Positions 1 to 64,000 of a stretch of 64,000 nt of DNA are shown here, piece by piece. The position numbers and the translations under genes were made by a program. The notes under the pieces were generated by a model that ran no database searches, was not told the origin of the DNA, and saw only the letters and a program-made list of their open reading frames with translations. The stretch spans positions 186,001-250,000 of the forward strand of contig RIBL01000001.1 of the NCBI GenBank assembly GCA_003762875.1. The letters are read 5' to 3'. Position 1 is the stretch's first letter; every line of letters starts with the position of its first letter. Origin of the DNA: Muribaculaceae bacterium Isolate-110 (HZI). Lineage in GTDB: Bacteria; Bacteroidota; Bacteroidia; Bacteroidales; Muribaculaceae.

Positions 1-749
1 GCGTTGAAGAGGGCCAGGCAGGGGAGACTCTGCGGGAAAACAAGCAGCGCGAGCAGATTGACGGAGAAATAGGTGAAGCCGATTTCACTCCATCCGAAAA
101 ATCCCATCAGCTTGGATGCCGAGGTCTCGAGAATGCTGTCACATCCGCCCTCCTGAAGCACCTTGCACACCTCATCGGCCGCCCGGCTGTGAATCCTGAG
201 CGATTTCTGCACGAGCAGGTATGTGAAATAGAGTCCGGCGAGGTTGAAGAGTGTTAGCAGGATTGTCGACACATGTGCGTAAATATGGTTGCTTACAAAC
301 AGGTAGACAAAAAGCAGCAACACACCGGCTACTATGCCCTTGTCACGCAGACGTGTCAGCAGTTTCACACGCCGGTGGGCGGCATAGTCAGGCTCGCATG
401 CGTCCTCGTGTGGAAATCCACAGAAAGCCACGCCGCTCCACGCTTCGGTCCACTTGTCGCGCGGAGTGCTCTCGTCTGCTCCCTGCGAGAGACAGCTGAC
501 ACTCTTGTCGTCGACCGAGGTCACTATCACGAGGCCGCTGTCGGTGGGGGCTATGAACGGCACAGGGAGCTGTGAGAGCTGCGATTTGTCGGCCACACGA
601 TAGGCGCGGGTGTCCACGCCATACTTTTCAAGCAGCTTGGAGAGTCCGAAGAGTGTTCTGAACGGCATGGATGCCATTTCGTCGGCGGCATATTCGTCAG
701 TATAGGGCACGCCAAGCAGTCCGAGATAATCCGACAGTATATTTCCCAT
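1..749 (-). CDS. VKOR-family membrane thiol oxidoreductase with degenerate C39-like N-terminus (3' end outside window)
   Basis: The frame stays open from the ATG at 749 to the window edge (249 codons), so the C-terminal part is missing. Residues 1-85 have the layout of a C39 peptidase-like domain (LLEKYGVDTRAYRV, then SQLPVPFIA) but lack its catalytic cysteine near the N-terminus. Two hydrophobic segments follow (VAGVLLLFVYLFV; STILLTLFNLAGLYF). A VKOR-type redox loop comes next: CKVLQEGGC, with cysteines eight residues apart as in human VKORC1, then DSILETSASKLMGFFG. The family reoxidises periplasmic thioredoxin-like proteins and passes electrons to quinones. In related Bacteroidota proteins a DsbA-like domain often follows, and that part would be off the edge here. 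The upstream thioredoxin gene on the same strand is a plausible partner. The VKOR call rests on motif resemblance; the partner is inference. Confidence 0.8.
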   Translation of the reverse strand, partial: MGNILSDYLGLLGVPYTDEYAADEMASMPFRTLFGLSKLLEKYGVDTRAYRVADKSQLSQLPVPFIAPTDSGLVIVTSVDDKSVSCLSQGADESTPRDKWTEAWSGVAFCGFPHEDACEPDYAAHRRVKLLTRLRDKGIVAGVLLLFVYLFVSNHIYAHVSTILLTLFNLAGLYFTYLLVQKSLRIHSRAADEVCKVLQEGGCDSILETSASKLMGFFGWSEIGFTYFSVNLLALLVFPQSLPCLALFN

Positions 750-784
750 TTTTAGTTGCCCTGTTTAGTTGCCCTTCGGGCAAA

Positions 785-894
785 GGTTATAAGGTTATGA
801 GTAGGGCTTTCTATTTCTTTTTAAGCTATTCCTTTTTTTGCTGTTCCTCTTTAGCTTATAAGGTTATGAGGCCAGGGCCTCATAACCTTATAAG
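785..894. repeat. Palindromic intergenic repeat (aaggttatgag family) between the thioredoxin and VKOR genes
   Basis: A perfect 19-bp inverted repeat with a 2-nt spacer lies at 855-873 / 876-894, starting nine bases past the thioredoxin stop. The arm word ttataaggttatgag also occurs as a direct copy at 787-801. A small ttgccc/gggcaa hairpin sits just outside at about 773-784. The stem could end or attenuate transcription from the thioredoxin gene. No clear T-run follows in the direction of transcription, so simple rho-independent termination is uncertain. The same word builds inverted repeats at 20635-20796 and 52473-52527. Confidence 0.75.
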
Positions 895-903
895 AGTTTT
901 TGC

Positions 904-1197
904 CTATGGCTGTTGTTCGACTTTGCTCAGTAGCACGTCGCCCTGTATCTCGCCGCTGTGACGCCACACTTCGGTGCCGTTTTTGTAGACGATGAATGTG
1001 GGCACCGAACGTACTCCGGCTTCGTCGGCCTCGGCGGAGTTTTTGTCAATGTCGAGCTGTACTACGGGTACGCGTCCGTCAAGAAGCTCTTTTACCTGCG
1101 CGACAACAGGTTCCATACCGCGGCAGTGGGGACACCAGGTGGCAAAAAATTCTACGAGTATCACCGGGTCAGTGTTGATCAATTCATTATAAGTCAT
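904..1197 (-). CDS. Small thioredoxin (WCPHC active site)
   Basis: This is a 97-residue single-domain thioredoxin without a signal peptide. The active site reads ATWCPHCRGM (cysteines near 22 and 25), which is closer to the WCPHC of disulfide-exchange proteins than to the classical WCGPC. The cis-proline loop is present (VRSVPTFIVYKNG). Length and fold order are normal for a thioredoxin. It lies about 150 bp upstream of the VKOR-type gene on the same strand, with a strong hairpin between them. Because it lacks an export signal it probably acts in the cytoplasm as a general thiol reductant, unless the start is further upstream. No in-frame signal peptide is visible. No TAnnTTTG promoter was found in its 160-bp upstream gap. 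Confidence 0.9.
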   Translation of the reverse strand: MTYNELINTDPVILVEFFATWCPHCRGMEPVVAQVKELLDGRVPVVQLDIDKNSAEADEAGVRSVPTFIVYKNGTEVWRHSGEIQGDVLLSKVEQQP

Positions 1198-1291
1198 AAT
1201 TTCAATAGTTTGAGGGTTGAATTTTCATAACTCAATAACACTCCGGCCGATATAATGGTTTATCGGGGTGAACACTTTTAACCGCCTGTCG

Positions 1292-1323
1292 TTTGTATAT
1301 GTGAGGAATAAACCGTAATTTTG
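1292..1323 (+). promoter_or_regulatory. Bacteroidota-type promoter of gmd
   Basis: TTTG at 1292-1295, a 20-nt spacer, and TAATTTTG at 1316-1323 match the Bacteroidota primary sigma consensus exactly. Transcription would begin near 1330. This rules out the in-frame TTG at 1321 as start codon and supports the ATG at 1357. Confidence 0.8.
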
Positions 1324-1356
1324 CGGACTCATAATCATTATTTTCAAGACGTTTCA

Positions 1357-2448
1357 ATGAAAACTGCTTTAATAACAGGTATTACCGGTCAGGATGGATC
1401 ATTTCTCGCCGAATTCCTATTAGAAAAAGGTTACAACGTACACGGTACAATTCGCCGTTCAAGTGTTGACTATCGCGAACGCATCGCACATCTTGAAGGT
1501 CATCCTAACTTTCACCTTCATTATGCCGACCTCGGCGACTCAATGTCGCTCCTTCAGGTCATCGGCAAAGTACGCCCCAACGAAATCTACAACCTCGCGG
1601 CCCAGAGCCACGTACAGGTATCGTTTGACGCGCCCGAGTTTACAGCCGACGTTGACGCCACTGGCGTGCTCCGCATTCTTGAGGCCGTGCGTCAGGTGGG
1701 TCTCACCGATACTTGCCGCATCTATCAGGCTTCAACTTCAGAGCTTTACGGCAAGGTGGAGGAGGTGCCTCAGAACGAGAACACACCCTTCCACCCCTAT
1801 TCACCCTACGCCGTGGCCAAGCTCTACGGATTCTGGATTGTCAAGGAGTATCGCGAGGCTTACAATATGTATTGCTGCTCGGGCATCCTCTTCAACCACG
1901 AGTCGGAGCGTCGCGGCGAGACTTTCGTAACACGCAAAATCACTCTCGCTGCCGCCCGCATAGCTCAGGGCAAGCAGGAGAAACTCTATCTCGGCAATCT
2001 CTCGTCGCTCCGCGACTGGGGCTATGCCAAGGATTATGTAGAGTGTATGTGGCTCATACTCCAGCAGGATAAGCCCGAGGATTACGTAATCGCCACAGGC
2101 GAGCAGCACTCGGTGCGAGAGTTCTGCCAGCTTGCTTTCCGCCGTGCCGGCATCGAGCTTCGCTTTGAAGGCGAAGGTGCCGACGAGAAAGGTATCGACG
2201 TGGCTACCGGCAAGGTGGTCATCGAGGTGTCGCCCGACTTCTATCGTCCTACCGATGTGGTCAACCTTTGGGGCGACCCCACAAAGGCCAAGGCCAAACT
2301 CGGATGGGATCCCTCAAAAAAGACCTCGTTTGAGGAGCTCGTCAACCTTATGGTCGACGCCGACATGGCCAAGGTGGCTATCGAGCGCGCCGGCGAAAAG
2401 GTCCGCACCAACCTCGCCGAGTATCTCGAGAAGGGTATCGTTAAGTAA
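1357..2448 (+). CDS. gmd: GDP-mannose 4,6-dehydratase
   Basis: This cytoplasmic enzyme converts GDP-mannose to GDP-4-keto-6-deoxymannose, the first step to GDP-L-fucose and related sugars. The 363-residue chain is an extended short-chain dehydrogenase. It has the nucleotide-binding GITGQDG (Gly8, 11, 14), the conserved [11 protein letters not shown] segment, the catalytic STSELYG near 127, and Tyr151-x3-Lys155. Length is normal for Gmd. The frame continues upstream to a TTG at 1321, but that codon lies inside the promoter, so the ATG at 1357 is chosen. In many Bacteroidales a GDP-fucose synthase gene (fcl) follows. Here the next gene is a tRNA methyltransferase, so the second enzyme must be elsewhere or the product feeds another deoxysugar. 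Identity is secure. Confidence 0.96.
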
Positions 2449-2529
2449 GTATAGAGTATACAAAGTATAGAGTATAGGGATTGGCGTCGATGTCGCACTA
2501 TAAGTCGGCATCATGGCCAATCCCTATAC
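2449..2529. terminator. Tandem agtatagagtata words and hairpin after gmd
   Basis: Directly after the gmd stop the word agtatagagtata occurs twice in tandem. The second copy runs into an inverted repeat: a 13-bp stem at 2472-2484 / 2517-2529 (gtatagggattgg and its complement). An inner stem (gatgtcg / cggcatc, one G-U pair) makes it a long two-part hairpin. It is probably a terminator, though no T-run follows. The word agtatagag recurs at the mtaB/glycosyltransferase and tamB/tamL junctions. Confidence 0.65.
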
Positions 2530-2622
2530 CTATATAATATATGGTATGGCATGTTGCGCATCGGTCATAATATTGCGGCTAAGATTGCGTTACTACATTA
2601 GTAAATTTATCGCTAAAACGCT

Positions 2623-3357
2623 ATGGGAGTGTTTCGTTTCAAACAGTTTTCGGTCGACGACAGCCGCAGTGCCATGAAGATTGGCACTGACGGGGTGCTT
2701 CTCGGGGCCTGGGCCAATTGTGGCGGGGCGGCGACAGTCGTGGATGTCGGTACAGGCACCGGCCTGATAGCCCTTATGATGGCACAGCGATATGCCGACG
2801 CTCGGGTTTTGGCCATAGATGTCGACAATGCCGCGTGTGAGGATGCGCGGGCCAATGTCGCCGCCTCTCCGTGGACCGGTCGTGTCACGGTGATTGAGGG
2901 CGATGTGCTCGGTTGGATTCCCGACGACTCTACGGGGCGACCGCTATGCATAGTGTCCAACCCTCCGTTTTTCACCGAAGCGTTACGTTCGCCCGACACT
3001 GCCCGCGCGCTTGCGCGCCACGGATGCGGGCTGGGGGTGGAGTCGCTCATTGAGTGGGCTTCGGGGGTTATGACCGGTAGTGATGACTCGCTGTCGTTTA
3101 TTGCTCCGGCCGGCCGCGACGATGAGCTGCATTTTCAGTTGTCGCTCCGTCGGCTTGCCGCAGTCAGGACTACCGATGTCGTGTCGCGCGAAGGGCGTCC
3201 GCCTGTCAGACGGCTCTATGAGATAAGGCGAGAGGATGCCGTTACCTGTCCGTGTCTTCACGACACTCTCGTGATTCGTGACCGCGAGGGTAAATATACA
3301 CCCCGATACGTCGGGCTTACCGAAAATTTTTATCTTGACACCACCTTTAATAAATAA
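2623..3357 (+). CDS. trmN6: tRNA1(Val) A37 N6-methyltransferase (YfiC/TrmN6 family)
   Basis: This is a 244-residue SAM-dependent methyltransferase of the YfiC/TrmN6 family, which makes m6A at position 37 of tRNA1(Val). The N-terminus FRFKQFSVDDSRSAMKIGTD carries the family's signature K-I-G-T-D-G segment. Motif I reads VDVGTGTGLIALM. The adenine-methyltransferase motif NPPF sits at about 113-116. No membrane segment or signal is present. The ATG at 2623 is the first in frame and places FRFKQF at the expected N-terminal position. It stands alone between the gmd hairpin and the CPBP gene, which begins 10 bp after its stop and may be co-transcribed. Family membership is clear; the exact tRNA target is inferred from the family. 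Confidence 0.9.
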   Translation: MGVFRFKQFSVDDSRSAMKIGTDGVLLGAWANCGGAATVVDVGTGTGLIALMMAQRYADARVLAIDVDNAACEDARANVAASPWTGRVTVIEGDVLGWIPDDSTGRPLCIVSNPPFFTEALRSPDTARALARHGCGLGVESLIEWASGVMTGSDDSLSFIAPAGRDDELHFQLSLRRLAAVRTTDVVSREGRPPVRRLYEIRREDAVTCPCLHDTLVIRDREGKYTPRYVGLTENFYLDTTFNK

Positions 3358-3367
3358 TACATCACTT

Positions 3368-4252
3368 ATGCACTCCAACACTCTTCCGGCCATGCGTCAC
3401 AGCTACGCGGTGAGGATATTCTACTTTCTTATCATAACGTTTGTCGGACTGATGGTCGCGATGGTGGCCATGGCACTAATATTGAAGGACGGTTACACCA
3501 CTCTGACGCTACGGCTCGGCACGGTGGCGCAGGATGTGTTGCTGTTTATCTTTCCTGCGGCGGCCGCGTCGGTCATGCTCTCTGACAACGGCGGCCGTCT
3601 GCTGTGTGCCGACCGTGTGCCCTCGCTCTTTGTTACGCTTGCGGCTGTGGCCACACTCGGCTGTGCGATGCCGTTAATGAATATGATAGTGATGTGGAAT
3701 GAGTCGATGTCGCTCCCCGCGGCTCTCGCTCCGATGGAGGAATGGATGCGTCAGGCCGAGGATGCAGCCCGCGGGCAGGTGGAGATACTCCTCGGAGGCA
3801 TCTCGTTGGGCGACCTTGCGGTCAGCCTGCTTATAGTAGCCGTGCTCGCCGGCGCGAGCGAAGAGCTGTTTTTCCGTGGAGCCATGCAGCGCATCCTCTC
3901 TTCGGGACCACTTGGCCCTCATGCGGCGATATGGCTGACGGCCGTGCTGTTCAGCGTGTTTCACATGCAGTTTTTCGGATTCTTCCCGCGTCTGCTGCTC
4001 GGCGCGTTTTTCGGCTATCTGCTCTATTGGTCCGGGTCGGTGTGGCTTCCGGCCATAGTCCATGCGGTCAATAACGGACTGGTGGTATACGCGTCGTGGC
4101 ATAGCCGCGCCGTGGCCGGAGGCGATGAGTTTGACATCAATTCATTTGGAGCGGACTCATGGGTGTTTGTCACCCTGTCGGCCTTATTCACAGGGATAAT
4201 GATATGTGTCCTTAACAATATAACCAAATCCCGAAAAAGTGTAACGCGCTGA
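3368..4252 (+). CDS. CPBP-family intramembrane glutamic endopeptidase (Abi/Rce1-like)
   Basis: This is a 294-residue polytopic membrane protein with the three CPBP signatures: Glu165-Glu166 with Arg170 in EELFFRG, a phenylalanine/histidine motif ending at His199 (FSVFHMQF), and HAVNN starting at His232. The family cleaves substrates within the membrane; in bacteria the substrates are usually unknown. About seven to eight hydrophobic segments are visible. The frame extends upstream to 3278, but that stretch overlaps the end of trmN6 and reads as non-membrane filler, so the ATG at 3368 just after the trmN6 stop is chosen. The catalytic glutamates are intact. No neighbour points to a bacteriocin or immunity role. 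Confidence 0.85.
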   Translation: MHSNTLPAMRHSYAVRIFYFLIITFVGLMVAMVAMALILKDGYTTLTLRLGTVAQDVLLFIFPAAAASVMLSDNGGRLLCADRVPSLFVTLAAVATLGCAMPLMNMIVMWNESMSLPAALAPMEEWMRQAEDAARGQVEILLGGISLGDLAVSLLIVAVLAGASEELFFRGAMQRILSSGPLGPHAAIWLTAVLFSVFHMQFFGFFPRLLLGAFFGYLLYWSGSVWLPAIVHAVNNGLVVYASWHSRAVAGGDEFDINSFGADSWVFVTLSALFTGIMICVLNNITKSRKSVTR

Positions 4253-4266
4253 CCCCTCAGGATACG

Positions 4267-4274
4267 TAACTTTG
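4267..4274 (+). promoter_or_regulatory. TAnnTTTG promoter element for the metal permease
   Basis: TAACTTTG lies 20 nt upstream of the permease ATG at 4295. No convincing TTTG was found at the usual 20-nt distance upstream, so only the -7 half is well supported. Confidence 0.5.
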
Positions 4275-4294
4275 CAGAGTAATTTTCAAGAGTT

Positions 4295-5563
4295 ATGTAT
4301 CTGCAACATTTTTTTCAGTCACTGTGGGCGATTATCAATGAGATGTCGCCTTATATACTTCTCGGATTTCTTATAGCCGGACTGCTCCACGTGTTTGTCA
4401 AGCCATCGGCCATGTCGCGTCATCTGGCTGGCGGCGGACTGAAACCTGTGGTCAAGGCCGCGCTTTTCGGCATACCGCTCCCGCTGTGTTCGTGTGGAGT
4501 GCTGCCTACTGCTGTGGCCTTGCGCCGTCAGGGTGCGTCAAAGGGCGCCACAACCTCTTTTCTCATAGCAACGCCCCAGACCGGTGTCGACTCCATAGCC
4601 GCCACATATTCGCTGCTCGGGCTCCCGTTTGCCATACTGCGCCCGGTGGCCGCGCTTGCGGGTGCCGCGCTCGGAGGTGCTGCTGTCGACCGTTTTGCCT
4701 CACGTCCCGACGGAGAGACCGATACCGTGGCGGGTGACTCGTGCGGTGTGCCCGCCGATGACGAATATCGCGGCATGAGCTTTGGCCGCAAGCTCGTCGA
4801 GGCCGTGCGCTACGGTCTTGTCGACATGGTGGCGAGCGTGGGCAAATGGCTCGTGATAGGGCTCATAGTCGCCGCGCTTATCACAGTGCTCGTGCCCGAC
4901 CAGCTCTTTGTAAGCCTTAGCCGTTATCCGCTCCTGGCAATGGGAGTGATGATACTCGTGGCGGTGCCGATGTATGTATGTGCCACCGGCTCGATACCCA
5001 TCGCCCTGTCGCTTATGCTCAAGGGCCTGAGTCCCGGAGTGGCCTTTGTGCTGCTCATGGCCGGCCCGGCAGCCAATTTTGCCTCAGTGATGATACTCTC
5101 GCGCACCATGGGTCGGCGTGCCACACTGATATATGTCGGCTCGGTAGTGGTCACGGCCATAGGATTCGGTCTGCTTGTCGATCTGCTCTTGCCGGCCTCG
5201 TGGTTTACCCCTGCGTCGTTTACGGCAATGGCCTGTCACGGTCACGCCCATGTGTCGGTTTTCGCCACTCTCTGCTCGGTGGTGCTCGCAGGTCTGCTAA
5301 TCTATACGGCCATAAAATTTCGTGGCCACACTCACTCGCATAATCACACTAATAATACAACTGAAATGGAACGTAAATATCGTATCGCGGGCATGTCGTG
5401 CCCTCATTGCCAGGCTACCGTCACCAAGGCTCTCTTTGCTCTTGACGGTGCCGAGTCGGTAACAGTAGATCTCTCGTCGGGCATAGCCACCGTGCGTGGT
5501 GAAGTGTCGCCCGAGGCTGTCAACGCCGCAGTCTATGCCGCCGGCTTCACAGTCGAGAAGTAG
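4295..5563 (+). CDS. SO_0444/ArsP-like Cu/Zn efflux permease with C-terminal HMA domain
   Basis: This is a 422-residue inner-membrane permease of the DUF318/ArsP superfamily, in the layout usually annotated as SO_0444-family Cu/Zn efflux transporter. Eight or more hydrophobic segments are visible. The family's CSC motif is at Cys65-Ser-Cys67 (PLPLCSCGVLP), and a second conserved loop reads MAGPAANFAS. A His-rich linker (GHTHSHNH, about 344-353) leads into a heavy-metal-associated domain from Met358, with GMSCPHC (Cys369 and Cys372) and the usual 65-residue length. The HMA domain probably delivers or senses the metal. Metal specificity cannot be read from the sequence. The ATG at 5366 could start a separate HMA protein, but it lies in frame and a fusion is the simplest reading. 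The gene ends flush against the 68-bp inverted repeat. Confidence 0.87.
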   Translation: MYLQHFFQSLWAIINEMSPYILLGFLIAGLLHVFVKPSAMSRHLAGGGLKPVVKAALFGIPLPLCSCGVLPTAVALRRQGASKGATTSFLIATPQTGVDSIAATYSLLGLPFAILRPVAALAGAALGGAAVDRFASRPDGETDTVAGDSCGVPADDEYRGMSFGRKLVEAVRYGLVDMVASVGKWLVIGLIVAALITVLVPDQLFVSLSRYPLLAMGVMILVAVPMYVCATGSIPIALSLMLKGLSPGVAFVLLMAGPAANFASVMILSRTMGRRATLIYVGSVVVTAIGFGLLVDLLLPASWFTPASFTAMACHGHAHVSVFATLCSVVLAGLLIYTAIKFRGHTHSHNHTNNTTEMERKYRIAGMSCPHCQATVTKALFALDGAESVTVDLSSGIATVRGEVSPEAVNAAVYAAGFTVEK

Positions 5564-5739
5564 GAGATACAAAAGTCTCAAAAAGACAAAAGAAACATAA
5601 GATTTCAGGTTAAAGACAGGAGTACAGGAGTAATTTTGACATTGCAAAAGCTTGTTCTGCAAAAAAATTTAACTCCTGTACTCCTGTCTTTAACCTGAAA
5701 TCTTATGTTTCTTTTGTCTTTTTGAGACTTTTGTATCTC
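5564..5739. repeat. Perfect 68-bp inverted repeat between convergent stop codons
   Basis: The left arm 5564-5631 and right arm 5672-5739 are exact reverse complements over 68 bases, with a 40-nt loop (5632-5671). The left arm starts on the base after the permease TAG. The right arm ends inside the TGA of the convergent DUF4252 gene. So the whole junction is one hairpin, readable as a bidirectional terminator from both sides. The arms hold short repeated words (aggagtacaggagt; aaaag...aaaagacaaaag). It is far longer than a typical intrinsic terminator stem and would give a long RNA duplex, a possible RNase III substrate. Confidence 0.95.
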
Positions 5740-6196
5740 AGTTTTGTTTGTTGTTCATGACCATTGACCGGATATCGGCCGGGGTGATCGCTCCGGAGAT
5801 GAGTATTACGGTCAGGCCTGCTTTTTCCGACACTCTCACCACATATTCAGTCTTTCCTCCGTCGAGCGATTTCATGAATATGTCTACATTTTCGCCGTTG
5901 TCGGTCACTTTCATGAGCTGTTCGTAACCCTTGCCGAGCGATAGGGGCTCTTTACGGAGCGTGGGGAGGAGTTTATTGTTTTCGCAAGTGAGTATGCGTA
6001 TATTGTCGAGTTTTGACGCTATCGGACCGATGTTCACTCCGTTGGTTTTCATGTCGGGCATCATGCTGAGCATGGCTTTGGAAATGTAGACTGTAGTGAC
6101 ACCTTCGGTGTCGGCATAACGGTCAAAAATAGTCTGGGCGTATGATGCGATGGTGCATATGAGGGCGAGAATGGCGGTGATATAGAAGCGTTTCAT
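5738..6196 (-). CDS. DUF4252 family secreted protein
   Basis: This 152-residue exported protein begins with a signal peptide (MKRFYITAILALICTIASYA, cleavage near 20). A DUF4252-type domain follows (FDRYADTEGVTTVYISKAML; later NIRILTCENN and VRVSEKAGLTVILISG). The family is found in Bacteroidota and has no established biochemical activity. The ATG at 6196 is chosen because the signal peptide starts there; the open frame further upstream runs through the anti-sigma gene. It is the last gene of a four-gene - strand unit, DUF4252 lipoprotein - ECF sigma - anti-sigma - DUF4252. This suggests a role in the envelope signal read by the sigma pair, but that is inference. Confidence 0.85.
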   Translation of the reverse strand: MKRFYITAILALICTIASYAQTIFDRYADTEGVTTVYISKAMLSMMPDMKTNGVNIGPIASKLDNIRILTCENNKLLPTLRKEPLSLGKGYEQLMKVTDNGENVDIFMKSLDGGKTEYVVRVSEKAGLTVILISGAITPADIRSMVMNNKQN

Positions 6197-6240
6197 TGCG
6201 GGTGATTTTTTGTAGGGGTTATAAACTGTAATATTTTTAG

Positions 6241-6735
6241 TTAAACGTTCTCCGGATTCAGATGATTGAGCTGGCGGGCTACTTTGTCGTGGATGTCGGC
6301 TGCGGTGGCCTCGGCCATCTCCACCTGGTTGATGCCCTTGTCGATGGCCGACGAGAATATCAGCAGAGCCTTCCGGGCTTCGGCATATGCCTCTTCGGGT
6401 GTGGCGCATGTGTCAAGCGGGGTGGGAGAGACCGGTGCAGGTGTTGCGGTAAACAGGTGCACTCCGAGGGTGATGATTACGGCTACCGCCGCGGCTATGC
6501 CGGTGATGACGCGCAGCGGAGGTATACGGCGGCTGTGCACCGGAGTTATGGCCCGGCGGGTCAGGTCGGTCGCGGCAAGGGTGTCGATGGTCTCGGCCAG
6601 TCGCTCTCCGAGCATGTCGGGTATCTCCGGTTCAGGGAGCGAGGCGAGCCTGTCAATGAGGCGTTGCTGCTCCGCCTCGGTGATTTCGTCAGAGGCAAAA
6701 CGGTCGAGAAGTATGTCTAATTCCTTGTCATTCAT
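6241..6735 (-). CDS. Probable membrane anti-sigma factor
   Basis: This 164-residue protein has an N-terminal cytoplasmic part of about 75 residues (LDILLDRFASDEITEAEQQR, then a helical region). One transmembrane segment follows at about 78-97 (ITGIAAAVAVIITLGVHLF), then a periplasmic tail with Pro/Thr-rich linker. Its ATG overlaps the stop of the ECF sigma gene by four bases, the usual arrangement for translationally coupled sigma/anti-sigma pairs. No zinc-binding HxxxCxxC motif is seen, so it is not a classical ZAS-domain anti-sigma. The role is inferred from position, topology and the short acidic N-terminus. Confidence 0.75.
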   Translation of the reverse strand: MNDKELDILLDRFASDEITEAEQQRLIDRLASLPEPEIPDMLGERLAETIDTLAATDLTRRAITPVHSRRIPPLRVITGIAAAVAVIITLGVHLFTATPAPVSPTPLDTCATPEEAYAEARKALLIFSSAIDKGINQVEMAEATAADIHDKVARQLNHLNPENV

Positions 6736-7241
6736 AGTCGGAAGTGGCGTTTGATTAGTTCTTTGATTTGTCGTCGGGCACGAAACAGTGTGATGCGTAC
6801 ATTGCCTTGGGTCATGCCTGTGAGCTGTGTGATGCGGTCAAACGGCATTTCGTCGATGTCGCGCATGGTTATGATTTCGCGTTGTGGCGACGGGAGACTG
6901 TCGATGAGGCTGCGCACCGTGGCCGCTGTCTCGCGACGGTCTATTTCGGTGTCGGTGTCGCTCTCGGCCGGAGGCTCAGGCACCGAGCTGTCGAAGGTGA
7001 CTATCATCCCTTCGGGCCGACGTGAGCCGAGCGCGTCGTAACATACGTGGCGCAGAATGGTGACTGCATATGCCTGATGGTTGCTGACCGATGCGAGTCT
7101 GTCGCGCTGTTTCCACAGGCGTATATAAGTCTCCTGCACCAAGTCCTCGGCATCGGGCGGACTGCCCGACAGGCGCAGGGCTATATTGTAAAGCAGCCTT
7201 TGATGAGGCAGGAAGACGCGCTTAAACTCACTTGCCTCCAT
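6732..7241 (-). CDS. ECF-type RNA polymerase sigma factor
   Basis: This is a 169-residue sigma-70 family ECF factor. Region 2 is at about 10-75 (LLYNIALRLSGSPPDAEDLVQETYIRLW). An acidic linker follows (ESDTDTEIDRRE). Region 4 is at about 110-165, with a helix-turn-helix (MPFDRITQLTGMTQGNVRITLFRARRQIK, here split as a helix-turn-recognition helix). It starts 14 bp inside the end of the upstream DUF4252 lipoprotein gene and overlaps the anti-sigma gene by four bases, so all are probably one transcript. It likely responds to an envelope signal relayed by the membrane anti-sigma. A 14-bp palindrome upstream of the operon (7773-7786) is a candidate regulatory site. Confidence 0.92.
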   Translation of the reverse strand: MEASEFKRVFLPHQRLLYNIALRLSGSPPDAEDLVQETYIRLWKQRDRLASVSNHQAYAVTILRHVCYDALGSRRPEGMIVTFDSSVPEPPAESDTDTEIDRRETAATVRSLIDSLPSPQREIITMRDIDEMPFDRITQLTGMTQGNVRITLFRARRQIKELIKRHFRL

Positions 7242-7740
7242 GGTTGCCGGCCGTCGTGCTGTTTACCACGGCATTGATGTCGTCTTTGGAAAATTTGCCA
7301 TTGACACTTACGAGCGTGCAGTCGGAGCTGTCGGTGCAGAGCACCACGAGGCGGCGTATGGCCGAGTCCTTGTCCATGCGGGCGAGCACACGCACCTTGT
7401 TGCCGTCACTGTTGACGGTTATCAGGTCGTCATAGCCGTCGGTGTTGAGGGCCGAGATGCGTTGGTTAAGGCGGCGTTTGTCATTGTCTGAGGCCTTGTC
7501 GAGCGAGAGCACCTTGACCGAGTTGATTTTGCCTGTGATTCGGGCTAAATCGGTGTCGGCAAACAGTGTGGCCATGCCGGCCATTCTCATCATGAATGGA
7601 TTGACGTTGATATATTCGGCATCCTCGACTTTGGAAAATTCTTCAAACAGGTCGTTGACGGTCGCGTCACTCTTGCTGCGCGCACATCCCGAGGTGACGG
7701 TAAGCAGCAGGATTAAAATGGGGATAAAATATCGTTTCAT
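7228..7740 (-). CDS. DUF4252 family lipoprotein, first gene of the ECF sigma operon
   Basis: This 170-residue lipoprotein has a type II signal peptide (LLLTVTSGC, lipidated Cys19). The DUF4252-type domain follows (NDLFEEFSKVEDAEYINVNPFMM; later SVKVLSLDKASDND and DGNKVRVLARMD). It is paralogous in layout to the DUF4252 gene at the other end of the operon, but that one lacks the lipobox. The gene overlaps the sigma gene by 14 bp. Two DUF4252 proteins, one anchored and one soluble, on either side of a sigma/anti-sigma pair suggests a periplasmic sensing or effector pair. The function is not known, and this is inference from gene order. Confidence 0.85.
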   Translation of the reverse strand: MKRYFIPILILLLTVTSGCARSKSDATVNDLFEEFSKVEDAEYINVNPFMMRMAGMATLFADTDLARITGKINSVKVLSLDKASDNDKRRLNQRISALNTDGYDDLITVNSDGNKVRVLARMDKDSAIRRLVVLCTDSSDCTLVSVNGKFSKDDINAVVNSTTAGNHGGK

Positions 7741-7772
7741 TTTTCAGAAATTCGGTTATTGAAATGGTCGTC

Positions 7773-7786
7773 TGAATGTACATTCA
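7773..7786. promoter_or_regulatory. 14-bp palindrome upstream of the ECF sigma operon
   Basis: The sequence tgaatgtacattca is a perfect palindrome 33 bp upstream of the first gene. No TAnnTTTG element was found in this gap. The site may therefore be part of an ECF-dependent promoter or an operator. This is a suggestion from position and symmetry only. Confidence 0.4.
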
Positions 7787-7826
7787 TTTACAAAGACCGG
7801 GGTGTCGGCTGTTTTGTTACAAAAAA

Positions 7827-7855
7827 GGAAAACTTTTTTTCAAAAAAAGTTTTCC
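7827..7855 (-). terminator. Rho-independent terminator of rmuC
   Basis: The arms at 7827-7840 and 7842-7855 (ggaaaacttttttt and its complement) form a 14-bp stem separated by one base; the real loop will be slightly larger. On the - strand it lies 26 bp past the rmuC stop, and its stem ends in an A/T run with further T residues after it (ttttttgtaac). Confidence 0.75.
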
Positions 7856-7881
7856 TGACGTTTCCGAAGAAGTATTTTTAT

Positions 7882-9255
7882 TTAGCCTTGCTCGACTGAT
7901 GCCGAGAGCTGCTTGGCGGCTTTTATGCCGAGGGCTTTCAGATCCTGGGCACGCTTCACGAGGTTGCCGGTGCCGGTCGAGAGCTTGGTCATTGCATCGG
8001 CATGAGCCTTGGACGCGTTGGCGATGGCCGAGGATATGCGGTCCATGTCCTTGGTGAAATCGGCAAACTTGTCATACATCTTGCCGGCGTCCTCGGCAAT
8101 CTTTATGGCGTTTTTGGTCACCTTGTCGCGGCTCCACAGTTGCTCGATGAGGCGCAGGCCCGACACCAGGTGGGTGGGTGAGACTATGAGCACCTTGCGG
8201 TCATAAGCCTCCTGCCACAGCGACGGGTCGAGACGCATGGCGGCTATGTAGGCCGGCTCGTTGGGGATAAACATCATCACAAAGTCGAGCTTGGCCTCAC
8301 CGATATAATCCTGATAATTCTTACGTGCGAGCTCATCGATGTGGGCGCGCATCGACTTGAGATGTCGGGCCGAGGCTTCGTTTTGGGTTTTCTCGTTTTC
8401 GGCGTTGGCATACTCTATAAATGCAGTCAGCGACACCTTCGAGTCGATAATCACACAGCGGCCGTCGGGATATTTCACCACCACGTCGGGCCTTAGTTTC
8501 CGGCCGGCCTCGTTGCGCAGGGCTGAGCCGTGCTGGTCGTTGGTGACCTGCATGAAATATTCCTCGCCCTCCTGCAATCCACTTTTCTCGAGTATGGTCT
8601 CGAGCACCATTTCTCCCCAGTCGCCCTGCACCTGATTGTTGCCGCGCAGCGCGAGTGTGAGTTCGCGGGCTTCACGCGAGATGGTGTTGTTGAGCTCTAC
8701 AAGTTCGCGTATGCGCTCCGTGAGCGAGAACCGTTCGCGGGCCTCGGAGCTGTAGGTATCTGTGACAGTCTTGCGAAACTCGTCAAGATTGGTGCGCAGC
8801 GGAGAGAGCAGCTCCTCGAGACGTTGCTCGTTCTGGGCCTTGAAGTCGGCCGAGTTCTGACGGAGTATATCGTTGGCGAGATTTTTGAACTGGGCCGTCA
8901 TCTGCTGTTCGCGATTTTCGCGCTCTTCCTCAAAATGAGCGAGCGAGGTTGCCAGGCGGGCATTTTCCTCGCGCAGAGCGGTCAGCGACTCCAGTCGTTG
9001 TTGCAGCTCGGCGGCCAGTAGGTCGACCCGTCGCGCATAGGCTTCCTCGGTCTCGGCCTTGGCCGCGCGGAGCGACTCGAGAGCCTGACGGGTGGTGGCC
9101 AGCTCTACGGCATCGGCATTGCGGGCTTTTTCGAGGTCAAGTTTCAGCGCGGTATTTTCGGCTGTAACGGCAGCGTGTGACTTGGAGAGTGACAACACAC
9201 GCCACACTGCAACCGCCGCTATCGCAGCCATGGCTATAAGGGCTATATAGTTCAT
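7882..9255 (-). CDS. rmuC: RmuC family protein (DNA recombination-associated)
   Basis: This 457-residue RmuC family member starts with an N-terminal membrane anchor (MNYIALIAMAAIAAVAVWRV). A long coiled coil follows, about 25-150, rich in Glu/Leu heptads. The nuclease-like RmuC domain comes next, with ALRGNNQVQGDWGEMVLE and the conserved RPDVVVKYPDGRCVIIDSKVSL, then GEAKLDFVMMFIPNEPAYIAA. The family limits inversion of DNA at short inverted repeats in E. coli; biochemical detail is limited. The length is typical. The ATG at 9255 gives the membrane anchor directly. A 56-codon gene lies 35 bp upstream on the same strand, likely in the same transcript. A role with inverted repeats is notable given how many this window has, but no link is shown. 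Confidence 0.92.
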   Translation of the reverse strand: MNYIALIAMAAIAAVAVWRVLSLSKSHAAVTAENTALKLDLEKARNADAVELATTRQALESLRAAKAETEEAYARRVDLLAAELQQRLESLTALREENARLATSLAHFEEERENREQQMTAQFKNLANDILRQNSADFKAQNEQRLEELLSPLRTNLDEFRKTVTDTYSSEARERFSLTERIRELVELNNTISREARELTLALRGNNQVQGDWGEMVLETILEKSGLQEGEEYFMQVTNDQHGSALRNEAGRKLRPDVVVKYPDGRCVIIDSKVSLTAFIEYANAENEKTQNEASARHLKSMRAHIDELARKNYQDYIGEAKLDFVMMFIPNEPAYIAAMRLDPSLWQEAYDRKVLIVSPTHLVSGLRLIEQLWSRDKVTKNAIKIAEDAGKMYDKFADFTKDMDRISSAIANASKAHADAMTKLSTGTGNLVKRAQDLKALGIKAAKQLSASVEQG

Positions 9256-9290
9256 CCGTCAGTGTTTGATGGTGGTGGATGGGGACTTAA

Positions 9291-9461
9291 TCAGTTGAGA
9301 ATGACACCGCCTATAGGACCGGTCTGTCGAAAATATACATACGAGCGGGCAAACTGGCGTATGCGGGCCAGCGTGGCGGCCGATGGTGTCGACTCTGTGG
9401 CCGGCTGTTTCCGGCACGGCTGTAGAATAGATGTAGGTGATGGAGTAGAATTTTTATCCAT
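9291..9461 (-). CDS. Small conserved-looking protein (56 aa) upstream of rmuC
   Basis: A 56-codon frame runs from the ATG at 9461 to the TGA at 9291. The product is polar at the N-terminus (MDKNSTPSPTS) and ends in TLARIRQFARSYVYFRQ then GPIGGVILN. From memory, many Bacteroidota carry tiny proteins with an IRQFARxY core and an ILN/VLN C-terminus, and the match looks real. No function is known for them. The stop lies 35 bp before the rmuC start on the same strand, suggesting co-transcription. An open frame on the opposite strand (9262-9474) covers the same bases but has no recognisable features. It is easily missed because it is short. Confidence 0.65.
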   Translation of the reverse strand: MDKNSTPSPTSILQPCRKQPATESTPSAATLARIRQFARSYVYFRQTGPIGGVILN

Positions 9462-9554
9462 AGGCAGGTTTTAAATATAGGTTGTGTGATGAATCGATAT
9501 ATCCATCTAACGCATTGTGGCGTGCTGTTATTGTTTTATAACATAAGAAAATGT

Positions 9555-9586
9555 TTTGGATTTATCAGTCAAATATTGTTACTTTG
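9555..9586 (+). promoter_or_regulatory. Promoter of the glycine cleavage operon
   Basis: TTTG (9555-9558), a 21-nt spacer and TACTTTG (9580-9586) resemble the Bacteroidota promoter with one base missing in the -7 box. The leader that follows is about 60 nt. It contains a 7-bp inverted repeat (gggttaa 9590-9596 / ttaaccc 9633-9639) around tandem aatataatatc words. No glycine riboswitch fold is seen. Confidence 0.6.
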
Positions 9587-9649
9587 CAAGGGTTAAGACA
9601 CCTTGAATATAATATCAAATATAATATCGTTATTAACCCATAGATTCTC

Positions 9650-10630
9650 ATGGAGCTGGTATTACCATATGACGACGCCGTAAGGCCGCTGCCGTTCTAT
9701 CTCGCGCAGGAGGAATGGCTTGCCGCGAAGTTTCCCGATCGTGATTTTTTCTTTATATGGCAGGTCCATCCGACGGTTATCATAGGCCGTAACCAGTTGC
9801 TCGACAAGGAGGTCAACACCGCTTATTGCCGCGACAAGGGCATAAAGATAGTAAGGCGGCGTAGCGGCGGAGGTGCTGTGTTCGCCGATATGAACAATAT
9901 CATGTTTTCCTACATAACGTCATCATCGAGCGTCACCACGACATTCTCGGCCTACACTTCCATGGTAGCCCGTTCGCTGAGACAGCTCGGCCTCGATGCC
10001 ACCGACAATTCACGCAACGACATACTCATAGGCGACCGCAAGGTCTCGGGCAACTCCTATTACCATATGCCCGGCCGAAGCATCGTGCACGGCACCATGC
10101 TCTATGATTATGACGCCGACATGATGATGCACGCGCTCACGCCTCCGGCTGTCAAATTGCAGTCACACGGCGTGGCGTCGATACGCTCGCGCGTCACGAC
10201 CATACGTGAGCATATCCCATCGATGTCGCAGGCCGAGTTCAAGACCCATGTGCTGGCCACTATCCCCGACGGCGACGAGCCTATACTTTTCACCGCCGAC
10301 GACGTGAGAGAGATTGAGGAGATAGAGCGTCGGTATTACGCTCCCGGGTGGCTCGAAGGCCGCAAGCCTCACGGCACGCTCAGCCACAGCGAACGTATCG
10401 ACGGAGTGGGCACGATGGCTGTTCACATGACCGTGGCGCGAGGTGTGATCTCAGAAATATCTCTTTCGGGCGATTATCTGGAGACGGCTGATGCCGACGC
10501 GCTGGTAGGCAAAGCCCTGTGCGGCGTAAGCTATGATGCCGGAGAGATTACGCGAGCTCTCGAGGCGATAGGACTCGACAGTATTGTACCCGGTCTCACG
10601 CCTCAGAGATTGACCCACCTGCTTATATAG
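9650..10630 (+). CDS. lplA: Lipoate-protein ligase A
   Basis: This 326-residue ligase attaches lipoate, via lipoyl-AMP, to the lysine of lipoyl-domain proteins. The N-terminal catalytic domain carries the RRRSGGGAVF motif (about 69-78) and the KVSGNSYY segment, with His at VHGTML. The C-terminal accessory domain (ADDVREIEEIERRYY... to the end) is present as in full-length LplA. The gene heads the glycine cleavage operon, 28 bp upstream of gcvT. GcvH, three genes on, is the obvious acceptor. Placement suggests the cell scavenges lipoate for this pathway; no lipA or lipB is in the window. Confidence 0.93.
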   Translation: MELVLPYDDAVRPLPFYLAQEEWLAAKFPDRDFFFIWQVHPTVIIGRNQLLDKEVNTAYCRDKGIKIVRRRSGGGAVFADMNNIMFSYITSSSSVTTTFSAYTSMVARSLRQLGLDATDNSRNDILIGDRKVSGNSYYHMPGRSIVHGTMLYDYDADMMMHALTPPAVKLQSHGVASIRSRVTTIREHIPSMSQAEFKTHVLATIPDGDEPILFTADDVREIEEIERRYYAPGWLEGRKPHGTLSHSERIDGVGTMAVHMTVARGVISEISLSGDYLETADADALVGKALCGVSYDAGEITRALEAIGLDSIVPGLTPQRLTHLLI

Positions 10631-10658
10631 AAAGAATATACAACCTATATCTACAATC

Positions 10659-11756
10659 ATGAGTGAAACTAAACTAACATGTCTTCATGACCGTCATGTG
10701 GCTCTCGGAGCACAGATGACGCCGTTTGGAGGTTTTGACATGCCCATACAGTATGAGGGCATAGTCGAGGAGCACAATGCCGTGCGCAATGCCTGCGGAG
10801 TGTTTGACGTGTCACATATGGGCGAAGTGCTCATCACCGGATCTGATGCCGGGCGATATGTCAACCATATATTTTCCAACGATGTCAGCGCGATTGTCCC
10901 CGGCCAGATTCTTTATGGCATGATGCTCAACGAGGCCGGCGGAACTGTCGACGACCTGCTGGTCTACAAGCGGGCCGACAATGACTATTTTCTCGTGATA
11001 AACGCAGCCAATATCGACAAGGATGTGGCGTGGATTATGACAAATGCCGAGGGTTATGATGTGACTGTAGAACATCTTAGCGACAGTCTCGGCGAGCTGG
11101 CCATACAGGGTCCCGAGGCCGAGGCTGTGGTCGAGCAGGTGCTCGGCATACAGTGTCGGGAACTGGAGTTTTACACCTTCAAGGAGTCGCTTCTTGACGG
11201 CAAGCATATACTCGTGAGCCGCACAGGTTATACGGGCGAGGACGGATTTGAGATATATGCCGACCATGATACTATCGTGGCTTTGTGGGACGCTCTCATG
11301 GAGTCGGGCAGGGCCAAGCCTTGCGGTCTCGGATGTCGCGACACTCTGCGTTTTGAGGTGGGATTACCGCTCTATGGCGATGAACTTGCTGATGATATTT
11401 CGCCTGTCGAGGCAGGGCTCTCGATGTTTGTAAAACTTGACAAACCCGAATTTATAGGCAAAGAGGCCGTGCTCAAGCAGAAGACCGAGGGCGCGCCTCG
11501 CAAACTTATAGGCCTCGAACTGCTCGACCGTGCCATTCCTCGCCACGGCTACGAGGTGCTCAATGATGCCGACGAGGTGGTGGGCTATGTGACCACCGGC
11601 TATCGTGGCATATCGGTCGACAAGAGCATTGCAGCGGCTCTTGTGCTGACACCCTATGCTGTCAAGGATACGGAGCTGAAGATACGCATACGCCGCAAGA
11701 CTTTCCTCGCGCGCGTAACAGCCAAGAAATTCTATAAAAAATCATACAAGAAATAG
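10659..11756 (+). CDS. gcvT: Glycine cleavage system T protein (aminomethyltransferase)
   Basis: The T protein moves the aminomethyl carbon from lipoyl-GcvH to tetrahydrofolate, giving 5,10-methylene-THF and ammonia. This 365-residue chain is the normal length. It shows the folate-binding N-terminal domain (GGFDMPIQYEGIVEEH, VFDVSHMGEVLI), the SRTGYTGEDGFEIYA segment, and the C-terminal barrel ending in KKFYKK. It lies second in the operon, between lplA and gcvH. An 88-bp gap follows before gcvH. Confidence 0.97.
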   Translation: MSETKLTCLHDRHVALGAQMTPFGGFDMPIQYEGIVEEHNAVRNACGVFDVSHMGEVLITGSDAGRYVNHIFSNDVSAIVPGQILYGMMLNEAGGTVDDLLVYKRADNDYFLVINAANIDKDVAWIMTNAEGYDVTVEHLSDSLGELAIQGPEAEAVVEQVLGIQCRELEFYTFKESLLDGKHILVSRTGYTGEDGFEIYADHDTIVALWDALMESGRAKPCGLGCRDTLRFEVGLPLYGDELADDISPVEAGLSMFVKLDKPEFIGKEAVLKQKTEGAPRKLIGLELLDRAIPRHGYEVLNDADEVVGYVTTGYRGISVDKSIAAALVLTPYAVKDTELKIRIRRKTFLARVTAKKFYKKSYKK

Positions 11757-11844
11757 TTTATAAAGTTTAAAAAAGTCAAAAGAGTTTAGAGAGCCTGAAC
11801 GGCTTGTAAAATTCAATCATCAACCATCAAAATCATTAAAAGTT
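11757..11844 (+). other. Word-rich gap between gcvT and gcvH
   Basis: The gap contains the low-complexity words tttataaagtttaaaaaag and agagtttagag, resembling the vocabulary in the 19714-19794 inverted repeat. A weak 4-bp hairpin (agcc/ggct, at about 11793) follows. No strong terminator or promoter is visible, so gcvH is probably transcribed with gcvT. Confidence 0.4.
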
Positions 11845-12222
11845 ATGAGCAAGATATATTATGCCCCCTCGCATGAGTATGTAATCGTTGACGGTAACAT
11901 CGGCCACATCGGCATCAGTGACTATGCCCAGAAGGCTCTCGGTAACATCGTGTATGTCGACATGCCCGAGCAGGGCGACGACGTGACCGCCGGTGAGGAG
12001 TTTGGAGCTGTGGAGAGTGTGAAGGCCGCCGAAGACCTCCTCTCGCCCGTGAGCGGAGCCGTGCTCAATATCAACGAGGCTCTTATCGACAATCCCCGTC
12101 TGCTTAACGAGGATCCGATGACCAACTGGATTATCGAAGTGGAGCTTACCGATCCGGCCGAGCTTGAGGAGCTGATGGACGAGGAGGCTTATGCCGCACA
12201 CTGCGCAGCCGAGCAGCATTGA
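11845..12222 (+). CDS. gcvH: Glycine cleavage system H protein
   Basis: This 125-residue lipoyl carrier shuttles the aminomethyl group between P, T and L proteins. The lipoylated lysine is Lys60 in VESVKAAEDL, in the usual hairpin. Upstream GHIGISDYAQKALG and downstream PVSGAVLNINEAL match the family. Its lipoylation is likely done by the LplA encoded two genes upstream. The gap to gcvPA is 84 bp. Confidence 0.97.
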   Translation: MSKIYYAPSHEYVIVDGNIGHIGISDYAQKALGNIVYVDMPEQGDDVTAGEEFGAVESVKAAEDLLSPVSGAVLNINEALIDNPRLLNEDPMTNWIIEVELTDPAELEELMDEEAYAAHCAAEQH

Positions 12223-12306
12223 TTATTATTGAGTGTGCCGGAGCTTTGACGGAATAAGGACATGGCCCGGCACACCCGTAACTCCTCTAAAACAACTGTA
12301 GAAAAT

Positions 12307-13683
12307 ATGATTCACAGATATTTCCCGCATACTCCCGAGGACATTGCGGCTATGCTGGCCAAGTGTGGCATGGAGAGCCTCGACGACCTGTATGCCGACG
12401 TCCCCGAGTCGCTCCGGCTCAAGCGTGACTATGACGTGCCTTCGGCCATGAGCGAGGAGCAGGTGAGAGCCTGTTTCCGGGAGCTCGCGAAAGCCAATCT
12501 TCCGCTCACATGTTTTGCCGGGCAGGGCTTTTATGACCACTATGCTCCGGCTGTGATAAGCCATATCATATCGCGTTCCGAATTTCTGACAGCCTATACC
12601 CCTTATCAGCCTGAAATTTCGCAAGGCACTCTGCAATATATCTTCGAGTATCAGACCATGATGAGTCAGCTCACGGGGCTTGATGTGTCAAACGCATCGA
12701 TGTATGATGGTTCTACCGCTGTGGCCGAAGCCATGATGATGGCTGTGGCCCATGCGCGCAAACGCAATCGGGTGTTGGTGAGTGCGACGCTCAATCCTCT
12801 ATATATAGAGGTGGTCAACACTTATGCCCGCTATCATGGCGTGACAATCGACCTCATACCCGAAAGCGACGGCATAACCGACCTCGACGCCATGACCTCG
12901 ATGCTTGCCGACGGCAATGTGGCCGGAGTGATACTCGCCACGCCCAACCGCTACGGTATACTCGAGGACTATACTGGTGTGGCCGACAAGGTGCATGCAG
13001 CCAAGGCTCTGCTGATAATGACCGCGCCGGCCTCGGCTCTCGGTGTCATCAGGAGCCCGGGAGAGTGGGGAGCAGATGTGGCGGCCGGTGAGGCTCAGTC
13101 GCTCGGCATGCCGCTCAATTTCGGTGGTCCGTATCTCGGTTACATGTGTTGCACATCGGCCCTGATACGCAAACTGCCGGGTCGTATAGTAGGAGCGACA
13201 GTCGATGCCGACGGACAGCGTGTGTTTGTGCTCACGCTTCAGGCTCGCGAGCAGCATATACGCCGCGAGAAAGCTACCTCCAACATCTGTTCCAACCAAG
13301 GGCTGATGGCTCTTTATGCGGCCGTATATCTGTCTCTGATGGGGCCCGACGGCTTGCGTGAGGTCAATGAGATTTCTGCCGCCCGCACGCGCAGCCTTGC
13401 CCGCCGTCTTGAGGAGTCAGGACTATTTGAACTGAAATATCCCGGCCATTCCTATCTGAATGAGGTGGCCATGCGCTATCGCGGCCAGGCTCCGCTCGAC
13501 ATACTTCTGTCGACAGTCTGCGCCGACTATGAGATGCTGCCCGGTGTTCAGATTGACGAGGACACCGTGGTGTTCTGCGCTACCGAACGCCGCACGGCCG
13601 AGGAAATCGAGGCCCTTGCCGCGGCTCTCATCGCAGCTCATGACGATATAAAGGATATTGACTCACAACTTGAAGAGAAATGA
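12307..13683 (+). CDS. gcvPA: Glycine dehydrogenase (decarboxylating) subunit 1
   Basis: This is the N-terminal half of the P protein as a separate 458-residue subunit. It works with GcvPB to decarboxylate glycine on PLP. It has the typical start (HRYFPHTPEDIAAMLAKCGM), FAGQGFYDHY, YQTMMSQLTGLDVSNASMYDG, and NGGP-like LNFGGPYLGYM. The frame reaches back to 12262, but family members start at MxHRYFPHT, so the ATG at 12307 is preferred; the longer form would add 15 residues. It overlaps gcvPB by four bases. In Bacteroides, P protein is usually one chain of about 950 residues; here it is split. Confidence 0.95.
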   Translation: MIHRYFPHTPEDIAAMLAKCGMESLDDLYADVPESLRLKRDYDVPSAMSEEQVRACFRELAKANLPLTCFAGQGFYDHYAPAVISHIISRSEFLTAYTPYQPEISQGTLQYIFEYQTMMSQLTGLDVSNASMYDGSTAVAEAMMMAVAHARKRNRVLVSATLNPLYIEVVNTYARYHGVTIDLIPESDGITDLDAMTSMLADGNVAGVILATPNRYGILEDYTGVADKVHAAKALLIMTAPASALGVIRSPGEWGADVAAGEAQSLGMPLNFGGPYLGYMCCTSALIRKLPGRIVGATVDADGQRVFVLTLQAREQHIRREKATSNICSNQGLMALYAAVYLSLMGPDGLREVNEISAARTRSLARRLEESGLFELKYPGHSYLNEVAMRYRGQAPLDILLSTVCADYEMLPGVQIDEDTVVFCATERRTAEEIEALAAALIAAHDDIKDIDSQLEEK

Positions 13684-15146
13684 ACAGAAAATTATATGGG
13701 AAAGTAATATTTGACCTTTCCAAGCCCGGCCGTCGTGGTTATTGTCTCGCAGAGTCAGGTTGTGAAGACGCCCTGGCCGACATCCCTGCAACCCTCTTGC
13801 GCTCGACTCCGCCGCGTCTGCCCGAAGTCGATGAACCTACAGTGGTGCGTCACTACACTAATATGTCGACCAACAACTTTGGTGTCGACACCGGTTTCTA
13901 TCCTCTCGGGTCATGTACGATGAAGTATAATCCCAAAATCAACGAGGAGATGGCCTCTTTGCCCGAGTTTGCCGCCCTGCACCCTCTACAGCCGATATTT
14001 ACTGTTCAGGGTGCTTTGGAAGCTTATTACAGACTCCAGCGTCTGCTCAGTGAGATTGGCGGCATGGCCGAGTTTACACTCAATCCCTACGCCGGAGCCC
14101 ACGGTGAGCTGACAGGTCTCATGGTGATACGTGCCTATCACGACAGCCGTGGCGACAAGGCCCGTACCAAAGTCATAGTTCCCGACTCGGCCCATGGCAC
14201 CAATCCGGCATCGGCCGCTGTGGCCGGACTGCAGGTGGTGCAGGTCAAGTCGCTTCCTGACGGCACAGTGGATGTCGACGCCTTGCGTCCGCTCCTTGAC
14301 GAGACGGTGGCTGCGGTGATGATGACCAATCCCAACACAGTGGGTATCTTTGAGCATAACATTCCAGCAATAGCCGAGATGGTGCATGCTTGCGGCGCGC
14401 TGTTGTATTATGACGGAGCCAATCTCAACCCTATGCTCGGTGTGGCCCGTCCCGGCGACATGGGCTTTGATGTAATGCATATCAATCTGCACAAGACATT
14501 CTCCACCCCTCACGGCGGAGGCGGTCCAGGTGCCGGTCCGGTGGGTGTGCGCGCCGGACTCGAAGAGTTTCTTCCCGATCCGCGTGTCAAGGTGCTTGAG
14601 CATGAGGGCGAGAAGCTGTATTACACAACCGAAGATCCGACTTCGCTCGGGCGTGTGTCTTCATGGCTCGGCAACTTTGCCGTAGAGTTGCGTGCTTTGG
14701 CTTATATCCTTTCGCTCGGACGTGAGGGATTGAGAATGGCCGGCCCGCTTGCCACACTCAATGCCAACTATGTCAAGGAATCGCTCCGCGACCTTTATCT
14801 GTTGCCAATCGACAGAGTGTGCAAGCACGAGTTTGTTTTTGACGGACTGGCCGACAAATCGACAGGCGTCACTACACTCAATGTGGCCAAACGTCTGCTT
14901 GACCACGGCTTCCATGCACCCACCATCTACTTCCCGCTGCTGTTTCATGAGTCGCTGATGATTGAGCCAACCGAGACTGAAAGCCTTGAGACACTCGACG
15001 AGTTTATCGCCGTGATGCGCGACATCGCCCGTGAGGCCGCCGAGACCCCAGAAGTGGTCAAGGAGGCTCCGCATCTCACCCCTGTGCGCAAGCCTGACGA
15101 CACAACTGCGGCTCTGAACCCCGTTGTGTCATATTTCAGTGAATAA
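13680..15146 (+). CDS. gcvPB: Glycine dehydrogenase (decarboxylating) subunit 2
   Basis: This 488-residue chain is the PLP-binding half of the split P protein. The PLP lysine is Lys272 in HINLHKTFSTPHGGG, followed by the glycine-rich loop. Other family motifs are NFGVDTGFYPLGSCTMKYNP and SAHGTNPASAA. The ATG at 13680 overlaps the gcvPA stop (ATGA), indicating translational coupling and equal dosage of the two subunits. The split form is known from Gram-positives, Thermotogales and several other lineages. No frameshift produced it: both halves have their own proper termini. Confidence 0.97.
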   Translation: MNRKLYGKVIFDLSKPGRRGYCLAESGCEDALADIPATLLRSTPPRLPEVDEPTVVRHYTNMSTNNFGVDTGFYPLGSCTMKYNPKINEEMASLPEFAALHPLQPIFTVQGALEAYYRLQRLLSEIGGMAEFTLNPYAGAHGELTGLMVIRAYHDSRGDKARTKVIVPDSAHGTNPASAAVAGLQVVQVKSLPDGTVDVDALRPLLDETVAAVMMTNPNTVGIFEHNIPAIAEMVHACGALLYYDGANLNPMLGVARPGDMGFDVMHINLHKTFSTPHGGGGPGAGPVGVRAGLEEFLPDPRVKVLEHEGEKLYYTTEDPTSLGRVSSWLGNFAVELRALAYILSLGREGLRMAGPLATLNANYVKESLRDLYLLPIDRVCKHEFVFDGLADKSTGVTTLNVAKRLLDHGFHAPTIYFPLLFHESLMIEPTETESLETLDEFIAVMRDIAREAAETPEVVKEAPHLTPVRKPDDTTAALNPVVSYFSE

Positions 15147-15173
15147 AGTCAACCTCTAAGCCAGATAACTGAC

Positions 15174-16505
15174 ATGACTCATGATATTATAATCATCGGA
15201 GCCGGCCCCGGCGGCTATGAGACCGCTGTGGCCGCTGCCGGTCGCGGACTTCGTGTGGCTCTGATAGAGCGCGGAGAACTTGGCGGCACGTGTCTCAACC
15301 GCGGATGCATCCCCACCAAGACACTCTGTCGCAGTGCCGAGATCGCCGTTACTGTGCGAGAGGCTGCCGTTTATGGAGTGGAATTGTCCGATGACAACCC
15401 GGTGATAAATTATGCTGCTGTGGCCGATAGAAAAGATGCTGTAGTGGCACAGTTGCGCGAAGGTGTGGCTCAATTGCTCAAGGGTGTCGATGTGGTCAAA
15501 GGTGAAGCCTCGTTTGTGTCACAGGCAGAGATTTCAGTCGAGGGAGCAATCTATTCGGCTCCTCGGATTATTATAGCAACCGGCTCCGCACCCGCGCGTC
15601 TGCCTGTTCCCGGAGCCGAACTGGCCATGACGAGCGACGAGCTCCTATCCATGACATCGCTCCCCTCGTCAATCGTGATTATAGGAGCCGGAGTGATAGG
15701 ACTCGAGTTTGCATCGGTGCTCAATGCCTTTGGTGTCAAAGTCACGATTGTGGAATTTTGTCGCGAGGTGCTTCCTCCGTTTGATGCTGAGGTGGCCAAG
15801 CGTCTGCGCATGTCGCTAAAACGCCGTGGCATAGACATACTCACTGACACACGTGTGACTGCTATCGAAGCCGGTATGAAAGTGACATGCGAGGCCAAGG
15901 GCAAGGTGAAGACTCTTGAGGCCGAGGCCGTGCTCATGGCCGTAGGCCGTTGCCCAGTATTGCCCCCCGGACTCGAATCGCTCGGCATAGTGCTTAACCG
16001 CGGAGCAATTATGGTGGACGATGACATGAAAGTGCAATGGGATGGCAAGGCACCTGAAGATGTCACGGTTTATGCCATCGGAGATGTCAACGGCCGTTGC
16101 ATGCTCGCACATGCGGCCACCGCACAGGGCGAAATCGTGCTGGGCGAAAAGCGTGCTCTTGATGTCATCCCGTCGGCGGTCTTTACCATGCCTGAGTGTG
16201 CTATGGTCGGACTTACCGAGGAGCAATGTGCCGCACGCGGTCTTGAGATAAAAGTCGGTAAAGCCACGTTCAGAGCCAACGGCAAGGCCGTAGCCATGGG
16301 CGAGACCGACGGTATGGTCAAAGTGATAAGCGACGTGTCGACAGGCCGTCTGCTTGGCTGTCATATCTGCGGTCCGCATGCCGCCGATCTCATACAGGAG
16401 GCCGCGACAGTAATGTCGGCCTCACTTCCGGCAGCGGCCATAGCCGACGCCATCCACTCCCATCCGACACTCGGCGAGACACTCCGTGCAGCCATCCTGC
16501 AGTGA
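15174..16505 (+). CDS. lpdA: Dihydrolipoyl dehydrogenase (glycine cleavage L protein)
   Basis: This 443-residue flavoprotein reoxidises dihydrolipoyl-GcvH with NAD+. The FAD-binding motif is GAGPGGYETA at 9-18. The redox disulfide is Cys40-x4-Cys45 in GGTCLNRGCIPTK. The NAD-binding motif reads IIGAGVIGLEFASV. The C-terminal active-site pair is His428/His430 with Glu435 in HSHPTLGE. It is slightly short for the family but complete. It is the last gene of the operon, 27 bp after gcvPB. A GC-rich terminator follows. No other lipoyl-dependent complex is encoded here, so its main partner is probably GcvH. Confidence 0.96.
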   Translation: MTHDIIIIGAGPGGYETAVAAAGRGLRVALIERGELGGTCLNRGCIPTKTLCRSAEIAVTVREAAVYGVELSDDNPVINYAAVADRKDAVVAQLREGVAQLLKGVDVVKGEASFVSQAEISVEGAIYSAPRIIIATGSAPARLPVPGAELAMTSDELLSMTSLPSSIVIIGAGVIGLEFASVLNAFGVKVTIVEFCREVLPPFDAEVAKRLRMSLKRRGIDILTDTRVTAIEAGMKVTCEAKGKVKTLEAEAVLMAVGRCPVLPPGLESLGIVLNRGAIMVDDDMKVQWDGKAPEDVTVYAIGDVNGRCMLAHAATAQGEIVLGEKRALDVIPSAVFTMPECAMVGLTEEQCAARGLEIKVGKATFRANGKAVAMGETDGMVKVISDVSTGRLLGCHICGPHAADLIQEAATVMSASLPAAAIADAIHSHPTLGETLRAAILQ

Positions 16506-16549
16506 GACGTGATCACCTGGTGATTACATTTGGACGTCCAACATTATAA

Positions 16550-16593
16550 TATCCCGACAGGTCGCGGCCACTCCGCCCCCCCCTGTCGGGATA
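16550..16593 (+). terminator. Terminator of the glycine cleavage operon
   Basis: A 12-bp stem (tatcccgacagg 16550-16561 with its complement 16582-16593) encloses a 20-nt GC-rich loop. It is followed by taattattg. It lies 45 bp past the lpdA stop. Confidence 0.75.
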
Positions 16594-16710
16594 ATTATTG
16601 TAAAACCATGGCATATATAATGGCTTGGGTGGAAATTTTGCAATAATATTCGGGGAGATGACAACTTTTTAAATGGGGTGAAGTGTTGTGAATGTATATG
16701 GTTTTTATTT

Positions 16711-17514
16711 ATGGAAGATATATCCACACACTCATTAGTTGTCGCGTTGATGCTTACACTTGTGGCCGGAATGGGCACCGGGGCAGGTGCGTTATTGTCG
16801 CTGTTGCCTCAGGCCCGAGAGACACGTTTTCTGGCCGGAGCACTTGGTTTTTCAGCCGGTGTGATGCTTTATGTTTCGTTTCTCGACCTAATGCCACAGG
16901 CTCTTGCCGACCTTGGCGAAATCTATGAGTCACGCCTGGCTGATATGTATTGTGTGCTGGCATTTTTCGGTGGTATAGCTTTGATCGCACTGATAGATTT
17001 TCTTGTGCCTGAGGAGGATAATCCACACGAATACAACCATGTGGAGCATCCTGTGGCTCCGGCTTCGCGTTCAGGTCGTACAGGCATAATGCTTGCTCTG
17101 GCCATCGGCATACACAATTTCCCCGAAGGCATGGCAACGTTCATCTCGGCTCTTGACGGTGCGGCGGTGGCCATACCTATTGTCGTGGCGATTACGTTGC
17201 ATAATATACCCGAGGGCATAGCCGTGTCGGTGCCTGTATACAATGCTACCGGCAGTAGGCGAAAGGCTTTGGTGTGGAGTATTGTCTCCGGACTTGCCGA
17301 GCCTCTGGGGGCTGTTGTGGGAATGTTGTTTTTGCTGCCCCTATGGACTCCGATGATTAATGCGATATTACTTGCGGGGGTTGCCGGCGTGATGGTCTAT
17401 ATATCGCTTGACGAACTTTTGCCCGGAGCAGAGAGCTACGGCCATCATCACATCACTGTGACATTCCTTATACTCGGCATGGCTCTGATGGCTGCATCGA
17501 TGCTTATGGCCTAA
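16711..17514 (+). CDS. zupT: ZIP-family zinc/divalent metal transporter
   Basis: This 267-residue inner-membrane transporter has about eight hydrophobic segments. It carries the two ZIP signatures in TM4 and TM5: HNFPEG at His135 and HNIPEG at His164. The length and order match ZupT, which imports zinc and other divalent metals. The frame extends to a GTG at 16678, but the ATG at 16711 (MEDISTHSLVV) gives the standard N-terminus. It stands alone after the lpdA terminator; the next gene has its own promoter. No metal-responsive operator was recognised. Confidence 0.93.
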   Translation: MEDISTHSLVVALMLTLVAGMGTGAGALLSLLPQARETRFLAGALGFSAGVMLYVSFLDLMPQALADLGEIYESRLADMYCVLAFFGGIALIALIDFLVPEEDNPHEYNHVEHPVAPASRSGRTGIMLALAIGIHNFPEGMATFISALDGAAVAIPIVVAITLHNIPEGIAVSVPVYNATGSRRKALVWSIVSGLAEPLGAVVGMLFLLPLWTPMINAILLAGVAGVMVYISLDELLPGAESYGHHHITVTFLILGMALMAASMLMA

Positions 17515-17551
17515 AAAATGCGTTGTTGGATAAAATAAATCGTTGGTTTGC

Positions 17552-17582
17552 TTGGATAATAGGGGAGATTGCACTAAATTTG
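17552..17582 (+). promoter_or_regulatory. Bacteroidota-type promoter of the TlpA-like gene
   Basis: TTG (17552-17554), a 20-nt spacer and TAAATTTG (17575-17582) fit the consensus. The leader to the ATG at 17604 would be about 15 nt. Confidence 0.65.
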
Positions 17583-17603
17583 CAGTGCTACAATGCTATT
17601 GCC

Positions 17604-19103
17604 ATGAAAATCAAACACTGCGTCACGTTATTATTTCTATTTGCACTGATGAGCCCATATGCTATGTCGGCAGAGCGGAGCATGACTTTGGCCGATTCGA
17701 TTATGGCCGACACTACGTTTGTATTGCGAGGCGTGATGTCAAAAAAGTGGAACGGCGTGATTAAATTTGCTGTCTCCGATCCTATTAAAAACAAGTCACA
17801 TGAGTTGCGTGCCGCCGGAAACGGACGGTTTGAAATGACTGTCCCGATGCGCGGCATGATTCAGAATATGTATCTTTATGTCGGCGATGCGGTGACGGTG
17901 CCTGTGTGTGCGGGTGATACGATTAATATAATATTTGAGGATGATGACATGCGGCTTACTGCCCGCGATCCAAAGGCGCAACTGGATCTGCAGCTTGCCG
18001 AGATTATCTATAACAAAATGCGTAAACGTTATCTTGACATCAACCGGACCTATAATTCTTACAATGACAAGTCAGGTTACAAAAGGCTCAAGACCGTTGA
18101 GAGTGACTCTATTTTTGCTTTGGTAATGAGTAAAACAGATTATTACCATGAGCGTTACAAGAATATTGTTGACACTTTCATCGCCAATCACGGCACTCCC
18201 CGTCTGGAGGAATATTTCAGAGTTGCGGGTTATTATGGACCTCTTCGTTTTCTGGCATATGGAAACGGTGACATGAAGGTGACCAGAGGGGCTTATATGT
18301 CGGAGATGCGTAACAATATACCGTTCAATTTTTATCAGGAGTCTTTGATGAAATATCCTGAATATGCCGCGTTTATGCTTTACTATCTTGGTCAGGTGAC
18401 AGAGCGAGTGTCATGTACATTTTTACGCAGAGGTGATTATCACGATAAGGTCCAGCACGCTATGGATGTGTCAAGATTGATTTCTCCATCACGATTTCTT
18501 AATGAACTGTCGGAGGTCAGAATGATTGACGCCAACATGCTGTTGGGTGTGGACGATAATTACAGAAAGCATATGATATATGTCTACGACAATCTGCATA
18601 CAGCCGCTCTGCGCCGGGAGATGGAGAGACGTATGGCGGAGGTGGACAGGCTTGCGTCCGGACAGCCGGCTCCAACATTGGTTATGAAGGACAGCGATGG
18701 CCGGAAGTATACGCTCGATGATTTCAAGGGCAAATATGTCTATCTTGATTTCTGGGATTTCGGTTGCAGCCATTGTATAACCGAGTTTGGTGTCGTACCC
18801 AGGCTGCGCGAGTATTACGCCGGACGCATGGACAATGTGGAGATTATCACAGTGTGTGCCTCCGATGCATCAAAAAGCAAGTTGGAAAAATTTGTCGAAA
18901 AACATAAAATGAACGAGCGCAATCTCATACTTGATGCCCGAAGTTCCGACAGCGTGTATAACATAACTTCATTTCCGACTTATATCCTGATTGATCCCCA
19001 AGGGCGCATAGTGGAGTTTTACACTGACCGTCCGTCGGTAATATTGTTTAAGGCAGACGCAGGCGTTGCCACGACATTTGACAAGGCTCTTACACCTAAA
19101 TAA
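17604..19103 (+). CDS. Secreted TlpA-like thioredoxin with DUF4369-like N-terminal domain
   Basis: This 499-residue exported protein has a signal peptide (about 1-24, ending SPYAMSA). A beta-rich N-terminal domain follows (VLRGVMSKKWNGVIKFAV; GRFEMTVPMRGMIQNMYLYV), of DUF4369 type. A helical middle region leads to a C-terminal thioredoxin domain from about 355. That domain has VYLDFWDFGCSHCITEF (Cys388 and Cys391) and the cis-proline loop TSFPTYILIDPQG. The active-site dipeptide is Ser-His. Bacteroidota carry many such proteins, presumed to keep envelope thiols reduced, and their substrates are rarely known. The ATG at 17604 is chosen for the signal peptide and the promoter just upstream. A degraded gene begins four bases after its stop. 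Confidence 0.88.
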   Translation: MKIKHCVTLLFLFALMSPYAMSAERSMTLADSIMADTTFVLRGVMSKKWNGVIKFAVSDPIKNKSHELRAAGNGRFEMTVPMRGMIQNMYLYVGDAVTVPVCAGDTINIIFEDDDMRLTARDPKAQLDLQLAEIIYNKMRKRYLDINRTYNSYNDKSGYKRLKTVESDSIFALVMSKTDYYHERYKNIVDTFIANHGTPRLEEYFRVAGYYGPLRFLAYGNGDMKVTRGAYMSEMRNNIPFNFYQESLMKYPEYAAFMLYYLGQVTERVSCTFLRRGDYHDKVQHAMDVSRLISPSRFLNELSEVRMIDANMLLGVDDNYRKHMIYVYDNLHTAALRREMERRMAEVDRLASGQPAPTLVMKDSDGRKYTLDDFKGKYVYLDFWDFGCSHCITEFGVVPRLREYYAGRMDNVEIITVCASDASKSKLEKFVEKHKMNERNLILDARSSDSVYNITSFPTYILIDPQGRIVEFYTDRPSVILFKADAGVATTFDKALTPK

Positions 19104-19107
19104 CTAC

Positions 19108-19707
19108 ATGATATTGAATCTATCACCTTTGTTGTTTACTTTTATAATGTCTGTATGGCTACTGTTGACAGCGTTGTGTGCCACAACTTTCATCGCCTGC
19201 AGATACGCTATGTTCAGGCATAAATATCCGCAGAGTAGTTGAGTGTGAAAATCCGTCAGATATGTCGGAAAATGCCAAGTCGTTGATATTTAAGATTGAC
19301 GGAAAGCTCGAGCGGGCCTATGACGGCATACGCCGTATCCAGCCACCGTTTTACAATCATACTAAGCATCTGTGTGAATATCTTCTTGCTCCAAACGACA
19401 AGATGACCGTCACGATGGATGATGAGGGTGACACATGGCTCGTAAAGGCTGAGGTGCGTGAATGGCAACAGGTGTGTTCATATGATGAGATGCAGCCCGG
19501 GGCTTTAAAATCATTAGCCGAAAGGAAAAACATACGTTTCCCGTTAGCAATGGATAATGGCCGGTTTTATACACATTTCTTCCCCAGTAGTCACTTGTGG
19601 TAAGCCGTGACAATAAAAAGGTGTTGTGGCAGCGAGGTATGGACCATTTCAGAATTGATAAAGCCGAGAAGAAGATACGTGAGGCTATAGATAAAGCGTT
19701 GCTTTAG
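19108..19707 (+). pseudogene. Frameshifted lipoprotein gene, possibly redoxin-like
   Basis: Three frames must be joined. 19108-19242 encodes a lipoprotein-like signal (LLLTALCATTFIAC) and then meets a stop. 19169-19603 carries the body (DTLCSGINIRRVVEC... THFFPSSHL). The last frame ends at the TAG at 19705-19707 (VVSRDNKKVLWQRGMDHF...). Restoring one base near 19210 and one near 19600 would give a single lipoprotein of about 190 residues. The restored C-terminus (ALKSLAERKNIRFPL, FFPSSHLVVSRDNKKVLW) looks like the last half of a thioredoxin-like fold, but no CxxC is present. It starts four bases after the TlpA-like gene and was probably co-transcribed. Sequencing error is the alternative to true decay. 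Confidence 0.6.
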
Positions 19708-19713
19708 AGTTTG

Positions 19714-19794
19714 CGAGTCTATAGTTTAAAGTTTAGGGATTAGACCGGCCTTCGTGACCAGGATCTAATCCCTAAACTTTAAACTCTAAACTCG
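19714..19794. repeat. 31-bp inverted repeat of tttaaagtttag words at a convergent junction
   Basis: The arms 19714-19744 and 19764-19794 are reverse complements with two mismatches and enclose a 19-nt loop. The arms consist of the repeated words gtttaaagtttag and ggattaga. The left arm starts seven bases after the frameshifted gene; the right arm runs over the TAG of the convergent small gene. It probably works as a bidirectional terminator. Confidence 0.85.
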
Positions 19795-20034
19795 TAAGCT
19801 TTTATTTGCGTAGTCAAGCACGGTAGGGCTTTCGACATCCACGCCATATTCTTTGGCGCGGGCGAGTATGGCACGTGCGAGTTTTGGTTTTAGCTCTTCG
19901 GGACAATAGCGGAAATATGCTTCGGCCGCACGCACGTGGGCGGCATCAGGCATAGGATATTCACGCCGTTCGGGGAGTCCGTACACACTGTCTGGAAGCT
20001 CCTCGCGTTCTTTATAAGAGATGCGGTCGCTCAT
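19786..20034 (-). CDS. Small conserved protein (82 aa), DUF6582-like
   Basis: This is an 82-residue soluble protein. The N-terminal segment ERISYKEREELPDSVYGLPERREYPMPDAAHVRAA (quoted in parts: KEREELPDSVYGLPERR, then YPMPDAAHVRAAEAYF) resembles short proteins with a SxFGLPxxRKYPLPDxxHVR core, which appear in many genomes and in phages, sometimes as DUF6582. No function is established for them. The ATG at 20034 is chosen because it starts the conserved part; the frame reaches back into the OMP gene. It lies 13 bp after the outer-membrane barrel gene, so the two are likely co-transcribed. Its stop codon overlaps the inverted repeat. Confidence 0.7.
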   Translation of the reverse strand: MSDRISYKEREELPDSVYGLPERREYPMPDAAHVRAAEAYFRYCPEELKPKLARAILARAKEYGVDVESPTVLDYANKSLRV

Positions 20035-20047
20035 GTGTTTCTGCTTG

Positions 20048-20563
20048 TTAAAGGTTGAGACGGAAACCGACCTGCATGAGACCTTGTGCGCCGAAACCGA
20101 GTTCGCCAAACATCGAAGCTACGCGTGAGAGTCCGACTTCGGCACCTAACGGTGACACCTGAAATGCGAAATAAGACTTGTTTTTGCTCCAGTCGTCATG
20201 TGTCATATGGGTGATGTCGACGCCGACGGCTCCGTGGGCATAGAGTTTGACGATAGAGTTACGCCAGTAGTCATACTTGCCGTTAAGCATCACTACATGA
20301 TAGTAGGCGTTGGCATCGTCGTGGTGTTTATAGGAGGCAGAGGAGAATGTGTAAGTGAAACCGAGGGTAAACGATGGCGCAACCTTGAAGTTGATACCGG
20401 CAGTCAGCGCACCCCATGCGTTGTTGATAGAACCGCCGTCATGCATGTCGGTACAGTCCATCTGTGTGTAGCCGCCATAACCGATCTGGAGTTGGGTTTT
20501 CTGGGCACTTGCTCCGAATGCGAGGCCGAGCACCGCGCACATAACAAGTAGAAACTTTTTCAT
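20048..20563 (-). CDS. Small outer-membrane beta-barrel protein
   Basis: This 171-residue exported protein has a clear signal peptide (MKKFLLVMCAVLGLAFGASA, cleavage before QKTQLQ). The mature part alternates amphipathic beta strands, and the last residue pattern (LMQVGFRLNL) ends in a hydrophobic strand, as in eight-stranded OmpA/PagL-like barrels. No peptidoglycan-binding domain follows. The specific role is unknown. It is followed on the same strand by the 82-residue protein, and preceded by the strong inverted repeats after lptD. Confidence 0.8.
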   Translation of the reverse strand: MKKFLLVMCAVLGLAFGASAQKTQLQIGYGGYTQMDCTDMHDGGSINNAWGALTAGINFKVAPSFTLGFTYTFSSASYKHHDDANAYYHVVMLNGKYDYWRNSIVKLYAHGAVGVDITHMTHDDWSKNKSYFAFQVSPLGAEVGLSRVASMFGELGFGAQGLMQVGFRLNL

Positions 20564-20634
20564 AACGTAAATAGTTGTTAGGACGAATAAAAAAATGTTA
20601 CATCTTAAATAACATTAATAGTCGTGAAATAGTT

Positions 20635-20796
20635 TACTTTGCTTCGCAAAAGGTTATGAGTTTATGAGATTATAAGGTTATGTAGTTGCGAGGTTGTAAG
20701 AAAAAATTCTGATTTTGCAAAGCAAAATCAGAATTTTCAATAAAGTGAACGAATAACTCCGCAGGCTAACCTCATAACCTTTTGCGAAACAAAGTA
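20635..20796. repeat. Nested inverted repeats after lptD (aaggttatgag family)
   Basis: The outer arms 20635-20660 and 20771-20796 are reverse complements over 26 bases with one mismatch, and contain aaaaggttatgag. An inner, perfect 16-bp hairpin lies at 20703-20718 / 20722-20737 with a 3-nt loop. Between them the word recurs in direct orientation (gagattataaggttatg). The right arm ends two bases from the lptD stop codon. It probably ends lptD transcription and protects the 3' end. Confidence 0.85.
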
Positions 20797-20798
20797 TC

Positions 20799-23700
20799 TT
20801 ACCAGCGGACACCGTTGCTTGATGAAGAGCGTTTGTCATATTTGAGGTCGGAGAGGAGTGATGACTTGACTGAGATATGGAAATTGTAGCTCTTATATGG
20901 TCCTACAGGCACGAAACTTGCACGCATCGTGAAGCAGTGCATGTCGCGTGAGATGTTGCAGTTCATATAAGCGATCTTGTGGGTGTCGAAGTTGTAGGAA
21001 GCAGAAAAACCAATGTTCCAGTTTGTGGTGGGGCGTATGTTGCCCGAGAGTGACAGGTTTTGGGTTATCTTGCCCTTATATTCGAGTTTATTATAGTCAA
21101 ATTCTCCGTATCCATAGTTGACCGAATAGTTGAACGATAGGTTCCACGGCACATTCCATGCCATGTAGCCGTTATCGCCTATCTGTATGCCGTTCTTGTT
21201 CTTTTTTGTATCGTTGGCATTGGTCGGGCGCGCAGGGTCGTCCATTGGAGTGCGGTCAGGGGTATTCTGATTGTCTTTATTCTTGTTTTTGTCCTTGTCA
21301 TCGCCTCCGCCAAACCATTTTTTGAACGTATCGTTGTTGAACGTGTAGCTGAATGACGTGCCCGTACTCGACAATTTTCCCCAGCCCTTGCCGTGGGTAA
21401 GGCGCAGCTTGTTTATGCGTACCGGGTTGCCGTTGGCGTTCAGACCATACATATATACGTCCCAAGTGGCCGAGAGGTTGAGGTTGAAGTTTTTGGTGAG
21501 ACGCAGCATTATCGATGTGTTGAGGTTAGACCAGTTCATCGAGTCGGCCGCGAAATTGTAGCTTTGCGATAGGGTGAAATTCTCTATGAGCGATACTTTT
21601 TTCTCACCGATAGAGTCGTTGTCATCACGCACCTTCATCTCAAGATTGTTGGCGAGTGAGAATGATACCGAGCCGTTGCGTCCGCTGCCGGGAACTCCGA
21701 AGAGGCTGTTGGGAAACATCGAGTATTGCTTCTTCTGCAGACGTCCCTGCGCGTCAGTGTATTCATAAGAGCCGTAATAACCGAAGAATGGCGACGCGAA
21801 GTCGGGTGAGCCGGAGAACGATATGGTTGGCGTCATGACGTGACGTATCATCTTGACCTTGTTGCCAAGGAATGGAAGTGGCTGGAAGAAGCCATATATC
21901 TTGGTGTCAAGCGATACAGAGCCGGAGAAGTCCCATACGTTATAGAAGCTGTAGGTGGTGTCGAGCACCTCGGCCGAAGCGTTGGGGTCCCACTGACGGC
22001 GCACCTTGGTGGTGTACATACGGTCGGTGAGGCTCACGGAGGGGGTGATGTTGAAATACTTGAATACGTTGAATGTCGCAGAGATAGGCACTGAGTGCTT
22101 CATGCCATTGCGCCAGTCCTTGATGAGACTTTTCTGGAAAAACACGTCCTGCTTGGCTGTGAGCGAGTTGTTGAACTGACCCGAGTAGGAGAGCTTGATT
22201 TTCTCATACCATTTCTCCGCTCCGACAGCCTTCTTGCGCTTGAAGGGGTAGACCTGCGACATGGTGAGCGTAAAGTTGGGGAACGATACGGCAAGCGTCG
22301 AGTCCTGTGTGCGTTGCGAGACGTTGGCGGTGGTTGACAGCGACCATTTCGAGTTGGGGAAACGGTAGGTCATGTTGATGGTCGAGCTTTTGGTGTTTTC
22401 GGTAAACGCGCTTGAGTAGTATGAGTTGAGATCGTTGCGGGTATATCCGCTTGTGGTGAAGTTGACGCTTGCCGAGAAGCTCATGTTGGGGTTGGCCTTT
22501 GAGTCCTGAGAATGGCTCCAGAGTATCTGGAAGTTGGTCGACTTGGTATAGTCGGGCATACCCTTGTCGCCTGTGATGGTCTTGAGATAGGATATGTTGA
22601 AGTTGCCAGAGTATTTGTAGCGTTTCAGATAGGCCGACTGGGCGCGCAGACCCCATGAGCCGAGAGTGTATATCTCACCTGTGAGAGCGAGGTCCATGTT
22701 TTGGCTTATGGCGAAATAATAGCCGCCGTTGCTCAGATAGTATCCGCGGTTGTAGTCGTCACCGAAGGTCGGGAAGATAATGCCCGAAGAGTATTTTTCA
22801 GAGAAGGGGAAGTAGCCGAAGGGCACGGCAAGCGGAAGCGGCAGTCCTGCCAGCACCATATATGCGGGACCTGTCACCGCATCCTTTCCGGGACGTACCT
22901 TGCCTTTGGTGAGCTGCATCCAGAAGTGGGGATGTTCGTGGTCATCACAGGTGGTGTAGCGGGCGTTCTCTATATATATGGTGTTCTCGTCAATCTTTTT
23001 GGATTGTCCGCCGGTGAGGTATCCTTCGCCTTGTTGCGTGATGACATCGGTGATAAATCCCTTCTCTGTCTTGAAGTTATAGCGCATGGTCTTGGCCTCG
23101 TAAGTGGTGCCGTTGTCGTCAAACACTGGCGAGCCCTTGAGGTCGCCGACCGAGTCGACCGTGCCGACAGCATAGACTGTGGTCGAGTCAAGATTCATTT
23201 CGATCTCGTTGGCGTCGAGTTTGATACTTCCATATGTCACTTTGCCGTCGCCATACATGTAGGCCCGGTTTTGGCCAGTCATCACCATCGAGTCTTTGGC
23301 CGAGAAGTCAACGGCATTGTCGAGGTCGACCTTTGTACGTACAATCTTTGAGCGGGTGTCGTTGTCGCCGGCCGAGATGCGGCGGCGGCTCAAGCGGGGT
23401 CGGCGGGTGGAGTCGGTCGACATCTCATGACGCTGTAGCACTGAGCGCGGGGCTTCGGCAAGCGAGTCGGCCATGAGCGAGTCGGCCATGAGCGAGTCGG
23501 GCATAGCGATGGAGTCGGGCATGAGACCGGCTGAGTCGACCGGCAGTCGGGTAGAGGTGAGCGCATGGCCTGTGCCCGTCGTGGTGTCGTGCGTCTCGAC
23601 TGAGACAACGGTGTCGGACGATTCGGGTTCAGACGTGTCGCCTATCAGGCCTATGATACGTCGCGCGCCAGCCGACACTGAGTCGGAGTGACTGTCGGAG

Positions 23701-23849
23701 CGTGTCGCGGTGTCGCTGTCGACGGCGGTTGAATCAGTATGAGCGGCGTGGGGCAGCCCCGCGTCGCTGTTCACCGGCCGTGATATGGCACCTACTGAAA
23801 GGGCACACAGCAGTACAATCGCTATTATATATAATTGAGTTTTCCTCAA
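20799..23849 (-). CDS. lptD: Putative LPS-assembly protein LptD, Bacteroidota type
   Basis: This 1016-residue outer-membrane protein inserts lipopolysaccharide into the outer leaflet. After a signal peptide (YIIAIVLLCALSVGA) comes a Ser/Asp/Thr-rich region of about 140 residues with repeats of xxDSLMAxx. An OstA-like beta-jellyroll domain follows, about 170-310 (NRAYMYGDGKVTYGSIKLDA; TTCDDHEHPHFWM). The C-terminal barrel then runs from AVPFGYFPFSEKYSSGI to the end. The start is a TTG at 23849: no ATG lies in frame upstream, the signal peptide begins there, and a strong promoter sits 20 bp before. The low-complexity segment probably spans the periplasm and is unusual in length. The LptD call rests on domain order; a LptE partner is not in the window. 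Confidence 0.88.
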   Translation of the reverse strand: MRKTQLYIIAIVLLCALSVGAISRPVNSDAGLPHAAHTDSTAVDSDTATRSDSHSDSVSAGARRIIGLIGDTSEPESSDTVVSVETHDTTTGTGHALTSTRLPVDSAGLMPDSIAMPDSLMADSLMADSLAEAPRSVLQRHEMSTDSTRRPRLSRRRISAGDNDTRSKIVRTKVDLDNAVDFSAKDSMVMTGQNRAYMYGDGKVTYGSIKLDANEIEMNLDSTTVYAVGTVDSVGDLKGSPVFDDNGTTYEAKTMRYNFKTEKGFITDVITQQGEGYLTGGQSKKIDENTIYIENARYTTCDDHEHPHFWMQLTKGKVRPGKDAVTGPAYMVLAGLPLPLAVPFGYFPFSEKYSSGIIFPTFGDDYNRGYYLSNGGYYFAISQNMDLALTGEIYTLGSWGLRAQSAYLKRYKYSGNFNISYLKTITGDKGMPDYTKSTNFQILWSHSQDSKANPNMSFSASVNFTTSGYTRNDLNSYYSSAFTENTKSSTINMTYRFPNSKWSLSTTANVSQRTQDSTLAVSFPNFTLTMSQVYPFKRKKAVGAEKWYEKIKLSYSGQFNNSLTAKQDVFFQKSLIKDWRNGMKHSVPISATFNVFKYFNITPSVSLTDRMYTTKVRRQWDPNASAEVLDTTYSFYNVWDFSGSVSLDTKIYGFFQPLPFLGNKVKMIRHVMTPTISFSGSPDFASPFFGYYGSYEYTDAQGRLQKKQYSMFPNSLFGVPGSGRNGSVSFSLANNLEMKVRDDNDSIGEKKVSLIENFTLSQSYNFAADSMNWSNLNTSIMLRLTKNFNLNLSATWDVYMYGLNANGNPVRINKLRLTHGKGWGKLSSTGTSFSYTFNNDTFKKWFGGGDDKDKNKNKDNQNTPDRTPMDDPARPTNANDTKKNKNGIQIGDNGYMAWNVPWNLSFNYSVNYGYGEFDYNKLEYKGKITQNLSLSGNIRPTTNWNIGFSASYNFDTHKIAYMNCNISRDMHCFTMRASFVPVGPYKSYNFHISVKSSLLSDLKYDKRSSSSNGVRW

Positions 23850-23868
23850 AATTTCAGATAAATCTCTG

Positions 23869-23899
23869 CAAAGTTATAACATTCCCTCCAATTAGCCAA
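23869..23899 (-). promoter_or_regulatory. Promoter of lptD
   Basis: On the - strand TTG (23897-23899), a 20-nt spacer and TAACTTTG (23869-23876) fit the consensus. Transcription would begin about 12 nt before the TTG start codon, giving a very short leader and supporting that start. Confidence 0.75.
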
Positions 23900-24002
23900 C
23901 AACACGTGTAACATAGTCATAAAATAATTGTTAATGAGCACTTGTTTGAAGAAAAGGATTAAAAACTGAGCCGAAAAGGACGAATAATTATAGGTTTTTT
24001 CG

Positions 24003-24010
24003 TATTTTTG
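24003..24010 (+). promoter_or_regulatory. TAnnTTTG element upstream of the Lrp/AsnC gene
   Basis: TATTTTTG lies 74 nt upstream of the regulator's ATG. No good TTTG was seen 20 nt further upstream. The 234-bp gap it sits in (23850-24083) is divergent with the lptD promoter and A+T-rich. Confidence 0.5.
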
Positions 24011-24083
24011 CAGTGTTTTATGCTGGATTCAGTATAAAATTAGAAAAAATTAATCACTGTCACACCATCTCATAACAAAAGTT

Positions 24084-24554
24084 ATGCCGCGTCAACATTT
24101 TGATTCATTGGATATCAGAATCCTCGAAATGCTCTCCAACAACGCCCGAAAGCCATTTCTCGAGATCGCTCGAGAGACACACATCTCGGGTGCAGCCATC
24201 CATCAGCGCATCCAGAAGCTCACGGCTGCCGGGGTGATACTCGGATTCCGCACCGAGATAGACCCTGCCTCTGTCGGATATCAGACATGCGCATATATTG
24301 GTTTCATACTCAACGACTCGACCAAGTTCAATGAAGTCGTAGAGCGTCTTCGCGAGATTCCTGAAGTGGTCGACTGTCACTTCACCACAGGCACTTATGA
24401 CATTTTCGCGCGGATATATGCCCGCAACAACGCCCATCTGCTCGAAATAATCCATAAGAAACTGGGCCTTGGCCTTGGCCGCACCGAGACCTTGATTTCA
24501 TTCAAGGAAGTGTTCAAGCGTCCTGTGCCCATACATGCCGAAAACGTTGAATAA
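24084..24554 (+). CDS. Lrp/AsnC-family transcriptional regulator
   Basis: This 156-residue regulator has an N-terminal winged helix (LDIRILEMLSNNARKPFLEIARETHISGAAIHQRIQKL) and a C-terminal RAM ligand/oligomerisation domain (AYIGFILNDSTKFNEVVERL; VVDCHFTTGTYDIFARIYA). The wing sequence is typical of Lrp/AsnC. These proteins usually bind amino acids and act as feast/famine regulators. Targets cannot be told from the sequence; the glycine cleavage operon is a possible but unproven one. It overlaps mtaB by 20 bp, so both are probably one transcript. Confidence 0.93.
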   Translation: MPRQHFDSLDIRILEMLSNNARKPFLEIARETHISGAAIHQRIQKLTAAGVILGFRTEIDPASVGYQTCAYIGFILNDSTKFNEVVERLREIPEVVDCHFTTGTYDIFARIYARNNAHLLEIIHKKLGLGLGRTETLISFKEVFKRPVPIHAENVE

Positions 24555-25851
24555 CCCCACCGCATTATATCATACATTCGGCTGCAAGCTGAATTTTGCC
24601 GAGACCTCCACAGTGGCTTCACTGCTGGAGGCCGAGGGCATTATGCGTGTGGCCGAGGGCGAGGTGCCCGACTATATAGTGGTCAACACATGCAGCGTCA
24701 CCGAGATTGCCGACAAGAAATGCCGTCAGGCCATACGCTCGTTTGCACGCCGCTATCCTCATGCCAAAATTATTGTCACCGGCTGCTATGCCCAGCTTAA
24801 GCCTGAGGAGGCGGCTTCGCTTCCCGGAGTGGCTGTCGTGGCCGGTAATGACCGCAAGCTGCGCATCATCGACTATGTGAGAGGGTGTGAGTCATCCCGT
24901 GGTGTGGTTCACCATACGCCTACGGCCGATATACGCGAATTTTCTCCGTCATGTTCGCGCGGAGACCGCACTCGCTATTTCCTGAAAGTGCAGGACGGTT
25001 GTGACTATTACTGTTCATATTGCACCATACCGATGGCGCGCGGCCGCAGTCGCTCGGGTACTATCGACCAAATCGTGGCGCAGGCCGGTCGGGTAGCTGC
25101 CGAAGGTGGTCGTGAGATAGTGATAACAGGCGTGAATATCGGTGATTTCGGCAAATGCACCGGTGAGAATATCTTTGACCTGTGTCGCGAACTTGACACT
25201 ATTGAAGGCATCGAGCGTTACCGCATATCGTCGATTGAGCCCAATCTGCTCACCGACGACATTATCAATTTTGTGGCTTCGTCGCGACGTTTCATGCCTC
25301 ATTTCCATATCCCGCTGCAGAATGGCAGTGACGCAGTGTTGAGGCTGATGCGCCGGCGTTATGACACGGCTTTGTTTCGCCACAAGATAGAATGTATACG
25401 TTCGGCCATGCCCGATGCGTTTATCGGAGTCGACCTCATAGTAGGTGCGCGTGGCGAGAAAGAAGAGCTGTTTGAAGAGTCTCGTCGTTTTGTCGAGAGC
25501 CTTGACATCTCGCGTTTGCACGTATTTACTTATAGCGAACGGCCCGGCACGCGAGCCCTTGAGATAACACCTGTGATCAGCCAGGAAGAGAAGCATCGGC
25601 GCACCCGCATAATGCTTGACGTGTCGGAGCACAAACTGCTCGACTTCACCGGGCGATATATCTCTACGGTGCGTCCGGCCCTTATCGAACATCCCCGCAA
25701 GGATGGCTCGATGGCCGCGTTTACCGATAATTATCTGCGTGTCAATATCCTTAATCCCGACCCGTCGTTGGCCAATCAGGTGGTGCCCGTCCGCATCACC
25801 GGCATAAGTACAGATGATGTCGAAGAGTGTGAGGGTGTTATTGAAGTATAG
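24535..25851 (+). CDS. mtaB: tRNA t6A37 methylthiotransferase MtaB
   Basis: This 438-residue radical-SAM enzyme converts t6A37 to ms2t6A37 in ANN-decoding tRNAs. The N-terminal MTTase domain has three cysteines for an iron-sulfur cluster: FGCKLN, VNTCSVT and VTGCYAQ. The radical-SAM triad is Cys156-x3-Cys160-x2-Cys163 (GCDYYCSYC). A C-terminal TRAM domain follows. The length is normal. The ATG at 24535 lies within the end of the regulator gene. The stop codon sits within the word agtatagagtata, and the next gene starts six bases later. Confidence 0.94.
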   Translation: MPKTLNNPTALYHTFGCKLNFAETSTVASLLEAEGIMRVAEGEVPDYIVVNTCSVTEIADKKCRQAIRSFARRYPHAKIIVTGCYAQLKPEEAASLPGVAVVAGNDRKLRIIDYVRGCESSRGVVHHTPTADIREFSPSCSRGDRTRYFLKVQDGCDYYCSYCTIPMARGRSRSGTIDQIVAQAGRVAAEGGREIVITGVNIGDFGKCTGENIFDLCRELDTIEGIERYRISSIEPNLLTDDIINFVASSRRFMPHFHIPLQNGSDAVLRLMRRRYDTALFRHKIECIRSAMPDAFIGVDLIVGARGEKEELFEESRRFVESLDISRLHVFTYSERPGTRALEITPVISQEEKHRRTRIMLDVSEHKLLDFTGRYISTVRPALIEHPRKDGSMAAFTDNYLRVNILNPDPSLANQVVPVRITGISTDDVEECEGVIEV

Positions 25852-25856
25852 AGTAT

Positions 25857-26888
25857 ATGGTTCAGGCGTCATTACCAGACATTAATCGTGTGGCTGTGGT
25901 CATTCTCAACTGGAACGGCCGCAAGTTGCTTGCCGACTATCTCGGCTCGGTGGTCCGACACACCGATGCCTACGTGGCCGATGTGATTGTGGCCGATAAC
26001 GGATCGACCGATGACTCTGTGGAATATGTGCGCTGCCGGTTTCCCTCGGTCGAGATAATCGCTTTCAGTGAAAACCTCGGTTTTGCCGAGGGCTACAATC
26101 AGGTCATAGACATGATTGCCGCCCGATGTAAATATAAATATTGTGTGCTGCTCAACTCCGACGTCGAGGTCAAGGACGATTGGCTTACGCCGTTGTGGCG
26201 GTTTATGGAGTCACATCCCAAGGCCGGAGCCTGTCAGCCTGTGATACGTTCGGTGATTGAACCTGACAGGTTTGAGTATGCCGGTGCTGCCGGCGGATTT
26301 CTTGACCGTCACGGCTATCCCTATTGCCGCGGTCGCATATTTGATACCGTCGAGACCGATTGCGGGCAATATGACACCCTTATGCAGGTGTTCTGGGCCA
26401 GCGGGGCGGCACTGATGGTCGATATAGAAGTTTATCGCAGATGTGGTGGTCTCGACAAAGAGTTTTTCGCACATATGGAAGAGATAGACTTGTGTTGGCG
26501 CATACTTCTGAGCGGACGCGAGGTGTGGGCTGTACCTGATGCCCGTGTCTATCATCTCGGTGGAGGCTCATTGCCTGCATCCAATCCGCGCAAGACTTAT
26601 CTCAACTTTCGCAACAACCTCTTGATGTTGCATAAAAATCTGCCTGACTCATGTCGTCGCGGTCTCCTGTTTCGCCGTCGTCTGCTCGATACGGTCGCAT
26701 GGGCTAAATTTGTGCTGTCGGGTGACAGAGAGAATGCCTCGGCGATACTCCGTGCCCATCGTGATTTCAGACGTATGCGCAAAGCCTATACCTCACATCC
26801 CAAGCAAAATCTGCTTAATGTCGACACTAACATTCTCTTTGACTATTTCGTCCGCAACCGCCGCACTTACGCAGAATTGAAAAACTGA
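25857..26888 (+). CDS. Glycosyltransferase family 2
   Basis: This 343-residue cytosolic or membrane-associated glycosyltransferase has a GT-A fold. Its N-terminus reads VAVVILNWNGRKLLADYLGS. The conserved DNGSTDDS follows, and the metal-binding NSDVEV region lies near residue 101. Later motifs WASGAALMVD and EIDLCWR are typical of rhamnosyl- or galactosyltransferase-like GT2 proteins. The acceptor is unknown, probably a surface polysaccharide or lipid. The ATG at 25857 is six bases after the mtaB stop, so it is likely the third gene of that transcript. No further glycan genes adjoin. Confidence 0.92.
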   Translation: MVQASLPDINRVAVVILNWNGRKLLADYLGSVVRHTDAYVADVIVADNGSTDDSVEYVRCRFPSVEIIAFSENLGFAEGYNQVIDMIAARCKYKYCVLLNSDVEVKDDWLTPLWRFMESHPKAGACQPVIRSVIEPDRFEYAGAAGGFLDRHGYPYCRGRIFDTVETDCGQYDTLMQVFWASGAALMVDIEVYRRCGGLDKEFFAHMEEIDLCWRILLSGREVWAVPDARVYHLGGGSLPASNPRKTYLNFRNNLLMLHKNLPDSCRRGLLFRRRLLDTVAWAKFVLSGDRENASAILRAHRDFRRMRKAYTSHPKQNLLNVDTNILFDYFVRNRRTYAELKN

Positions 26889-27038
26889 TAACACTTATAC
26901 ACAAATAAGACGTTGTAAAAAATTAAGCTGCGTCTGTCCTGTTGTTGGTATGACATTATCGAGACGATCTATTGTTCTTACGGTTGTAAGCACATGCATG
27001 AATGGAAATGGTAGCAATTCAACGTATTAATAGTAGAA
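26889..27038 (+). other. Gap without recognised gene after the glycosyltransferase
   Basis: Nothing coding, no tRNA, and no clear hairpin were seen in this 150-bp stretch. It marks the change from G+C-rich genes to the A+T-rich patch that follows. Confidence 0.4.
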
Positions 27039-27460
27039 ATGAATTTAATCGATAAAATATACAGGCCATTTATTTTTGCTCGATACTCTCTTTTCTTAAA
27101 AAGCAATAAAAATGTAAAGAGTATATTTCCTATTGATGAAGAATACGGAATGCTATCTTTTTTAATATTTCAACGCCCCTGTGGAGTGAAGTTGCCATAG
27201 TATTATTGCTTTCAAACATTATAACTATTTCCTATAATGAACGACTCTTTTTGATTGGACTTCTTCTCGGTCTTAACTATGCAATATCCAGAATAATCAT
27301 ACGGCGGCTAAAAAAGAGAGATTATGTCAATCGAATTATTATAAAATTTGATTTATCAAATAATTCAAAATACAATAGTTTCTTGTTCTGTTTATTTCTG
27401 CTATTTGCGTATACTGTTACTCCAATCGCTCCTATTGTGCTATATTTCATCTTACAATGA
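27039..27460 (+). pseudogene. Frameshifted A+T-rich membrane-protein gene
   Basis: Two frames appear to be one broken gene. 27039-27200 encodes 53 residues (MNLIDKIYRPFIFARYSLF...) and stops at TAG. A second frame reading PLWSEVAIVLLLSNIITIS continues through two hydrophobic segments to the TAA... stop at 27460 (end VTPIAPIVLYFILQ). One lost T in the run at about 27175 (atatttcaacg) would join them into a protein of about 138 residues with two or three membrane segments. No family was recognised. Base composition is far more A+T-rich than all neighbours, pointing to horizontal origin. A shorter intact protein from a TTG at 27206 is the alternative. Confidence 0.55.
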
Positions 27461-27493
27461 AGAGTCTCTGTTCATAACCGTACTTCATAAAAA

Positions 27494-27529
27494 GCACCCC
27501 AAAAGTTAGACTAAAAACTTTTGGGGTGC
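27494..27529. terminator. 14-bp hairpin at the convergent junction before tamL; resembles an IS terminal repeat
   Basis: The arms gcaccccaaaagtt (27494-27507) and its complement (27516-27529) form a perfect 14-bp stem with an 8-nt loop, 41 bp past the tamL stop on the - strand. It can serve as a bidirectional terminator. The arm sequence also resembles terminal repeats of IS3/IS150-like elements in Bacteroidota (from memory), so it may be an insertion-sequence remnant. No transposase is present. Confidence 0.65.
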
Positions 27530-27569
27530 AGTGCATTTTGACACAGCCCCTTATCTGTGATGTCTATGT

Positions 27570-29870
27570 TTAGAACGGATATCCAATGGCGAGGTGGAAG
27601 GCGAGTGATTTGCGGAAAGATTCCATGTTGTAATATCCTCGTTTGCCGGTATCATAGGGGGCATGTATGCCTATGCCGAGGTCGGCACGGATTATGAGCA
27701 TGGAGATGTTAAACCGCAGTCCGGCACCTGTGCCGAGGGCGAGGTCGCGCAGGAATGTGGATGCGCGCAACTGTCCGCCAGGACGGCTCTTTTCGTTTTT
27801 GAGAGTCCAGACGTTGCCTGCGTCAAGGAATACGGCACCGTGGAGCGGACCGAGTATCGGGAACCGCAGTTCGGTATTGGCAAGGAATATGAATGTACCC
27901 GTCTGATCGAAATAGCCGTTGATTTGGTTGGCCGGAGCGCGATATGAACCCGGACCTATGGAGCGGACGGTAAAGGCTCGTACAGAGTTGGCTCCGCCGG
28001 CATAAAACTGTTCGCTGTAAGGTACCTGGCTTGAGTTGCCATAGGCATAGGCCGCGCCGGCTGCAACACGGTTGACAAGCCACATGTCGCCCGAGCCTAT
28101 GCGCCGGCCATAGACTATCTGGCCGTAGCCTTTGATAAACTGAGAGAATGGTGTGCCCAGCAGCTTCTTTTCTTTGTGCGCGCCACACAGTTCATACACC
28201 GACCAGAAGATATTGCCGGCCTGTTGCACCGAAGCCTGTATGTTGATGGTGTTGTCGCGGTTCATGGCCCGGTCATACACCATAGAATAAGACATCTGGG
28301 GTATGAATTGGTTCATGAAACTGAGAGCAATTGCCGGATTGGCTTGCATGATGGAGTCGAACACCTCGGTAGTGTTCTGTAGTTTGGTGTATGTGAGTTT
28401 GAAGAGAGTGAATGAGTTTGAAATGTAGCGTGACGAACGCCAGTCGTAGGATATACCTGTATTGAATTGTGACATTTTGAAATAGTGAGGGCGGTTGAGC
28501 ACATCTACACCGAGAGATATGCGTGTCCAGTTGATGTCACGGCGACTTCGCGGCACAAATTTCGGTGCGAGCAGACGCGGGAAAGCAAGTGTGGATTTCA
28601 GACCTGCCTCATAGGAGTTGAAGAGGCTGCTGCGTCCTGCGCCTGTCTGCCATTCATATGAGCCGGTGAGGGTGACCGATAGCTGTTCGCCGCCCCCGAA
28701 GATGTTGCGGTTGGTGAGTCCGAGCGAGAGCCCCGGGCCGAGATAGGAGTTGGACTTTGATGAGACATTTGCTTCGATCGAGGCTTCCCACGGGCGGTCG
28801 AAAGTACACTCAATAGCCACATTTAGCAGCCGACGGTCTCGGTGGACGGTGTCGGGCGTAACAATAATATTGATATTGTTGAATATGCCCATGCGTGACA
28901 GCCGTTGTTGCGTGAGATCCATCTGGCGCACCGAAAATGTGCGGCCGGGACGGAATGCTATGCATGACGGTATCAGTGACTTGCGCAGACGTGACGGTCT
29001 GAACTGTATGACGTCGCCTTTGGAGGTGTGTATGGTGTCGGGGGTGCCTCCGCCTTTATTGCGCATGACCACAGTGGTAATCTCTCCGGTCGAGAAGTGG
29101 TCGAGTGTCCATGGATGGACGTTGTCGGCAATAGTGAGGCGCATGGCTATACGCCCGGGTGTAATGGTCGAGTCGGCGAGATACTGGATGTATTCTGGTT
29201 TGAAGTAATAATATCCGCGGTTGCGCACGGCATTGGCTATCTGCACGCGCAATGATGACAGTGAGTCGGTCGAGTAGCGTGTGCCCGGCTTGAAGTAGGC
29301 CGAGTGGAGTGCTACCGAGTCGATGAGATGATAGAGGTGGGTAGAGTCGGGGAGCAACTGTATGGAGTCGATGAGATAGGGGGAGCCTGACTCGACGGTG
29401 TAAAGTATGGATGCCTTTTTCTTATTTTTTTTCTGGACGAGTTCGTAGGAAGAACGGCCAGCAAAGTAGCCGTTGTCATTGAGTATGCGGTCGAGCATGT
29501 GTGTACGCACTTCGGGGCGCACGTCGCTCACAAGCACCGGCTCTGACACAAGTTTCTCGTATATCCAGTGTTTGAATCCATGAGGCGGGTTGGGCCAGTT
29601 GTTGTAGACCCACAGGCCGATGGGGAAAGGTGTGCGGTAGGAGGCTGAGCCGAGCAACGGATTGTTGGGCTTGACCGACACAGCCTCGGTCAGAGTTGAC
29701 TTTACATCGGCGGGAAACGGGGTGTTGTCAGGCGTATTGATCTTGACTCCTTTTAGGCCTGTGTAGAGAATTTCGTCCTGAGGCAGACGACGGGTGGTGG
29801 AGCAGGATGTCGCAAGCATAAGTGCTAACGAGACCGCCGACAATATGTTGATATAGCTTCTGACAGACAT
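27570..29870 (-). CDS. tamL: TamL: BamA/TamA-superfamily outer-membrane lipoprotein
   Basis: This 766-residue protein has a lipoprotein signal (LALMLATSC, Cys23), then POTRA-like domains (GVKINTPDNTPF; SGSPYLIDSIQLLP; FSVRQMDLTQQRLSRMG). The C-terminal 16-stranded barrel of the BamA/TamA superfamily follows, ending IGYPF-like in HLAIGYPF. The VRAFTVRSIGPGSY segment corresponds to the barrel's conserved VRGF/Y motif. The lipidated TamA variant beside tamB is the arrangement known as TamL in Bacteroidota. TamA/TamB-type systems help assemble outer-membrane proteins or move lipids to the outer membrane. It lies 42 bp after tamB on the same strand, in the same operon. Identity as TamL is from domain order and neighbour. 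Confidence 0.88.
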   Translation of the reverse strand: MSVRSYINILSAVSLALMLATSCSTTRRLPQDEILYTGLKGVKINTPDNTPFPADVKSTLTEAVSVKPNNPLLGSASYRTPFPIGLWVYNNWPNPPHGFKHWIYEKLVSEPVLVSDVRPEVRTHMLDRILNDNGYFAGRSSYELVQKKNKKKASILYTVESGSPYLIDSIQLLPDSTHLYHLIDSVALHSAYFKPGTRYSTDSLSSLRVQIANAVRNRGYYYFKPEYIQYLADSTITPGRIAMRLTIADNVHPWTLDHFSTGEITTVVMRNKGGGTPDTIHTSKGDVIQFRPSRLRKSLIPSCIAFRPGRTFSVRQMDLTQQRLSRMGIFNNINIIVTPDTVHRDRRLLNVAIECTFDRPWEASIEANVSSKSNSYLGPGLSLGLTNRNIFGGGEQLSVTLTGSYEWQTGAGRSSLFNSYEAGLKSTLAFPRLLAPKFVPRSRRDINWTRISLGVDVLNRPHYFKMSQFNTGISYDWRSSRYISNSFTLFKLTYTKLQNTTEVFDSIMQANPAIALSFMNQFIPQMSYSMVYDRAMNRDNTINIQASVQQAGNIFWSVYELCGAHKEKKLLGTPFSQFIKGYGQIVYGRRIGSGDMWLVNRVAAGAAYAYGNSSQVPYSEQFYAGGANSVRAFTVRSIGPGSYRAPANQINGYFDQTGTFIFLANTELRFPILGPLHGAVFLDAGNVWTLKNEKSRPGGQLRASTFLRDLALGTGAGLRFNISMLIIRADLGIGIHAPYDTGKRGYYNMESFRKSLAFHLAIGYPF

Positions 29871-29912
29871 AACTAACTTTAATCTCTATACTTTCAACTC
29901 TATACTCTTATT
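29871..29912 (-). repeat. agtatagag word repeats between tamB and tamL
   Basis: Read on the - strand, this 42-bp junction contains gagtatagag then aagtatagag, followed by attaaag. The same word follows gmd and spans the mtaB stop. No inverted repeat is formed here, so it is not a terminator, consistent with tamB and tamL being co-transcribed. Confidence 0.5.
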
Positions 29913-32900
29913 TCAGTCTCTTCTGATGCCAAACAGTTCCCACAGGGTGTTGAGTTTTTTCTTGAGCACGAAACCGACACCAGTCTGCGTGATTTCACCC
30001 TCGAGAATGCTCTCGAAACCTGTGTGGCGGAACACTCTGACATACATCGAACCCGAGGCGTTGAGCATATATTCAAATGATATGTCATTGATGAGGTTCT
30101 GAGAGAAGTTTTCGTCCGAATCGGCATCGGTGGAATAGTTGCCGCCGACGACAATCTTGAACCGATCGTTAAACAGGCTCTTTGACACCCGATAGCTGTA
30201 GGAGGTGGCAGTCGAAGTGTTTCCCTCATAGGTGCGGTCATACTGGTCGATACCAAACGAGATGTCGACGCCGCGTATGTTGTTTGCGGCCCAGGTGTTG
30301 AGCTGAGAGGTAAGGAACGAGAATAGCGGATTGCCGCTCAGACTCGTGCCCTTGGTGTTGGCTCCTGTGTAGACGTTGTAGAGGAGCAGGTTCATGGCCT
30401 GGTTGGCCCGCTGTTCGGCCGACATAGATGTCAGTTCGTTCTGCACGGTGATGTCATCGTTGGTCGAGAGGTCAAAGGCCACGTTCATGTTGTCAAACGT
30501 GTTGGTTATGGAGAGCATCACGTCAAAGTTGACCACTCGGGAGTTTTGTCCGTCCTGTGTCACATTGGCGCGCACCACATCGACAGCCTGGATGTTGAGC
30601 ACGGGATTCATCATGTTGCCGTTAAATGCGATGTATGAGCCGTCTTTAAAGGCAAAGTTTTTCTCGCTCATCAGCGGCGGTGTGTAGCGTACAAATCCAC
30701 TGTTGATATTGACACGTCCTGTGAGGCGCGAGCCGTTGAGAGGCGACATAGAGAAGTCGAGATCGCCCGAGGGCATTATCTGCACACGGTTGTTGCCGTT
30801 TGACGACAGGTCGACATTTACAGTGGCTCCCTCGCGCAGATGCAGATCGGCATTGAGGTTGAGCGACATTGCGGTCGACGCGATAGAGTCGGCCGAGCGG
30901 GTCGAGGTGGTGTCGTTAAACTGTATGAAGTGTACCATGTCCTGGTCGGACTGTCCCGATATGGTCTGTTCGGCGTCGGGCATCACATAGGTGACGTTGG
31001 TGCCTTCGAGCAGCGAGATGTCGGCGTTGACATTGAGCCGCTGCATGTTGCCCTTGACTCCGGCGAAAAAGTCGAGAAACGCTTTGCCGTAAACGTCGGC
31101 TCCGCCTCGGGCGCGGTCTGACTTGACCACCTGGATGTTGCGTGCGGCCATGTCGAGGTCAAGACGCAGGTCGGTGAGATGGCGGGCATCCACGGTGCCG
31201 TTGAGCGACAGCGGATTGGCATTGCATGCGAGGATGTTGAAGTCCTTGAATGTTATGACGTTGCTGTCGACGGGTATCTTCTCGTCAGAGAATGTGAACG
31301 ATGTGCCGAGCATGGTCACTTTGACTGCTGTGGTGTCAAAGTTGATATATCCGTCAAATGTCGGGTTGGCCATGTCGCCGGTTATCTGCATAGAGCCGTT
31401 GAGCTGGCCCGACAGTGAAGCCATCTTGTCGGGGATAAACGGGTTGACGATATGCAACGGGAACTTAATCATGCGGAAATCGAGCAGAAACGGTGTCGCA
31501 AGCGTAGAGTCGTTGAGTACACCGCGGGCAGTGATGGTCGGGATGGAGTCGACCATGAGTGTAAGGTCGGCCATTAGCTTGCCGCCTGCCGAGTTGGCCA
31601 CGTTGACGTCAAGATTGAAATCGCCCACACGGTCGCGTCCGTAGTAAAGGTCGGCCAGCGAGATGGTGCCGTTGCCCGTAAGGGTTGGCTTTTCATATCG
31701 GAAGCTCAGGTCGGCCGAGACCTCGCCCTTTACAGGCGGGGCAAAAGGATTGATCGCAAGCCAGTCTTGCAGACATATGCGTGACACCTGCACTTTCAGG
31801 TCTTCCTGCTCGCCGTGGTATCGGTCGTGGTGATCGGCCGAATCGGCGTGTGCCGTATTGCCCTCGGGATGAGTGGTGAATATGCGCACGAAGCTCTTGT
31901 CACCGGTCAGTTCGAGATTGGCGTCAATATGCTGTGTGGCGAGATCGAGACTCAGGAAGTTGTCTTTGTTGAGAGACCAGGGCTTATAGGCGATTGTCGG
32001 AGAGAGGGGGACAAATCTTACGGTCACGATGCTGTCGGCTATGTCGGCATTGAGTCCGAGGTTGAAGCCTTTTTCGCCCTTGATATTTTCCTGCTTGAGA
32101 AATGCCGAGGCCCGTGTGTTGCCGGCAAAACCGTTGAGAGTAACATGGGCGAAGTTGTCAAATGTGCCCGGACGGTTGTTCATCGAGGCATTATATACGA
32201 GATATTCGCCGTGCTGCACGGCGTTGACACGTATTGTGTCGAGACGGGTCTTGTCGATTGACAATGTGTTGAGCAGAGCGTTGAATCGCAGCAGCGAGTC
32301 GTTTGACACCGAAGCCGATAGCTGTCCGATGTCAATGCCTGATGAGGCCAGATATTGTGCGGCAACATTGGAGCGGCCCATGTCGGCATGCAGGGCAAAT
32401 CTCGGTATGGCATTGCTGAGCACCGGGACATCGACACGCATGCTGTCCATCTGCGACTGTATGGCGGTCATGGCGGCAGGCATACCCGAGATGAATGACA
32501 TCAGCGGACCGGGAGTGGTGAGCAAGAGGTTGAGGTCGCCGTTTGTCAGTGAAGTGCGCGAGCCGTCGCTCTCGGAGCGGGAAGTCAGTGTGATGGGTGA
32601 GCCAGGCTCGATGGTTATGCCGGGAAGCTGCCATTTGAGCGAATTGATGTCGGCCTTGACATCCATGCCTTGTGTGGCTATATTGTAGAATCCAGATGAG
32701 GCTATCTGCATGTGTCCGCCGTTGAGCGAGTCGGAGAGATGCAGAGTCATAAGGTTGATGTCGCGCAGGTCGCCGCTGATGTCATAACGTATGCTGTCGC
32801 CTTGAAGCCAGGCGTTAAATCCGAGTGAAGCGTCGGCTCCGGGATTGTGGCTCACCAGTGTGCCTGACGCCTCGCCGGCATGAAGCGAGGTGTTGAGTGC

Positions 32901-34637
32901 TATATCCGAATAGGTCTCTTTGAGATAGGTTATCTGCTTAACCTTTATGTCGGCATCAATAGACGTGTTTTTGGCCATAGGGTTGTATCCGCGTCCGTCG
33001 ACTGAGACGCGGGCTGTGACGTAGCCCACGCCGAGCGACGGCATGAATGCGTCGACCGGAAATCGGTCGAGAGCTATCGTTGCGTCATAATCCTGCGGTC
33101 GCGCACGCCATGAGCCGTCGGCTGCCAGACGTCCGCCTTTGGTGATGACAGTTATGTCTCCCGAGGCCTGTCCGGGATGGTAGTCCACACTTCCGTTCAG
33201 ACTGAGTGAGGGGACCGACGCTATGGGCAGGAAAGAGAACCTGTGGTCGGAAAGTGAGGCGAGAGCTCCGCTGAATGAGAGGTCTCCGCCGGCTTTGACG
33301 GGATCAAACGGATGGTCGATGGCTCCGTTGCCTTTGAGCCGGAACACGCCGGGCATGGACATGTCGAGGCTGTAGACATTAAGGTCATCGGCTGTGCCGT
33401 CAATGTCGGTAGAGAATGTCAGCAGCCCCATAGGGGCGAGCATTGCTTTCATGTCGGGAAATGCCAGAGTCACATCGGCTGGCGATACCGTGCCGTTGCC
33501 TTTGAGCGATAACGGCAGGTCGGGGTCGGCGGTGAGGTCGCCTATGCCCATGGATGCGTCAAATCTGAGCATTGAGCGCAGAGTCGATATGCTGAACGCA
33601 TCAGCTTTCATCATTTTGCCGTCCATGGTGAAAAGTCCGTCGGCGCGCAGGGGCAGACCGCAACGTTCGGTGGCTATGAATTTTCGCAGAGGCACACGTA
33701 TCGAGGAGCCGCGGTTGTAGAACGAGTCTACCTCGATGGCAATGTCGGTCGCGGCGATGTAGGACGGGTCAAAACCGGCTATCGGCGTGACACCGCGCTG
33801 GGCATACAGAGCCTCGCGGCCTGTGAGGCGCAGAGTGTCGGCTGTTATGGCCCACATCTCCGAGTCGGGAGTAGGAACGGTATCGGCTGAGTCGGACGGA
33901 GCGGAATTTTCGATGGCCGGATATATATATGTGGCGGCTACGCTGTCGATATGCAGCGAGCGTCCGAATATCTTTTTATTACGCATGTCGATAGTGGCCA
34001 TGTTGAGCGACGCGCGGTCGATATGACATCCGAGTGAGTCGATTATCGGCATCATTTCCATAGAATAGTCGACGTCGGAGAGAGTGATGCGTCCGGCTCT
34101 TATGAGCCATGGTGTGGTCGAGGCTGTATCTGTCGGAGTCTCAGTGCTGTCCTCGAGCATCCTCAGGGTGACTCGGAGACCAGAGATGTCGGCACGGTCG
34201 AGATTGATGGTGTTTTCTTTGAGCAGGATGTCGGTCGCCGAGATGTCGCCTTTGGCAATGTTGGCGCGCAGCCACAGAAGCGAGTCGGCATTGCCAAACT
34301 GATAGAACGCGCTGTCAAGCGACAGCCCGTCGACATCTACATGTCCGCGCAGCAGCGGGAGTATTTTTACGGCTACCGACGCGTTGCGGGCGGTCAGCAT
34401 GGTGTCGCCGGCCGCTTCAATCACGGTCACGTCATCTACACTGAGACTGAGGGGAAATCTGAGCCGCAGCCGCCCGACGTGTACATCCATGCCGGTCGAG
34501 GCGTTGACCTTGTCGGTAGCGAAGCCAACCGCCCAGTCCTGAACCGGAGGGATATAGAGGAGCACCGGGACGAGTATGACCAATACCACCGGCACCAATA
34601 CAATCCAAAGAATTATTTTGCCAATCCTGCGTGCCAA
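29913..34637 (-). CDS. tamB: TamB: translocation and assembly module inner-membrane protein
   Basis: This 1574-residue protein has an N-terminal membrane anchor (about 8-30, ILWIVLVPVVLVILVP). A very long run of beta-taco repeats (AsmA/DUF490 type) spans the periplasm. The C-terminal TamB domain covers about 1150-1574, with the conserved SGLVR-like INSGFVRYTPPL, then YDRTYEGNTSTA and the FRHTGFESILEGEITQTGVGF end. The size is normal for TamB. It forms a bridge between inner and outer membrane with its TamA-type partner, here TamL encoded just downstream. The ATG at 34637 is the start that gives the anchor. A hairpin 110-140 bp upstream separates it from the winged-helix gene. Confidence 0.93.
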   Translation of the reverse strand: MARRIGKIILWIVLVPVVLVILVPVLLYIPPVQDWAVGFATDKVNASTGMDVHVGRLRLRFPLSLSVDDVTVIEAAGDTMLTARNASVAVKILPLLRGHVDVDGLSLDSAFYQFGNADSLLWLRANIAKGDISATDILLKENTINLDRADISGLRVTLRMLEDSTETPTDTASTTPWLIRAGRITLSDVDYSMEMMPIIDSLGCHIDRASLNMATIDMRNKKIFGRSLHIDSVAATYIYPAIENSAPSDSADTVPTPDSEMWAITADTLRLTGREALYAQRGVTPIAGFDPSYIAATDIAIEVDSFYNRGSSIRVPLRKFIATERCGLPLRADGLFTMDGKMMKADAFSISTLRSMLRFDASMGIGDLTADPDLPLSLKGNGTVSPADVTLAFPDMKAMLAPMGLLTFSTDIDGTADDLNVYSLDMSMPGVFRLKGNGAIDHPFDPVKAGGDLSFSGALASLSDHRFSFLPIASVPSLSLNGSVDYHPGQASGDITVITKGGRLAADGSWRARPQDYDATIALDRFPVDAFMPSLGVGYVTARVSVDGRGYNPMAKNTSIDADIKVKQITYLKETYSDIALNTSLHAGEASGTLVSHNPGADASLGFNAWLQGDSIRYDISGDLRDINLMTLHLSDSLNGGHMQIASSGFYNIATQGMDVKADINSLKWQLPGITIEPGSPITLTSRSESDGSRTSLTNGDLNLLLTTPGPLMSFISGMPAAMTAIQSQMDSMRVDVPVLSNAIPRFALHADMGRSNVAAQYLASSGIDIGQLSASVSNDSLLRFNALLNTLSIDKTRLDTIRVNAVQHGEYLVYNASMNNRPGTFDNFAHVTLNGFAGNTRASAFLKQENIKGEKGFNLGLNADIADSIVTVRFVPLSPTIAYKPWSLNKDNFLSLDLATQHIDANLELTGDKSFVRIFTTHPEGNTAHADSADHHDRYHGEQEDLKVQVSRICLQDWLAINPFAPPVKGEVSADLSFRYEKPTLTGNGTISLADLYYGRDRVGDFNLDVNVANSAGGKLMADLTLMVDSIPTITARGVLNDSTLATPFLLDFRMIKFPLHIVNPFIPDKMASLSGQLNGSMQITGDMANPTFDGYINFDTTAVKVTMLGTSFTFSDEKIPVDSNVITFKDFNILACNANPLSLNGTVDARHLTDLRLDLDMAARNIQVVKSDRARGGADVYGKAFLDFFAGVKGNMQRLNVNADISLLEGTNVTYVMPDAEQTISGQSDQDMVHFIQFNDTTSTRSADSIASTAMSLNLNADLHLREGATVNVDLSSNGNNRVQIMPSGDLDFSMSPLNGSRLTGRVNINSGFVRYTPPLMSEKNFAFKDGSYIAFNGNMMNPVLNIQAVDVVRANVTQDGQNSRVVNFDVMLSITNTFDNMNVAFDLSTNDDITVQNELTSMSAEQRANQAMNLLLYNVYTGANTKGTSLSGNPLFSFLTSQLNTWAANNIRGVDISFGIDQYDRTYEGNTSTATSYSYRVSKSLFNDRFKIVVGGNYSTDADSDENFSQNLINDISFEYMLNASGSMYVRVFRHTGFESILEGEITQTGVGFVLKKKLNTLWELFGIRRD

Positions 34638-34743
34638 AATGTGAGAATTTATTTAATAAGTGTGAATGAATGAAAATCTATATAATTAACAACCACGTAC
34701 AGCAGGAAAAAGTTTAACATAATTAGGAGGTTGTGACAGAAAA

Positions 34744-34780
34744 ACTCTCGTCGCAGGCGTATGGCGTAAGCGGCGAGAGT
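34744..34780 (-). terminator. Hairpin between the winged-helix gene and tamB
   Basis: The arms actctcgtcgc (34744-34754) and gcggcgagagt (34770-34780) form an 11-bp stem with one G-U pair and a 15-nt loop. It lies 47 bp past the winged-helix stop on the - strand and is followed by a T-rich stretch (tttttctgtc), typical of a terminator. Confidence 0.7.
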
Positions 34781-34826
34781 AATAGGCTGAGGGGGAGTAA
34801 TACCGACATCCCCGACGGGAAATGGC

Positions 34827-35045
34827 TTATTTGTCCTGAGCAAGTGAAACAAGGAGTTCCTTGCCGTCTTCTGAAGGCTGGAATACGAGTTTCCCCTCAC
34901 GGGCAAGCCATCCGAGAGCGGCATAGACCTCTTTCTCGTTTTTGAGCTTAGCCATTTTCTTGATCTGCTTTGTGTCAAGAGTCTGAGCTTCATTAAGGAC
35001 AGCCCACACGAGGCCGGCATTCAAGCCAATAGTTTCGGTGTTCAT
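34827..35045 (-). CDS. Small winged-helix protein (DUF2582 type)
   Basis: This 72-residue protein consists of a single winged helix (GLNAGLVWAVLNEA; IKKMAKLKNEKEVYAALGWLAREGKL). It matches the DUF2582 winged-helix family common in Bacteroidota, whose function is not established. It may bind DNA or act as a small adaptor. The ATG at 35045 gives MNTETIGLNAG, the usual family start; the frame goes 11 codons further upstream without support. A TAAATTTG element on the - strand (35145-35152) could be its promoter. It has its own terminator before tamB. Confidence 0.8.
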   Translation of the reverse strand: MNTETIGLNAGLVWAVLNEAQTLDTKQIKKMAKLKNEKEVYAALGWLAREGKLVFQPSEDGKELLVSLAQDK

Positions 35046-35361
35046 TGTTAAGTATTTAAAATGGTTAAAACTGTTCACAGTCCTATAATCCGTCGGTCTG
35101 TGTTAATCAGCATGAAAATCATGCTCATTGGAGAATGAGACACGCAAATTTAATAAAAATTTGTTAAACGGCTCATATCTTTTCAACAAAAATAGTATGC
35201 CTTTGGTTCGTTTTGCTACAAAAATAGTTTTTATTGTGAGAAAAAACTGCGATTTACTCAATAGTATTCAATGATTGATTATGGATTTAAATCAAGATAT
35301 TGACAGCGTGTAAAAACGAATTTTTAGTTAAAATTATGGTTAACTAATGTTAAATACAATC

Positions 35362-35388
35362 GGGGGGGTAAAATTTTGTTTAAATTTG
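35362..35388 (+). promoter_or_regulatory. susC-like promoter with a G7 tract in the spacer
   Basis: TAAATTTG (35381-35388) fits the -7 box, 124 nt upstream of the SusC ATG. Instead of a TTTG at the -33 position there is a run of seven G (35362-35368) followed by taaaa. The remaining leader and the 300 bp before it (35046-35361) hold no other gene; they are A+T-rich with several tta/taa words and the - strand promoter of the winged-helix gene. A run of eight G followed by taaa also occurs at 47865-47876. Confidence 0.55.
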
Positions 35389-35511
35389 CCGAAAGTCAAT
35401 AACAAAAAGAGTGTTTAAGTGGTGCTATTCCTTCCAAATGTGTTTTGTTAGGGCTTTTTCAGTGATGAAATTTCAGTTATTAACCAATCATTATCAATCG
35501 AAACATTTTTT

Positions 35512-38500
35512 ATGAAAGCAAAAGGACTTCATCTATTCCTGTTGTTAGTCCTGTTCCTGTCCTTAGGGGCTCCGGAGGTCTACTCCCAGCAGACCGGCGG
35601 AGGGACAGCCGGGACAGCGACGAGTAACTCGTCAGTAACAGGTGTAGTATTAGACTCAGAAGGATTACCACTGCCTGGTGTCACTGTCGCTGTGATGCAA
35701 GACGACAAGATGGTATCGGGCACAGCCACTACCATCGACGGAGAGTTTGCAATCAAAGTACCTGCCGGAGCGATGCTTCGGTTCACCTACATCGGTTATG
35801 CTCCTCGGGAAGTAGCCCCTGTTTATGGCAAATCGATGGAGATAACAATGGAAGAGAGTGCTGAAAAAATGTCGGAAGTAGTGGTCAACGGCTACTTTAC
35901 CCGCAATCGCAACACCTATACAGGTGCGGCCAAATCGTTGTCGGGCGACGAGCTCCTGAGCGTCTCGGCCACCAACATACTTTCGGCCCTCAGCTCGCTT
36001 GACGCCGGTCTCAACATCACTCAAAATAATGCCATGGGCTCCAACCCCAACAGCATTCCCGACCTTGTGATACGCAGTACCACGTCGCTGGCTACCAATA
36101 ATGAAGTAGGTCTCAATGCTCCTCTTATCGTAATAGACGGTGTTGAAACGAATCTTCAAGCTCTTTATGATATGAATATTCAGGACATCGAGCGTGTCGA
36201 CATTCTCAAGGATGCATCGGCTACGGCACTCTATGGCGAGAATGCTGCCAATGGTGTTATTGTCGTTGAGCGCAAGCGTGTGTCGCAGGCTCCTGTGCGT
36301 GTGCGATATACATTTACTCCTGAAATGAGTTTTGCCGATCTTTCGAGCTATGACTTATGCGATGCGGCTCAAAAACTCGAACTTGAGCGTATGGCCGGAC
36401 TCTATAACAGCTATACCGGTGCGCTTGACCAAAATTATTACGACAAACTGGCTCTTATCAGCGGAGGCCGTGATATTGATTGGATTTCAAAGCCTGTACG
36501 CAATAGTTTCTCCCACACCCACTCGTTGTCTGTTTCGGGACGCGGCTCAAGCCTTGACTATAATTTCACGGCCGACTATTCGGACGTTAACGGTGTCATG
36601 AAAGATGATGGCCGCGATCGTTACGGTCTCAATATGTATCTCAGCTATCGTGTAGGTGAGAAGGCCATTGTTACTTTGCGTGCCAAGCACACCAATCTTA
36701 CCACCAATAATTCAAAGTATGGTTCTTTCTCTGACTATATAGCCGCCAATCCTTATGATTCACCCTATGACGAATATGGTAATTTGCGAAAGAGCCTGTC
36801 ATATGATATGATAAATCCTATCTATGAGGCTACACTTGGCAGTTTCAGCAAGACCAATACACGTACTCAGGAAGTATCGCTTGATATCCGATATAATTTC
36901 CGTCCGAATCTTTACCTTACAGCTCAGGGTACATACACGACAGCTAAGGGTACCAGTGATGAATTTACTTCTCCCGATTCAAATAAATTTTCAGATGAAA
37001 CTCCGATTAACCAGCGTGGAACATATACGCTTGGTAACCTCGGCACTGATAACTGGAGTGCGAAAGTCGTAGGTAACTGGATCCATAATTTCGATAAGGA
37101 AGGCACCATGTTTACTCTCAACCTTGGATGGGAGATAAAGCGTCAGAAGTCAACAAGCAGCTATCTTACTGGTAGCGGATTTCTTTCTGATGAGCTTGCT
37201 GATATTTCTTATGCTACAACTTATTCGACATCATTGCTTCCACATGGTGGAGAAGATCTTGCTACTAGTGTCGGTGGTTTTGCAGCAGCCAACTTTATCC
37301 TTAGGAATCGCTATGTCATTGACGGCAGCTATCGATTGTCAGGGTCGTCTAAATTTGGAGCCGACAAGCGCACCGCACCATTCTGGTCTGTAGGTCTTGG
37401 CTATAACATGCACAATGAGAATTTCATCAAGGACCTCGGTTTTGTTGACATGCTTCGTCTCCGAGGCAGTTATGGCCACACTGGTAGTGTCAAGTTTGAT
37501 TCCTATCAGGCTGTATCAACATATTTCTACTCCATCAACTATCTCCATTACGCCGGAGTCGGTGCGGTGCCTATTGGTATGGCCAATCCCGATCTTACAT
37601 GGCAGACCACCAAGAAGTTTAATGTCGGTCTAACTTCCTCATTCTTTGGAGACCGTCTGAATGTTAATTTTGACTATTATACAGAAAAAACCGATGATAT
37701 GCTCATCGATGTGTCGCTTCCCCCGTCTTCTGGTGCGACGTCTGTCAAAAACAACTACGGTCGTCAGGACAGCAATGGTATAGAGTTTTCTGCATGGGGC
37801 AAGATTATCCAGAACCGAGACTGGATGTGGAGTCTTTCGGTTAATGGTTTGCACTCCAAGACCACTATCCGTGAAATATCGGATGCTCTTAAGCGTAAGA
37901 ATGATGAGAATGGAGCCAAAAACGAAGATACCGCTCCTCGTTTGCAATTTCGTGAGAATGAGTCACCGACTGCTATTTATGCTGTTCGTTCGGCCGGTGT
38001 AGACCCTGCCTCGGGTAAGGAAATATTCATAAAGAAGGATGGCACTTATACATATGAGTATGATCCTGCCGATCAGGTGGCTTGCGGTGATAAAAATCCC
38101 AAACTACAGGGTACATTCTCCTCCCTTCTCCAATATAAGAATCTTTCGCTCAACATTGGTTTTTCCTATCGCTTCGGTGGAGATATGTACAACTCGACAC
38201 GTATGTCAAAAGTTGAGAACATCAACCCCCGTTATAATGTCGATGTGCGTGCGTTTACCGAGCGATGGAAGCAGCCAGGTGACGTGAAGCCATATCTTGC
38301 CATTTCATCCAACGGTGGGTCGTCATTTCAGTATTCCGACCGTTTTGTTGAGAAAGACAATGAGCTGTGGCTTTCGTCAATTACTCTCCAGTACAATATG
38401 CCTCAGGAGTATATCAAGTCTCTCGGACTCCAGCGTCTCTATGTAAGTGCGGGTGCAGAGGATATATTCCGCATCACATCAGCCAAGTATGAGCGTGGCA

Positions 38501-38553
38501 CTTCTTACCCCTACAGCCGTAGTGTCAATCTCTCGCTTAGCCTGACATTCTAA
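35512..38553 (+). CDS. SusC/RagA-family TonB-linked outer-membrane transporter
   Basis: This is a 1013-residue outer-membrane receptor. Its order is: signal peptide (to VYSQ, residue 26); carboxypeptidase-D-like regulatory domain, about 40-120 (TGVVLDSEGLPLPGVTV; DGEFAIKVPAG; FTYIGY); a TonB-box region EVVVNGYFTRNRNTY; plug domain with PLIVIDGVE and IERVDILKDASATALYGENAANGVI; and a 22-strand barrel. With SusD it takes up a large ligand using TonB energy. The ligand is unknown: no glycoside hydrolase is in the same transcription unit, and the partners downstream are DUF4843, PKD-like and TlpA proteins, a set not specific for glycans. A long leader and G tract precede it, suggesting special regulation. 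Confidence 0.95.
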   Translation: MKAKGLHLFLLLVLFLSLGAPEVYSQQTGGGTAGTATSNSSVTGVVLDSEGLPLPGVTVAVMQDDKMVSGTATTIDGEFAIKVPAGAMLRFTYIGYAPREVAPVYGKSMEITMEESAEKMSEVVVNGYFTRNRNTYTGAAKSLSGDELLSVSATNILSALSSLDAGLNITQNNAMGSNPNSIPDLVIRSTTSLATNNEVGLNAPLIVIDGVETNLQALYDMNIQDIERVDILKDASATALYGENAANGVIVVERKRVSQAPVRVRYTFTPEMSFADLSSYDLCDAAQKLELERMAGLYNSYTGALDQNYYDKLALISGGRDIDWISKPVRNSFSHTHSLSVSGRGSSLDYNFTADYSDVNGVMKDDGRDRYGLNMYLSYRVGEKAIVTLRAKHTNLTTNNSKYGSFSDYIAANPYDSPYDEYGNLRKSLSYDMINPIYEATLGSFSKTNTRTQEVSLDIRYNFRPNLYLTAQGTYTTAKGTSDEFTSPDSNKFSDETPINQRGTYTLGNLGTDNWSAKVVGNWIHNFDKEGTMFTLNLGWEIKRQKSTSSYLTGSGFLSDELADISYATTYSTSLLPHGGEDLATSVGGFAAANFILRNRYVIDGSYRLSGSSKFGADKRTAPFWSVGLGYNMHNENFIKDLGFVDMLRLRGSYGHTGSVKFDSYQAVSTYFYSINYLHYAGVGAVPIGMANPDLTWQTTKKFNVGLTSSFFGDRLNVNFDYYTEKTDDMLIDVSLPPSSGATSVKNNYGRQDSNGIEFSAWGKIIQNRDWMWSLSVNGLHSKTTIREISDALKRKNDENGAKNEDTAPRLQFRENESPTAIYAVRSAGVDPASGKEIFIKKDGTYTYEYDPADQVACGDKNPKLQGTFSSLLQYKNLSLNIGFSYRFGGDMYNSTRMSKVENINPRYNVDVRAFTERWKQPGDVKPYLAISSNGGSSFQYSDRFVEKDNELWLSSITLQYNMPQEYIKSLGLQRLYVSAGAEDIFRITSAKYERGTSYPYSRSVNLSLSLTF

Positions 38554-38583
38554 TTCCCTCACATCAACATAGAATATTATACA

Positions 38584-40047
38584 ATGAAAAAAATATATCT
38601 GACAATCCTTTCCATGATGGCTCTGGCCACTACGGCATGCAACGACTTTCTCGATGTGCGCCCCAAGGGAGAGAAGGTCGAGAACGAGCAGTTTGAGACC
38701 GCAAAAGGTTTTGAGGACGCCATCAACGGTGTTTACGGTTTCATGACATCCACATCGCTTTATGGTATGGACTTTGTGTGGGGTATCCCTGAGATTCTCG
38801 GTCAGAATCTCCGCAGTGACGACTCCGGTATGACTGACCTTGCACGCTATAACTATGCTGATAATAGTGACTTGACCAGACGCTTCTCCGATATGTGGTC
38901 TGATGGTTACAAGGCCATCGGATATGCCAATAACGTGCTTCAGAATCTGGATAAAAAAAATCCAGATGAGTTTCCGCTTTATGGTGCATATCGCGGTGAA
39001 ATGCTTGCTGTGAGAGCTATGATGCACTTTGACATTCTGCGACTTTTTGCTTCGGCCGATCAGTCAAAGCGGGGCATTCCATATGTCAGAACTTTTGATT
39101 TTTCGGTCAAGCCGTTCTATACAGTAGGAGAGTGTTTGGATTTTATTATAAACGATCTTACTGAAGCTGAAAACCTGCTTGAGAATGTTGAGACAATAGC
39201 CTATCCACGTGATGACAGCCAATATGATAAATTTAATTGCTGGCGTGAAACACACCTTAATTATTATGCGGTGCAGGCTCTGCTCGCTCGAGTATACTGG
39301 TATAAAGGTAATAATGCCAAAGCAGCCGAATATGCTGAAAAAGTGATAAGCAGCAATATTTTCCCGCTTGTTGATGTGACAGAGGTGCAGACTCATATTG
39401 CAGGAGTACTTTCTCCTAAGGAAACCATCTTTGGATTATATTCTCAGACATATCTTAACACATCGTCGAGCTATCTTTACACATGGCGTTCTTATCACTC
39501 CTATGTCGCTTATGATAATACCAGCGGCACCAACTATCTTCAGGCATGGAGTGTGCTTTATGCTCTTGATATATCGAGTACCGAGCAGGATTTTCGCAAG
39601 AACTATTTCCGAGTGGAAAGTTCTATCGCTAAGTGTTTGAAGATGGTCGATTATCCAACAATTGAAAATAATAATGTGTCGACACGCCCCGATTTGATAG
39701 CCGGAGTGAGCTTGATAAACGTCTCGGAGATGTATCTTATTGCGGCTGACGCCTTGTTGGCAACCGGTAATCATGATCGGGCTTTAAGATATTTCAATGA
39801 CGAAATTATCTCGCGTGGTCTGACTCCGCTTACCTCAAGCACAATGCTCACTGCTGAGCGAGTATATAACGAATATCACAAAGAGATGTTCTGCGAGGGC
39901 CAGCATTGGTTCAATATGAAGCGTCTCAATCGTGACATTCTGTCAAATGCTGAGAGCCGTACCATACCTGCAAATGATGAAATATATGTGCTCCCCATAC
40001 CTGATGAGGAGATGGAATATCGTCCCGAGGGTTCAACCAATATTTAA
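38584..40047 (+). CDS. SusD/RagB-family nutrient-binding lipoprotein
   Basis: This 487-residue surface lipoprotein has a type II signal peptide (ALATTAC, Cys19), and the N-terminal CNDFLDVRPKGEKVE is typical of the family. The TPR-rich fold shows MLAVRAMMHFDILRLFA and ALLARVYWYKGNNAKAAEYA. The C-terminal part, MFCEGQHWFNMKR, is the family's usual EF.GEG.R.wdlkR region in variant form. It acts as the lid over its SusC partner, encoded 30 bp upstream. The ligand is not identified. DUF4843 and PKD-like lipoproteins follow. Confidence 0.95.
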   Translation: MKKIYLTILSMMALATTACNDFLDVRPKGEKVENEQFETAKGFEDAINGVYGFMTSTSLYGMDFVWGIPEILGQNLRSDDSGMTDLARYNYADNSDLTRRFSDMWSDGYKAIGYANNVLQNLDKKNPDEFPLYGAYRGEMLAVRAMMHFDILRLFASADQSKRGIPYVRTFDFSVKPFYTVGECLDFIINDLTEAENLLENVETIAYPRDDSQYDKFNCWRETHLNYYAVQALLARVYWYKGNNAKAAEYAEKVISSNIFPLVDVTEVQTHIAGVLSPKETIFGLYSQTYLNTSSSYLYTWRSYHSYVAYDNTSGTNYLQAWSVLYALDISSTEQDFRKNYFRVESSIAKCLKMVDYPTIENNNVSTRPDLIAGVSLINVSEMYLIAADALLATGNHDRALRYFNDEIISRGLTPLTSSTMLTAERVYNEYHKEMFCEGQHWFNMKRLNRDILSNAESRTIPANDEIYVLPIPDEEMEYRPEGSTNI

Positions 40048-40058
40048 AGTGTGAAGTT

Positions 40059-40823
40059 ATGAAACTGTTTACAATTAAGAATATAGCATTGTGTGCTCCG
40101 TTGGCTCTCGTTTTCATCGGGTGTACGGAAGAAGATTACAAGCTCTACGATACAACTCAGAAAGACTCGGTATTCTTCGAATATCGCAATAGCAATAACG
40201 AGCTTGTCGATGAGGTGTCATATAATTTTGGCTATGACATAGCTACAGTCTACACTATTGACATTCCGGTCACTCTTATGGGAGTACCTAAGGAGTATGA
40301 TCGAACTATAGATATTGTGGTTGTCGAGGACGGCACCACAATGGCTGAGGGTGTAAATTACACAATCACAGACAATGTGATACCGGCAAACGCTGTAAAC
40401 GGCACTGTACATGTCAATCTGCTTCGTGAGAATGACCCGGATATACGTCAGGAAGCCAAGACTCTTGTGCTCACAATAGGTGAGAATGATGATTTGAAAT
40501 CAGTCGGCGAGAACTCTATAACTGTGACATATTCGGACTTGCGAGTTGAAATACGCCCAAGTTGGTGGACCACATATTCATGTCTTCCTGTCTATACATT
40601 TGAGAATGCACAGTTGTTTTTTCATTATTTTTATGAGAGAGCACCAAAGGCCGATATAAGTGTATTTAACGAGATGGTTGCAAAATATGATAATTATTTC
40701 GTAAAGGCGAGCAATATAATGGGGCCGATGGCAATGTATGAGCCATTTCTCAGAAATTATGTGCTTATACCAATGTATAACGAGCATCCAGAACTGTCGT
40801 GGCAGGCTTCACCACTTTTCTAA
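40059..40823 (+). CDS. DUF4843 lipoprotein
   Basis: This 254-residue lipoprotein has a signal peptide ending at FIGC (Cys22). The residues after the cysteine are TEEDYK, an acidic pattern matching the Bacteroidota signal for surface exposure of lipoproteins. The body matches DUF4843 in layout (SVFFEYRN; Ig-like strands DIPVTLMGVPKEYDRTIDI; LRENDPDIRQEAKTLVLTI), with the later WWTTYSCLP segment. DUF4843 proteins follow SusC/SusD pairs in Bacteroidota, and their biochemical role is not known. The gene starts 11 bp after susD. Confidence 0.85.
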   Translation: MKLFTIKNIALCAPLALVFIGCTEEDYKLYDTTQKDSVFFEYRNSNNELVDEVSYNFGYDIATVYTIDIPVTLMGVPKEYDRTIDIVVVEDGTTMAEGVNYTITDNVIPANAVNGTVHVNLLRENDPDIRQEAKTLVLTIGENDDLKSVGENSITVTYSDLRVEIRPSWWTTYSCLPVYTFENAQLFFHYFYERAPKADISVFNEMVAKYDNYFVKASNIMGPMAMYEPFLRNYVLIPMYNEHPELSWQASPLF

Positions 40824-40857
40824 TACACCAAGTGTGAAAAATTAAAAGAAGACAAAT

Positions 40858-42450
40858 ATGAAATATCATAATATATTGAAAATGGCATGTGCGGCCATAC
40901 TCTCGGTCAGTGTCGTGTCATGTATCGACGATGAAAGTGCTTATGGTGGTGATGTATTGCCGGGACTGACAGTAACTGTGCCCGGTGATGCCGAAATGCC
41001 TGTGTATAATTTCAGTTATGGAGAAGAGTGCGAACTCACGCCTGATATAAAATATGATGGGCCTGGCACTCTTACTTATGAATGGAGTGTCGGTACGTAT
41101 AATAATGGAGTGAAAGGGGCGTTGGAATTTGTCACTAATGACAAGACTTTCAGATATTCTTTCCCCTCTGGCGGAAGATATTATGCCCATCTTGTTGTGA
41201 CTGATGGTTCTGTCGGGATTGTGCAGGATTATGAACTGAGTATCAATCGTACTTTTGAGCAGGGATTCATGGTACTGTCCAATAAAAACGGTGTAGGAAA
41301 CCTTGTGTTTATAAAGGATCCGACCCGTGAGGAGATTGAGGACGGAATTCCGGTGACAGTAATGGAAAATTGTCTGCAACGTGTCAATGACAATGTTGCG
41401 TCAGATCCTCTTGTCGGTGCTCAGATGATTTCATGGTATGATTGGAATGGGTCTACTTCTGTGGGAGTCAATCGATTGGTGTTGTGCACTGAAAAGCAGG
41501 GATTGTACCTAAATCCGAATACGTTTGTTATAGTTTCGGCAATTGACTTTGACGATGTTACTCCCGGATTCAAGGCTGAGAGGCTCATCCTTGACGCAAC
41601 AAGTCCGGTAGCATGGAACTCGTCAGATAAGAGACATGTGAAGATGAATAGTAAGTATATGTTTGGCCTTGAGGATAGCGAGTGGAAGACTTTTGACTTT
41701 GACTTCATTTCAAGCAATACATATATGTCGGGCCTTAACCAGACTACTGACAATTATTTTGTCAAGCGAGATCCTTTGGCACTTTATTCCAAAGCTCTTG
41801 ATATGGCTACATGGGAATATAGCTGGGTAAACTCTTCGCAACTCCGCGACAAGAATGATAAGCCTGTGATGGACAACTGCGAGCTTATTGTCGCGTTTCG
41901 CGGTGAAGGCATACCAACACAGTATGGCACTAATACCTATCCTTGTTATATAATAAGTCGAAGCAAGTCGGATGGCCGACTCTTTGCTACAGGTATCTCT
42001 GGTTTTGGAGGTTATTCTACCGGCCAGGTCCTCGAGAGTCACGGAGAGATTGCTTGTAATGCTTCTACGGCAATTCCTGCTGCCGATTCATTTGTAGTGC
42101 CCTCCGACATGTATCACCGCACATATTACTATAACGGCAACTGTGTGTATGTGATGCTCAAGAGTGGTGATACCTTTACACTACCATCGGAGAGCGAAAG
42201 CTGTCTACGTTATTCCTCTGACGAAGAGGTGACCTACATGGGAATCAACCAGACTCGTCAAGGCTCTCAGACTTTAGCCGAGGATCTTCTGGTAGCTACA
42301 TACAATAAGACTACCTCACGTGGCAGTGTTTATATTTACAATATGGCCGATGTCCGCACAGACAATCCAAATCCGACACCCAAGGCATCATATCTTAATT
42401 GTGCCGACCGCATATCATTTATCATGTATAAGTCGCGTATCGCAAACTAA
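40858..42450 (+). CDS. PKD-like family surface lipoprotein
   Basis: This 530-residue lipoprotein has a signal peptide ending SVVSC (Cys22), followed by the acidic IDDES, again a surface-export type tail. Residues about 40-135 form a PKD-like Ig domain (LTPDIKYDGPGTLTYEWSVG; PSGGRYYAHLVVTD). The remaining 390 residues look like a beta-propeller-like domain with repeated strand pairs (GFMVLSNKNGVGNLVFI; LVLCTEKQGLYLNPN; PCYIISRSKSDGRLFA). Such PKD-like lipoproteins commonly accompany SusC/SusD/DUF4843. They probably bind the ligand or a host surface at the cell surface. The ligand is unknown. It ends the transcription unit, before a long hairpin. Confidence 0.87.
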   Translation: MKYHNILKMACAAILSVSVVSCIDDESAYGGDVLPGLTVTVPGDAEMPVYNFSYGEECELTPDIKYDGPGTLTYEWSVGTYNNGVKGALEFVTNDKTFRYSFPSGGRYYAHLVVTDGSVGIVQDYELSINRTFEQGFMVLSNKNGVGNLVFIKDPTREEIEDGIPVTVMENCLQRVNDNVASDPLVGAQMISWYDWNGSTSVGVNRLVLCTEKQGLYLNPNTFVIVSAIDFDDVTPGFKAERLILDATSPVAWNSSDKRHVKMNSKYMFGLEDSEWKTFDFDFISSNTYMSGLNQTTDNYFVKRDPLALYSKALDMATWEYSWVNSSQLRDKNDKPVMDNCELIVAFRGEGIPTQYGTNTYPCYIISRSKSDGRLFATGISGFGGYSTGQVLESHGEIACNASTAIPAADSFVVPSDMYHRTYYYNGNCVYVMLKSGDTFTLPSESESCLRYSSDEEVTYMGINQTRQGSQTLAEDLLVATYNKTTSRGSVYIYNMADVRTDNPNPTPKASYLNCADRISFIMYKSRIAN

Positions 42451-42464
42451 TAGACTGTAGTTAA

Positions 42465-42540
42465 CACAAGGGCTCCAGACATTCCTCCGACAAATTATGC
42501 AAATTCGCCCTGTCGGAGAGATGTTCTTGGAGCCCTTGTG
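42465..42540 (+). terminator. Long imperfect hairpin ending the SusC-SusD-DUF4843-PKD unit
   Basis: The outer 13-bp arms 42465-42477 / 42528-42540 (cacaagggctcca and its complement) enclose an acat/atgt pair and an inner 8-bp stem (ctccgaca 42485-42492 / 42511-42518). It lies 14 bp past the PKD stop. The promoter element of the next gene is 23 bp downstream. Confidence 0.75.
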
Positions 42541-42563
42541 CGATATTATTGGAAAAAATGCAT

Positions 42564-42571
42564 TATTTTTG
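42564..42571 (+). promoter_or_regulatory. TAnnTTTG element for the TlpA-like gene
   Basis: TATTTTTG lies 28 nt before the ATG at 42600, right after the hairpin. No TTG at 20 nt upstream was found (nearest 25 nt). It suggests the TlpA gene can be transcribed separately from the susC unit. Confidence 0.5.
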
Positions 42572-42599
42572 TGGCGTATATCACTTTTTAATACCATTT

Positions 42600-43949
42600 A
42601 TGAAAATTCATTCAACAATGTTCGCGCTGATGGTAATGTCGAGTGCGTGTATGTATGCCGACAACCTGTCAGTCAAGATTGATCTTTCGGATAATCCCTC
42701 ATGTGAGGAGATGAATGTCAATATGCGCCCGGTAGAAGATTACAGCTCGGCGGCATCTGTGACGCTTCCGCAAGCCAATGCTTCATTACGTGTCGGCGAG
42801 GTCGTGAAGAGTCCTTCGGGTCTGTATTACCTCTATTGTTATACGCCGAAATATCAGACTTCGATACCTGTGAGTCTTGATGCCGAGAGCGTCAAGTCGC
42901 CTATTAAGGTTTCTGTAAAGGATTATGTGGTCACGACTTCTCTTTCAGGGCCGGCCAACAATGCTCTTGTCGATGCCAACACTCGCTTTACCAACCGTGC
43001 GCGCACAGTTGGCAACAGTGCGGCCGACATGACTTCCGACGAGCTACGAACCGCCCTCGCAGGATTTATCTCTGACGGGGAGACTGTGATAGCCGGCGAG
43101 CCGTCGCTGTCTGCCTCGACGCAGGAGTTTATACGTCTCTGGGCCTATACACTTGCTTCCGACTCCTATAGTATGGCTCTTCATGTGAGAGGTCGTGTCG
43201 GGAAGGAAGTCTCTTTTAATGTTTCCGATATTCTTCCCGCGCCGGCAAGTGTGCTTGACACCCCTATGGCCGCCGGATTTCCGTCGGTCACCGGAGCTGT
43301 AGTCTCGACTCTTCCAGGTAAAAATGTTGAGGAGAAACTCTCAGCTCTCCATGAGCTTTACAATACGCAGACCATAAAAGACAATGTCACATCGATGCTT
43401 GTCAGAACTTTTATGTCGGGATTTGACTATAAAAACGATTTTGAGTCGGGAGTGGCACGTCTGCAGGCTCTTACAGACAAATACTCATTGCCGGCAAGCT
43501 ATCTCGATAATTTCCGTGCCCGTCGGGCCACGGTGCCGGGATTGCCGTTTCCCGAGGGCGTAAAGCTCCTTGATCGCGCCGGCAAAGTGGTAGACTTCTC
43601 AACATTCCGTGGCAAATATGTCTATGTCGACCTCTGGGCTTCGTGGTGTGGGCCCTGCTGTAAGGAGGTGCCTTATCTTCAGCAGCTCGAGAAAGATATG
43701 GAAGGCTCGAATGTTGTCTTTGTCTCTATCTCATGTGACTCGTCGACCGCTCCGTGGCTTAAAAAGATGGAGCAGCTCGGCATGCACGGCAATCAGCTCA
43801 TCGATACCACTAACGAGCTTGGCAACAAACTTAATGTCCGCGGCATCCCCCACTTCCTGATTTATGACCCTGAGGGCAATCTGCACACATATAACGCTCC
43901 ACGTCCGTCATCGTCACAGATACTCCCCCTCCTCCGCTCGCTTAAGTGA
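42600..43949 (+). CDS. Secreted TlpA-like thioredoxin in the SusC/PKD locus
   Basis: This 449-residue exported protein has a signal peptide (MKIHSTMFALMVMSSACMYA); the SSAC could be a lipobox, but is not a strong one. The N-terminal and middle parts are beta- and helix-rich without a recognised family. The C-terminal thioredoxin domain begins about 315 and has VDLWASWCGPCCKEVPYL (WCGPC active site) and the cis-proline loop VRGIPHFLIYDPEG. The presence of TlpA proteins at the ends of SusC/PKD loci suggests ligand reduction or release, or maturation of locus proteins. This is inference. The ATG at 42600 is preferred over the upstream one at 42549 because the signal peptide starts there and 42549 is before the promoter. 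Confidence 0.88.
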   Translation: MKIHSTMFALMVMSSACMYADNLSVKIDLSDNPSCEEMNVNMRPVEDYSSAASVTLPQANASLRVGEVVKSPSGLYYLYCYTPKYQTSIPVSLDAESVKSPIKVSVKDYVVTTSLSGPANNALVDANTRFTNRARTVGNSAADMTSDELRTALAGFISDGETVIAGEPSLSASTQEFIRLWAYTLASDSYSMALHVRGRVGKEVSFNVSDILPAPASVLDTPMAAGFPSVTGAVVSTLPGKNVEEKLSALHELYNTQTIKDNVTSMLVRTFMSGFDYKNDFESGVARLQALTDKYSLPASYLDNFRARRATVPGLPFPEGVKLLDRAGKVVDFSTFRGKYVYVDLWASWCGPCCKEVPYLQQLEKDMEGSNVVFVSISCDSSTAPWLKKMEQLGMHGNQLIDTTNELGNKLNVRGIPHFLIYDPEGNLHTYNAPRPSSSQILPLLRSLK

Positions 43950-43968
43950 CGTTTATGCCCACTAAAAA

Positions 43969-44004
43969 ACGCCAGTCAGTGACAGGAGTGTCTCTGACTG
44001 GCGT
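43969..44004. terminator. Hairpin between convergent TlpA and repeat-protein genes
   Basis: The 11-bp arms acgccagtcag (43969-43979) and complement (43994-44004) plus an inner gaca/tgtc pair give a stem of 15 with one T-T mismatch. It is preceded by an A-run and followed by tgatgtt, fitting a bidirectional terminator. Confidence 0.8.
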
Positions 44005-44052
44005 TGATGTTATTCCACATTAATGTGCCGGGGATGAGTATTGCAGTCCGGA

Positions 44053-46494
44053 TTATCTAATGTAAATCTTGCTGACTTTATTGCCCTGGCGGCGGATAAA
44101 TATTCCGTTGGCGGGATTGTCCACGCGCATGCCGTTGAGGTTATAGTATTCGACAGGCATGTCATTGGAGTCAGTGCTTATGTCTTCGATACCGCTTTGG
44201 TCGACTGTAATCAGTGACACTTTTGTGACTGTGACGGCAAAGCCTGAGATGACCAGGCCGTGAGCCTTGAGTTTCTCGAGGTCTGTCACATTTATTTCAT
44301 ATACGGCATCCTTGGCTCCGCGCTTGAAATTGCCGGCCGAGTCCATGTTGGTGCCTTTACCGTTTACTGTGAGGTCTACCATGTCACCGCTCTGCACTTT
44401 GACGATTCCTTTGCCTTTACCGGCATTGATGGTGAGATTGATTTTGAAGCGGTCTCCCTCACGGGCGTTTTCAAATTTGTCGGCCGCTACTTTTACCGAC
44501 TGAACCCATTGTCCGCAGTTGACATTGCCGCTCCAGATTTCAGATTCAATGCCTGGTGTGGGTGTGTCGGGATTGTCGGGCAGCGGGTCGCCTGACGAGA
44601 GCTGAATACCTGTAACGATGATGTTTGCACCTTTGACACGCAGACCGTTGGCCTTGAGTGACGCAGCGTCGTTATTAGTTATCACATAGGTGAGTTCGGT
44701 GACGTCGGGCTGTATGCATCCATAGCTGTCAAGATTTGCTGAAGTCCTGTCGGTCTCGAGCTTGACATAAGTCTGGTCGTCAAGTTCGATATTTCCATAA
44801 TCATTACCGGCGTTCACATTCAGAAGTATTTTCAGTATGTCGCCGCCCTTGACATTTGAAAATTTGGGAGCGTCTACCGTTACATCGTTCTTCCAGTTGC
44901 CTGTGTCGACGCTACCTGTCCATATTGTGTTTTCAGTGGGAGTCTCTACGCCCTGTCCGCCGATAAGCTCCACTTTTGTAACAGTGATATTTTCGCCTTT
45001 TATTCTGAGGCCGTTCGATTTGAGCAGTGCCGCGTCGTCCGCTCCGATTTCATAGGTCACTTTAGTCACGTCGGGCTGTATGCATCCATAGCTGTCGAGG
45101 TCGGCCGAAGATCCGTCGGTGTCAAGTTTGGCATACTTCTGGTCGTCAAGCTCAATGTTGCCGTAGTCTTTGCCAGAATCTACGTTGAGATATATTGCGA
45201 TTTTGTCGCCGGCTTTGATAGCCGAAAATTTAGGAGCGTCAACAGTTATATCGTTTTTCCAACTGCCGGTCGAAGTGCTACCTGTCCATATCGTATTTTC
45301 AGCGGGAGTCTCTACGCCCTGTCCGCCGATAAGCTCTACCTTAGTAACGGTGATGTTAGCACCTTTAATTCTGAGACCGTTTGATTTGAGCAGAGCCACG
45401 TCGGCTGCCCCGATTTCATAGGTCACTTTAGTCACGTCGGCCTGTATGCATCCATAACTGTCGAGGTCGGCCGAAGATCCGTCGGTGTCAAGTTTGGCAT
45501 ACTTCTGGTCATCAAGCTCAATGTTGCCGTAGTCTTTGCCAGAATCTACGTTGAGATATATTGCGATTTTGTCGCCGGCTTTGATAGCTGAAAATTTAGG
45601 AGCATCTACCGTAATATCGTTTTTCCAGCTACCGGTCGAAGTGCTACCGCTCCACAGCACACCATCCCCCGGAATGTTGGGGGTGTCGGGCTTCTCGGGT
45701 GTTTCGGGAGAGGTCCCTCCGTCGGTGAGTGTGACTTTGGTTATTGTAACGTTGCGGCCTTTGAGCTGTAGTCCGTAGCTCTGTAGGCTCGCGATGTCAT
45801 TGTCGTCATTAATCACTGTCGAGGTTACCGTGGTGGTGAGTGCAAACTGTCCGTCTTTCTTGACATTGGTACGTCCGTCCTGACATTTGAGTTTGGTATT
45901 GTTGGAGTAGATGTCGACCGATGCGTATTGCTGAAGGGTGCCGGTGGTGAAATGTATGGTCAGAGTCTGGCCTTTTGTCAGACCGAGAAATTTTTCGGCA
46001 CCGAGTTTGAAATATACTTTTTTCATGTCGGGCACGGCTGTGCTTCCTTCAAAAAGCACAGGATCAATATCGAGCTCGTCGACCAGTACAGCCTTTGTTA
46101 TATTGGCCGAGCCGGGCTTGGCCGACAGGAGCGCAATCTTTGTGATTTCGTCTTTTTTGTTGTTGTCAAGTCGGAGCACAATCCGGGTGGATGTGGCATC
46201 GGCCTCGCAATTGCTCGAAGCATTTGATTCATCGGAGTAATAGGCTTCGAGTTTGAATTTGGCTGGGGTGGGCTGCTCGAAGTCCATAACGATGTAGTTG
46301 TATTCGGAGTAGTCCTTGTTGTCAAGGTTGAATACTATGCCGCCCCAGCCTTCGGTCCAGGAGGCGGTGTTGCCGCTCATTGCCGCTCCGCTCCAGCAGA
46401 GCTCGGATGTGTAGAGAGGCATGATGTCAAGTTCGGCGGCCGATGAGCCCAAGGCCATCAGGCCGGTCGCCAGGCATACTAAAATTTTTCTCAT
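44053..46494 (-). CDS. Secreted multimodular beta-sandwich repeat protein with T9SS-like C-terminus
   Basis: This 813-residue exported protein has a signal peptide to about residue 20 (MALGSSAA). About six modules of 105-125 residues follow, joined by Pro/Thr-rich linkers (GVETPAEN; PDNPDTPTPG). Modules 3 and 4, starting near 280 and 401, are nearly identical (IWTGSTSTGSWKND; IELDDQKYAKLDTDG); module 5 (near 523) and 6 (near 655) are more diverged; modules 1-2 are distant. Their ends share the pattern NGLRIKGxNITVTKVxL. They look like carbohydrate-binding beta-sandwiches but no CBM family was recognised. The C-terminus (YYNLNGMRVDNPANGIFIRR) resembles a type A sorting domain of the type 9 secretion system. 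It lies 21 bp after the mannanase gene, so it may help bind mannan; that is inference. Confidence 0.75.
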   Translation of the reverse strand: MRKILVCLATGLMALGSSAAELDIMPLYTSELCWSGAAMSGNTASWTEGWGGIVFNLDNKDYSEYNYIVMDFEQPTPAKFKLEAYYSDESNASSNCEADATSTRIVLRLDNNKKDEITKIALLSAKPGSANITKAVLVDELDIDPVLFEGSTAVPDMKKVYFKLGAEKFLGLTKGQTLTIHFTTGTLQQYASVDIYSNNTKLKCQDGRTNVKKDGQFALTTTVTSTVINDDNDIASLQSYGLQLKGRNVTITKVTLTDGGTSPETPEKPDTPNIPGDGVLWSGSTSTGSWKNDITVDAPKFSAIKAGDKIAIYLNVDSGKDYGNIELDDQKYAKLDTDGSSADLDSYGCIQADVTKVTYEIGAADVALLKSNGLRIKGANITVTKVELIGGQGVETPAENTIWTGSTSTGSWKNDITVDAPKFSAIKAGDKIAIYLNVDSGKDYGNIELDDQKYAKLDTDGSSADLDSYGCIQPDVTKVTYEIGADDAALLKSNGLRIKGENITVTKVELIGGQGVETPTENTIWTGSVDTGNWKNDVTVDAPKFSNVKGGDILKILLNVNAGNDYGNIELDDQTYVKLETDRTSANLDSYGCIQPDVTELTYVITNNDAASLKANGLRVKGANIIVTGIQLSSGDPLPDNPDTPTPGIESEIWSGNVNCGQWVQSVKVAADKFENAREGDRFKINLTINAGKGKGIVKVQSGDMVDLTVNGKGTNMDSAGNFKRGAKDAVYEINVTDLEKLKAHGLVISGFAVTVTKVSLITVDQSGIEDISTDSNDMPVEYYNLNGMRVDNPANGIFIRRQGNKVSKIYIR
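44931..45662 (-). repeat. Two near-identical 366-bp coding repeats in the modular protein
   Basis: Bases 44931-45296 and 45297-45662 encode modules 4 and 3 with a period of exactly 366 bp (122 codons). DNA identity is very high by eye; for example, the stretch around 45460-45600 repeats 366 bp earlier with only a few changes. The near identity at silent positions points to a recent duplication or ongoing gene conversion. Confidence 0.85.
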
Positions 46495-46515
46495 AGTTCT
46501 ATAATTTTTAAGTAG

Positions 46516-47637
46516 TTAGTGGTTGAGGATTTTCCTTACTGTAGAGCCTTGCCGCAGTATGTATATGCCGGGGTTGGTCATATCGCTGACACGGCGACCC
46601 GTTATGTCAAATATCTGATAAGGTTGTGTGTAATCTATCTCCCGAGTGTTGTTGGGGCTTATGTCCCGGATGCCGGACGAGCCATATATCGAGCACTCTA
46701 CGGATGTTTCGCGGATGCCGTTTCGGCCGAGCACGGTATTGGTCCCGTTAGGTTTGTATATCGAGTCGTCATAGCTTCCAAACATATCGCAGTCCTCCAC
46801 ACCGCCGCTGTTGCCGGTCCATGACCATACGAGATAGCCCACTTGAGTCTGTGCGGTGTAGTCGAGTATGCTTTGCCATTCGACATAGCGGCCTCCGTGT
46901 CTGTAGGCAAACTCCCCGATTATTACCGGGTAACCTGTGGCCAGCGCGTTGTCGATGTTTTTCTTGACAGTCGAAGTGTTTTTTCCTGCAACGTCATACA
47001 TATGTATCGCGAAGACAACATTCTGTAACGGGTCGGCTGAGGCTACTTCCGACGCTCGTTCAAATATGCTTTGAGGCCATTGGCCCCAGCCTGCTGCATC
47101 AATTATCAGAGTGTTGCGTATGCCTCCGTCACGGATGATTTTTATGGCCTGTTTGTAACCGTCGGCCCAAGCTGCCGAGTTGCCTGACGCGCCAAACCAT
47201 TCGTTGGCTATGTTGACGATTGTTGTTGCCGTGTGGGCGTTAAGCATGTCTTTCATATCCACCCAGAAGCGTGCGGCTTCCTCGAGGTCGGAATATTCGT
47301 TGCTTCCTGTCGCGTCATGAGTGTTGAATACTGCTATCAGATGGTTTTCCTCACAGAGAGTGATGAGTTTTTTCAGTTCTCTTACCGAAGGGCGTGAAAA
47401 ACGTCGTCCGGTGCCGAGTTGGATACGGAGCGTGTTGCATCCGATACGTTTGGCCGCCGGGATTACGGAGTTTTCTTTGCCTTTTTGCCAGCACCATGAA
47501 TAGTTGGCCCCGCGCATTACAAAATTATTGCCGTTGGCATCAAGCAGTCGGGTCCCTGATACTTTAAAAGAGCCTTCATATTGTGCCGAGGCCAGCAATG
47601 GTAAGAGAAGTATTAGAATCTGTAGGATTGCTTTCAT
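46516..47637 (-). CDS. GH5 endo-beta-1,4-mannanase (subfamily 8-like)
   Basis: This 373-residue secreted glycoside hydrolase has a signal peptide to about residue 18 (LPLLASAQ), then a (beta/alpha)8 GH5 domain. The acid/base is Glu146 in VNIANEWFG and the nucleophile is Glu242 in VIIGEFAYRH. The segments WADGYKQAIKIIRD, IIDAAGWGQWPQSI and IHMYDVAG match the Bacillus-type GH5_8 mannanases closely (from memory). The last 35 residues form a T9SS-like sorting tail (YQIFDITGRRVSDM ... GIYILRQG), like the neighbour gene. Start: the ATG at 47637 gives the signal peptide; the frame reaches 11 codons further upstream. A promoter with an operator-like inverted repeat lies upstream. Mannan is the likely substrate. 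Confidence 0.88.
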   Translation of the reverse strand: MKAILQILILLLPLLASAQYEGSFKVSGTRLLDANGNNFVMRGANYSWCWQKGKENSVIPAAKRIGCNTLRIQLGTGRRFSRPSVRELKKLITLCEENHLIAVFNTHDATGSNEYSDLEEAARFWVDMKDMLNAHTATTIVNIANEWFGASGNSAAWADGYKQAIKIIRDGGIRNTLIIDAAGWGQWPQSIFERASEVASADPLQNVVFAIHMYDVAGKNTSTVKKNIDNALATGYPVIIGEFAYRHGGRYVEWQSILDYTAQTQVGYLVWSWTGNSGGVEDCDMFGSYDDSIYKPNGTNTVLGRNGIRETSVECSIYGSSGIRDISPNNTREIDYTQPYQIFDITGRRVSDMTNPGIYILRQGSTVRKILNH

Positions 47638-47710
47638 GTGATTGATTGTTATTTCGGTTATATATAGCAATAGGATATGATGAGAGAAAACGTCTCAAGT
47701 TGTGACATCG

Positions 47711-47805
47711 CAAAGTTATGACTAAATAATCGGGATGTATGTTCTGATTTTAACCATTGTTGTTACAACTGTTTTTGATGCAAAAAATAGATAAAATCAG
47801 AACAT
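47711..47805 (-). promoter_or_regulatory. Mannanase promoter with 14-bp inverted-repeat operator
   Basis: On the - strand TAACTTTG (47711-47718) is a good -7 box. No TTTG stands at -33. Instead the perfect inverted repeat atgttctgatttta (47739-47752) / complement (47792-47805), spaced 39 bp, begins at the -33 position and extends upstream. This is the usual place for an activator such as AraC, and an AraC gene is divergent. The link is inference. Confidence 0.6.
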
Positions 47806-48043
47806 TGAGAGATGCTCCTTTATGAAGTGTGTGGTATAATATGTTGAAACATAGTAGGTTAATAGGGGGGGGTAAAGGTTAAGGTTTAATGTGTGTTCCG
47901 TGTAGTGGCCTGAAAATGTAATAATGTCGTTATATCAAGGACTTGCGGAAGGATGAAATGTGTTAAATGGTTATACATGAACTATGGCGAATTATTTTTT
48001 TGTATATATTTGCACAAAAAATGAAAATTCAGGACCTTGTAAT
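47806..48043 (+). other. AraC-gene leader region with G8 tract and promoter
   Basis: A run of eight G (47865-47872) is followed by taaaggttaagg, like the G7-taaaa in the susC promoter. TATATTTG at 48005-48012 is a promoter -7 box 31 nt before the ATG at 48044. Nothing coding was seen in this stretch. Confidence 0.5.
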
Positions 48044-48928
48044 ATGAGAAAAATTAATTCGGAAATCATTACTGAAATAGCTCCTGTGCAAGAAAAGTAT
48101 GGTTACTATATTGTAGAGCGTAAGAAACATTCTTTTGATTATCCGGTACATCGTCACGACGCATATGAAATCAATTTTTTGTATGGATGTAAGGGTGCGC
48201 GGCGCATAGTAGGCGACTCGATTGTCGAGCTTGATGATTTTGATCTGGTGTTTGTAGGCCATGGCATCGAGCACGGGTGGGAACAGCACAATTGTCAGTC
48301 GGGCGATATGCGAGAGATTACCATCCAGTTTTCGCCTCATTTTTTCGTAGAGGATTATCTTATTGACAATAAGCTCAATTCAATGGTGCGTCTGCTCAAA
48401 CTCAGTGCCAATGGCATAGCTTTCGGCACCGAGACCGTGTTGAGGGCTTTTCATGCGTTGGATGAATTGCCGAAGATAAAGGATAGTTTTGAGAGAATGT
48501 ATGCGATTCACCGTCTTGTCAGGATGCTGTCGGAGAGCAAGGATTATGCGATATTGTCGAGTTCGACATTTTCAAGCATGTATGCTACAAGCGATTCACG
48601 CCGCATAACCAAGGTGCAGAATTATATACGTGAGCATGTGATGGAAAAAATCAGGCTTGTGGATCTGGCAGCCCTGGCCGGGATGACAGAATCGTCGTTT
48701 TCGCGCTTTTTCAAGTTGCACACAGGCTACTCGGTAAGCGATTACATCACTAATATGCGGCTTGGCGTCGCTACGCGTAAGCTGGTGGATACGAAGATGT
48801 CGGTCTCGGAGATATGTTATGAGTGCGGTTTTAACAACGTCAGTCATTTTTGTCGGTGTTTCAGACAAAAGAAATGTTGCTCACCTACCGAATTTAGAAA
48901 TATGTATCAAAACAAGATTAAGCCGTAA
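48044..48928 (+). CDS. AraC-family transcriptional regulator
   Basis: This 294-residue regulator has an N-terminal cupin-like ligand domain (HSFDYPVHRHDAYEINFLYGC; MREITIQFSPHFF). The C-terminal AraC DNA-binding domain covers about 195-290, with two helix-turn-helix units (LVDLAALAGMTESSFSRFFK; VSEICYECGFNNVSHFCRCFRQ). It is divergent from the mannanase/repeat-protein pair and is the likely regulator of that pair through the inverted repeat at 47739-47805. Start: the ATG at 48044 follows a TATATTTG promoter; the frame goes 20 codons further upstream through that promoter, so the longer form is unlikely. Confidence 0.93.
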   Translation: MRKINSEIITEIAPVQEKYGYYIVERKKHSFDYPVHRHDAYEINFLYGCKGARRIVGDSIVELDDFDLVFVGHGIEHGWEQHNCQSGDMREITIQFSPHFFVEDYLIDNKLNSMVRLLKLSANGIAFGTETVLRAFHALDELPKIKDSFERMYAIHRLVRMLSESKDYAILSSSTFSSMYATSDSRRITKVQNYIREHVMEKIRLVDLAALAGMTESSFSRFFKLHTGYSVSDYITNMRLGVATRKLVDTKMSVSEICYECGFNNVSHFCRCFRQKKCCSPTEFRNMYQNKIKP

Positions 48929-48961
48929 TGAAAATATATCGGATGTGTCTGATGAGAATAT

Positions 48962-49019
48962 AAACAATACAGTTCCTGTCTATGCTTTTAATATAGCATA
49001 AATAGGAACTGTATTGTTT
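48962..49019. terminator. Bidirectional hairpin between AraC and amylase genes
   Basis: A perfect 16-bp outer stem (48962-48977 / 49004-49019, aaacaatacagttcct and its complement) and an inner tatgct/agcata stem form a long hairpin between the two convergent stops. The arms end in AT-rich runs that give T-rich 3' tails in both directions. Confidence 0.85.
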
Positions 49020-49061
49020 GGAGATGGTGACGTTACCTTCTTAATTTTTTATCACATCCTC

Positions 49062-50492
49062 TTATTTTATCAGAATTGTTGAGGTGTAAGGGGCGAGATG
49101 GCCGATGACGTGGCCTGAGGCAACGGTGAAATTGCTGTTGTGCACAGAGTCGGTGTAGTCTCCGTCGGGTAGTGATGTCGTGATGTCGATGTCTTGGGGC
49201 ATAGCGGTGAGATTGATGAGTACAAGGCCTGCGTTTCCACGACCTATGGCTATGACAGCTCCGTTATTGGCCTGAGTGATTGTTTCGGGTTGCCCGTGCA
49301 TGGCGCGGCGAAATTTGTTGACAGCCACGACTTCAGGATGCTTGAACTCGTCGTTGCCGCGTGCGCCTACGCGATTGTTGCCCCAGTAGTTATCACGTGT
49401 GCTTCCGGCCGGGCGGCTGAAGAAGAGAGGGGTGCCGTTCTGACGGGCGGCGAGAAATACCCAACCCATGCGTATCTGGTCGTCGGTAAGTCCGGCCGAT
49501 TCGTGTTCGTTGGCATATGTGTCGTGCGATTCCACCCATGTCACGAGATGCTTGCCGTCGACCGGGTGATGCCAAGTGAGGAGCGAGTCGGCATTGAAGT
49601 CGCCTTTGTCAAGCACGGTGCGGAGGGCATGGCCATAGGCCGAGGCAGTGAGGTCCATGTATTCTCCATATTCGGCTTCTTTCACATTACGGTCCTGGAG
49701 CACTTCGCCATAGATGAAGAGCGAGTCGCGGGGCACGCCGAGGCTTATGCCTTTGACGGCTTCGCGGCCGGTGGCAATGTCCCAGAAGTTGTTTCGCTCG
49801 GCAAGACTGTCAAGAGGGTCGGAGGGAAGGCCAATGTGCTTGGCTGTGTCGTAACGAAATCCGCGTACTCCGAGGCTGAGCAGATCGTTGACATAGGCCA
49901 TATAGTAGGCCTGGAAGTTGGGATTTTCGGTATTTACGTCAGGTAGGCCGCCCATCTTGCCGGTGGTGCACTGATAACGGTCGTTGTAGTCGGTGATGTC
50001 GTTGAATCCGTTGGCGTGAAACAGTTTTTCGTGACCGCCTACGGCATTGTCAAGGTCGGGGAGCACGGCCGTGTGGTCGACGGCTGTGTGGTTTGGGAGA
50101 ACGTCGACGATGACTTTTACATTATATTTGGCTGCACTGTCCATCATGGCTTTGAATTGGTCGCGCGAGCCGAGCAGATAGTTTCCGATTTTCCAGTCAG
50201 TGGGTTGATAGTAGTAATACCACTTGCCGCGCACCGAGTCGCCGGGCTGGGAGTAGAGGGCGAGGCCTCCGTCTTCACCGACAAAGCAGGTGTTGGCGGG
50301 CGATGTCTGTACGTAGGCATATCCGGCTTCGGCGATGTCGCGCATGTTGGCGGCGATGGTGTCAAATGACCATGACCAGGCGTGGAGGATTACGTCGTCG
50401 TTGGTGTCGGCCGACGGTGTCTTGGCGGTGTTGCCTCCACATGACACGAGCATGGTGCCTGCAGCAAAGGCAAGAAGAAGTGATTTGTTCAT
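49062..50492 (-). CDS. GH13 alpha-amylase lipoprotein
   Basis: This 476-residue lipoprotein has a signal peptide ending TMLVSC (Cys18). The GH13 barrel follows, with the four conserved regions: DVLPNH at 130-135, GFRYDTAKH with nucleophile Asp215, YGEV with acid/base Glu263, and WVESHD with Asp324. A short C-terminal beta domain follows. It hydrolyses alpha-1,4-glucans at the periplasmic or outer surface. There is no SusC/D or other starch gene beside it; the GH31 gene 4.5 kb further is the nearest functional partner. It lies 53 bp downstream of cdsA, and co-transcription is possible. Confidence 0.92.
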   Translation of the reverse strand: MNKSLLLAFAAGTMLVSCGGNTAKTPSADTNDDVILHAWSWSFDTIAANMRDIAEAGYAYVQTSPANTCFVGEDGGLALYSQPGDSVRGKWYYYYQPTDWKIGNYLLGSRDQFKAMMDSAAKYNVKVIVDVLPNHTAVDHTAVLPDLDNAVGGHEKLFHANGFNDITDYNDRYQCTTGKMGGLPDVNTENPNFQAYYMAYVNDLLSLGVRGFRYDTAKHIGLPSDPLDSLAERNNFWDIATGREAVKGISLGVPRDSLFIYGEVLQDRNVKEAEYGEYMDLTASAYGHALRTVLDKGDFNADSLLTWHHPVDGKHLVTWVESHDTYANEHESAGLTDDQIRMGWVFLAARQNGTPLFFSRPAGSTRDNYWGNNRVGARGNDEFKHPEVVAVNKFRRAMHGQPETITQANNGAVIAIGRGNAGLVLINLTAMPQDIDITTSLPDGDYTDSVHNSNFTVASGHVIGHLAPYTSTILIK

Positions 50493-50545
50493 GAAATTGT
50501 TTGATTTATGTAAGTATGATTATGATATGCTGGCGGATGATACCG

Positions 50546-51403
50546 CTAAAGGAAGAGTGTAAGCGTGATGAGGTAGAAAAGTGAGGCGGGGACTACGAGC
50601 AACAGTGAGTCGATGCGGTCGAGTATACCGCCGTGGCCGGGGAGAAGATTGCCTGAGTCCTTGACGCCGAGTGTACGCTTTAGGAGCGATTCGACAAGGT
50701 CGCCCCAGGTGGCGAATATGGCTACTGTGACTCCCATGAAGCACAGCCCCGATGTCGAGATGCTTTCAAAATATGTCGGGAAGAAGTATTTCATGACGAA
50801 AGCCGATGCGACAACAAATATAATACCTCCGAAAAATCCCTCCCATGTCTTGGCCGGAGATATACGCGGAAATAGTTTGTGGCGTCCGATGAGCGAGCCT
50901 GTGACAAATGCGCCCGTGTCGCTCAGCCATATCATTATGAACATCGCCAGCAGGAGAGCTTTGCCGTCAGAAAGCGTGTAGTACATTGACACGATGCCGA
51001 GCGGCAGGGCTATGTAGAGCTGGCCCATATAGGAGTATGCGAGATTGGCAAGCGGAGAGTTTTCGTGATTGTAGAGCTGCATTACGAGCCTGATGGTGAG
51101 ATACAGGAGGTAGAGCAGGAAGAATGTGCCGCCGAGTACAGCCGTGGTATGGGGCGACAGAAGTCCGAGATTGACGCTGCCAAGCCCTACCACAAGGATG
51201 AGTGCGCCGGTCATGTCGGTGATGAGTGTAGTGATGTTCTCACCGCCCGAACCTGTGTTGCAGAGTACCGAAAACTCATTCACTGCAAGAACTGCAAAGA
51301 GCGAGAATAATGCTACAAACCACCATCCGCCCGACAGGACGGCTGCGACGATAAGGGCTACATATATTATACCTGTTATGGAACGTTTTATGAGATTTTT
51401 CAT
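50546..51403 (-). CDS. cdsA: Phosphatidate cytidylyltransferase
   Basis: This 285-residue inner-membrane enzyme makes CDP-diacylglycerol from phosphatidate and CTP. About eight hydrophobic segments are visible. The C-terminal signature is in SPAKTWEGFFGG and KDSGNLLPGHGGILDRIDSL. The length is normal. In many Bacteroidota cdsA follows ftsH; here rsfS-ftsH lies 11 kb away on the other strand, so cdsA is detached, or a second copy exists beyond the edge. A TATTTTTG element on the - strand (51436-51443) could be its promoter, just past the ddh terminator. Confidence 0.95.
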   Translation of the reverse strand: MKNLIKRSITGIIYVALIVAAVLSGGWWFVALFSLFAVLAVNEFSVLCNTGSGGENITTLITDMTGALILVVGLGSVNLGLLSPHTTAVLGGTFFLLYLLYLTIRLVMQLYNHENSPLANLAYSYMGQLYIALPLGIVSMYYTLSDGKALLLAMFIMIWLSDTGAFVTGSLIGRHKLFPRISPAKTWEGFFGGIIFVVASAFVMKYFFPTYFESISTSGLCFMGVTVAIFATWGDLVESLLKRTLGVKDSGNLLPGHGGILDRIDSLLLVVPASLFYLITLTLFL

Positions 51404-51467
51404 TTGTGTCTTTTATGCCAATAAACAATATTTCGCAAAAATAATGAAAAATTTTTATAGAATGCTA

Positions 51468-51499
51468 AAACGGACCGCTTAAATTTAGGCGGTCCGTTT
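51468..51499 (-). terminator. Terminator of ddh
   Basis: The arms around aaacggaccgc (51468-51478) and gcggtccgttt (51489-51499) form a stem of at least 11 bp, extended by A-T pairs to a tight loop at 51483-51484. On the - strand it lies 26 bp past the ddh stop and leads into tagcattctataaaaattttt, which is T-rich. Confidence 0.75.
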
Positions 51500-51525
51500 A
51501 AAATGAGTGTTTTTGGATGCGTTTT

Positions 51526-52425
51526 TTACACGAGATGTCCGATGAGGTTCTCGCGATCGCCGGGCAGGAGATCGATGACGGGGATTTCCACCATCGTGTA
51601 GGCTCCTGGAGCGAGACGCATTGATGCGCGGGCCACTCCTACGAGCAACTGGGCTGTGAGGGCGGGGTTGTTGATGCTCATGCTGAATTCAAAACGCTGG
51701 TTTTGGGTCTGTCCCGAAACGCCTTTGCGCACCATGTGTACCCCGTGACCCATATCCTTGACGGCGTCGACGCTCTCGACAGCCATCACATGAGTTTCGT
51801 CAGAGGCGAAGTAGGGGTCTTCCTTTACGGCTTTGGCCACTTCTTCGAGCGACGCACCGGGGAGAAGCTCTACATACACCATGCGGCGGTGCATGCCGTC
51901 GCCCTTGGGCATGGTCATGGAGAGGGCGTTTTTCACGCCGGGTTTTGACTTGACACACACAGTGTGGCCCATGCTCATGCCGGGGCCGAAGTTGGTGTGG
52001 GTAAGGCCTTTTGGAGCGGCTGCCTCCATGAGAGTACGCACGATAGAGTCGCTGCCCGGATCCCATCCAGCCGAGATGACGGCTACTTTGCCGGCCTTGA
52101 CTGCGGCCTCGTTGAGCGAGCGGCGCAGTGATACTATCTGTGTGTGGATGTCAAAGCTGTCGACTGTGTTTATACCCATGTCAAGATATTCGAGGGCATA
52201 TTTCTCTACTTCGCGGGTAGGGGTGCAGAGGATGGCTACATCGACCTGTCCCAGTTCGCGGATGTCGGTTACTACGGGATAGGGAGTGAGTTCGAGGGGT
52301 TTCTCACCAACGTTGCGGCGCACTACGCCGGCAATCTCCATGTCGGGGGCTTCTTCAAGGGCCTGGATTGTAAACCGGCCGATGTTGCCGTAGCCTACTA
52401 CGGCTGCGCGGATTTTCTTATTCAT
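51526..52425 (-). CDS. ddh: meso-diaminopimelate D-dehydrogenase
   Basis: This 299-residue NADPH-dependent enzyme reductively aminates L-2-amino-6-oxopimelate to meso-diaminopimelate in one step, feeding lysine and peptidoglycan synthesis. The nucleotide motif is VVGYGNIGRFTIQAL. Other family segments are VDSFDIH, SAGWDPGSDSIVR and NFGPGMSMGHTV. It is a short route typical of Bacteroidales. The ATG at 52425 starts the conserved part; the frame reaches 10 codons upstream without support. It lies between the ackA hairpin and cdsA on the same strand. Confidence 0.96.
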   Translation of the reverse strand: MNKKIRAAVVGYGNIGRFTIQALEEAPDMEIAGVVRRNVGEKPLELTPYPVVTDIRELGQVDVAILCTPTREVEKYALEYLDMGINTVDSFDIHTQIVSLRRSLNEAAVKAGKVAVISAGWDPGSDSIVRTLMEAAAPKGLTHTNFGPGMSMGHTVCVKSKPGVKNALSMTMPKGDGMHRRMVYVELLPGASLEEVAKAVKEDPYFASDETHVMAVESVDAVKDMGHGVHMVRKGVSGQTQNQRFEFSMSINNPALTAQLLVGVARASMRLAPGAYTMVEIPVIDLLPGDRENLIGHLV

Positions 52426-52472
52426 ACCTATTGAACTTATAAAATGAGCAAGCAAAATGTCATTATAAAGCC

Positions 52473-52527
52473 ATGAGGCTATAAGGTCATGGAATGATTG
52501 CGCATCCTCTTAACCTTATAGCCTCAT
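52473..52527 (-). terminator. 15-bp inverted repeat after ackA (ataaggt family)
   Basis: The arms atgaggctataaggt (52473-52487) and complement (52513-52527) are perfect over 15 bp, with a 25-nt loop. It lies 46 bp past the ackA stop. The word is close to ttataaggttatgag in the repeats at 785-894 and 20635-20796. Confidence 0.8.
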
Positions 52528-52572
52528 AATATGATAGACTTCAATTTTCTTGAGCTTGCGGAAAAATTGAAA

Positions 52573-53769
52573 TTATTTCTTTACGATTGCTTCGGTGTCA
52601 CGTGCTATCATCAGTTCCTCGTCGGTGGGGATAACCACAACCTTGACCTTGGATGCTGGGGTGGAGATTACTTTCTCCTCGCCGCGTACTTCGTTGGCCA
52701 CGGGGTCGATTTCCACGCCCATGAATGCGAGGGGCGCGCAGACGTCACGTCGGAGCGAGCACTGGTTTTCGCCGACACCGCCGGTGAAGACGATGATGTC
52801 CACGCCGCCCATCTCGGCAGCATAGGCTCCGATGTATTTGAGTATGCGCTGCTGATACATGTCGAGACCGAGTGTGGCGCGCTCGTCACCGTTGTTGACG
52901 GCTGCCTCAATCTCGCGCATGTCGCTCGAGATACCGCTGATGCCGAGCATACCGCTCTCCTTGTTGATGATTTTCTGGAGGTCGGCGGCCGAGAGGTTGT
53001 GCTTGAGCATGATGTAAACGAGGGCTCCCGGGTCGACGTCACCTACGCGTGTGCCCATCATGAGGCCTTCGGTGGGGGTGAGACCCATCGAGGTGTCGAT
53101 GCTCTTGCCGTCAACCACGGCTGTGATTGATCCGCCGTTGCCGATGTGGCAGGTGATGATTTTCTGACCCTTGGGGTCTACACCGAGAAATTCACACACG
53201 CGCTGCGATACGTAGCGGTGGCTTGTGCCGTGGAAACCGTAACGACGCACTCCGTCTTCCTTATAATATTTGTAGGGGAGGGCATACATGAACGATTTGG
53301 CGGGCATTGTCTGGTGGAATGCTGTGTCAAAGACTGCCACCTGAGGTGTGCCAGGCATAAGGGCTGTGATTGCGTCGATACCGGTCATGTTGGCGGGATT
53401 GTGGAGCGGGGCGATGTCATAGCACTGCTTGATCATGTCCTTGACCTCGTCGGTGATGAGCATGCTCTCGCTGAACTTCTCGGCACCGTGCACCACGCGG
53501 TGGCCTACGGCGTCGATTTCGTCATAGCTGCTGATGCAGCCTTCTACGGGGTCGGTGAGGAGGTTGAGGATAGCCTTTACTGAGCCGTTGTGGTCGGTCT
53601 GGCCAAGCTCGATGACTGCCTTGGAGCCGTCGGCTTTTTTGTATTTGAGAAATCCGTCGGAAAGACCGATTTTCTCAACACCACCCTCGGCGAGCACAGC
53701 GTCGGTGGCTGTGTCGATGAGTTTATATTTTACTGAACTGCTGCCGCAGTTAAGCACAAGAATTTTCAT
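52573..53769 (-). CDS. ackA: Acetate kinase
   Basis: This 398-residue ASKHA-fold kinase makes ATP from acetyl phosphate and ADP. The family signatures are the N-terminal LVLNCGSSSVKYKL and RRYGFHGTSHRYVS. Others are CHIGNGGS, TSMGLTPTEGLMMGTR and IVFTGGVGENQ. Length and start are normal. It lies 53 bp after pta on the same strand, so the two form the usual acetate operon. A hairpin follows. Confidence 0.97.
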   Translation of the reverse strand: MKILVLNCGSSSVKYKLIDTATDAVLAEGGVEKIGLSDGFLKYKKADGSKAVIELGQTDHNGSVKAILNLLTDPVEGCISSYDEIDAVGHRVVHGAEKFSESMLITDEVKDMIKQCYDIAPLHNPANMTGIDAITALMPGTPQVAVFDTAFHQTMPAKSFMYALPYKYYKEDGVRRYGFHGTSHRYVSQRVCEFLGVDPKGQKIITCHIGNGGSITAVVDGKSIDTSMGLTPTEGLMMGTRVGDVDPGALVYIMLKHNLSAADLQKIINKESGMLGISGISSDMREIEAAVNNGDERATLGLDMYQQRILKYIGAYAAEMGGVDIIVFTGGVGENQCSLRRDVCAPLAFMGVEIDPVANEVRGEEKVISTPASKVKVVVIPTDEELMIARDTEAIVKK

Positions 53770-53822
53770 GATATATGTGTGTTAAAACTTTTATATACTC
53801 TGAGTTTTTGATAAATGATTCA

Positions 53823-54839
53823 TCAATTGTCGCCCTTGAGGCCGATGGCCTGGTTGCAGGTAATGATGATAGTCTTGTAGATGTCGTCGGGCGAGCATCC
53901 GCGGGAGAGGTCGTTGACTGGAGCGGCGAGACCCTGAAGCACGGGACCTACGGCCTCAACGCCGCCGAGACGCTGCACGAGTTTGTAAGCGATGTTGCCC
54001 ACCTCAAGGTTTGGGAATACGAGCACGTTGGCACGACCGGCGATGTCGCTGTGGGGAGCCTTGCTGCTGCCTACGCTGGGCACGAGGGCGGCGTCGGCCT
54101 GGAGCTCTCCGTCGAGCGGGAGTGTGGGAGCCATTTCCTTGGCTATCTTGGTGGCTTCGATTACCTTGTCGACCTTCTCGTGCTTCGCGCTACCCTTGGT
54201 CGAGAAGCTGAGTATAGCCACGCGGGGTTCCATACCGGCGATGTCGCGTGCGGTCTGGGCTGCCGATACAGCTATCTGGGCGAGTTCGGCTGCGGTGGGG
54301 TCGGGGATTACGGCGCAGTCGGCAAAGATGAGCAGGCCGTTGGTGCCATAGGCTGAACCTTCGGGGAGCACCATGACAAATGCTCCGGACACGACGTTGA
54401 TGCCGGGCTTGGTCTTGATTACCTGGAAGGCGGCGCGGAGCACATTGCCTGTGGTGTTGAGCGCGCCGGCCACCTGGCCGTCGGCGTCACCGTTCTTGAT
54501 CATGAGGCAGCCGAGATAGAGGGGATTGGAGGCTGTCTTGCGGGCATCTTCCATGGTGATGCCTTTGCTCTTGCGGAGCTCGAAGAAGAGGGGAGCATAT
54601 TTGTCAAGCACTTTCTCATCGTTGGGGTCAATGAGGGTGGCCTTTTCGATGTTTGTGAGTTTGAGCTCATTGGCCTTTGCATTGATCTCTGCGGGGTCGC
54701 CGATGAGTATTACGTCGGCAATGCCCTCAGCAATGATGCGTGCGGCGGCTGTGAGTGTGCGCGGTTCGGTTCCTTCAGGGAGTACGATGCGTTGGCGCGA
54801 AGATTTGGCTTTCGCGGTAAGTTTTTCAAAAAGTCCCAT
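53823..54839 (-). CDS. pta: Phosphate acetyltransferase
   Basis: This 338-residue enzyme converts acetyl-CoA and phosphate to acetyl phosphate. It is the short form of Pta, lacking the N-terminal regulatory domains of the enterobacterial enzyme. Motifs include RIVLPEGTEPRTL, the DGQVAGALNTTGNVLRAA active-site stretch and FPNLEVGNIAYKL. It is the first gene of the pta-ackA operon, with a near-perfect promoter 68-99 bp upstream. Confidence 0.96.
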   Translation of the reverse strand: MGLFEKLTAKAKSSRQRIVLPEGTEPRTLTAAARIIAEGIADVILIGDPAEINAKANELKLTNIEKATLIDPNDEKVLDKYAPLFFELRKSKGITMEDARKTASNPLYLGCLMIKNGDADGQVAGALNTTGNVLRAAFQVIKTKPGINVVSGAFVMVLPEGSAYGTNGLLIFADCAVIPDPTAAELAQIAVSAAQTARDIAGMEPRVAILSFSTKGSAKHEKVDKVIEATKIAKEMAPTLPLDGELQADAALVPSVGSSKAPHSDIAGRANVLVFPNLEVGNIAYKLVQRLGGVEAVGPVLQGLAAPVNDLSRGCSPDDIYKTIIITCNQAIGLKGDN

Positions 54840-54906
54840 ACTGATTTGGCGGTATTATAATTTGGTTGTTGTTTGTTGTGTCGATAGATTAGAATCAATT
54901 ACGGGG

Positions 54907-54938
54907 CAAAGTTACAAAAGTTTTCCCCCAATGACAAA
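54907..54938 (-). promoter_or_regulatory. Promoter of pta-ackA
   Basis: On the - strand TTTG (54935-54938), a 20-nt spacer and TAACTTTG (54907-54914) match the consensus exactly. The -33 box lies inside the GH31 terminator stem (54925-54958), so termination of GH31 and initiation of pta share bases. Confidence 0.8.
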
Positions 54939-54958
54939 AAAACTTTTGCCATCGGGGG
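54925..54958 (-). terminator. Terminator of the GH31 gene
   Basis: The - strand RNA can pair cccccgatggcaaaa (54958-54944) with ttttgtcattggggg (54939-54925), a 15-bp stem with two G-U pairs and a 4-nt loop. The stem only forms fully in RNA from the - strand. It lies 26 bp past the GH31 stop and is followed by aaaacttttg. Confidence 0.7.
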
Positions 54959-54984
54959 ATTTTTACTTGTTTTTGAATACCATT

Positions 54985-57351
54985 TCAGAGCCTTATGTCA
55001 ATATCAAGATTGCCACGCATGTTGATGTCAAAGCGCAGGGTGTGTGTGGCCGTGTCATATCTCCATCCTTTGACGTTTTTGCCGCCGGCTGTCACTGATG
55101 TAGGTCGTGACATTATGCGGTGCACCACAAAAGTGAGCCGTTTGTTGTCGGCCGAACCGTCGATGTGTCCTGTTGTCGCCACCTTAATATTGATATAGGT
55201 GTCCGAGGCCTGCCCCGAGAATGTCACGAGGCGATAGTTGCCGCTCTCGAGCGATGAGGGCGAGGTGAGATCGTCTTCATATAGATTATAGGTCGACAGG
55301 CCTGATGTCGGGTAATAGTTTATGGTGTATCGGTCGGTGCGATAGTCGCCAGTGTTGTCCATCTTGTAGTCGGCCATGGGGATGAAAGAGCCGGCCCGCA
55401 CGAAGAGCGGCAACACGTTGAGCGGAGCGGGATAGATGATTGTATCGCCACCGTAGTGGATGTTGTCGGGAGCGGTGATGTCTAGCCATTCGCCGTCGGG
55501 GAAGATTACCCTGCGCTCAGTGGCACCTTGTGTCAACACCGGGGCCACAAGAATGTCGCGCCCCCACAGATATTCGTCGTTTATGTCGTCATAACGGGGG
55601 GTGCCGGGGGTATAAAAGTTGAGCGGGCGCACAAGCGGCAGACCCTGCGAAGCATTCTCGTAGGCGAGTGTGTAATTGTAAGGAAGCCAGCGGTAACGCT
55701 CCTTTATCAGAGGGAGTATGATGTCCTGTTGGTCGGGATAGCAGTATGGCTCGGCTGTGCTTTGAGAGTGGGTGCGCAGCACAGGTGAGAATGTGCCGAG
55801 CTGCAGCCAGCGAACATATAGCTCGGGGTCGTAGGGCGCGGCCGGGTCGATGGCAAATCCGCCCACGTCGTGGCTCATATATCCGAGACCGCTCAGGCCT
55901 GAGTTGAGCATGATGGTGATTTGCGGAGCAAGCCCGCCCCAAGAGCGTGACACGTCGGTAGACCATGGAAACACGCTGTAGGACTGTAGGCCCGTAGTGC
56001 CTCCGCGCATCATTGTCATGAGTCGTCGGTCAGGGAAGTCTTTTTTGAACAGGTCATATATTATGCCGCTCCAGTCGTTGCCGTAACGGTTGTGATATTG
56101 GCGTGTGGTGAGACCATTGGCATGCATACCGCTTTCGGGATGCACCTCCGGCTCGCCGAGATCGCCCCACCATCCGCCCACGCCGTCAAGAGTGAGCTGC
56201 TTGTAGCGGTCGCTCAGCCATGCGCGGGTGTCGGGATTCGCTACGTCAAACATACCTCCCTCTCCGACCCATATAGTCACTTCCTGGGGCGAGCCGGTGG
56301 TGTCGGCAAGCAGGAGGCCTTTGTCGCGAAGCGTATTGTAATTATCAGATCCACGGCCGTTGCGCAGTATATAGGGCTGTGAGATGATTACGGTATTGAC
56401 TCCGCGTCGTTTCAGTTCGGCCATCATCTTTTTGTGATCGGGCCATTGTTCCGGGTCCCATTCGAGGCGTCCCATATCCTGCTCCTTACCATACCAGTAG
56501 AGGTCAAGGACGATGCCGTCAAGAGGATAGCCTGCGCGTTTGAGAGTATCTATCACACCTATGGTCTCACGTTGTGTGCGGTAGCCGTATTTCGATGTTA
56601 TATAGCCGAGCGACCATAGCGGTGGCAAATCCTGCCGGCCGGTTATGGTGGTAAGTTTAGTCGTGAGGTCGGCCAGTGAACCGGTGGAGTTGACAAAATA
56701 ATATGACACCGGAACAGTCGACTCAGTGGTGTAGACGATTGGGTCGGACATCACCATGGAGGCGGCGGCATAGTCGTCAAACATTATGGCATATCCGTTG
56801 GAGCTGAGAAATAGCGGCATGGTGATGTTCATCTGGCGTATGCGCGGGTCTCCGGCCGTGTAGCCGTAGTTCTGTCTGTTATACATCACCAGAGTATCGC
56901 CTGCAAGGTTGAAGCTGTAGCCGCGCTCGCCCGCTCCGTAAAACGAACCGCTGCCCAGAGTGGAGAGCGATATTGACTGACGTCCGTCCGACAGCGTGCG
57001 CAGTCCGTTGTCGCTTACAGCTCTGTTGCCGCCGGCGTTGATGTCGACCGCTCCCGTGGTCGAGTCGATGCGGACGGTGACGCCTGTCGGAGTGGTGAAT
57101 ATGCGCAGCGGTCCGGCCGACGAACTGATACATTCTATATCGGCAGCTTTGGGGGCGTCGGGAAGTGTTGCCGAAGGTGTTTGTCCGTGAGCGAAGTTTT
57201 CCACGCGTATAATGTCGGGAGTGATGGTTGAGACCGTCACACAACGTCCCCGTGACGTGCTGACACTGATGGTCTCGGCTGTTGCCGGTATGGACATGAG
57301 TGTGGCCGACAGCAGCACTGACAATTGTGCTGGTATGATAAATCTTGACAT
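54985..57351 (-). CDS. GH31 family alpha-glucosidase or alpha-xylosidase
   Basis: This 788-residue secreted enzyme has a signal peptide to about residue 25 (LMSIPATAE). An N-terminal beta-sandwich follows (GAGERGYSFNLAGDT at about 137-151), then the GH31 barrel from about 240. The nucleophile is the Asp in WWGDLGEPE, and the acid/base is the Asp in FPWSTDVSRSW. The substrate-side GYMSHDVGGF and a C-terminal beta domain of DUF5110 type complete it. It removes terminal alpha-linked glucose, or xylose in some members; which one cannot be told from the sequence. It starts near a TAACTTTG element (57408-57415) and ends in a terminator before pta. Confidence 0.92.
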   Translation of the reverse strand: MSRFIIPAQLSVLLSATLMSIPATAETISVSTSRGRCVTVSTITPDIIRVENFAHGQTPSATLPDAPKAADIECISSSAGPLRIFTTPTGVTVRIDSTTGAVDINAGGNRAVSDNGLRTLSDGRQSISLSTLGSGSFYGAGERGYSFNLAGDTLVMYNRQNYGYTAGDPRIRQMNITMPLFLSSNGYAIMFDDYAAASMVMSDPIVYTTESTVPVSYYFVNSTGSLADLTTKLTTITGRQDLPPLWSLGYITSKYGYRTQRETIGVIDTLKRAGYPLDGIVLDLYWYGKEQDMGRLEWDPEQWPDHKKMMAELKRRGVNTVIISQPYILRNGRGSDNYNTLRDKGLLLADTTGSPQEVTIWVGEGGMFDVANPDTRAWLSDRYKQLTLDGVGGWWGDLGEPEVHPESGMHANGLTTRQYHNRYGNDWSGIIYDLFKKDFPDRRLMTMMRGGTTGLQSYSVFPWSTDVSRSWGGLAPQITIMLNSGLSGLGYMSHDVGGFAIDPAAPYDPELYVRWLQLGTFSPVLRTHSQSTAEPYCYPDQQDIILPLIKERYRWLPYNYTLAYENASQGLPLVRPLNFYTPGTPRYDDINDEYLWGRDILVAPVLTQGATERRVIFPDGEWLDITAPDNIHYGGDTIIYPAPLNVLPLFVRAGSFIPMADYKMDNTGDYRTDRYTINYYPTSGLSTYNLYEDDLTSPSSLESGNYRLVTFSGQASDTYINIKVATTGHIDGSADNKRLTFVVHRIMSRPTSVTAGGKNVKGWRYDTATHTLRFDINMRGNLDIDIRL

Positions 57352-57407
57352 TTAGGGAAAGAAAGAATGTAAGATGAAAAATAAAAAATACTTTTACTAA
57401 TTGGTCA

Positions 57408-57415
57408 CAAAGTTA
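57408..57415 (-). promoter_or_regulatory. TAnnTTTG element for the GH31 gene
   Basis: TAACTTTG on the - strand lies 57 bp upstream of the GH31 ATG at 57351. No TTTG was found 20 bp upstream. The 209-bp region 57352-57560 is divergent, with the ftsX promoter on the other side. Confidence 0.5.
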
Positions 57416-57511
57416 ATAAATATAATCCTGGTTATGAAATTTTTCGCCTCCAAAAATGGCCGTGCCGCGACGGTGAAAAATACGGCAAATGTTAAACTTT
57501 GGTTAAAACAC

Positions 57512-57542
57512 TTGACAAAGGGGCTGTATGGTTGTAATTTTG
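57512..57542 (+). promoter_or_regulatory. Promoter of the ftsX operon
   Basis: TTG (57512-57514), a 20-nt spacer and TAATTTTG (57535-57542) fit the consensus. The leader is only about 12 nt, supporting the ATG at 57561 and excluding the in-frame 57528 start. Confidence 0.75.
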
Positions 57543-57560
57543 TGGCGATTTTATCATAAT

Positions 57561-58439
57561 ATGCCTAAGAAGCGTTTACATCATATCCCCTTGTTCAGCA
57601 CTCGGGCCACCGCCACCGTGTCGGTCGCATTGGTGCTGGTCATACTCGGCATAGCCGCACTTGTGGGGTTGGCCACACACGGGCTGTCGCGCTCCGTAAG
57701 AGATAACATGGGTTTTGTGGTGATATTCAGTGAGAATGTCACCGCCGCCGACATTGCTCAGGTCACCGATAAGCTCAAGGCCGGGGGCGGCGTCAGAGAC
57801 ATCCAGTATTCTTCACCCGATGATATATTGGCGCGTTGGCAGAAGATGGTCGGTGAGGATGAAGACATAATGAAGCTTGCTGATGTCAATCCATTTACAT
57901 CCGAACTTGAAGTCAAGGTGACTGATACCTACGCGTCGACCGACAGCATCATGACCCTTGCAGCTCCTGTGATGCTCATGCCGCAGGTGAGCGATGTGAA
58001 GATTCACAATGAACTTATCGACAGCGTAAACTCCACTCTTCGTAGCATATCGCTGACACTTGTAGCTGTGGCCGTAGCGTTGATGATAGTCTCGTTTGTG
58101 TTGATATTCAATACTGTGCGGCTTTCGGTCTATTCACGCCGTTTCCTCATCAACACAATGCAGCTCGTCGGAGCGACGCCCGGATTTGTGAGGCGTCCCT
58201 TCATCCTCGAGAGCCTCGTCAACGGAGCTGTGGCCGGGGTGCTGGCATCGGCGATAGTAGGGGCGATGCTCGGTATGGGCATGCATATAGATGTATCGGT
58301 GTCATCGTTACTCAACTGGCCTCAGGCCATAGCCGTGATGGCCGCAATGATTGTGACCGGCATGCTTATATGTATGGTGGCTGCATTCTTTGCATGCAAC
58401 AGGTATCTCTCACTCACGTATGACGAACTATATAAATAA
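57561..58439 (+). CDS. ftsX: FtsX-like cell-division permease
   Basis: This is a 292-residue inner-membrane protein. One N-terminal membrane segment (VSVALVLVILGIAALVGLA) is followed by a periplasmic domain of about 110 residues, then three further membrane segments (LTLVAVAVALMIVSFVLIF; VNGAVAGVLASAIVGAML; VMAAMIVTGMLICMVAAFF), the standard FtsX topology. The NTMQLVGATPGFVRRPFILE motif is typical. With FtsE it controls septal peptidoglycan hydrolases; ftsE is not in the window. It is the first of a row of five same-strand genes. Confidence 0.93.
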   Translation: MPKKRLHHIPLFSTRATATVSVALVLVILGIAALVGLATHGLSRSVRDNMGFVVIFSENVTAADIAQVTDKLKAGGGVRDIQYSSPDDILARWQKMVGEDEDIMKLADVNPFTSELEVKVTDTYASTDSIMTLAAPVMLMPQVSDVKIHNELIDSVNSTLRSISLTLVAVAVALMIVSFVLIFNTVRLSVYSRRFLINTMQLVGATPGFVRRPFILESLVNGAVAGVLASAIVGAMLGMGMHIDVSVSSLLNWPQAIAVMAAMIVTGMLICMVAAFFACNRYLSLTYDELYK

Positions 58440-58508
58440 ATAATGGAGCCATTGATGACACCGCCAAGCGTGTTGTCAACGGCTCTTCCATACAAAAACA
58501 TATTGATT

Positions 58509-58787
58509 ATGGCTTATAAATCAGACCGTCGTTCCGACAAAAACGATGTGCTCGAGAAGGAAAACGACAACGAGCTGCCTCTCCTCCGTGCCAATTTCAG
58601 ACTGATGGCTGCTGCCGGAGTGATGATAGTGCTCGGCTTTCTGCTGATGGCCGGCGGTGCCACCGACTGGGGCGAGTTTAATCCCGATATATTTTCTGCC
58701 CGCCGCATAGTGGTAGGGCCGACCATTGCCTTCCTTGGGTTTATTTTCATGGGTGTGGCTATAATGTATTCACCTAAAAAGAAATAA
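58509..58787 (+). CDS. DUF3098 small membrane protein
   Basis: This 92-residue protein has two membrane segments (MAAAGVMIVLGFLLMAGG; TIAFLGFIFMGVAIMY) and a charged N-terminus (YKSDRRSDKNDVLEKEND). It matches DUF3098, found in Bacteroidota between ftsX and uppP. Its function is not known. The ATG at 58509 starts the conserved MAYKSDRR; the frame reaches back to 58443. Its stop is three bases before uppP. Confidence 0.85.
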   Translation: MAYKSDRRSDKNDVLEKENDNELPLLRANFRLMAAAGVMIVLGFLLMAGGATDWGEFNPDIFSARRIVVGPTIAFLGFIFMGVAIMYSPKKK

Positions 58788-58790
58788 GAT

Positions 58791-59609
58791 ATGGATTGGT
58801 TAGACGCGCTTATACTCGGTGTGGTGCAGGGCTTGGCTGAATATCTGCCTATAAGCAGCAGCGGACACCTGGAAATCTTTCGTGAGATACTCGGCCTGGA
58901 GCTCTCAGGCGAGGATGCTCTGGAGTTTGACGTTGCTCTTCATGTGGCCACTGTATTGAGCACTGTCGTAGTGCTTTGGCGAGAGTTTTTGCCCTTGTGC
59001 AAATCGTTCTTCACATTTGCCCGCGACGATAATTTTTATTATGTGTGTAAGATATTGCTCTCATGCATCCCTGTGGCCATAGTCGGTCTCTGCTTTAAGG
59101 ATTTTGTTGAGAGCTTTTTCGGCGGAGGCCTCACTGTGGTAGGTATCTGTCTGCTTGTGACAGCATGTCTGCTTGGTTTTGCCTACTATTTCCGCAACCC
59201 GGCCCGCGAGGCCCGCAATCATGAGCGCGGACACGACATCACATGGATGGATGCGTTTATCATCGGTTGCTCTCAGGCCATCGCCGTGCTCCCCGGTCTT
59301 AGCCGCTCGGGCACAACGATTGCCACAGGTCTGCTTCTCGGCGACAAGCGCGACAAGATAGCTCAGTTCTCATTTTTCATGGTAATCATTCCTATACTTG
59401 GCGAAGCCATGCTGAGTGTCAAGGACTTGATTGGTGGAGAAGGCATGGGTCAGAGCGTGGGCGTGCTCCCGCTGGCCATCGGTTTTATAGCCGCATTTGT
59501 AGTGGGTTGCATCGCCTGCAAATGGATGATTGACATTGTAAAGAAGGGCAAACTCGTGTGGTTCGCTCTCTACTGTCTTGCCGTCGGTATTTTGTGTATA
59601 GTCTGGTGA
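58791..59609 (+). CDS. uppP: Undecaprenyl-diphosphatase
   Basis: This 272-residue inner-membrane phosphatase recycles undecaprenyl pyrophosphate for cell-wall synthesis (also called BacA, bacitracin resistance). It carries the two signature motifs: GLAEYLPISSSGHLEI near the N-terminus and the VLPGLSRSGTTIATGLLLG loop. Seven to eight membrane segments are visible. Length is normal. It starts three bases after the DUF3098 stop and ends 15 bp before truB. Confidence 0.96.
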   Translation: MDWLDALILGVVQGLAEYLPISSSGHLEIFREILGLELSGEDALEFDVALHVATVLSTVVVLWREFLPLCKSFFTFARDDNFYYVCKILLSCIPVAIVGLCFKDFVESFFGGGLTVVGICLLVTACLLGFAYYFRNPAREARNHERGHDITWMDAFIIGCSQAIAVLPGLSRSGTTIATGLLLGDKRDKIAQFSFFMVIIPILGEAMLSVKDLIGGEGMGQSVGVLPLAIGFIAAFVVGCIACKWMIDIVKKGKLVWFALYCLAVGILCIVW

Positions 59610-59624
59610 TAGAACTCATAGCCT

Positions 59625-60353
59625 ATGGATTTCATTAGCGGAGAGACACTTTATATAGACAAGCCGTTGGAATGGACCTCGTTTGACGTCGTAAAGCGTC
59701 TGCGCGGGGTGTTGCTCCATCGCCTTCATCGTAAGAAGATGAAGGTAGGCCATGCCGGCACGCTTGATCCTTTGGCTACAGGTGTGATGGTAGTGGTCAC
59801 CGGCCGCTCGACCAAACTCATCGAGAGTCTCCAGGCAGGAGTGAAGGAGTATGTGGCCACCATACAGCTTGGAGCCACTACCCCGTCGTTTGACCTCGAG
59901 ACCGAGATTGACGCCACATATCCCACCTCCCATATTACACGCGAAGCCATCGAAGCCATCCTTCCCCGCTTCCGCGGACGCATCGAGCAGGTGCCCCCGG
60001 CATTCTCGGCCTGCAAGGTCGATGGCCATCGTGCTTACAATATGGCCCGCAAGGGGCATGAGGTGGAACTGAAGCCCAAGGTGCTTGTCATTGACAGCAT
60101 TGATATCGAGAAGTTTGATGAAGAGAAGATGAGCCTGCGTCTGCGCATCGTATGCAGCAAGGGCACATATATACGCGCGCTTGCCCGCGACATAGGCGAA
60201 GCCCTCGGCAGCGGCGGACATCTAACGGCCCTGCGCCGCACTCGTGTGGGCGATGTGGGCATTGAGGACTGCCTCACGGTGGAGCAGGCTGTCGAACTCA
60301 TACGCACGACCGACATCGTGATTCCTGACGAGGAGTCATGTGACGGCAAGTGA
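59625..60353 (+). CDS. truB: tRNA pseudouridine55 synthase
   Basis: This 242-residue enzyme makes pseudouridine 55 in the T-loop of tRNAs. The catalytic aspartate is Asp48 in KVGHAGTLDPLATGV. KPLEWTSFDVV near the start and the QVPPAFSACKVDGHRAY segment are typical. Length matches the short bacterial form. It lies 15 bp after uppP and 49 bp before queA. Confidence 0.95.
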   Translation: MDFISGETLYIDKPLEWTSFDVVKRLRGVLLHRLHRKKMKVGHAGTLDPLATGVMVVVTGRSTKLIESLQAGVKEYVATIQLGATTPSFDLETEIDATYPTSHITREAIEAILPRFRGRIEQVPPAFSACKVDGHRAYNMARKGHEVELKPKVLVIDSIDIEKFDEEKMSLRLRIVCSKGTYIRALARDIGEALGSGGHLTALRRTRVGDVGIEDCLTVEQAVELIRTTDIVIPDEESCDGK

Positions 60354-60402
60354 GATAAAAATATAGAAACAATCAAGTGAAAACAATACATACTGAGAGA
60401 GG

Positions 60403-61452
60403 ATGAAACTTTCACAATTCAAATTCCGTCTGCCTGAGGAACTTATAGCCCAGCAGCCCGGCGGCGAACGTGACGAGGCCCGTCTGATGGTGGTCAACCG
60501 CAAGGACGGCTCGATAGAGCATCATGAGTTTAAGGAAATTATCAACTATTTTGACGATGGCGACCTGTTTGTCTACAACGACTCCATGGTGTTTCCCGCA
60601 CTCCTTTACGGAAACAAGGAGAAGACTGGCGCGCGCATCGAGGTGTTTTTGCTGCGCGAGCTGAGCGCGGAAAACAAACTTTGGGACGTGCTCGTGGAGC
60701 CGGCCCGCAAGATACGTATCGGCAACAAGCTCTATTTCGGCGATGACGAGTCGATGGTGGCCGAGGTGATTGACAACACCACCTCGCGCGGCCGCACTCT
60801 GCGCTTTCTCTACGACGGCCCCCATGAGGAGTTCAAGGAGGAGCTTTACAAGCTCGGTGCGACCCCTCTGCCCTTCTATATCAACCGTGAGTCGACCACC
60901 GAGGATACAGACCGCTATCAGACCATCTATGCCAACCGGGAGGGTGCCGTAGTGGCTTCGGGTGCCGGTCTGCACTTCTCGCGCGAACTCATGAAACGTC
61001 TTGAGATCAAAGGTGTCGGCGAGGCTTTCATCACCATCCACAGCGGTCTGGGCAATTATCGCGAGATCGACGTGGAGGACCTCACCAAGCACCGCATGGA
61101 CTCCGAGGAGATGGAGGCATCGCAGGAGCTTGTCGACAAGGTCAACGCCACCAAGGACGCTGGTCATAAGGTGTGTGCAGTGGGTACACAGGTGCTCCGC
61201 GGCATCGCCAGCGCAGTGAGCATGGGCGGACACATGAAGACCTACTCGGGCTGGACCAACAAGTTTATCTTCCCTCCCTACGACTTCACCGTCACCGACG
61301 CGCTGGTGTCAAACTTCCACCTCCCTTACTCCACCATGCTCATGATGGTAGCCGCTTTCGGTGGCTATGACCTCGTGATGGAAGCCTACAAGAAGGCTGT
61401 CAAGGATGGTTACAAATTTGGTGTCTACGGCGATTCGATGCTGATTATCTGA
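60403..61452 (+). CDS. queA: SAM:tRNA ribosyltransferase-isomerase (queuosine pathway)
   Basis: This 349-residue enzyme moves the ribosyl part of SAM onto 7-aminomethyl-7-deazaguanine in tRNA, giving epoxyqueuosine. Typical segments are [39 protein letters not shown], and the C-terminal [30 protein letters not shown] is also conserved. Length is normal. It lies in the truB-queA tandem, 31 bp before the YigZ-like gene. Confidence 0.96.
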
Positions 61453-61483
61453 TGGCGTTACCCGGAGGTACCGATCTCTTGAA

Positions 61484-62089
61484 ATGGCCAAATATCTGAC
61501 CATACCAAAATCAGGCGAAGGGATTTATCGCGAAAAGATGAGCCGCTTCCTGGCCTTTGCACTTCCGGTGTCGTCGGTCGACGAGGCCCGGGAGTGCATA
61601 GCATTGTATGCCAACGAGTATCATGACGCACGTCATGTCTGCTGGGCCTACATGGTCGGGGCCGACCGTCTCACATATCTTTCGAGCGACAACGGAGAAC
61701 CTTCCGGCACTGCCGGCAAACCGATACTCGGACAAATCAACTCTCTTGGCCTGACCAATGTGGTCGTGATAGTGGTCAGATATTTCGGAGGCATCAAGCT
61801 CGGCACCTCTGGACTTATCACAGCCTATCGCGAGGCCGCACGTCTGGCTCTTGATGACGCCGGCACGGTCGAAGGCCGCGAAATGACTCAGATGAGCGTG
61901 ACATTTCCCTATCTTGCTATGAATGACGTGATGAAGATTATCAAGAGCACTTCGGCCTCTGATGCAGTGAAGATTACGGGACAGGAGTTTGACAATACCT
62001 GCACTCTCTCACTGTCACTTCCGCTCGACATTGTGCCCGTCATAGCCGCACGGCTTGATGCTGTCTCCGGCACCTCGCTAAACTATTGA
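61484..62089 (+). CDS. YigZ/IMPACT-family protein
   Basis: This 201-residue protein of the YigZ/IMPACT family has a characteristic core: ARHVCWAYMVG, SSDNGEPSGTAGKPIL and VVRYFGGIKLGTSGL. The C-terminal domain of about 60 residues has a ferredoxin-like layout (MSVTFPYLAMNDVMKI). Proteins of this family are linked to translation or stress, but the E. coli function is not established. It begins 31 bp after queA. Confidence 0.9.
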   Translation: MAKYLTIPKSGEGIYREKMSRFLAFALPVSSVDEARECIALYANEYHDARHVCWAYMVGADRLTYLSSDNGEPSGTAGKPILGQINSLGLTNVVVIVVRYFGGIKLGTSGLITAYREAARLALDDAGTVEGREMTQMSVTFPYLAMNDVMKIIKSTSASDAVKITGQEFDNTCTLSLSLPLDIVPVIAARLDAVSGTSLNY

Positions 62090-62162
62090 CGTGTCATTAT
62101 TGTTTAGAAAGTTGAGCGATAAAAAACGGCAGAACGGACAATGTGTTATGAGCAAAAATGAC

Positions 62163-62170
62163 TACCTTTG
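62163..62170 (+). promoter_or_regulatory. TAnnTTTG element for rsfS-ftsH
   Basis: TACCTTTG lies in the 156-bp gap after the YigZ gene, 75 nt before the rsfS ATG. No TTG at 20 nt upstream was found. It suggests rsfS-ftsH has its own promoter. Confidence 0.5.
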
Positions 62171-62245
62171 TGACTTGACGCCGTTAATATTCATCCACAT
62201 TAAAAGTTTCAACTAAGAAATATTTTCAGACAACCCCTATAATTC

Positions 62246-62608
62246 ATGACAGACAACACTACTGACCTGCTCCCGATGATAATCGAAGGTATACAGGACC
62301 GAAAGGGCAAACATATCACCGTCGTGGATCTCAGCGACATAGAGAGCGCGGCCGCTTCGCGCTTCGTGATATGTGAAGGCACCTCGTCGCAGCATGTGGC
62401 CGCAGTGGCCGACAGTGTGCGCGACTATCTTTTTGAGCACGGCCGCATCAAACCATACAACTATGACGGATATACCAACTCTCAATGGATTGTCATAGAC
62501 TATGACGACACCATGGTACATGTGTTTCTCCCCGAGACACGCCGTCTCTATGATCTCGAAGGGCTTTGGAGTGATGCGCGCATCACTGAGATTCCCGATC
62601 TTGACTGA
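62246..62608 (+). CDS. rsfS: Ribosomal silencing factor RsfS
   Basis: This 120-residue protein binds ribosomal protein L14 and blocks subunit joining under low nutrients. The family pattern is visible: DRKGKHITVVDLSDIESAA, FVICEGTSSQHVAAVADSV, QWIVIDYDDTMVHVFLPETR, and YDLEGLWSDA. Length is normal. It lies 46 bp before ftsH, a pairing common in Bacteroidota. Confidence 0.94.
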   Translation: MTDNTTDLLPMIIEGIQDRKGKHITVVDLSDIESAAASRFVICEGTSSQHVAAVADSVRDYLFEHGRIKPYNYDGYTNSQWIVIDYDDTMVHVFLPETRRLYDLEGLWSDARITEIPDLD

Positions 62609-62654
62609 CGTGTCATCTTTTTTCATATTCATCGACCTCACCTAACTACAGCAT

Positions 62655-64000
62655 ATGATGAGTACCCCCGATAACAGACCCAAGAAGGGCGGCATACGCT
62701 TCAGCATGTACTGGGCATATGCCATAATTATAGTTTTCCTTGTAGGAATGCTGTATATTGACGACAATTCCTTGACCAAGGACGTGAGCTACTCCAAGTT
62801 TGAGCAGTATGTCGCGTCGGGAGGAGTCGAAAAGATTACAGTCTTTACCAACACCGATAAAGCCGAGGCTGTTGTCTCCGACTCGTTGGCCCGTACCATA
62901 TTCCATGAGAGCCAATACAAGCCCGATGGCGGTGTGGTGGCCCATATTGTCACCGACATCCCTTCGGCCGACAAGATGAAGGATCAGATTGATGTATGGA
63001 AGGCCGAGGGCAAGTTTCACGGTGAGGTCAATTACGAGAAAACATCCGACTACTCCTCAATACTCTGGACTTTTGGGCCTATCATCCTGCTTGTCGCTTT
63101 CTGGTTCTTCATGATGAAGCGCATGTCGGGCGGAGCGAGCGGTGGCGGACCCGGTGGTGTGTTCAATGTCGGTAAGTCCAAGGCCAAGGTCTTTGAGAAA
63201 GGTGAGGCTACAAATGTTACGTTCAAGGATGTTGCCGGACTCACCGAACCCAAGACCGAGATACGCGAGATTGTCGAGTTTCTTCGCAACCCGCAGCGTT
63301 ACACCGACCTTGGCGGCAAGATACCCAAGGGCGCACTGCTTGTAGGCCCTCCCGGAACTGGTAAGACCCTTCTTGCCAAGGCTGTTGCCGGCGAGGCCAA
63401 CGTGCCTTTCTTCTCGATGTCGGGCTCCGATTTTGTCGAGATGTTTGTCGGCGTGGGTGCATCGCGTGTCCGCGACCTCTTCCGCCAAGCCAAGGAGAAG
63501 GCTCCCTGCATCGTGTTTATCGACGAGATTGACGCCGTGGGCCGTGCGCGTGGCAAGAACCCCAACATGGGTGCCAACGACGAGCGCGAAAATACGCTCA
63601 ACCAGCTCCTCACCGAGATGGACGGTTTCGGCACCAACAGTGGTGTGATTATCCTCGCCGCCACCAACCGTGCCGACATTCTTGACAAAGCCCTTCTGCG
63701 TGCCGGACGCTTCGACCGTCAGATTACAGTCGACCTCCCCGAACTCAAGGACCGTATAGAGATTTTCAATGTCCATCTGCGCAACATCAAGAAGGACGAT
63801 AGCGTGGATGTCGAAGTGATGGCCCGTCAGACGGCCGGATTCTCGGGCGCGGATATAGCCAACGTATGTAATGAAGCCGCCCTTATCGCGGCGCGCAACA
63901 ATAAGAAGACCGTCGATCGCGACAGTTTCATGTCGGCCATTGACCGCATCATCTGCGGTCTGGAACACAGTTCCAAGATTATATCGGCCGACGAGAAAAA
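62655..64000 (+). CDS. ftsH: ATP-dependent zinc metalloprotease FtsH (3' end outside window)
   Basis: 448 codons are present and the frame runs off the right edge. An N-terminal membrane segment at about 16-35 ([18 protein letters not shown]) is followed by a periplasmic domain. A second membrane segment ([19 protein letters not shown]) lies near 133-153. The AAA domain follows with Walker A GPPGTGKT, Walker [13 protein letters not shown], the second-region-of-homology [20 protein letters not shown], and [19 protein letters not shown]. The zinc-binding HExxH motif is not reached. It degrades membrane and soluble proteins. Two adjacent ATGs (62655, 62658) leave the exact start open by one codon. 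Confidence 0.96.

Follow-up and report, generated by a model that had tools for sequence, protein, structure and literature searches.

The systems closest to the hairpin described here are the IVS of 23S rRNA, the REP/REPIN palindromes with their RAYT genes, the BrickBuilt elements of Porphyromonas gingivalis, the Foldback/Galileo elements of Drosophila, and the STRR repeats of cyanobacteria. RAYT genes carry REP palindromes at their flanks, P. gingivalis belongs to the Bacteroidales, and the STRR are heptanucleotide repeats, i.e., short degenerate tandem words dispersed between genes. According to excerpts of the respective sources, RNase III excises the IVS of Coxiella, whose stem measures 28 bp (PMC4990558), the ends of BrickBuilt match those of the IS5 family (PMC4596501), and the inverted repeats of Galileo hold transposase-binding sites (PMC3688188).

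Our hairpin lies in a 64 kb stretch of the Isolate-110 genome (G000:C1:186001-250000; "the window" always means this whole stretch), a 3.42 Mb draft of 100 contigs. The genus is probably Duncaniella: downstream of its ArsP gene, G003 of the same genus matches a Duncaniella muris DSM 103720 record without a difference over 300 nt. We conclude that the hairpin is probably a non-autonomous copy, without a gene, of a mobile inverted-repeat element, and that it now probably serves as the 3′ end of both adjoining genes as well. An earlier note on this DNA was right about the excess over a terminator, the arm copying, and the word repeats, but it missed the dispersed family with gene-carrying copies. 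Given that family, the local gene pair does not explain the hairpin.

The hairpin and its parts

The perfect inverted repeat of 68 bp that the earlier note had reported, running from stop codon to stop codon, is confirmed. Positions 5564-5631 and 5672-5739 pair at 68/68 bases around a 40-nt loop, the left arm begins one base past the TAG of the ArsP_1-HMA gene (4295-5563), and the right arm ends two bases into the stop codon of the minus-strand DUF4252 gene (5738-6196). Pairing stops at the arm ends, where the next outward bases are G/A and the next inward bases A/A. Two further claims also hold: the arms are far longer than a terminator requires, and they contain repeated short words (ACAGGAGT is present twice), as do word hairpins elsewhere in the window. 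The hairpin consists of two modules, with a copy of B nested inside the arms of A (Table 1). In the left-hand gene product, a heavy-metal (HMA) domain is fused to the C-terminus of an ArsP_1 permease.

Table 1. Parts of the hairpin, its flanking genes, and other word hairpins (window coordinates)
Feature	Position	Strand	Remark
Flanking gene: ArsP_1 permease with C-terminal HMA domain	4295..5563	+	
Outer module A, left arm (GAGATACAAAAG-TCTCAAAAAG-ACAAAAG-AAACATAAG-ATTT)	5564..5605	+	Module recurs in the Isolate-110 genome; frames a GxxExxY gene
Linker A-B, left	5606..5614	+	Pairs with 5689-5697
Inner module B, left arm (GACAGGAGT ACAGGAGT)	5615..5631	+	Imperfect B arms frame a broken GxxExxY gene in G002
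40-nt loop	5632..5671	.	Common to sister copy L007 (G000:C1:275365-275482), with few differences
Inner module B, right arm	5672..5688	-	
Linker, right	5689..5697	-	
Outer module A, right arm	5698..5739	-	Ends within the DUF4252 stop codon
Flanking gene: DUF4252 protein	5738..6196	-	
Hairpin of another word family (GGTTATGAGG)	855..894	.	Words are those in the arms of a four-helix-bundle gene, G000:C25:210392-210709
Hairpin with AGTTTAAAGTTTA words	19714..19794	.	Resembles the arms of a broken four-helix-bundle gene, G000:C14:228235-228548
Hairpin with GGTTATGA words	20635..20796	.	An IVP-gene arm match falls here (G000:C1:206649-206682)
Hairpin with ATGAGGCTATAAGGT arms, similar words	52473..52527	.	

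Among the 11 inverted repeats in the window (at least 18 nt, within 300 nt) this is the longest, and the second-longest has 37 nt at 89%. The RNA fold computed for 5555-5750 has -121.1 kcal/mol vs a shuffle mean of -38.5 (sd 4.4, z -18.6), and the G+C content of the arm is 34% vs 51% for the window. It is the sole hairpin between the two convergent genes, and a U-rich stretch lies downstream of it on the + strand.

The exact arm length of 68 nt comes from a draft assembly and should be treated with caution. The hairpin is internal to a 358 kb contig, and on a 2.27 Mb contig of the relative G002 there is a member of this hairpin family whose arm measures 40 nt. This type of structure is therefore not peculiar to the Isolate-110 assembly.

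Two other identities were tried and rejected. Around the hairpin, 19 Rfam matches were found at E<=1, none of which reached the gathering score; most were microRNA models, drawn by the long hairpin. For a phage origin, a 29-nt exact pattern was absent from viral_contigs, which is a weak test. As a side observation, a hairpin GCACCCCAAAAGTT...AACTTTTGGGGTGC occurs at window positions 27494-27529 and at L141:1092-1140, and it is common to G002, where it sits within an A hairpin. Our guess is that it looks like the joined ends of an insertion sequence.

A dispersed family with genes between its arms

A 221-nt query gave 127 alignments in the Isolate-110 genome at E<=10, a figure that counts both strands and most loci more than once. 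We scanned the fetched stretches for module A (GAGATACAAAAG-TTTCAAAAG-GACATAAG-AAACATAAG-TTTTT plus word-order variants) and module B (GACAGGAGTACAGGAGT), which gave 40 loci, or 39 distinct ones after removing one double, some of them weak. L129 and L134 matched in the alignment search and were below the threshold of the module scan. At 17 of the 39 loci, A forms a left arm and an inverted right arm, both pointing inward; two loci have B only, and 20 are without an opposed A pair. Since four elements (L012, L014, L130, and L133) sit no more than ~200 nt from where a contig ends, the assembly may break at elements, and the true copy number may be higher.

Some loci have further structure. At L013:1002-1226 (G000:C18:29495-29719) two A hairpins are nested, the inner one with a different word order, which looks like an element inserted into an element. 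A separate inverted repeat at L025:1733-2031 (G000:C16), rich in G+C, has arms of 82 nt around a loop of 135 nt. At L126:1291-1993 (near G000:C25:191010), an inverted copy of the first coding part of an IS200-type transposase gene follows beyond the gene end, with 81-nt arms 541 nt apart.

Some members of the family carry a gene. The single PF13366 match in Isolate-110 is a GxxExxY gene (TIGR04256, 2.8e-37), and it lies between A arms, one ending 22 nt upstream of its start and the inverted one 5 nt past its stop. Its ortholog in G002 (63% in a 139-aa tblastx piece, 68% over the alignment) also lies between A arms at a different genomic site: the G002 element is beside what we take to be recQ/recJ-like genes, and that of Isolate-110 is beside a presumed GH10-like gene. 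A second GxxExxY gene in G002 is broken into two pieces, with a B-like arm on each side (21 nt, two mismatches, 477 nt apart, score 15). Both modules of the window hairpin thus have a gene-bearing counterpart.

Three of the 27 genus genomes (Isolate-110 itself, G002, and G026) match module A at E<=1e-4, and two of these three have an A-armed GxxExxY gene. The third, G026, matches A and yet gave no hit for GxxExxY, an argument against strict coupling of module and gene. The GxxExxY genes of G007 and G012 have different words in their arms, and neither genome matches A.

To our knowledge, neither GxxExxY genes nor IVP genes (PF05635; four-helix bundle) have a known function. Across 57 GxxExxY sequences, G22, G24, E27, Y30, D66, E76, K78, Q90, and Y94, among others, are invariant. 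The 125-aa protein is predicted to have a PD-(D/E)XK nuclease fold: the best match of its structural model (pLDDT 93.5) is chain SSO0001 of 4ic1 (E 1.3e-4), which we take to be Cas4, followed by MGME1 and lambda-type exonucleases. These matches are moderate (TM-score 0.59 of query at best). A sequence search of the PDB gave no convincing relative (one match, E 0.33), and PADLOC gave no matches.

We scored the arms of GxxExxY and IVP genes by the best inverted repeat between the gene flanks, taken from 250 nt outside to 45 nt inside. In the genus, 20 of 22 scored genes lie between word-array arms (score at least 15), vs 0/199 control ORFs, whose maximum was 14. These 22 of 23 loci were scored automatically (18) or with hand-set coordinates (4); L190, whose flank was too short, was left out. 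Also outside this test were L176, L177, L192-L199, and L204-L207 (long frames or under the cut-off), along with G004:C61:11648 and other matches without a locus.

Many of the genus genes have a word of their own, e.g., TTAGTTT, AGTATAG, GTTTAAA, GGTTATGA, or CGCAGAGG. Two such arms were searched for in the genomes, and both times the words go with the gene. For the GGTTATGA arm of one Isolate-110 IVP gene, 34 matches were found in that genome. The AGTATAG arm of the G007 IVP gene has 41 matches in G007 and 26 in G026, whose IVP gene has similar words, with one in Isolate-110 and none in G002 or G006. Runs of AGTATAG, mostly in one direction, also form long tandem arrays at G007:C8:70268-70510, G007:C11:7948-8147, and G007:C29:8411-8543.

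GxxExxY genes occur in 99/198 sampled phylum genomes and IVP genes in 63/99 (both at E<=1e-20). The word-array layout is weaker in the phylum than in the genus, but it is present at about half of the genes. At a score of at least 13, arms were found at 16/29 GxxExxY genes, 14/29 IVP genes, and 7/63 neighbouring ORFs; at a score of at least 15 the counts were 11/29, 7/29, and 2/63. Among held-out phylum genes, a set without an ORF control, 32/59 had arms at a score of at least 13. L236, L287, and L305, for which no ORF was picked, were left out of both sets.

Arm words differ between the two gene families, held-out loci included. An inward word C[AG]nA[AG]AG (e.g., CACAGAG or CGCAAAG) is in both arms at 18/33 GxxExxY loci vs 2/47 IVP loci (33 of 34 and 47 of 48 loci scored), counts for which the word had been picked after viewing those same arms; a control set of just five ORFs was set aside. 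We then used a held-out set of 40 further GxxExxY genes from other genomes (39 scored) and 20 further IVP genes, which gave 12/39 vs 0/20 (Fisher p 0.005). The controls on the held-out GxxExxY genes were 0/39 for displaced flanks (285-430 nt) and 4/39 for the outward direction. The window arm fits the strict word once and the looser CA[ATG]AAG three times, and module A fits the looser word. One IVP protein (L169) matches Avd of diversity-generating retroelements (PHROGs phrog_3206, 1.2e-7), whereas PHROGs yielded no match for GxxExxY.

These arms bear on the strongest competing explanation, which is that the copies are ordinary miniature elements (MITE or REP type) for which an unrelated transposase provides the movement, with the GxxExxY gene as a passenger between the arms. 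We consider this unlikely. Size, A+T richness, intergenic position, and copy number all fit a MITE as described in an excerpt of PMC4596501, and the Isolate-110 genome does have one Y1 transposase, of the IS200/IS605 type. However, this lone Y1 match is without A arms (best A score 22 in its 3.3 kb locus), and we therefore rejected IS200/RAYT as the mover. In genus and phylum alike, GxxExxY and IVP genes repeatedly have word-array arms whose words differ by family, which is not expected of a chance passenger, and imperfect B arms likewise frame a GxxExxY gene.

Gene ends and the likeness of the arms

Both neighbouring genes were called at 34 of the 39 loci, of which 14 are convergent, 18 tandem, and 2 divergent. 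Convergent positions are in excess when compared with gene pairs in 400 kb of G002 (36/281; Fisher p 1.4e-4), less strongly so when compared with the share of intergenic bases (23%; p 0.014), and divergent gaps are avoided (p 8e-4). At 25 loci the left gene points at the element, and 12 of these elements start within 10 nt of the gene end. The neighbour caller missed the DUF4252 gene, so the right gap of the window copy is -2 and not the called 501.

A preference for convergent junctions is what one would look for in a bidirectional terminator with a long stem under selection, the family having spread by gene conversion between terminators. The window hairpin is also the only one in its convergent junction, and the U-rich stretch follows it on the + strand. 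We nevertheless rate this explanation as less probable still, since 20/39 loci have no opposed A pair, the gene-bearing copies are left unexplained, and the corresponding gene ends of relatives bear different hairpins, which are shorter, or lack one. A plain terminator was rejected: an intrinsic terminator has a short G+C-rich stem, a loop of 3-8, and a T run, the loop here is 40 nt, and a scan restricted to loops of 3-8 found no simple terminator pattern at the hairpin.

The gene ends of relatives were compared in two ways. The first was across the ArsP junction, a comparison that the earlier note had proposed. The ArsP gene is present in 22/27 genus genomes, and of 104 ArsP loci in total (24 from the genus, Isolate-110 included, and 80 named), 103 were scorable downstream. 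Only the Isolate-110 locus has A downstream of ArsP, so the window hairpin is specific to its own lineage. At the other loci the inverted repeat scores 9 to 30 or is lacking, and one (L103) has a B-like score of 27, near noise.

The second used 11 gene ends with copies in Isolate-110 for which a counterpart, identified through a single flanking gene, lies in the part of G002 that was examined. Neither an A nor a B module is present at these 11 G002 gene ends (best A score 23, threshold 38). They include what we take, from translations, to be leuS-like and dnaX-like genes. Eight of the 11 were read, and these have an unrelated hairpin or none, with no clean empty site among them; one of the eight, L134, has only a short A match in Isolate-110.

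The earlier note had also named copying of one arm onto the other as a possibility, and this is supported. Across the 17 two-arm A loci, arms differ by 4.8% within a locus vs 14.4% between loci, a likeness reached by 0/20000 permutations. The arms are perfect at 6/17 of these loci and differ by 3 to 7 positions in four (the first copy of L008, L023, L025, and L137). A left arm has its own right arm as nearest relative at 10/17 loci with ties, or 8/17 strictly.

L007, a copy at another convergent junction, has a loop in common with the window copy and gives the clearest example. A 10-nt segment of the window copy is absent from both of its arms, which also share an additional A and a T to C substitution relative to that copy; the unmirrored differences are one T to C and one 1-nt difference. 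Outside the paired stretch, its right A arm is absent or beyond recognition. The same 10-nt change is unlikely to have occurred twice independently, so either one arm served as the template for the other or the two arms originated together. The mirrored 10-nt indel, 1-nt indel, and substitution, together with the 17 two-arm copies, thus support arms that appear to be kept alike by copying of one arm onto the other.

A local palindrome, made without mobility by fold-back copying (template switching) at replication or by an assembly error that mirrored one arm, would fit the mirrored indels and the four elements near contig ends, but it is very improbable given modules at 39 loci and in other assemblies and the locus-specific arm variants elsewhere.

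The mobile-element reading and known systems

Our preferred reading, that the window hairpin is a gene-less copy of a mobile element, suggests the following mechanism. A full element would consist of a tandem-word arm, a small GxxExxY gene, and a mirrored arm. The gene product, with its predicted PD-(D/E)XK nuclease fold, probably recognises the words, either as DNA or as a transcribed hairpin, and may help to cut and move gene-bearing and gene-less copies. Copies would then settle or survive at gene 3′ ends. The window copy, with B inside A, spans its whole junction; it is thus the only hairpin there and probably provides both mRNAs with their 3′ end. Arm likeness could arise when the element is made, by copying one arm onto the other, or later via fold-back repair.

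Mobilisation by GxxExxY is something we infer, as is the route of movement: the mover may work on hairpins at the DNA level, or it may use RNA that RNase III has cut, as happens with IVS elements. No transposition, target-site duplication, or clean empty site was observed. The same layout surrounds the unrelated IVP genes, so the GxxExxY protein need not be the mover. With two unrelated proteins in one layout, host enzymes could do the moving.

More tentatively, these elements may form an undescribed mobile class, in which a nuclease (GxxExxY, with a Cas4-like fold) or an Avd/S23-like four-helix bundle is framed by inverted arrays of its own words. In Bacteroidota, such a class would also disperse hairpins lacking a gene, which come to occupy the 3′ ends of genes, and copying from arm to arm would keep the two arms alike. 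We searched the literature on GxxExxY, IVP/S23, IVS, palindromes, STRR, foldback, and Muribaculaceae repeats, and among the matches listed (titles and abstract starts, from few subscription journals and no preprints) none joins these genes to word-array hairpins. The excerpt of PMC8934634 mentions GxxExxY a single time, next to a CRISPR-like reverse transcriptase; for IVP genes, PMC3936711 reports occurrence within cas loci, and PMC10910872 gives the name in the legend of a figure.

Gene-family-specific arm words, together with gene-less hairpins of the same words, give both gene families a testable role as mobile elements. This reading would also explain odd long hairpins at the gene ends of gut bacteria, and the hairpin copies are natural material for reading arm-to-arm copying from sequence.

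Among known systems, the STRR of cyanobacteria are alike in their short degenerate dispersed words. The IVS of 23S rRNA resemble our family in having a small gene between complementary arms, and in the genus, word-array arms flank the PF05635 genes. Unlike these IVS, A/B copies lie between protein genes, and many are gene-less: the window copy has no gene and sits between two protein genes, not in a 23S rRNA helix, others are beside called ORFs, and the gene-bearing A and B copies carry GxxExxY instead of S23p/IVP.

REP/REPIN elements with RAYT are likewise dispersed intergenic palindromes associated with a gene, as excerpts of PMC2817692 and PMC3116915 describe. RAYT is a Y1 tyrosine transposase, whereas the gene here has a predicted PD-(D/E)XK nuclease fold, the word-array arms reach 68 bp, and the sole Y1 match is of another type, as given above.

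By its terminal inverted repeats, many dispersed copies, and lack of a transposase gene, the family resembles a MITE (with 20/39 loci lacking an opposed A pair), and its ends are shared with a GxxExxY gene-bearing element that is itself without a known transposase. BrickBuilt, a MITE with an internal minisatellite, is also intergenic, with tandem words that fold into long stems (PMC4596501, excerpt). It differs in that no transposase with matching ends was found near A/B arms, which instead frame a gene with a predicted nuclease fold.

The Foldback/Galileo elements, in the excerpt of PMC3688188, likewise have long terminal inverted repeats with short tandem repeats. They differ in being eukaryotic, with a P-element-type transposase and much longer arms. 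The hairpin family shares with them long inverted repeats made of short tandem repeats, and its own-gene counterpart to the Foldback transposase would be GxxExxY, with its predicted nuclease fold.
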